This document shows positions 1 through 22,292 of a stretch of 22,292 bases of DNA, piece by piece; within the stretch, counting starts at the first letter, position 1, and each line of letters opens with the position of its first letter. A program made the translations under genes and the position numbers. The DNA comes from Candidatus Heimdallarchaeota archaeon LC_3 (GTDB taxonomy: Archaea > Asgardarchaeota > Heimdallarchaeia > Hodarchaeales > LC-3): contig MDVS01000051.1 in assembly GCA_001940645.1 (NCBI GenBank), positions 1 through 22,292 of the forward strand. The letters run 5' to 3'. A model generated the notes under the pieces. That model was not told where the DNA came from and ran no database searches. It saw nothing but the letters and a program-made list of their open reading frames with translations.

Positions 1-877
1 GATCATAGTATTTTGGTAATTTAAACTTACTATTTATGATTCTTGACTCCAAATAGCCTATTCCAAAATATTTAGACTTATGTACATATACTCCAAGAGA
101 TGGATCGGTCGGATCACCTGTTTTTTCTAAGTTACGACCCGAATTGTAACTGAATAAAAAACGTGCATCCCAGATATCGACATTGTTATCGTAAAGCTGA
201 AATAGGTCACATTTCTGTTGTAATAATAGAAAATATTGTTTGATAGTATCAGGACCAAGATTTTTCAAGATTCGTAGATACTGAGTTTGTGAGGGTAAAT
301 GTTTATTCTCTACTCCACATTCTACTTGTAATTCTTCCCAATCTTCTAGAATATTTAAAAAACTTGAAAGAGTATTGATACCCAACCTTATTCGAACTAA
401 TTCCAGTCGAACAATATCTTCAACTTGACAATTCGTTGTAAAGATAGTAATACCTTGTAATTGTTGCCATGTGGTAAAAAAACTAAGATCAGCATCAAGG
501 AAAAGTTGATATAATGACCCCTGGTATCCAGAATTACTTTTTATTGCCTGTTGATCAACAAAAGGGATTGCAAAATCTTTTTTGAGCTTAGGATGGATAG
601 AATTGTAATGTCGATCATAGAAGGTTCGTTTCCGTCTTTCCTTTATGGAGTATTCTCTATTCTCAATAAATTCTATTAATAATCGTTGTTTATTCTTTAA
701 TCTCCGTTGTTTAGTCTTTCGTTTCTCTTCTGGAAATGGACGGTGAAAAAGATTTTGATATCGCTTTTTTCCTTCCTTTGTTCGACAATCAATGGTCTCA
801 TTGACCTGCAATCCAATAAAATCCAAAAGTATATATTGAACCAGTATCCGGATAGATGTGATGATTCTGTAGGGCAT
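1..877 (-). CDS. DDE-type transposase, partial (cut by window edge)
   Basis: This reading frame stays open from an ATG at 877 to the left edge (292 codons visible) and has no stop. The first ~110 residues are basic and Lys/Arg-rich, as in the DNA-binding part of many transposases. Residues ~230-280 contain DIWDARF, then GRN, then TGDPTDPS, then a Tyr/Gly-rich YFGIGYLES stretch. This resembles the region around the first catalytic Asp of IS4/IS1182-like DDE transposases, where a D-x-T/R-F strand is followed by a DPxxxxG...GY block; D234 or D237 would be the catalytic Asp. The second Asp and the Glu would lie outside the window, so intactness cannot be judged. The IS family is not assigned. It is co-directional with the main gene array and sits next to a hairpin and a broken ORF, which suits an insertion-prone boundary. 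Confidence 0.6.
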   Translation of the reverse strand, partial: MPYRIITSIRILVQYILLDFIGLQVNETIDCRTKEGKKRYQNLFHRPFPEEKRKTKQRRLKNKQRLLIEFIENREYSIKERRKRTFYDRHYNSIHPKLKKDFAIPFVDQQAIKSNSGYQGSLYQLFLDADLSFFTTWQQLQGITIFTTNCQVEDIVRLELVRIRLGINTLSSFLNILEDWEELQVECGVENKHLPSQTQYLRILKNLGPDTIKQYFLLLQQKCDLFQLYDNNVDIWDARFLFSYNSGRNLEKTGDPTDPSLGVYVHKSKYFGIGYLESRIINSKFKLPKYYD

Positions 878-895
878 TAATAGTCACCTGATACC

Positions 896-926
896 TTCAT
901 ACATTGTCTAACTCACAATGTATGAA
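896..926. repeat. Perfect 12-bp inverted repeat (hairpin) upstream of the transposase
   Basis: The arms TTCATACATTGT (896-907) and ACAATGTATGAA (915-926) are exact reverse complements around a 7-nt loop. The hairpin lies 19-49 nt upstream of the transposase ATG. It could be a subterminal structure of the insertion sequence, an operator, or a leader hairpin limiting transposase expression. The outer end of the element is not evident. Confidence 0.55.
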
Positions 927-1077
927 TTATCTGTTAAAAATTTTACTTAATAGGTATTTAAAAAGTTTTTGGGTGATTTTACCGAATCATCAACTTTTTC
1001 AGCAAAGGAGAGCAAAAATAAAAGATAATAGATCTCTATTTATCTGTTATAGAAGAAAAAAAGAATAATAATCAAAG

Positions 1078-1327
1078 ATGAAAAATCCTCACAAGTATTG
1101 AATCAAAGTTTCCACTTAAAAAAATAGATGAACATTTTAGAGAGGAATCTTTTCTTATTCCTCAAGAGAGGTTAGTCATCATTAAAAATATTCTTAATGA
1201 GTTTTCCCAATCGTTTCAATATTCGCTAACAGAAATTTCAATAAGACAAAGCGAATTTATGTTTATTAAGATATCTTTCAAAGAATTTGACCTTGAAATA
1301 AGTTTGACCTCAGTAGATGAAGAATAG
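1078..1327 (+). pseudogene. Small frameshifted ORF of unknown function, only plus-strand coding trace
   Basis: From 1082 to the TAG at 1325-1327 the plus strand encodes about 81 residues that read like a real small protein, with alternating charged and hydrophobic segments, a QERLVIIKNIL helix and an acidic end SVDEE. The frame has no usable start codon: it is preceded directly by TGA. An ATG at 1078 lies one frame away, just before a run of five A (1081-1085). Removing one A joins the ATG to the ORF and gives an 82-residue protein beginning MKILTSIESK. The simplest reading is a single-base indel in a homopolymer, either a real mutation or a sequencing/assembly error. Recoding or a 5' truncation are alternatives. 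A T6 stretch at 1351-1356 could end it. No family is recognised. Confidence 0.4.
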
Positions 1328-1365
1328 CTTTCCCGTAGGTAAATCTAATTTTTTCTTAGGGTTTC

Positions 1366-2640
1366 CTAAAATTCAACATAGGATAAATTAGTACCTTTCC
1401 AATAGATAAATCTATCGGGATTTATTTCAATTAACGTTCGGCTAAAAATAGGATTAATCCTCCATTGAGAAGGAATAAAAAGATTATATTTCTTATATTT
1501 CTCGATATATTCTGGATATTTCTTTTGAAATAATCTTCGTATTTGTAACATTTTCAAACCAAAAAAGAAAATCATAATAATACTTGTTAGCCAGTTGTAT
1601 CCATAAACGCGAGCTTTTCCTTGAATCAATACACCACTACTCTTGTTTATAGATACAAGATTACGATTATCTATACAGACTGCGAGTTTTTTATTTTTTC
1701 GTAAATTTTTTATTTTTTTGCTTTTTATTGAAGTGGCTAAAAATACATGACGTCCATCAAAGACATATAGAATTGGGGTTACATGTGGTGCATTATTATC
1801 TGATAAGGTACCTACATAAGCCAAATGAGAAGAATTGAGTAAATTTTTAATCTTTTGAGGAATTGCTTTGCCACTAAGTGATCGAAGGTGTAAGATGTTC
1901 ACGCTAGCAATTATAAAAGAGATAATAAGGTAAGCACATAACCCAATAAAAAGATATATGTCATAATAAACTAACGGAAGTAAGAAAAATCCTGCAATTA
2001 GCGCTAAATAATGATACAAATCAGCTTTTTCTAACTCTTTGATATTGAAGGGAGAAAAATGTTTTTTTAATTTTTTATCATTTAGATATCTTGAAAGTCG
2101 TAAATTTCTTTTTAATTGTACAATCATTACATAAGATGACAACCCTAATCGATAACAGATATCAAAGACGATTAAAAATAGATACATTAGTACTAAGGGT
2201 GGTAACGTGGTAGTTTGAAATTCCCTTTCTAAAATATTTATAAAATTTTCTGTTCCTGGAATTGGGGATGCCAATAAAAAAACGTAAGTTATTGTGCTCA
2301 GAACTACACCAAAAACTATTGATGAAGGGTGAAATAAATCTTCTAAATATTGGACAAGAAATTTTTTATTAATGAGATTAATACTTTCAATTTCTACGTT
2401 ACGCATTTTTTGTGCGTAGCTGAATATTCCTAAGGTCCAGAGTGAAATACTTATTGCAGCGAATATTCCAGCTATTAAGAAATATAAAGGAATGTCATAT
2501 AAGAAATATAACCCAATTCCCCAAACAAGATATAAAATTGTCAATAGAAAAACATTTTTTGGAGATTTAAACCGACTAAAAGGCCAGATTCCTTGAAAAA
2601 TCTGTTCTTGTAAAAAAGTATAAGGTTTATGAGGTTGCAT
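1366..2640 (-). CDS. Multi-TM protein fused to an FMN-binding split-barrel (PNPOx-like) domain
   Basis: The product is about 424 residues from the ATG at 2640. A TTG at 2670 would add ten residues but has no ribosome site; AGGAG lies only 2 nt before the ATG, so neither start is well supported. The first ~260 residues hold about six hydrophobic segments (near residues 30-50, 55-75, 105-125, 145-165, 205-225 and 230-250). Residues ~265-415 resemble the pyridoxamine-phosphate-oxidase-like split barrel that binds FMN or F420: HLAYVGTLSDNNAPHVTPI, then DGRHVFLAT, then KKIKNLRKNKKLAVCID. In that family such proteins are flavin reductases, oxidases or flavin/haem-binding proteins; the substrate here cannot be told. 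It follows the NrfD operon after a T-tract, so it may be separately transcribed. A soluble split barrel fused to a large membrane domain is unusual and could be a membrane flavoprotein in the electron-transfer set. Confidence 0.7.
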   Translation of the reverse strand: MQPHKPYTFLQEQIFQGIWPFSRFKSPKNVFLLTILYLVWGIGLYFLYDIPLYFLIAGIFAAISISLWTLGIFSYAQKMRNVEIESINLINKKFLVQYLEDLFHPSSIVFGVVLSTITYVFLLASPIPGTENFINILEREFQTTTLPPLVLMYLFLIVFDICYRLGLSSYVMIVQLKRNLRLSRYLNDKKLKKHFSPFNIKELEKADLYHYLALIAGFFLLPLVYYDIYLFIGLCAYLIISFIIASVNILHLRSLSGKAIPQKIKNLLNSSHLAYVGTLSDNNAPHVTPILYVFDGRHVFLATSIKSKKIKNLRKNKKLAVCIDNRNLVSINKSSGVLIQGKARVYGYNWLTSIIMIFFFGLKMLQIRRLFQKKYPEYIEKYKKYNLFIPSQWRINPIFSRTLIEINPDRFIYWKGTNLSYVEF

Positions 2641-2751
2641 TTCTCCTAGCTTCAAGAATTCGTTCTCCAAGAGATTTATTAGTTTTTTCTAGTGTAATAG
2701 AATCAATAAAATCAATAACCTAAATATCTTAGGGAAATTTATAGAACGAAG

Positions 2752-2761
2752 AAAAAAAAAA
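2752..2761 (-). terminator. T-tract terminator after the DOMON-FeS-NrfD operon
   Basis: Ten consecutive A on the plus strand (T10 on the coding strand) lie about 26 nt past the NrfD stop codon. A run of T without a strong hairpin is the usual archaeal intrinsic terminator. Its position would end the three-gene redox operon before the FMN-barrel gene. Confidence 0.6.
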
Positions 2762-2786
2762 TTAATACGCTTATTGATTTCGTTGT

Positions 2787-4097
2787 TTATTCTCGAGCTT
2801 TTTTCTCTTCTTCTTCGTGCATTTCCCATAAAGAGATTAAAGGAAATAATTTTGCAAATACAGCATAAAACAATATAAACCCTGCTGCTGCTGCAATAGT
2901 AATTGCCCACTCTACAGGACTAGGATTATAAATTGTCCATTCTTGGAGTACAAAAGGCCTTGCTAAAGCAGGAACTACTATAATAAATCTTTTAAGCCAC
3001 ATTCCACCTACAACAAGCATTGAGGCAATAACCATTGCCCATACAGCGTATTCACTTTCATATTTGATAGAAGCTACTAAAACCATTATTCCTGGTACTA
3101 CCATCCCTAAAACAATGAATATCCAGAAGTAAAGTGAGTATTCTCCAAGGAATAAAGCCCCTAATAATTCCATATCCTCAAGACCTCCTCGATAGAAGGA
3201 TGTAAAATATTCTGTTATTGTAAAGTAGAGATACATCAAGAAAAACACAAATAGTAAATAACCTAAATTTCTAAATTGTCTATACGTAATTAATGATTCA
3301 AAATGATATATTTTTCGCAAAATACCCACTGCAATAATAATAGCGGCAATTCCGGAATAAATTGCTCCAATAACAAAATATGGTCCAAAAATTGTACTAT
3401 GCCATCCTACTCTATATGTGACTGCAAAAATAAAAGCAATCACGGTATGACAGGTAATAGCTATAGGTACTAGGATTATTGTCATAATACTAATTGACTT
3501 TACAAGTTTCCTTTTTTGTTCTTTGTTTCCATTCCAACCCAAGGCAAGAATTGTGTATAAATTTCCTCTTAATGTTCCTCTAAACTTATCTCTTAAAAAA
3601 GCTATATCTGGTATTAAAGGGATATAGAGAAAGATCAAAGATCCAGCTAAATAAGTCGAAACTGAAATAAAATCCCAAAATAGTGGGGATTGTAATCTTC
3701 CACTAAATGGCACTAGTAAAATTCTTTCAGGTTTACCGATATCAATAAGAATCATGGAAAAACCAACTAGAATGCCAACTACTGTGATTATTTCTGCCAT
3801 ACGTGTTAATGGTGTTCTCCATCCCGCTTGTGTGAGTCGGAGTACAGCTGAAATTAAAGTTCCGGAATAAGAAATTCCTATAAAAAATATAAAATTTGAG
3901 ATATACAATCCCCAGAAAACTCTGTCATTAAGTCCAGTAACACCTAATCCTCCTTGTAATTGGTAAAACCATGCTATGGCCCCAACACCAATAATTCCAA
4001 CTAAAATTGTTACAAGAATTATATATTTGGTACTAAAACTTGTCAATGGTTTTAAAACAATATCATCGATTGATTCATTCTTTTCATACATCTTCAT
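2787..4097 (-). CDS. NrfD/PsrC-family membrane quinone-interacting subunit
   Basis: This is a polytopic membrane protein of about 436 residues, with eight to ten hydrophobic helices, of the NrfD/PsrC/ActC/HmeB family. These subunits exchange electrons between the quinone pool and an outer-face Fe-S subunit. Diagnostic stretches are ISYSGTLISAVLRLTQAGWR, RMAEIITVVG, IDIGKPER followed by LQSPLFWDF, and an IPLIPDIAFLRD loop. A longer frame would start inside the upstream Fe-S gene. The ATG at 4097, with GAGG just upstream and 10 nt after the Fe-S stop, is preferred; a second ATG at 4091 has better spacing to GAGG. The tail is charged (EEEEKKARE) and probably cytoplasmic. Position right after a Tat-type four-cluster Fe-S subunit is the classic arrangement. 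No molybdopterin catalytic gene is adjacent, so whether it works as a reductase, a quinone oxidase or an ACIII-like module is open. Confidence 0.85.
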   Translation of the reverse strand: MKMYEKNESIDDIVLKPLTSFSTKYIILVTILVGIIGVGAIAWFYQLQGGLGVTGLNDRVFWGLYISNFIFFIGISYSGTLISAVLRLTQAGWRTPLTRMAEIITVVGILVGFSMILIDIGKPERILLVPFSGRLQSPLFWDFISVSTYLAGSLIFLYIPLIPDIAFLRDKFRGTLRGNLYTILALGWNGNKEQKRKLVKSISIMTIILVPIAITCHTVIAFIFAVTYRVGWHSTIFGPYFVIGAIYSGIAAIIIAVGILRKIYHFESLITYRQFRNLGYLLFVFFLMYLYFTITEYFTSFYRGGLEDMELLGALFLGEYSLYFWIFIVLGMVVPGIMVLVASIKYESEYAVWAMVIASMLVVGGMWLKRFIIVVPALARPFVLQEWTIYNPSPVEWAITIAAAAGFILFYAVFAKLFPLISLWEMHEEEEKKARE

Positions 4098-4107
4098 TAC
4101 CTCTTTT

Positions 4108-5046
4108 TCACCATATATTGTTTTTCCTATAACTTGGAGGAAGATAAAATACTGAGGGTCTAGTACCTTCATCTTCTTTGAATCTATATGCTCCTTTTGC
4201 TTCTAAAATCTTGTTTAGTTCCAATATTTCTTCTCCATTAGTAATTGCATCTTCATTTAAATTTCCAAAATATAATGCTCCCTGAGGACATGCTTGAACA
4301 CAGTGAGGGAGAGCACCCTTAACAACTTGATGTAAACAATAATCACATTTTGTAACAGTACCTCTAGTATGATATAAAAGGTGCTCTGGTCTATAATCTT
4401 CAGCACTGCTCTTAGCATTTTCTTCTTTATTTGGTTCATTATACCAAAAGAATCTAGTTTCATAGGGACATCCTGCCATGCAGATTCGACATCCAATACA
4501 TGTTTTGTGATTTATTAAGACAGTTCCGTCTTTTCGGATGAATGTTGCACCTGTTGGACAAACATGTTCACAGGGTGGATCTTGACAGTTTTGACAAGGT
4601 TTGGGAAAAAAGTAAGGAGGAGTATGCGGATTATCCTGCAATTTGTAGACGTTAATCCAATATTGTGGAGGATTAGCCTTCAAAAAGTTATGGCTTGACC
4701 TGCAGGCAAATACACATCGTGGTTTTTCGTCCTTTATAATATCTAAAACACTTTTCTCGTCATTTTTGGATTCGTCAAAAATATTTGAATAATCAATTTC
4801 AGATTGAGATTCACATCCATCACATTTCGCGAGATCGATGACAAACCCCCAATGATTTTTTGGATCGTCAGGAATTTCTATCTTAACTTGATTAGAAGAA
4901 CTCAGCCTTTCTTGTGAAGACAATCTAGGACTAGCATTATTTCCTAAGGATAAGATTGAACCGCCAATGATAGTAGCACCTGTTCCTATTAATATGGTTT
5001 TAATAAAATTTCTTCGCGTTTTATCATTTAATTTATCTGAATTCAT
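4108..5046 (-). CDS. Tat-exported 4x[4Fe-4S] electron-transfer protein (NrfC/PsrB/HmeA-like)
   Basis: The product has 312 residues. The N-terminus carries a twin-arginine signal (RRNFIK at 11-16) followed by a hydrophobic Gly/Ile segment, so export as a folded protein is expected. Sixteen Cys fit four [4Fe-4S] clusters: C75/C78/C111/C115, C151/C154/C159/C163 (PCQNCQDPPCEHVCP), C183/C186/C189/C193 (CIGCRICMAGC), and C234/C237/C249/C253. This is the pattern of the electron-wire subunits that pair with NrfD-type membrane proteins. The first motif is odd: 32 residues, rich in Asp/Glu/Lys, separate its second and third Cys, where two are usual. The start is firm: GGAGG lies 8 nt upstream, and the preceding gene's TAA abuts the ATG. 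The tatA/tatC cluster lies just upstream in the array, consistent with the Tat route. Confidence 0.9.
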   Translation of the reverse strand: MNSDKLNDKTRRNFIKTILIGTGATIIGGSILSLGNNASPRLSSQERLSSSNQVKIEIPDDPKNHWGFVIDLAKCDGCESQSEIDYSNIFDESKNDEKSVLDIIKDEKPRCVFACRSSHNFLKANPPQYWINVYKLQDNPHTPPYFFPKPCQNCQDPPCEHVCPTGATFIRKDGTVLINHKTCIGCRICMAGCPYETRFFWYNEPNKEENAKSSAEDYRPEHLLYHTRGTVTKCDYCLHQVVKGALPHCVQACPQGALYFGNLNEDAITNGEEILELNKILEAKGAYRFKEDEGTRPSVFYLPPSYRKNNIW

Positions 5047-6342
5047 TTAATTATCCTCCATAACTTGTTCATCATTCTCTCTGATTTTAGATTTTTTCCT
5101 ATTAAATGGAATTTTTAACACTAGAATTACACAGTAAGAATATAATCCCCAAACGGAAAACAGTGCTAAATAGAACAAAACATCTCTTAACACCAATAAA
5201 TAAAATATCCCACCTTCACAACATTCGGATTCAATAGGGATAAATAGAATATCTCTAACTCTCTCTTCACTGAATTCTATATGACTAAAGAATATTTCAG
5301 TTGTTATTTGACTTTTCCGATAAATAATATCTAAGGAATCAACTTTTCCAATATATTCATTAAAAATAACACCAAATGTGACATTACCTCTTAAAATATC
5401 ATTACTATAATTTAATTCTGCTTTTCCAATATTATCCGTAGTTGCACTACCAATTATCAGTTCACCGAATTGAGTTTCCCTGAAAAAGTCGACAGACAGA
5501 TCAGTTATTGGATTTTGATTTTCATCTACAAGAATAGTAGATAAAGTGAAGTTTTTTCCTTGCTCTATCTCAGAAGGAGTACTAATTGAAATTTGGGTCT
5601 GATATACTTCCAAGGAAGGTCTAAAAAATAATTTCGTACTAGGATTTGAATGAAGCATTCCCACGTGGTTACTTATAGATGGATCAAACACATCATCTAA
5701 AGTTTCGTGATAAGTAAAGAAAAAATTATATGTATTATTAGTTTCCATAACAACATCCTCAGTATCTCCAGAATTCATTGGAATCTTAAATTCTAAAACT
5801 GTACTTGTTACATTTTCCGATGCTGCACAAGATAAGATATCCGATTGTGTATCTAAAGCTACAGGGTTGGTAATAACTGGCTGACCTATCGCATCTAAGC
5901 AATAATCCGTATTATTATTAGTAAATTCTCCCCCTATTATCATATTAGCTCCATTCATTCTATCACTACCTAGGCCGATAGCAATAAATCCTAATCCATT
6001 AGCTTCTATTGCAACACTGAGGTTAACTCCATTATGTTCCCAATGAGCTGTTAATCCAATAGCATCTGTATATGATTCTGTATATTCTCCAGGTGAAATA
6101 ATTCCATCAAAAATCACATTTGTGCTATTTTCATATATAAAGGGAACTGAAGTGTCATAAGTTATCGTTTGAATTTTTGATGTAACAATAACATTATTTG
6201 CTATGTTATTTGTACTCGTATCTTCAATGGATGTTACAGTATTATTAACAATATCTTCAAAAACAATTGGAGTAAAAATAAACATAGAAAACAATAAAAA
6301 AGCATATAAAGTCCGTTTGGATAAATAATTACCTTTTTTCAT
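5047..6342 (-). CDS. Surface-anchored DOMON-type haem b protein
   Basis: The product has 431 residues. It begins with a Sec-type signal or anchor (hydrophobic 12-28). Residues ~75-240 look like a DOMON/cytochrome b domain: FDGIISPGEY, then TAHWEHNGVNLSVAI, then GFIAIGLGSDRMNGANMIIG and a SNHVGMLH end. In the family a Met and a His ligate haem b; M129 or M134 and H226 or H231 are the candidates. C148/C172 may form a disulfide. Residues ~245-345 form a beta-sandwich (Ig/Big-like) stalk, and ~378-408 a C-terminal TM helix with a basic cytoplasmic tail. Many N-x-S/T sequons suggest a glycosylated outer-face protein. It is first in the operon with the Fe-S and NrfD genes and is probably their electron partner. 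C374-C375, next to the membrane, are unexplained. The start is ATG with no clear ribosome site. Confidence 0.75.
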   Translation of the reverse strand: MKKGNYLSKRTLYAFLLFSMFIFTPIVFEDIVNNTVTSIEDTSTNNIANNVIVTSKIQTITYDTSVPFIYENSTNVIFDGIISPGEYTESYTDAIGLTAHWEHNGVNLSVAIEANGLGFIAIGLGSDRMNGANMIIGGEFTNNNTDYCLDAIGQPVITNPVALDTQSDILSCAASENVTSTVLEFKIPMNSGDTEDVVMETNNTYNFFFTYHETLDDVFDPSISNHVGMLHSNPSTKLFFRPSLEVYQTQISISTPSEIEQGKNFTLSTILVDENQNPITDLSVDFFRETQFGELIIGSATTDNIGKAELNYSNDILRGNVTFGVIFNEYIGKVDSLDIIYRKSQITTEIFFSHIEFSEERVRDILFIPIESECCEGGIFYLLVLRDVLFYLALFSVWGLYSYCVILVLKIPFNRKKSKIRENDEQVMEDN

Positions 6343-6622
6343 GATTAATCTGAAGGAAAACCTAATGTGTTAATTGATAATACCTATTGCTCATGGATGA
6401 ATAAAGACTAAATAGATACTAATAGTAATAAAAAAGAAATTTCCAGTCCTAAAAAATCAATGAAAACATTTTTAGTAATTTTTCCAGTTTAGAAATAAGC
6501 AAGTTGATTTTAAGCTCTACCTACATCATTTTTCTTTAAAAAAATCCAAATGTGACTTGCTCATAATTTTAGTTCAAAACATAATTATTTGTTTTATTCA
6601 TTTTATGAATTATCAATTTAAT
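6343..6622. promoter_or_regulatory. Intergenic region: end of tat operon and promoter of the DOMON operon
   Basis: 280 nt without a gene. T7 on the minus strand (6538-6544) lies ~80 nt past tatC and could terminate the tat transcript. TGTAGGTAGAGC on the minus strand (6514-6525) resembles TAGGTAGACC found upstream of tatA and of the EB_dh-like gene, so it may be a shared control site. AT-rich stretches at 6380-6430 could supply a TATA box, but none stands out. Confidence 0.35.
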
Positions 6623-7498
6623 TTAAACATTAAATTCTCCAATACGATTTCCAATTGATTTTAGTGACCTTTTTTCCTTCATTCTTTTATAAAATTCAGT
6701 CCTTTCAATTTTATAGGCTAAATTTATAGTTATTTCATATAAAAAAACTAAGGGTACACTTAAAATTAACATTGATATAGGACTGGGATCAGGAGTGATA
6801 ATGGCAGTTATTCCCATAAGCCCTATTATTATGTGCCTTCTTCTTGTTCTTAAAGATTCACTGCTTAACAAATTAAATAAAACTAAACTTAAAAGAAAGA
6901 GCGGATATGTAAATAATATTCCAGTAGCTATCACACTCCAAAAAAAGAATTCTACAACCGTGTTTAAGTTATAATATTGAACTAAATACTGAAAATCTAG
7001 TGTTTCTCCAATTCCTACCAATGACTGAAAAACAATTGGCATAATATAAAATCCAATCAACGCTCCAATAATAAATAATAAAGTTGCGAATAAAACAAGA
7101 TTTCTAATGAATTCTTTTTCTTCCTCATAAAGACCAGGTTTTAGAAAAATATATAATTGCCAAATTATGAATGGATAATTAAATGCAAATGATGTAATAA
7201 TACCAAGCTCTATGTAAGCTATAATAACGGCCATTGGTGAACCTATAATCAATGCAAATTGATTAATAGATATTTTAGACGTTGACCAATTCAAAATCCA
7301 TTCTAATTCGACAATTACAAGAGGTTTGTAATTTTCTAGAGAAAAATTGCCTTTGATAAACTCATAAGGTAAAAAAATTATTATCATTGTCGATATAATG
7401 AAAACAACTATAATTAATCTGATTCTGATATATAATTCTTGTGAATGATTAATCACGTTTTCGCTTATTAAACCTTCAAAATTATCACTACTGAACAT
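6623..7498 (-). CDS. tatC: Twin-arginine translocase subunit TatC
   Basis: This is the TatC core of the Tat export machine, which recognises the RR signal of folded proteins. The ~291-residue product has six hydrophobic segments and family landmarks: HSQELYIRIR before TM1 (the H-x-x-E-L-R-x-R motif), YPFIIWQLYIFLKPGLYEEEKEF (P-x-x-x-Y/WQ...FxxPGLxxxE), and TPDPSP before the TM near residues 240-260. The ATG at 7498 is chosen over a TTG 12 nt upstream; a weak GGT lies about 8 nt before it. Its cytoplasmic tail is basic. It is last in the tatA-unknown-tatC operon. The likely client is the Fe-S protein encoded ~1.6 kb downstream. Confidence 0.92.
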   Translation of the reverse strand: MFSSDNFEGLISENVINHSQELYIRIRLIIVVFIISTMIIIFLPYEFIKGNFSLENYKPLVIVELEWILNWSTSKISINQFALIIGSPMAVIIAYIELGIITSFAFNYPFIIWQLYIFLKPGLYEEEKEFIRNLVLFATLLFIIGALIGFYIMPIVFQSLVGIGETLDFQYLVQYYNLNTVVEFFFWSVIATGILFTYPLFLLSLVLFNLLSSESLRTRRRHIIIGLMGITAIITPDPSPISMLILSVPLVFLYEITINLAYKIERTEFYKRMKEKRSLKSIGNRIGEFNV

Positions 7499-7548
7499 AA
7501 TATTTACCAAAATTGATTATAAGTCAATTGCTTAAGATTTTTTTTAAT

Positions 7549-8919
7549 TTAACTGGAATCTGTCTTACTTTCATCATCATTTATTTCAACAATTTTTCCC
7601 TTATTGTTAAAATAAATCTCTATACCACCGTTTGATTGTAATTTAAATGCAGCTATATTATCTTTTGAACTATCAGACTTACTTAGATAATTACTAATAT
7701 ATCTTTGAACGGGTGTACCACCCTGGTATGTTTTATTCCAAATATCATAATCACCTTGAATATCTTTTTTTGAAATAAGACCAACAATAATAGCTTCTAA
7801 TTCTTCATTATTACTTTTCGCTTTTAAATTGACCATAGAAAGAATTTCTTCTAACGTTATTTGTTTATGGATTGGAGTTGAACTTAATATGTTTTTCAAT
7901 AACCTAATCAAAGCATCTAGTCTGATTATTTCAGGATTTATTGATTTATCTTTTTTTAAATCAACACGATCACCAATAACTCTTTTGATTTCTTCCTTTT
8001 TCTTGCTTTCAACAAGTTTAAGAGTATCTTCTCTTTTTTGTTTGAGTTTTTCTTTTAATGAATCAATTTGAACATTAGGTTTTTTAATTGACAATTTAGG
8101 TAGTTCAATTGCTTCTCTTATTTTAATTGCTTTGAAATTCTCTTCATATTCAATTAACAAGTTCTCTTGAATTGAAGCTAATGTAATTCCAAAGAAAATA
8201 AAGATCAAAATTCCTACAATAAACCAAGAAACTGTGTCAATTGGATAGGATTGACCAAGATATTCAAAAGTATAGATAAGTATTTCTGATTCAGAATTAG
8301 TAGTTGCGGTAAAAGCTAGAGACCTTACTAATATCATCGGAAAAATAGTTATTAAAGATAAAAAACTTAAGATACGGAAATTTCGTAAGGAATTAAGAAG
8401 AAAGATCTCGAACCCTTTTTTATTAGTATTTCTCAAATCATAGGTAATTTCGAATCCCGTAAAATAACTTCCAGGTAAATAACCCACAATCATGCTATCC
8501 TTATTCAAAGGATATGTCTGTAAATTCATTTTTTTGTTGGTTTTTGAAATCATTTTTCCTAACATTTCAGTAGAAAGATCAGTTTCGACAAATAATGACT
8601 GAAAAAAGATTTCTTTCCATAAAAAAGATGAAAAATAGAGATAAATCAAAATTGTAAAAGAAGTAATCCAAAAAAATTCACTAGATTGTTTGATAATATA
8701 TAAATTGATCCATGAATTATCATAACTGATTAAATCTATAAGTAAAAGGAGAAAACCAAAGAAGACAGAATATAAAATAAAAATTATTTTATGTTTTGGT
8801 TCAATACCGACATCAAGAGACTTAGTTTTAAGATAGAGTATTAAATATGGTGAAATTATTAACAAAATTATTGAAATATTATATACCTGTATTAAGTGAG
8901 CCACAGCGGAAGAGATCAT
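7549..8919 (-). CDS. Unknown membrane protein with coiled coil and winged-helix tail, inside the tat operon
   Basis: I do not recognise this 456-residue protein as a named family. Residues 1-105 contain about three TM segments. Residues ~105-180 form a soluble loop with a YDLRNTNKKGFEIFLLNSL stretch. Residues ~183-260 contain two more TM segments around an outer loop (FTATTNSESE). A charged coiled coil (~265-315, KLKQKREDTLKLVESKKKEE) leads to a C-terminal domain (~320-430) with a helix-helix-wing pattern (PIHKQITLEEILSMVN, then IVGLISKKDIQGDYDIW), much like a PCI/winged-helix fold. The start is ATG with GAAGGAAA upstream. It lies 34 nt after tatA and 50 nt before tatC in one orientation, which makes a role in Tat assembly, substrate gating or Tat-linked signalling plausible; this is inference from position. 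Confidence 0.6.
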   Translation of the reverse strand: MISSAVAHLIQVYNISIILLIISPYLILYLKTKSLDVGIEPKHKIIFILYSVFFGFLLLLIDLISYDNSWINLYIIKQSSEFFWITSFTILIYLYFSSFLWKEIFFQSLFVETDLSTEMLGKMISKTNKKMNLQTYPLNKDSMIVGYLPGSYFTGFEITYDLRNTNKKGFEIFLLNSLRNFRILSFLSLITIFPMILVRSLAFTATTNSESEILIYTFEYLGQSYPIDTVSWFIVGILIFIFFGITLASIQENLLIEYEENFKAIKIREAIELPKLSIKKPNVQIDSLKEKLKQKREDTLKLVESKKKEEIKRVIGDRVDLKKDKSINPEIIRLDALIRLLKNILSSTPIHKQITLEEILSMVNLKAKSNNEELEAIIVGLISKKDIQGDYDIWNKTYQGGTPVQRYISNYLSKSDSSKDNIAAFKLQSNGGIEIYFNNKGKIVEINDDESKTDSS

Positions 8920-8953
8920 TAAATTTTCCTTCTTAAGTCAATATAAAAGTAAT

Positions 8954-9271
8954 CTAAGTATTAGTCTTTTCAAGAATTTCTTCTATTAGTTGATTAATTG
9001 TTTTACCTTCTGTTTCTATTCCTAAACTTGTAGCATTTTCTATTATTTGCTCATCTTCTGATAAACTACCAATAGAATCAAATTTAGAACTTGATTTTTC
9101 TTTTACATCTGAAATCAAATCGGTTCCACTACCAGTAACACCCTTAATTGCTTTTTGATATTCTTTTGTTGCTTTACCAAAGGATCTGGCTAATTGTGGC
9201 AATTTGTCAGGACCAAATAACAATATGGCTAATCCTACTACAAACCCAATTTCTAAAGGACCAATATTCAA
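8954..9271 (-). CDS. tatA: Twin-arginine translocase subunit TatA
   Basis: This 105-residue protein has the TatA layout: a short N-terminal TM (IGPLEIGFVVGLAILLF), the FGPDKLPQLARSFGKA hinge and amphipathic helix, then a polar tail. The tail ends in a small helical segment (TSLGIETEGKTINQLIEEIL) of a kind I associate with archaeal TatA homologues. TatA forms the pore or membrane-weakening oligomer. It starts with TTG. The frame begins exactly where TatA proteins should, and GGTGAT sits 5 nt upstream, so the TTG is credible. It is the first gene of the tat operon. No TatB is seen, as is usual in archaea. Confidence 0.9.
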   Translation of the reverse strand: MNIGPLEIGFVVGLAILLFGPDKLPQLARSFGKATKEYQKAIKGVTGSGTDLISDVKEKSSSKFDSIGSLSEDEQIIENATSLGIETEGKTINQLIEEILEKTNT

Positions 9272-9506
9272 ATACTATCACCAAAAATATAGATATAGCT
9301 ATCTAATTGATTCAATAATTAAATACTATTAATTAAGTTTGTTAGGTAGACCTATGCGTATCAAAAATAATAAAAAAAATATTGAAATTTCTATCTGATT
9401 TCAAATGAATAATACAAAATATGCTGATTAAATTAAATATAAAAAGAAAATTAATTGTTTGAGAAATTCCGGAAAAATCAGACTTCTTTTCTTGAAGCAA
9501 TTCTGT
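9272..9506 (-). promoter_or_regulatory. Promoter region of the tat operon with TAGGTAGACC and ATATAGCTAT sites
   Basis: Upstream of tatA lie an ATATAGCTAT palindrome (9293-9302), AT-rich TATA-like stretches (around 9290 and 9320) and, further out, TAGGTAGACC (9343-9352). The same two words occur next to each other upstream of the EB_dh-like gene at 17796-17817. This suggests coordinated control of Tat export and the haem-protein operon. No transcription start can be fixed by eye. Confidence 0.4.
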
Positions 9507-9791
9507 TTATTTTTCATGAGATTTTCTCAAAAATAATTCGTAAAATATCACTGAAAAATTGTAGATAACGTAAAGCGTAACGTATAACATTAAAGAAAGA
9601 AATAATATAAAGGCCAAATAGCCCAAAATTGTATAAAATAGTGTTTTAAGTGATTCGAAGAATGCGATAACAGTGAGTACACCAACAACATAAAGAGCTA
9701 CAATCTCCCAAGTAACTTCGAATTTATGTGTAGCGAATTTTGACGGAATATTTTCAAAAGATAATTCTGACACTTTTTCTGCCTTAGACAT
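9507..9791 (-). CDS. Two-TM mini-protein, paralogue of the gene at 19201-19452
   Basis: This 94-residue protein has a polar N-terminus (1-25) and two hydrophobic helices (~27-48 and ~53-82). It aligns along its length with the 83-residue protein at 19201-19452: FEVTWEIVALY against FKTTLEVVAIY, then FF-E/D-x-L, then LG-Y/F, then YVIYNFSVIF against YIIYNFYVFF. The function is unknown. The conserved acidic residue in FFES/FFDY within or near the membrane and the YNF motif at the end of helix 2 are the features to watch. ATG start with AGGTGAT 3-9 nt upstream. It appears monocistronic, with its own TATA-like box. It could be a small accessory subunit of a membrane redox complex; evidence for that is only its neighbourhood. 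Confidence 0.65.
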   Translation of the reverse strand: MSKAEKVSELSFENIPSKFATHKFEVTWEIVALYVVGVLTVIAFFESLKTLFYTILGYLAFILFLSLMLYVTLYVIYNFSVIFYELFLRKSHEK

Positions 9792-9831
9792 TTCATCACC
9801 TAATATTACTTACGTGACTAGATTATAAAAG
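9792..9831 (-). promoter_or_regulatory. Candidate promoter of the two-TM mini-protein gene
   Basis: Read on the minus strand, CTTTTATAAT (9822-9831) is a good archaeal TATA box. Start of transcription ~25 nt downstream would leave only a very short leader holding the AGGTGAT ribosome site (~9793-9799) before the ATG. Confidence 0.45.
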
Positions 9832-9911
9832 GATGATGAAGGAATTTAAGGACAATTTCTTCCATTTTTTACTATTTCAAATAATATAAGCTATTTTCAA
9901 ACATTTTTTCA

Positions 9912-9936
9912 GAAAAAAACACAGTTTCCAAAAAAA
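9912..9936 (-). terminator. Double T-tract terminator after TrmB-Ras gene 2
   Basis: On the coding strand two T7 runs (plus-strand A runs at 9930-9936 and 9913-9919) begin 5 nt after the stop codon of the GTPase fusion gene. Tandem T-tracts are a common archaeal transcription end. Confidence 0.5.
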
Positions 9937-9940
9937 GAAA

Positions 9941-11671
9941 TCATAAATTTTTTTCATATATTACTTCTGCAAGTTCTTGAAATAATTTTTTAATATTTTT
10001 TCCCAATAGTGCTGAAGTTTCAAAATAGTATTCTATATTGTATTTCTTTCTGAAATCCCATATTTTATCTTGATTCATTATATTTGGAAGATCACTTTTT
10101 GATCCAACAAGAATCACAATTTGGTTTTTGTAATCCTCTTCAGGTATTAATCCAATCCAATATTCGAGATCATTAAAGGATTCTGATTCGTTCATTGAAA
10201 AAATAAGTGCTACACATTCTTTTCCAGTTAATTGTCCAGAATACAATTCTCTAAATAATTCTTGTCCCCCATAGTCATAAATGACCAGCTTTATTTCTTC
10301 ATATTCTTCTTTTGTTCTTTTAGGAACTTTAATATAGGATTCGTCCACCAAAATTCCTAATGTTACTCGAATTTGTGGATCCCACTTATCTGTTAAGTAT
10401 CTATTAACGATAGATGTCTTTCCTACACCTTTATTCCCTAAAAATGCTATATTAAAATTTTTTAATTTCATTAATTTATCTTTCTGGTCGCTGAAATAGA
10501 TTAATTCATCTTCATCAATTGAATCGTTAAAAATAGGAAGAAAATCATGTGAATGTTCCCAAATATCAAGAAAGTCAAATCTTTTAATTTTTGTAGCTGA
10601 TTCACTTTTTATATACAAAGTTTTGTCTAATAAACGTGTGGTTTGGGGGACCTCGAAAAATTCTTTTTCGTCAATTATGTACAATTTTGTAGAGAATCGT
10701 GTAACTACTCGAATTGATAATCTAGGGAAAGCATTTACTACTTGTTCTTTCAAATCTATACTTAATTGGTGAAAAATATTTAAAAATGATTTATCTACTA
10801 ACCATTTTATGTGAATTCCTGCAAAACATAATTTTATAGAATTTTTCAACTCGGAAATAACTATTTCCTTCCAATTTTTAAAATTATGATCAATTAAGAC
10901 AAAAAGTGAACTAAGAATTTCAGTAGCTTCTTGAGAATGGTTGAACACTAGAGAAGAAATATCTTCATAAACATTATAAGTTTTAGAAACTAAATCAGTA
11001 AATACATTTTGATCACTGGTTGTTGGAATCTCTAATATCTCTAATATACGTTTTAACCTTTCTTTTTTATCATCCAATTTATTTTTGAGGCTTTTTAAAC
11101 AGAACTCAACAATTTCATTCAAAGATAAACCTGAATAAAGTAAACTTTTTCCGCGAAAGGTTTTTGTTATTGCATTTTGGTATAATAAAGATTCACAAAT
11201 ATTTCTAATTTTTTCGTAAGAATACTCAGAAAAAGTCTTAATTAATTCATTTCTAGTAGCTGGGACTTTAACTAAATATTGATGGATTTTTTTTGCATCT
11301 TCATCAAAACCAAGGGATAAATAAATCTTGTTTTCACTTGCGGATAAAGAATTGCGTAAAGCATTACATTTAACTGATATTTCATGTTCATATCGTTCAA
11401 TACTATTCTTTAAAATTAACCCATCTGAAATATATTGTTTAGGTTTTAATCCTATTTGTTCAAGGAGCCCCCTTTTTTCTAAACCAATTAAAACTCCATA
11501 TAATTGATGTTTAGCTACATTTAGATAATCTTTCAATTTTTTTGTAGTCATTGGTTCTTCTGAATATAATAAAATAAATAAAATTTCACTTTCTATTTTT
11601 TTCAATCCAAAGCTTTCTAATTCTCGTAATAAGGATTTGTCTCCTTCATTTTTGATAACTTCTAAACTCAT
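9941..11671 (-). CDS. TrmB-like transcription regulator fused to a Ras-like small GTPase (copy 2)
   Basis: The product has about 576 residues from the ATG at 11671; an upstream TTG at 11716 with GGAG would add 15. Domains in order: a TrmB-type winged helix (~20-85, with LKDYLNVAKHQLYGVLIGLE as recognition region); a second winged helix (~130-190, VPATRNELIKTF...RGKSLLYSG); a coiled-coil linker (~195-215); a PLD-like TrmB sensor region (~260-355, KLYIIDEKEFFEVP); then a small GTPase (~405-576). The GTPase has P-loop GNKGVGKTS, switch I Thr in VTLGIL, DYGGQE (the catalytic Gln kept, as in Ras/Arf), GSKSD in place of NKxD, and ETSA. There is no prenylation box. A GTP-switched DNA-binding protein is inferred. 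It lies downstream of ccmAB, and its paralogue is at 13565-15304. Confidence 0.82.
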   Translation of the reverse strand: MSLEVIKNEGDKSLLRELESFGLKKIESEILFILLYSEEPMTTKKLKDYLNVAKHQLYGVLIGLEKRGLLEQIGLKPKQYISDGLILKNSIERYEHEISVKCNALRNSLSASENKIYLSLGFDEDAKKIHQYLVKVPATRNELIKTFSEYSYEKIRNICESLLYQNAITKTFRGKSLLYSGLSLNEIVEFCLKSLKNKLDDKKERLKRILEILEIPTTSDQNVFTDLVSKTYNVYEDISSLVFNHSQEATEILSSLFVLIDHNFKNWKEIVISELKNSIKLCFAGIHIKWLVDKSFLNIFHQLSIDLKEQVVNAFPRLSIRVVTRFSTKLYIIDEKEFFEVPQTTRLLDKTLYIKSESATKIKRFDFLDIWEHSHDFLPIFNDSIDEDELIYFSDQKDKLMKLKNFNIAFLGNKGVGKTSIVNRYLTDKWDPQIRVTLGILVDESYIKVPKRTKEEYEEIKLVIYDYGGQELFRELYSGQLTGKECVALIFSMNESESFNDLEYWIGLIPEEDYKNQIVILVGSKSDLPNIMNQDKIWDFRKKYNIEYYFETSALLGKNIKKLFQELAEVIYEKNL

Positions 11672-11957
11672 TTTTTTATTTATTCCTAAATTCTCACTAT
11701 AATTGTAAGTCAACAAGGATTTTCTCCAAAATTATTGAGTTATTACTGATTACGTTAAATTATCGACATTTAAAGGAAGTTTCAACTATTTCTTTTTTCT
11801 ATCAATTTAATATATGCATTATTTGTACATTTAAACCTTCTTATGCAATTTTGAGCCAAAATGAACCAGATGTAAAATAATTTTAATCAAATTGAACAAT
11901 TTTACACAGAAAATTAAAAAATGGAAGTCCACGTTTCGTGAAAAATCGTAAAAATAT
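11672..11957 (-). promoter_or_regulatory. Region between ccmB and the TrmB-Ras gene with TGTAAAAT inverted repeats
   Basis: TGTAAAAT (11871-11878) and ATTTTACA (11899-11906) form an inverted repeat about 200-235 nt upstream of the GTPase ATG. The longer word CAATTTTACACA (11897-11908) recurs exactly at 19603-19614, and its reverse, GTGTAAAAT, at 19762-19770. Dyads like this suit a dimeric winged-helix regulator such as TrmB. T6 on the minus strand (11916-11921) may end the ccmAB transcript. The binding role is inferred. Confidence 0.35.
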
Positions 11958-12659
11958 CTAATCTTTAATAACAGTTTCAATTGTAAGCATAGCAATCCAA
12001 AATAACATAAAAAAATGTAGAAAAAGTAATAGAAGATTAGAATCGGTAAGAGAAACTAATTCTCCTGTTATTGAATTTGAAATTAATATCACGGATATCA
12101 TAACTGAAGGAAGAATTAAGGGAAACATCAAAATTGGAACAACTAAGCTTTTTGATTTAGAATACATCGTTAATGAGGCAACAAGTGTTCCTACTATTGA
12201 ATAATCCATTGTCGATAGTACAAATACAATTAATACTATGACGAAAGATGATTTGAACGTCAACTCAAAAAATATTATATACAAGAATACGACAATTATC
12301 AAAATTGAAAATAGAAGAATTAAATTAAAAATCAATTTACCTAAAAAAATGGTTTGTGGTTTTACTGGAAAAGATCTTAAAGATGTCAAAAAAGCCCCAG
12401 ATTTTGTTTCTCTTCCAAATAACGATGAGTAACTAAGCATTCCAGCGAAAACAAAAATAATCCATAAAGACGCACTGATAACGTTTGCTCTCAAAGTTTC
12501 ATTTTCAAAACCAGTAATGTTGAGTGCTAAAGAGAAAATTAATACAGAAGCTATACTAAAAACGATCATCGAGAAAAATTCAAATTTATTACTAGATTCC
12601 AATAAAACATCTTTCCTAAAGATGATCCAAGCTTTATTTAAATCAGAAAGTAAGCTCAT
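11958..12659 (-). CDS. ccmB: Haem exporter ABC permease CcmB
   Basis: This 233-residue, six-TM protein has the CcmB layout: AWIIFRKDVLLE at the N-terminus, a RANVISASLWIIFVFAGML segment, FGRETKSGAFLTSLRSFPV with the E-x-x-x-G...L-x-x-x-P region that touches the ATPase, LGKLIFN, and LVVPILMFPLILP. With CcmA it forms the ABC part of cytochrome c maturation system I, which releases haem from CcmC onto the chaperone CcmE at the outer face. The ATG at 12659 lies 14 nt after the ccmA stop and is preferred over TTG at 12671. The partner genes ccmF, C, D and E lie 8 kb away in the same orientation, so the pathway is split in two loci. Confidence 0.83.
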   Translation of the reverse strand: MSLLSDLNKAWIIFRKDVLLESSNKFEFFSMIVFSIASVLIFSLALNITGFENETLRANVISASLWIIFVFAGMLSYSSLFGRETKSGAFLTSLRSFPVKPQTIFLGKLIFNLILLFSILIIVVFLYIIFFELTFKSSFVIVLIVFVLSTMDYSIVGTLVASLTMYSKSKSLVVPILMFPLILPSVMISVILISNSITGELVSLTDSNLLLLFLHFFMLFWIAMLTIETVIKD

Positions 12660-12673
12660 TAAACCAACCAAAC

Positions 12674-13426
12674 CTATGAATCTAGTATAATTGTTCTTAA
12701 GATTTTGCTTGACAGATTTTCTCTATTTAGATTTTGTATTAGCTTTCCTTTTTTAAGAACAAATACTTCCTTGCAAAGAGAAGAAACAAGATCAAGATTA
12801 TGACTTGCAATTATTATTGTAGACTTATCTTTAAGTTTTAATAACTCATCAACAAACGAAGAAATGTTTTTCGGATCCATACCTGAAAAGGGTTCATCTA
12901 AAAGTATCAATTTCGGTTTTATTAATAAAATTCTAAGAAAATCTACTTTTTTCCTCATTCCAGTTGATAATTCTTTAACTGGTCTTTCCAACCAATTTTC
13001 TACACCAAAATCCTTCGCTTTACTTAATATGTATTCTTGCAAGTCATTAATCATTAAATTTTTCCCTAAATCATACAATTTACTCCAAAATAACAGATTT
13101 TCGTATCCGGTTAATTCATCATATAAAAAAGAGTGATAAGAAAAGAGAACCATATTACTTCTTATATTTTCAGTATTTTTTTTAATATCTTTTCCAAAAA
13201 TTTCAATAAATCCAGTTGTTGGGGAAATTATTGTTCCTAATACATTTAATAATGTCGATTTTCCTGCACCGTTTGATCCAACTAATCCAGAAATTGTATT
13301 TTTCTCAATCTCTAAGGAAATATTCCTTAATGCCCACAGAAATCTATATCTTTTTCCCATATTATAAATTTTGATAGATTTATTTGTTTGTTCGTTTAGT
13401 ACGATTGTTTTAGTAATATTGTTCAA
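12674..13426 (-). CDS. ccmA: Haem exporter ABC ATPase CcmA
   Basis: The ABC ATPase has 250 residues. It shows Walker A GSNGAGKST (~50-58), a Q-loop region replaced by FSYHSFLYDELTGYENLLFW, signature LSTGM followed by RKKVDFLRILL, Walker B LILLDEPFSGMD and switch His in ASHNLD. The FLYDELTGYENLxFW stretch is typical of CcmA (FLYxxLTxxENLxFxxxL). It powers CcmB and release of holo-CcmE. The start is probably TTG at 13426: the next Met (about residue 23) would cut off the first beta strand (IKIYNMGKRY). It is directly followed by ccmB. It lies 138 nt downstream of a TrmB-Ras gene, so it may have its own promoter or be read through from the cytochrome b operon. Confidence 0.83.
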   Translation of the reverse strand: MNNITKTIVLNEQTNKSIKIYNMGKRYRFLWALRNISLEIEKNTISGLVGSNGAGKSTLLNVLGTIISPTTGFIEIFGKDIKKNTENIRSNMVLFSYHSFLYDELTGYENLLFWSKLYDLGKNLMINDLQEYILSKAKDFGVENWLERPVKELSTGMRKKVDFLRILLIKPKLILLDEPFSGMDPKNISSFVDELLKLKDKSTIIIASHNLDLVSSLCKEVFVLKKGKLIQNLNRENLSSKILRTIILDS

Positions 13427-13564
13427 AATATTTACTCAAAATCCTGATTTTAATATAAAATTAAATAGTTAAAGTCATTAAATGATTATTTATTAAGAAA
13501 TTATTTACAACTTTCCAAATAATCTCAGTTTCAAGATTATTAAAATTTTATTAAAAAATATTAT

Positions 13565-15304
13565 TTAGTTGAAAATTTCATTTTCGTGGATAGTGTAGCT
13601 GAGTTGTTCCGCAAGTTCTTCAAATACTTTATGGACATTTTTGCCATTTACTGCTGACGTTTCAAAATAATTTTCTATTCTATATTTTTTTCTGAAATCC
13701 CATAGTTGATCTTGATCAACTTTAATTGTTAAATCAGACTTGGTACCTATTAAAACTACTGATTTTTTATCAAGTTCTTCTTTACCAATTAAATCAATCC
13801 AAGATTCTAAATTATCAAGTGATTCGGGATCATTTAAAGAGAATATTAACCCTATGCCTCGCTTATCTTCTAATTGATTAACATATGCTTCTTTAAATAA
13901 TTGCTGACCACCAAAATCGAAAATCATTAATTTCATTTGTTCTATATTTGAGAATGATCTTTTGGGAAGTTTAATTAAAGTGTCATCCACTAATATTCCT
14001 AATGTATAATTTAAATTAGGATCAAATTTAGAAGTTAGGAACCTTTTAACTAAACTAGTTTTTCCTACTCCCTTATCTCCAAGTAAAGCAATATTTATAG
14101 TTGGTATTTGTTTAAATATTATATTTTGGCCCATAAAATAAATCAGTTTCTTCTCATCTAACATTTCACCAACTAATTGTTGGATGTCAGATGAATCTTC
14201 CCAGATTGTATCAAAATCTGCAATTTTTATGTCTGTATATTCATCATCAAAAACAAAAATTCCTTTTTCTAAATATGTTCCAGTAGATGAAATTTCTAAT
14301 ACTTCCTGATTATCAAAAATCATCATGGACGGCAGAGTTTTATTTGTTACCCTTAGTTGAAACTTATGTTTTAATTTTATGATTTTTTCAATCAGATCAT
14401 TTTCGAATTCTACAAATATTTTTAAAAAAGTTTTATCTACTAACCACTGGAATTTTTTTCCAGATTCTACAGATTCGATGGTTTTTTTTAATTCATTTTT
14501 CACGAATTTAGTCCAGTAAGAATAGTTTTCATCATTTTCAAGAAAAAGGGAGCTTTTTATATTGGTAGTCCTTATTAATGTTTGCGAGATTTTTTTGTTT
14601 ATTTCTTCATTTGAATTAAGTATTTGCGTCTCAATTTCACGATTACCAGACCTTTCATCTTTTCTGAATTCTATCAAATTAATTATATTTTCGACTCTGT
14701 TTTTCTTTTCACTTAATTCAATATTTAAAGAATCCATCTTGTTTTTCATTATTTCTTTCAGAGGTATTCCAATATATAAAATTGATTTTCCTTTAGAGGA
14801 AATTTTTCTGCTGTAATTTTTATTGATCAAAAAATCAGTAATATTTCGGGCTTTTTCATAAGTTAAAAAATCCATCTTCCTAATTAAATCATTTCTTGTA
14901 GCAGGATGATCTAATAAATATTCATGAACCCTTTTTTGATCCAAATCGAATCCTAATAATTGATAAAAACTTACTAAATTAGTATCACTTGTTTCTTTAA
15001 AAGCGTTCCGTTCATTCTCAATTTGTTGTTCAAGAAGAGTAATACTTTCATTAAAAGTTATTTGATCAGAAAAGAATTTCTTTGGTTTAAATGAAACTTG
15101 TTTAATTATTTTTTGTTTTTCAAGTTTAGAAAGAATAGTGTAAAGCTGGTGTTTTTGGAATTCAGTCATTTCAGCTAGTTCGTTACTCGTAAGAGTTTTT
15201 GTTGAATTTAATAATATAGATACAATTCGTGCTTCATCATTGGAAAGACCAAATGCTTCTAATTCTTTTATTAATTCAGCGCTTATTTCGAACAAGTATT
15301 TCAC
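13565..15304 (-). CDS. TrmB-like transcription regulator fused to a Ras-like small GTPase (copy 1), coupled to cytochrome b
   Basis: The product has 579 residues and the same order as copy 2: TrmB winged helix (~8-72, LSNDEARIVSILL...KHQLYTILSKLEKQ), second winged helix (~122-180, HPATRNDLIRKM...GKSILYIG), helical linker with coiled-coil character (~185-215), PLD-like sensor region (~265-345, SMMIFDNQEVLEIS) and GTPase (~400-579). GTPase motifs: GDKGVGKTS (409-417), TLGIL switch I, DFGGQQ (463-468), GTKSD (520-524), ETSA (548-551). The tail is soluble with no CaaX box. It starts with GTG at 15304, overlapping the cytochrome b stop as GTGA, so translation is probably coupled. That places a GTP-switched DNA-binding sensor in the same operon as two haem proteins; it may report redox or haem supply to ccmAB, located just downstream. 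Target sites are unknown. Confidence 0.85.
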   Translation of the reverse strand: MKYLFEISAELIKELEAFGLSNDEARIVSILLNSTKTLTSNELAEMTEFQKHQLYTILSKLEKQKIIKQVSFKPKKFFSDQITFNESITLLEQQIENERNAFKETSDTNLVSFYQLLGFDLDQKRVHEYLLDHPATRNDLIRKMDFLTYEKARNITDFLINKNYSRKISSKGKSILYIGIPLKEIMKNKMDSLNIELSEKKNRVENIINLIEFRKDERSGNREIETQILNSNEEINKKISQTLIRTTNIKSSLFLENDENYSYWTKFVKNELKKTIESVESGKKFQWLVDKTFLKIFVEFENDLIEKIIKLKHKFQLRVTNKTLPSMMIFDNQEVLEISSTGTYLEKGIFVFDDEYTDIKIADFDTIWEDSSDIQQLVGEMLDEKKLIYFMGQNIIFKQIPTINIALLGDKGVGKTSLVKRFLTSKFDPNLNYTLGILVDDTLIKLPKRSFSNIEQMKLMIFDFGGQQLFKEAYVNQLEDKRGIGLIFSLNDPESLDNLESWIDLIGKEELDKKSVVLIGTKSDLTIKVDQDQLWDFRKKYRIENYFETSAVNGKNVHKVFEELAEQLSYTIHENEIFN

Positions 15305-16032
15305 AACACTTCCTTATTAATGTTCTCCTGAATATCTTCTTTACCAGTGATCATAGCTTTTAATCTAGCAACATTTTGAGGAATAAGAGCAAAATAAACA
15401 TGGAAAATTGTAGTCAAAGTGAAGAAAACGAAAAGTAAGAAATGGAAGAATCTAACACTAATACCCAATAATCCTAGAAATGGTAACATCAGGTCATTAA
15501 GGCCAACGAAGAACGACATTATTCCTGTACTACCTGGTTGTTGAGCTTCAGCTAAAGCAATACCAGTAGCTCCCATTAATAGCATAGCAATGAGATCAGA
15601 AATAGCTAAAAATTTCTGAGCTGGATGATACTTTCTGTGATACATACCTGTTTCTGCATTATAAAAATCGTAATGAGGATAATTATCGTCGCTTATAAGA
15701 TTTAATGTACAAAGAACTATCAATATTAAATCTCTAACATCGCTTGGAGTAGGAATAACATCTTTGATATGTCCTTCAAGGGCTAACAATAATGGTTGAT
15801 AAACTAAATCCCAAAATAAGATGAAAATTCCTAACATGATATGTAAAGTACGTATAAAGGACATATCACCGAAGATAATTTCTCTTGTATGAATCTGCCA
15901 TCCTGTTGAAATGAATAATGCCATTGAGGCAGCATGTATCCAGTGATAAAATCTGCCTGCTGATCCATATCTTCGAACGTTATAAATTATTATAATATCA
16001 GTTAATTCTGCTTTTTCAGAGGAAACTGTCAT
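15301..16032 (-). CDS. Membrane di-haem cytochrome b (b561 / FdhI / HyaC-like)
   Basis: The product has 243 residues with four main TM helices. Ligand-type His occur in AGRFYHWIHAASM (helix 1), RTLHIMLGIF (helix 2), near YHRKYHPAQKF (loop before helix 3) and RFFHFLLFVFFTLTTIFHVYF (helix 4). This matches the cytochrome b561-like gamma subunits of formate dehydrogenase and Ni-Fe hydrogenase, which bind two haems b and exchange electrons with quinone. Here no hydrogenase or formate dehydrogenase is adjacent; the upstream partner is an EB_dh-like haem protein, so the pair may carry electrons from quinol to the outer face or the reverse. ATG follows the upstream stop by 9 nt, with GGAGG/GGTG ribosome sites. 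The 3' end overlaps the TrmB-Ras gene by 4 nt (GTGA). Confidence 0.85.
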   Translation of the reverse strand: MTVSSEKAELTDIIIIYNVRRYGSAGRFYHWIHAASMALFISTGWQIHTREIIFGDMSFIRTLHIMLGIFILFWDLVYQPLLLALEGHIKDVIPTPSDVRDLILIVLCTLNLISDDNYPHYDFYNAETGMYHRKYHPAQKFLAISDLIAMLLMGATGIALAEAQQPGSTGIMSFFVGLNDLMLPFLGLLGISVRFFHFLLFVFFTLTTIFHVYFALIPQNVARLKAMITGKEDIQENINKEVL

Positions 16033-16041
16033 TTAATTCAC

Positions 16042-17694
16042 CTAATCCTCCTTAGAATCAGGCTTGGATCTTCTTTCACGAATAACTTCTTTAAGTGATG
16101 GTTGATTAGGTAAGCGATCGGTATAAACAATTCTTTTTTCATGTTTAATAGGACGTGATATAACACGTAATGCTCCATGAATAAGAACTGAAAATACCAC
16201 TAGAGTGAATGAGAATACAAAAACAATATCAGAAAGTTCAGCGGGATTTGAACTCGGTGTATCAGGAGGAGGAGTTACTGTTCCTCCTGCAGCTGAAAGA
16301 TCAGTTAAAATCCAAGTATAGACTGTATGACCATTAAAATGAGATTTAGAGGAAGCAAATTGAACATTAATAATTGTAGAATCATTAAATATAACATCGT
16401 AACCATTAACATCCTTAGTATCCAAAGGTCGAATAATCTCAACGTAAGTTAGCGATCCTTTGGCAAAAATTTCATATAATAGATCATTCCTAAAATCACT
16501 TTTTGGATGTTCATCAGCTCCAGTAAAGTAACCATCATCTAAGTATTCTCTGTCAATTGTAGTACTATTACCAAACGTCCATCCATCATGACCTTCCAGC
16601 ATATGATTCTCATCTCCAGAAATAGCATCAAATTCGACTGAAATCCAATTATATGAGGAATCATAAGCAAGTAAAACATATAAAAAGAAACCATTTTGTG
16701 ATGACTTTACAAATCCCTCTGATCCCAATTCAGAAATAAAAAGTGGATTAACATCTTCCCAAATTTCATCAATTTTAGAATCACTAATAGAGATTACTTC
16801 ATTGATAAACCATGAAATAATATCAGCATTAGGTCCAATTCCTGTATTGTTTACTTCAAAGTTGAATTTAACAGTAGCTTCATTACTATTTGAATCGTAG
16901 GCAGTAACTAATAAACTTGCTTGGCCATTGCTCAAGCCAAAGGTACTTAGTTCTGAATAATATAAGCTAGTTGAACTGTTTAAAGTCATTTCAATATCTC
17001 CTGTTTCATTGAAATTGAACTTTACTCCTGCAAGATAATCATCTGAAACATCAACTTCAACAAGATATTGACCACCAATTTCAGAGCCATTAGAAAAAAC
17101 TTCATCATTGAATAATATGCTATTAATGGTTGGTGGCTCGCTATCTGGGGCTTGAATAACCTCTACATTAAAAATTTTATTAATAAAGTTAAAACCCTCA
17201 TCTAAAACACTATTAACAGCATGAGCCTTTAATGTATAATTACCTATGGTGTCTGGAGCCTTAAGAGTAACTATAGCTACATTATTTGTGCCACCTGATG
17301 AGTTAATTGGAATATCTGGAGCTGATCTGGCTTCATCACCAAAAAGAAAATCTGAATTATTTTCATAATCCTCAATAAAACCGATCGCTACTTCTTCATC
17401 TTGTGCTTCGATAAATCCAGAAATACTAAAGGTAACAATATAATCTAAATTAGTGAAAACCTGATTCGAAGCCGTTACTGTTATTGAACCATTCCCAAGA
17501 TTGTTTACTAATGGAGGGGAATGACAAAAACAGGAATCAGCAATGTCACCACTGATTTCACGCCATTTTGCAAAACTTGGGGAATCATTTAATCCTCCTA
17601 AAATTGCATTATCAGTTATTTCTGAATTATTATAAAGCATTATAGAGGTAAAGAAAACAAATACCAATATTAGACTATTTTTTCTTAAATTCAC
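16042..17694 (-). CDS. Surface haem protein: C-x-C-H motif, beta-sandwich, EB_dh-like haem b domain, C-terminal anchor
   Basis: The product has 550 residues. Signal peptide ~5-22. The N-terminal module (~35-180) holds SCFCHS (C55, C57, H58), a possible contracted haem c site, followed by a beta-rich fold. Residues ~188-283 are Ig-like. Residues ~290-465 resemble the ethylbenzene-dehydrogenase gamma/DMSO-reductase haem-binding domain: KIDEIWEDV, then FFLYVLLAYD, then MLEGHDGWTFG, then VEIIRPLDTKD and VQFASSKSHFNGHTVYTW. M365 is a candidate haem ligand, by analogy with that family. A Pro/Thr linker and TM helix (~488-510) anchor it, with a basic cytoplasmic tail. Many N-glycosylation sequons. 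It starts with GTG, with GGTGA 6 nt upstream, which supports it. It heads the operon with cytochrome b and TrmB-Ras. It is probably an outer-face electron carrier. Confidence 0.75.
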   Translation of the reverse strand: MNLRKNSLILVFVFFTSIMLYNNSEITDNAILGGLNDSPSFAKWREISGDIADSCFCHSPPLVNNLGNGSITVTASNQVFTNLDYIVTFSISGFIEAQDEEVAIGFIEDYENNSDFLFGDEARSAPDIPINSSGGTNNVAIVTLKAPDTIGNYTLKAHAVNSVLDEGFNFINKIFNVEVIQAPDSEPPTINSILFNDEVFSNGSEIGGQYLVEVDVSDDYLAGVKFNFNETGDIEMTLNSSTSLYYSELSTFGLSNGQASLLVTAYDSNSNEATVKFNFEVNNTGIGPNADIISWFINEVISISDSKIDEIWEDVNPLFISELGSEGFVKSSQNGFFLYVLLAYDSSYNWISVEFDAISGDENHMLEGHDGWTFGNSTTIDREYLDDGYFTGADEHPKSDFRNDLLYEIFAKGSLTYVEIIRPLDTKDVNGYDVIFNDSTIINVQFASSKSHFNGHTVYTWILTDLSAAGGTVTPPPDTPSSNPAELSDIVFVFSFTLVVFSVLIHGALRVISRPIKHEKRIVYTDRLPNQPSLKEVIRERRSKPDSKED

Positions 17695-17976
17695 TTATTT
17701 TCACCAGTGAGTACTAATATAATCGGATGATATACAATTAATCATCTCTAATCACAATTATATACATTCGTACTTAATATAAAACAATAATATTGTAGGT
17801 AGACCAAATATAGCTATATCGTAATTGAAAATATAAGAAATAAAACTAAAAACTAATAGATTTGGACGTATCTGATAAGAGACGTCTATATAAATAGTAT
17901 AATTTTTGAAAAATGGATTATTAAGAACAATCTATTTTGTCTTGACAATTTCTTCTCTTAAAAGATACAGTTAAAC
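17695..17976 (-). promoter_or_regulatory. Promoter region of the EB_dh-cytochrome b-TrmB-Ras operon
   Basis: 282 nt without a gene. TAGGTAGACC (17796-17805) is followed after 2 nt by the 12-bp palindrome ATATAGCTATAT. TATA-like words nearer the start are ATTGTATATC (about 17729-17738, minus strand) and TTATATTA (17715-17722, minus strand). The first would give a short leader containing the GGTGA ribosome site. The TAGGTAGACC word is shared with the tatA upstream region. Confidence 0.4.
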
Positions 17977-19002
17977 TTATTTAATTGTAACAAACTGTTT
18001 TTTCCTTATTTCCATAAATGTAACAGATCCTTTCTCATCAAATTCTGAATTATAGATAAAAAGTTGTTTTTCTGGAGGTAATACTTTGCTAACAATTGCT
18101 GCAAGATATTTGATCCATAAACACTTTGTTAAAGGAAGGTATGGATGAACAGCATCTGCAAAACTACATTCAATTGATAATTCAAATTTATTTTCAGATA
18201 CCGGTTTAAGAATAACTTTCTCACCTATTCGCTCTAAATGTTCTATTCCCAAATTTAATGCACTTTTTATTGTATTTTCGTCTTTTTTTAGTGCGAGTTT
18301 GTCTAATAAGTGAAAACGATCTAAAATTTCACCAGTATACTCATCAGCTAATTGATCAAGTAAATTTGAGCTACCTCCAAGGATATTTGAACTTGCACGT
18401 TCTAATCCATGATAAACACTGTGTAAAATCCATGGGACAGCAATCAATGATTCACCTGAGTCAACAGTTGGTAAATCTTGAAAGATTGAATTTGTTTTGT
18501 AATTGATTTTGCTTGAAACTGGTTTATCAATTATATTAGTTACTGTGAGTTCTAAGTTTTTACTTAGCCTTTCAGTGAATTTGTTAAAAATAGATTTTTC
18601 TAATAGTGATTTGACACTATTGATTTCAGTTGTAAAATTATTAAACATTTCTTCAATTAGGTTTGATGAAATCGCATAATTTTTAGGTAAAAACAGTATT
18701 CCTATTGTGTACAGATTAGCTTCATCTCTAGGAGTTCCTATATCAACATCTAGCAAAAAAAAAGAATAAGTGTATGCAACCCAATCATTTGTGTTTATCA
18801 CTGGAAAAGGACCAAATAAACCAGTAAAAAATTGATCGCCTGCTCCAACCATCATTCCTAACGGAGTTGAGTACCTCAAAAGAAAAGTTTCTATCTTTGA
18901 ATCATCTACAAAAGGTAATTTTGTACTCACAAGTGGAGTTAGACCTTTTGTTGCGACTGCAACAAAACTAAGACCATATTGCAACTTCTCTGAATTATTC
19001 AT
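17977..19002 (-). CDS. Longin/Roadblock-like protein with uncharacterised C-terminal domain
   Basis: The product has 341 residues, with ATG at 19002 and no TM segments. The first ~125 residues look like an Asgard-type longin-like domain: LSFVAVATKGLTPLVSTKLPF, GAGDQFFTGLFGPFP, then WVAYTYSFFLLDVDIGTPRDEANLYTIGILFLP. Such alpha-beta domains are common partners of small GTPases. The middle (~125-240) is helical. The last ~95 residues (LNLGIEHLERIGEKV...CSFADAVHPYLPLTKCLWIKYLAAIV...GSVTFMEIR) recall archaeal V4R-like or small-ligand sensor domains with a conserved Cys-x(n)-HP...Cys pattern (C278, H285, C293 approx). Neither assignment is certain. It sits directly upstream of the operon with a TrmB-Ras GTPase, so it could act as partner or effector of those GTPases. 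Confidence 0.55.
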   Translation of the reverse strand: MNNSEKLQYGLSFVAVATKGLTPLVSTKLPFVDDSKIETFLLRYSTPLGMMVGAGDQFFTGLFGPFPVINTNDWVAYTYSFFLLDVDIGTPRDEANLYTIGILFLPKNYAISSNLIEEMFNNFTTEINSVKSLLEKSIFNKFTERLSKNLELTVTNIIDKPVSSKINYKTNSIFQDLPTVDSGESLIAVPWILHSVYHGLERASSNILGGSSNLLDQLADEYTGEILDRFHLLDKLALKKDENTIKSALNLGIEHLERIGEKVILKPVSENKFELSIECSFADAVHPYLPLTKCLWIKYLAAIVSKVLPPEKQLFIYNSEFDEKGSVTFMEIRKKQFVTIK

Positions 19003-19170
19003 ATAAAAATTACATCACTTTTTTTATTAAATAACTAAAATGGTTTTATCAATTTAATTCAAATGTATAAGTCTTCATTTGCTTTTAGCTATTTTATCAT
19101 ATCAAACCCAAAAAAATCAAATAAACTTTTTTACTTAATGATTAATAAAATAAGTTAACCCAACAATTGA

Positions 19171-19197
19171 AATAAAAAAGAGGAAAAAAAGAAAAAT
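19171..19197 (-). terminator. T-rich terminator after the two-TM mini-protein gene
   Basis: Three T runs on the coding strand (plus-strand A runs 19192-19196, 19184-19190 and 19174-19179) start 4 nt after the stop codon. This is typical of archaeal transcription ends and isolates the mini-gene from the longin-like gene. Confidence 0.5.
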
Positions 19198-19200
19198 CAT

Positions 19201-19452
19201 CTACGCTAACACAGTTTTGAAAAAAACGTAGAAATTATAGATAATGTAGCCAACCATTGCAAAGATTATTGTAAAGAATGCTAATAGGGATACAAAACCC
19301 AACATAGAATATAGAGCTACGTTTAGATAATCAAAAAATGTTAAAAATGTAATAAATGCAGCAAAATAAATTGCTACTACTTCTAACGTAGTTTTAAATT
19401 GCAGACCCTGATGTTTTGTTAGTACTTCTGGTACGTTTGGAGCTTCAGCCAT
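19201..19452 (-). CDS. Two-TM mini-protein, paralogue of the gene at 9507-9791
   Basis: The product has 83 residues from the ATG at 19452. An in-frame GTG at 19461 is less likely, since AGGTG sits 6-7 nt before the ATG. There is a polar N-terminus (~1-20), then two hydrophobic helices (~22-42 and ~47-78). It shares E-x-VA-x-Y, FF-[DE]-x-L, LG and Y-x-IYNF with its paralogue 9.5 kb away. The function is unknown. It has very AT-rich upstream DNA with several TATA-like words, so transcription may be strong, as for an abundant small membrane protein. It is preceded by a ~0.7 kb gene-free stretch and followed by a T-rich end, so it is probably monocistronic. Confidence 0.65.
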   Translation of the reverse strand: MAEAPNVPEVLTKHQGLQFKTTLEVVAIYFAAFITFLTFFDYLNVALYSMLGFVSLLAFFTIIFAMVGYIIYNFYVFFKTVLA

Positions 19453-20134
19453 TATGAACACCTACTTATTGTTAATTATTATATTTTATACAAGTTATAT
19501 ATATTTCTAACATTTTTAAACATAAGTTATAAAATATTAATCATTTAACAACAAAAAAGCCCAACAATAAGAATTCCAAATCCATTTTCAACCAATTATC
19601 ATCAATTTTACACAATCAGCTCCAAAACTTAACAAATTTCACCAATATTAAACAATTTTTGTTAATTCATAACCTCCATTCTTAAGCTTAATTTTCATTC
19701 TTCTAATTATTATCAATTATATTTCAATACATAGTATAAATCAATAAATTTTATTGATTTAGTGTAAAATTTTTAATGAAAAATTATTTTTACAAGATAA
19801 ATCTCTTTTAATATAAATTTAATAAGAAAATTTTGCAAAATTTCTTGTTTATTGGTAAAAATAGCTGTTTCATTACTATTATTAGTGATTATATTAATAT
19901 CACTCAATAATCAGCCAATTTCCACATTTACAATAAGTTATAAAGTAGCTACAATTTAAAATAACTTCATATAATGATAATATATATATAAAATGTGAAT
20001 AAAGGAGATAGCTGCGTTTTTACCAAGTCTTTTTCATTTGGAAAATTTTCGGATTCAAATCGTTCAAATATTGTTAAACCTACATGAATAACCAAAAAGA
20101 GGAAGAAAAAACGGTTCTCTAAACAGGTAATATT
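19453..20134. other. Gene-free AT-rich stretch with palindromes
   Basis: About 680 nt with no convincing gene on either strand. It holds a 12-bp perfect palindrome with a 1-nt centre (TAAATCAATAAA, 19737-19748, with its reverse complement at 19750-19761), a near-palindrome AAGAAAATTTTGCAAAATTTCTT (~19826-19848), AGTGAT/ATCACT arms around 19885-19905, and a TATATATATA run (~19981-19990). CAATTTTACACA (19603-19614) and GTGTAAAAT (19762-19770) match words upstream of the second TrmB-Ras gene. T6 at 20106-20111 (minus strand) probably ends the ccm transcript. A regulatory region or small RNA is possible; nothing is proven. Confidence 0.4.
20106..20111 (-). terminator. Candidate T-tract end of the ccmFCDE transcript
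   Basis: A T6 run on the coding strand lies about 24 nt past the ccmE stop codon, followed by further pyrimidine-rich sequence. It is a weak but well-placed archaeal terminator. Confidence 0.35.
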
Positions 20135-20521
20135 CTAGTTTTGATACTTACTTGGACATTTAGTAGAAATTTGTGTAGCTTTTATAACCCAACCTTCAGG
20201 AGATACGTCTATTGTTCCTTCAACTAATACTCTTTTACCAGTCTCGAATCCTGATGGAATAGGTACATTCTCGTATTGAACAATAACAGAATAGTTCATA
20301 CCTTCCCAATCTCTTATCAAAAAATTCTCATTAGTAATATTATATACATCTCCCACTAGTTGAACGTTTTTCCCTATTAAATCATTGGGATTATTCTTTT
20401 CAAACATTTCATATACTGAATATTGTGGAATAAGCGAATTAAATAGAATGAAAGCTGTTATAATTAATGCTCCTGCTAATGCACCAGTAATACCAATCAA
20501 TTTGGGGGTAGAGATAGCCAT
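20135..20521 (-). CDS. ccmE: Cytochrome c maturation haem chaperone CcmE, Cys type (CPSKY)
   Basis: The product has 128 residues: one N-terminal TM anchor (~8-28) and an OB-fold beta domain (~45-120, with GKNVQLVGDVYNIT, IVQYENVPIP, KRVLVEGTIDVSPEGWVIKATQI) facing outside. In classical CcmE the haem is held covalently by a His in H-x-x-x-Y near the end. Here the end reads STKCPSKYQ, that is C122-x-x-x-Y126, the Cys variant known from archaea and some sulfate reducers and linked to a reduced maturation system lacking CcmH. The chain stops two residues after the Tyr. The ATG has a weak GGAA site and lies 18 nt after ccmD. CcmE receives haem from CcmC with help from CcmABD and hands it to CcmF. 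Confidence 0.9.
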   Translation of the reverse strand: MAISTPKLIGITGALAGALIITAFILFNSLIPQYSVYEMFEKNNPNDLIGKNVQLVGDVYNITNENFLIRDWEGMNYSVIVQYENVPIPSGFETGKRVLVEGTIDVSPEGWVIKATQISTKCPSKYQN

Positions 20522-20539
20522 TTCCGAAATATTCCATTT

Positions 20540-20719
20540 TTATTGATCGAGCTTTTTGATTGAGTTAAGCTCTGATTTTAAATCCTTTATTTTTTTATAA
20601 ATGTATGTAAGGTATAATATAAATCCACCCCATACAACCATAGTTAGGATAAATAATAAACCAAATTCAGTTCCAATAAAACTTTCAAATCCTTTGATAA
20701 TATCATCAATAAAACTCAT
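20540..20719 (-). CDS. ccmD: Small one-TM protein CcmD
   Basis: This frame encodes 59 residues between ccmC and ccmE: a short amphipathic start (MSFIDDIIKGFESF), one TM helix (FGLLFILTMVVWGGFILYLTYIY split over ~19-41) and a basic coiled tail (KKIKDLKSELNSIKK). Size, topology, the K/R-rich segment after the helix and the slot between ccmC and ccmE are those of CcmD, which helps release holo-CcmE from the CcmABC complex. ATG is 13 nt after the ccmC stop with GGTG 5 nt upstream. CcmD is poorly conserved in sequence, so the call rests mainly on position and topology. Confidence 0.75.
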   Translation of the reverse strand: MSFIDDIIKGFESFIGTEFGLLFILTMVVWGGFILYLTYIYKKIKDLKSELNSIKKLDQ

Positions 20720-20732
20720 TTTTACACCAAAA

Positions 20733-21479
20733 TCATTCTTGTTCTGCTAATACTAAATATTTATATTCTTCTATTTTATTATTTACTTCCTCTAATAATA
20801 CACTCATATAGAGAAAAGCTAAATATATAAGAAACGTTCCAATGTACATGAAAATTGCTCCCATAAATGCATTTCCTCCAGCAGAAAGACTTTCTTGGGG
20901 TTGAGGATGTAAACCTCCTACAATGAAATTTGTCATTGGAACAGTAGGAAAAGCAATTAAGCCAAAAACTGCTGTTAACTTTGCTTTATCGTTGGCATCG
21001 TCAATGGTGGATCGGAACAGAATCATTCCTACATAAAAAATAAACATTACTAGAGTCATTGTTTGTCTTTGTTCCCATTGCCAATAATATCCCCATTCAA
21101 CTTTACTCCAAATCATTCCTACTAATAGTGTTAATGAAGTTGCCAGAATTCCCGTTTTTGCAGAAGCTACAACGATTGAATCATATTTTAAATCTTTTTT
21201 TACTAAAAATAGTATGCTCCCAATTGACGCAATAGCAAACAAACTAAAAGCTATAAAAGCTTCTGATATCATGTAAAATACTGGATGCCCACTTACATTG
21301 AAGCATTCTTGTCCTGGAACCGAAAGACAATCAGGACCAGAAGGAAATGCTTCTGTCAAAAAATACATGTTAAAAAAAGCTAAAATTAGTATAATTGATC
21401 CTAAACCAATTAATAGGAAAAACCTTCTTTCAGGGGATTTTAAAAGACCTAAATTATATATTTTTTTTTCGTCTTTCAT
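20733..21479 (-). CDS. ccmC: Cytochrome c maturation haem-handling protein CcmC
   Basis: The product has 248 residues with six TM helices. The haem-handling WWD-type signature is present in modified form, WGYYWQWEQRQT (129-140), with Glu where CcmC usually has Asp. Two His flank it as expected for haem axial ligands: H65 (SGHPVFYM) and H191 (GGLHPQPQES). The loop after TM1 carries two Cys (C51, C59), which could make an outer-face disulfide. CcmC binds haem at the membrane surface and loads it on CcmE. The order ccmF-ccmC-ccmD-ccmE is compact (gaps of 13-18 nt), indicating one operon. The ATG at 21479 has a weak GAGG about 10 nt upstream. Confidence 0.87.
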   Translation of the reverse strand: MKDEKKIYNLGLLKSPERRFFLLIGLGSIILILAFFNMYFLTEAFPSGPDCLSVPGQECFNVSGHPVFYMISEAFIAFSLFAIASIGSILFLVKKDLKYDSIVVASAKTGILATSLTLLVGMIWSKVEWGYYWQWEQRQTMTLVMFIFYVGMILFRSTIDDANDKAKLTAVFGLIAFPTVPMTNFIVGGLHPQPQESLSAGGNAFMGAIFMYIGTFLIYLAFLYMSVLLEEVNNKIEEYKYLVLAEQE

Positions 21480-21495
21480 TATACGGAAAACCTCT

Positions 21496-22292
21496 TTATA
21501 TTAAATCATTTGTTAATTGGGTTAGTGTAGACTCCATTTTTGCGTTAAAATTGTATTGATTTTTGACTTTAATGAATGAAATTACTAATATTGGGATAAT
21601 GGATAAAATTAGGATAAAAATTCCTACCCAAAGCAACCACATCATGGGTTTTATTTGAACCTGAAATCTCAAAGACTCTAAATATCCAGTTTCAAAATCT
21701 TGATTGGTGGTGAATAGAATTGTAATGTAAATATCTTCAAAAATAGTAGGGATGATCAATACTTCACTAAACCAGCCATAATTATTATGACTCCCCATTT
21801 TTAGCACCCCTTCGCCAATAACGTTTCCCTTATCTTTGATTTGAATAATATTTGTAAATTCACCTTTGATAAGATATCTTGAATTATCATATTCAGTACT
21901 AATAAACTTCAAAGATAAACTTCCATCTGAAGTTAGCGATACTTCTTCTCCAATAGCTAAATCATATGTTAATGTCGTTGTCAGGTTGCTAGTGTACAAA
22001 GCTCCTATCAAAGCTATTACTATACCCATGTGAAGAAGTAATTGTGAAATTCTTCGAATTTTCATAATCCTAGTTAATTTTACTCTATTAATAATGATCA
22101 ACGTACCAATAATTGATGATACAAGTGATAATAATGCTATTGGTATTATTACATTAGCTAAATAACTTGTTGTTATTAAGAAACCGAAAATATCATAAAT
22201 CAGTTCAAATTGTGTATTAAAAAATAGTTTTTTAACTTCTGGAGTACTAATTACAGCTAGAAATAAACCGAAAAATATCGTACCTACCAATA
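21496..22292 (-). CDS. ccmF: Cytochrome c haem lyase subunit CcmF, C-terminal part (cut by window edge)
   Basis: The frame is open to the right edge. The TTG at 22290 is not taken as a start, because a hydrophobic CcmF-like helix continues upward. About 265 residues are visible: TM segments near the edge, IRRISQLLLHMGIVIALIGAL (the CcmF/CcsA-type H-x-G-x-x-x-x-x-x-G haem-ligand helix), an outer beta-rich domain (~110-215, IGEEVSLTSDGSLSLKFIS...KMGSHNNYGWFSEVLIIPT), a last TM (~218-240, MMWLLWVGIFILILSIIP) and a short basic cytoplasmic tail. CcmF ligates haem from CcmE to the Cys pair of apocytochromes c. The WWD motif would lie upstream, outside the window. It is 16 nt from ccmC. Confidence 0.8.
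   Translation of the reverse strand, partial: LVGTIFFGLFLAVISTPEVKKLFFNTQFELIYDIFGFLITTSYLANVIIPIALLSLVSSIIGTLIIINRVKLTRIMKIRRISQLLLHMGIVIALIGALYTSNLTTTLTYDLAIGEEVSLTSDGSLSLKFISTEYDNSRYLIKGEFTNIIQIKDKGNVIGEGVLKMGSHNNYGWFSEVLIIPTIFEDIYITILFTTNQDFETGYLESLRFQVQIKPMMWLLWVGIFILILSIIPILVISFIKVKNQYNFNAKMESTLTQLTNDLI

Follow-up and report, generated by a model that had tools for sequence, protein, structure and literature searches.

Introduction

What Ras-like switches did before they came to run eukaryotic membrane traffic is an open question, and Asgard archaea hold many such switches. The locus described here, from Candidatus Heimdallarchaeota archaeon LC_3, raises the question in a particular form: on either side of the haem-exporter genes ccmA and ccmB lies a gene for a single chain in which a Ras-like GTPase is joined to domains of a TrmB-type regulator. 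Does the GTPase switch the binding of DNA, and are the neighbouring genes its targets? The window, by which the whole analysed stretch of 22292 nucleotides is meant, was compared with sequence, profile and structure databases, and structures were predicted for both proteins.

Organization of the locus

The features around the two fusion genes are as follows.

9941–11671, minus strand: TrmB–GTPase fusion protein 1 (P0001), 576 residues
11672–11957, no strand: 286 bp gap upstream of the protein 1 gene, candidate operator or promoter region
11958–12671, minus strand: CcmB haem-exporter membrane subunit (PF03379, E = 2.8e-15)
12674–13426, minus strand: ABC ATPase, CcmA by position (PF00005, E = 2.8e-27; 2 bp from ccmB)
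13565–15304, minus strand: TrmB–GTPase fusion protein 2 (P0002), 579 residues
15301–16032, minus strand: cytochrome b561-type membrane protein (PF01292, E = 2e-09)
16042–17694, minus strand: 550-residue protein, exported-looking by eye
17977–19002, minus strand: 341-residue protein without a match

The two regulator–GTPase fusions reported in the earlier note were confirmed on either side of ccmA and ccmB by the ORF coordinates and the Pfam matches. All listed ORFs longer than 90 residues in the window lie on the minus strand, and around the fusion genes the order of transcription is 341-residue protein, 550-residue protein, cytochrome b561-type protein, protein 2, CcmA, CcmB and protein 1. 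At its start the protein 2 gene shares 4 bp with the cytochrome b561-like gene upstream of it, and 286 bp separate ccmB from the protein 1 gene. Upstream of the 341-residue protein are encoded a small membrane protein of 86 residues, CcmE and a cytochrome c assembly (CcmC-type) protein, and the upstream protein at the window edge gave a CcmF_C match under the cut-off of that model. Downstream of protein 1 follow, in order, a small membrane protein of 94 residues, TatA, a 456-residue protein (with a marginal PCI match), TatC, a DOMON protein, an FeS protein and NrfD. A search of six intergenic gaps for inverted and direct repeats, run without a shuffled control, returned mostly AT-rich imperfect arms and no convincing operator; perfect 12-base repeat arms at 19737–19761 adjoin neither fusion gene.

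Domain organization

Four domains follow one another in each chain: a winged helix of TrmB type, another winged helix, a probable PLD fold resembling that of TrmBL2 and a complete Ras/Rab-like GTPase. The domains, all on the minus strand, were placed as follows.

11423–11647: protein 1 winged helix 1, TrmB-type, residues 9–83 (PF01978, 39 bits; model)
11123–11341: protein 1 winged helix 2, probable internal duplicate, residues 111–183 (model, profile match to winged helix 1, charge)
10544–10990: protein 1 PLD-like TrmBL2-type domain, residues 228–376 (family profile, 5bqt, model)
9947–10465: protein 1 Ras/Rab-like GTPase, residues 403–575 (G1–G5 complete)
15065–15280: protein 2 winged helix 1, residues 9–80 (PF01978, 29.4 bits; model)
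14768–14977: protein 2 winged helix 2, residues 110–179 (model, family profile)
14186–14632: protein 2 PLD-like domain, residues 225–373 (Foldseek of the whole model to 5bpd_D, model, family profile)
13589–14107: protein 2 Ras/Rab-like GTPase, residues 400–572

This is the domain reading of the earlier note, and all of its parts were supported, with the second winged helix and the PLD assignment resting on weaker evidence. Structures were predicted for the full-length chains of both proteins and domain HMM searches were carried out, as had been proposed there; winged helices were seen N-terminally in both models. The pTM values were low (0.52 for protein 1 and 0.39 for protein 2), so that the relative placement of the domains is not fixed by the models. 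Fold searches with the whole models gave GTPases almost exclusively among the matches listed; TrmBL2 is found there once (rank 32) and no VIA row is listed, a result that tests little. A PHROGs search with both proteins gave no match.

The TrmB family (PF01978) cut-off of 25.6 bits was exceeded by both protein 1 (39.0 bits) and protein 2 (29.4 bits), and the same model was matched in all 12 full-length rows of the family alignment at E values up to 1 (best 4.8e-14). The closest PDB match of winged helix 1 was an Lrs14-like winged helix (E = 6.9e-06). NCBIfam searches with the N-terminal part returned Sta1 and Lrs14 regulators in five of five members and TrmB in just two of them; for the first member the matches shown with a cut-off lie far under it. 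The net charge of winged helix 1 is close to zero (−1 to +3 in the 12 rows), and 14 of its 75 columns are invariant.

Winged helix 2 carries a net positive charge (+2 to +6) in every one of the 12 rows. Among its 73 columns 16 are invariant, and Y152, K154, R156, K170, G174 and K175, in the recognition helix and wing, are kept throughout. Its sequence matched nothing significantly in the PDB (best E = 0.31). Profile alignment with winged helix 1 placed 70 columns in register with a score of 22.2, compared with 11.5 ± 2.5 (maximum 19.0) for 100 column-shuffled controls and 8.9–13.2 in six alignments that paired one or the other winged helix with a different part of the protein; the hhalign probability for the pair was just 11.5%, with E = 0.0026 as a single comparison. 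These profile comparisons suggest, with moderate certainty, that winged helix 2 is an internal duplicate of winged helix 1.

For the PLD-like region, the family profile matched TrmBL2 entries only (E = 0.011–0.012). The PDB entry matched across both winged helix and PLD-like part was TrmBL2 5bqt, with E = 7.1e-05 for the whole sequence and 8.6 and 0.2 for the single stretches. Foldseek aligned the whole model of protein 2 with TrmBL2 5bpd_D at E = 9.9e-12, yet with an rmsd of 15.1 and a TMt of 0.41. In this domain 14 of 149 columns are invariant (12 rows). PF11495, which we take to be the model of the sugar-binding TrmB domain, was absent from the matches of both window proteins (E up to 0.1) and of P0001 (E up to 1), which distinguishes them from sugar-sensing TrmB; the GTPase presumably sits where TrmB has its sugar-binding part.

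Both GTPase domains show the G1–G5 motifs and the fold that define the Ras superfamily. The complete Ras-like GTPase read earlier, from P-loop through ETSA, proved intact in both proteins, and the motifs (G1 GxKxVGKT, switch I Thr, D-x-[GA]-G-Q, [TSA]KxD and ETS) were found in each of the 12 full-length rows. Of the domains, the GTPase shows the highest conservation (mean identity 0.58; 50 of its 170 columns do not vary in the 12 rows); the linker leading to it is poorly conserved (identity 0.34), with pLDDT values below 50 at residues 380–398 of protein 2. Since neither the Gln of the catalytic position nor the switch I Thr varies in these 12 rows, the domain is expected from its sequence to be an active GTPase. 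The position of Ras Gly12 is occupied by Lys in all 13 rows. Rheb has Arg at this position and hydrolyses GTP slowly; by analogy, these fusions may plausibly hydrolyse GTP slowly on their own and rely on an outside GAP. The chains end in EKNL and EIFN without Cys, and therefore have no Rab-like prenylation site. No longin or roadblock domain was found for either protein in the Pfam search.

Family and paralogues

The family was searched for among 5.8 billion proteins, of which the best 7998 and 7997 candidates were scored, so that distant members may be missed. At least 11 further members with the same architecture were found (P0003–P0010 and P0019–P0021), and because of these 11 database proteins chimaeric assembly was rejected as the source of the fusion. 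P0006 is truncated behind the P-loop, inside the GTPase, and was left out of the tree and of the counts that refer to 12 full-length rows. All four members listed with an organism name (P0003, P0005, P0020 and P0021) are from Candidatus Hodarchaeales, kingdom Promethearchaeati. The tree contains three well supported clades, of protein 1 type, of protein 2 type and a third (P0007–P0010). Proteins 1 and 2, which are 41% identical, fall into separate clades and are thus paralogues from an old duplication, as judged from the tree; the protein 1 orthologues P0003–P0006 are 61–67% identical to protein 1. Conserved Cys or His as a haem or redox sensor was ruled out, neither residue being present in invariant or near-invariant columns (12 rows).

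A scan of genome contigs with the family alignment gave 55 pattern-matching stretches, none of which was confirmed; this may reflect the patterns chosen and is no evidence of absence. Nothing was confirmed in a genome-contig scan with the FeS protein of the window or in a viral-contig scan, and a plasmid search returned three records that match the GTPase part only.

Linkage to ccmB

Shared contigs were deduced from equal 'longest contig' sizes in the protein listings and not from contig sequence; this size column is incomplete, protein 1 of the window itself being listed at 2966 bases rather than 22292. Among the 30 CcmB rows listed, five give a contig of equal size for all four protein 1 orthologues: P0003 (29572 bases, two CcmB rows), P0004 (5998), P0005 (6180) and P0006 (4294). 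These equal sizes suggest that the linkage of protein 1 and ccmB is conserved. For the contig size of 29572 bases, both a protein 1 type (P0003) and a protein 2 type (P0019) are listed in addition to CcmB. P0019 is the one member of the three of protein 2 type with such a match; for P0020 (8790) and P0021 (7384) no CcmB row of equal contig size was found among the 30 listed, and the same holds, among the 30 CcmB rows listed, for all four members of the third clade (P0007–P0010; 5527, 19240, 4254 and 6347 bases). No size-matched fusion row accompanies three other close CcmB rows (71–100% identity; contigs of 5594, 3337 and 1546 bases) or the distant ones (52–57% identity; longest contig 130353 bases). 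The earlier note had pointed to control of haem and cytochrome c biogenesis; a genomic link to haem export is in this way supported for protein 1 type (4/4), has a single instance for protein 2 type (1/3) and does not extend to the third clade (0/4).

Comparison with known systems

TrmB and TrmBL2 are archaeal regulators of Thermococcales. The fusions share with them an N-terminal TrmB-type winged helix, a helix and, probably, a PLD-like domain in the same order. They differ in a further winged helix between these parts and in the Ras-like GTPase that follows the PLD-like domain. To our knowledge, regulators that respond to GTP, CodY among them, act as sensors of GTP and not as Ras-type switches. 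OxsR, presumably the name of the thiol-based TrmB-family regulator of Haloferax volcanii, also has the PF01978 winged helix. As far as the accessible text on this H. volcanii regulator goes (PMC9426492), it has a single winged helix and senses thiols, whereas the fusion family has no invariant Cys (12 rows).

The complete Rab-like fold and motifs are those of the Asgard Rab/Ras-like small GTPases. In the genome of MK-D1, according to the accessible part of the source, 74 GTPases were counted, of which 35 consist of one domain and 26 carry a roadblock or longin domain; membrane-associated roles are spoken of, and other GTPases carry various domains of unknown function, as stated in a figure legend (PMC10933270). 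The fusions differ from these in their TrmB-type partner, which is not named in that part of the text, in the lack of a C-terminal Cys and in the Lys at the Gly12 position. A small GTPase and a winged helix have been tied to gene regulation before: bacterial Group 3 MglA was suggested, in the portion of the paper available, as a possible partner in transcription of a winged-helix protein (PMC4316618). There the GTPase and the receiver/winged-helix protein are products of separate genes, whereas here they form one chain on a TrmB scaffold.

No TrmB–GTPase fusion is described in the titles and abstract openings of the papers listed by searches of an open-licence PMC library, although mention in the bodies of papers, in supplements or elsewhere is possible. 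The earlier note had spoken of a regulatory principle not known to be characterised; this stands for the one-chain TrmB–GTPase within the literature surveyed and not for a GTPase tied to gene control as such, for which the text seen of PMC4316618 provides a two-gene precedent. Given that precedent, what is new here is the one-chain TrmB–GTPase fusion.

Possible functions

It is conceivable, although on balance rather unlikely, that the proteins are constitutive TrmBL2-like locus or chromatin factors whose GTPase, in its GTP form, recruits a partner (a roadblock or longin protein, another GTPase regulator or RNA polymerase) with no switch in DNA binding. TrmBL2 5bqt spans the winged helix and PLD-like part, a TrmBL2 entry is titled as an archaeal chromatin protein, and the GTPase is attached by the poorly conserved, low-confidence linker; the GTPase is, however, the most conserved domain and present in all 12 full-length rows, with which an in cis role would also agree.

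A signalling GTPase for the neighbouring respiratory membrane machinery, with winged helices that make protein–protein contacts instead of binding DNA, appears improbable. Membrane or exported proteins are frequent among the neighbours (CcmB, TatC, TatA, NrfD and cytochrome b561), and longin or roadblock fusions make up 26 of the 74 MK-D1 GTPases in the part of PMC10933270 available, but both window proteins lack the C-terminal Cys and any longin or roadblock match in Pfam, and tandem winged helices, the second of them basic, with a TrmBL2-like PLD domain are the make-up of a regulator. Still less probability is given to a GTP-switched DNA-binding regulator of remote genes, for which the position next to ccm would be incidental or a matter of the operon only. 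The 4 bp overlap with the cytochrome b561-like gene and the third-clade members without a CcmB contig match would agree with it; the CcmB rows on equal-sized contigs for every protein 1 orthologue speak against it.

We favour, with a probability of about one half, a GTP-switched one-chain transcription regulator of the local cytochrome c and respiratory genes, a reading based on sequence comparison and predicted models. In such a regulator a TrmB/TrmBL2 scaffold (winged helix, long helix and PLD-like domain) would have gained a second winged helix, and a Ras/Rab-like GTPase behind the PLD-like domain. A putative dimer would grip DNA by means of four winged helices. The GTPase would bind and hydrolyse GTP, and its GTP or GDP state would depend on a separate GAP/GEF or on a signal passing through the PLD-like region, which may sense a ligand; the nucleotide state would then alter the dimer and thereby its hold on DNA. 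Likely targets would be the genes nearby for cytochrome c maturation, Tat and respiration. This reading is favoured by the domain matches, the intact GTPase motifs, the basic winged helix 2 with its conserved residues and the equal contig sizes of protein 1 orthologues and CcmB; the near-neutral winged helix 1 with its Lrs14-like matches, the intergenic gaps searched without a convincing operator and the membrane-associated roles spoken of for MK-D1 GTPases weigh against it. More tentatively, the proteins may stand for a group of archaeal transcription factors whose Ras/Rab GTPase, in one chain with tandem winged helices and a TrmB sensor scaffold, switches DNA binding by GTP/GDP, and by which Asgard archaea, near the root of eukaryotes, set cytochrome c and respiratory expression.

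If these chains do bind DNA, the joining of GTPase and regulator would give one Asgard Ras-like switch a definite output, the control of genes. Should the binding truly be under the control of GTP, genes would here be regulated in a new way, in an archaeon related to the ancestors of eukaryotes.

Further genes of the locus

The following features were annotated:

2-877, minus strand, ORF cut by the window edge, with a likeness judged by eye only
1366-2670, minus strand, 434-aa protein carrying a DUF7530 region and a pyridoxamine-phosphate-oxidase-like domain in one chain
7549-8919, minus strand, 456-aa protein flanked by TatA and TatC
9507-9791, minus strand, small membrane protein, a short way downstream of the fusion protein 1 gene
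17977-19002, minus strand, 341-aa protein without family assignment
19201-19461, minus strand, small membrane protein, paralogue of the 9507-9791 product
20135-20521, minus strand, CcmE-like protein, assigned by family match

The incomplete ORF appeared transposase-like and gave no match in a Pfam search. A marginal PCI-domain match (22.2 against a cut-off of 22) was obtained for the C-terminal part of the 456-aa protein. The two small membrane proteins were aligned over 74 residues (32% identity, E = 1e-13); family searches with both returned nothing convincing. CPSKY, a form of CxxxY, lies close to the C-terminal end of the CcmE-like protein; CxxxY is the archaeal CcmE variant, with Cys replacing His.

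Pfam and PHROG searches with the 341-aa protein gave no match, and its single match in the PDB was at chance level (E = 0.48). Inspected by eye, its N-terminal half is longin-like and its C-terminal half V4R/TRAPPC3-type-like. If this likeness is true, the protein could be a candidate regulator of the neighbouring GTPases.
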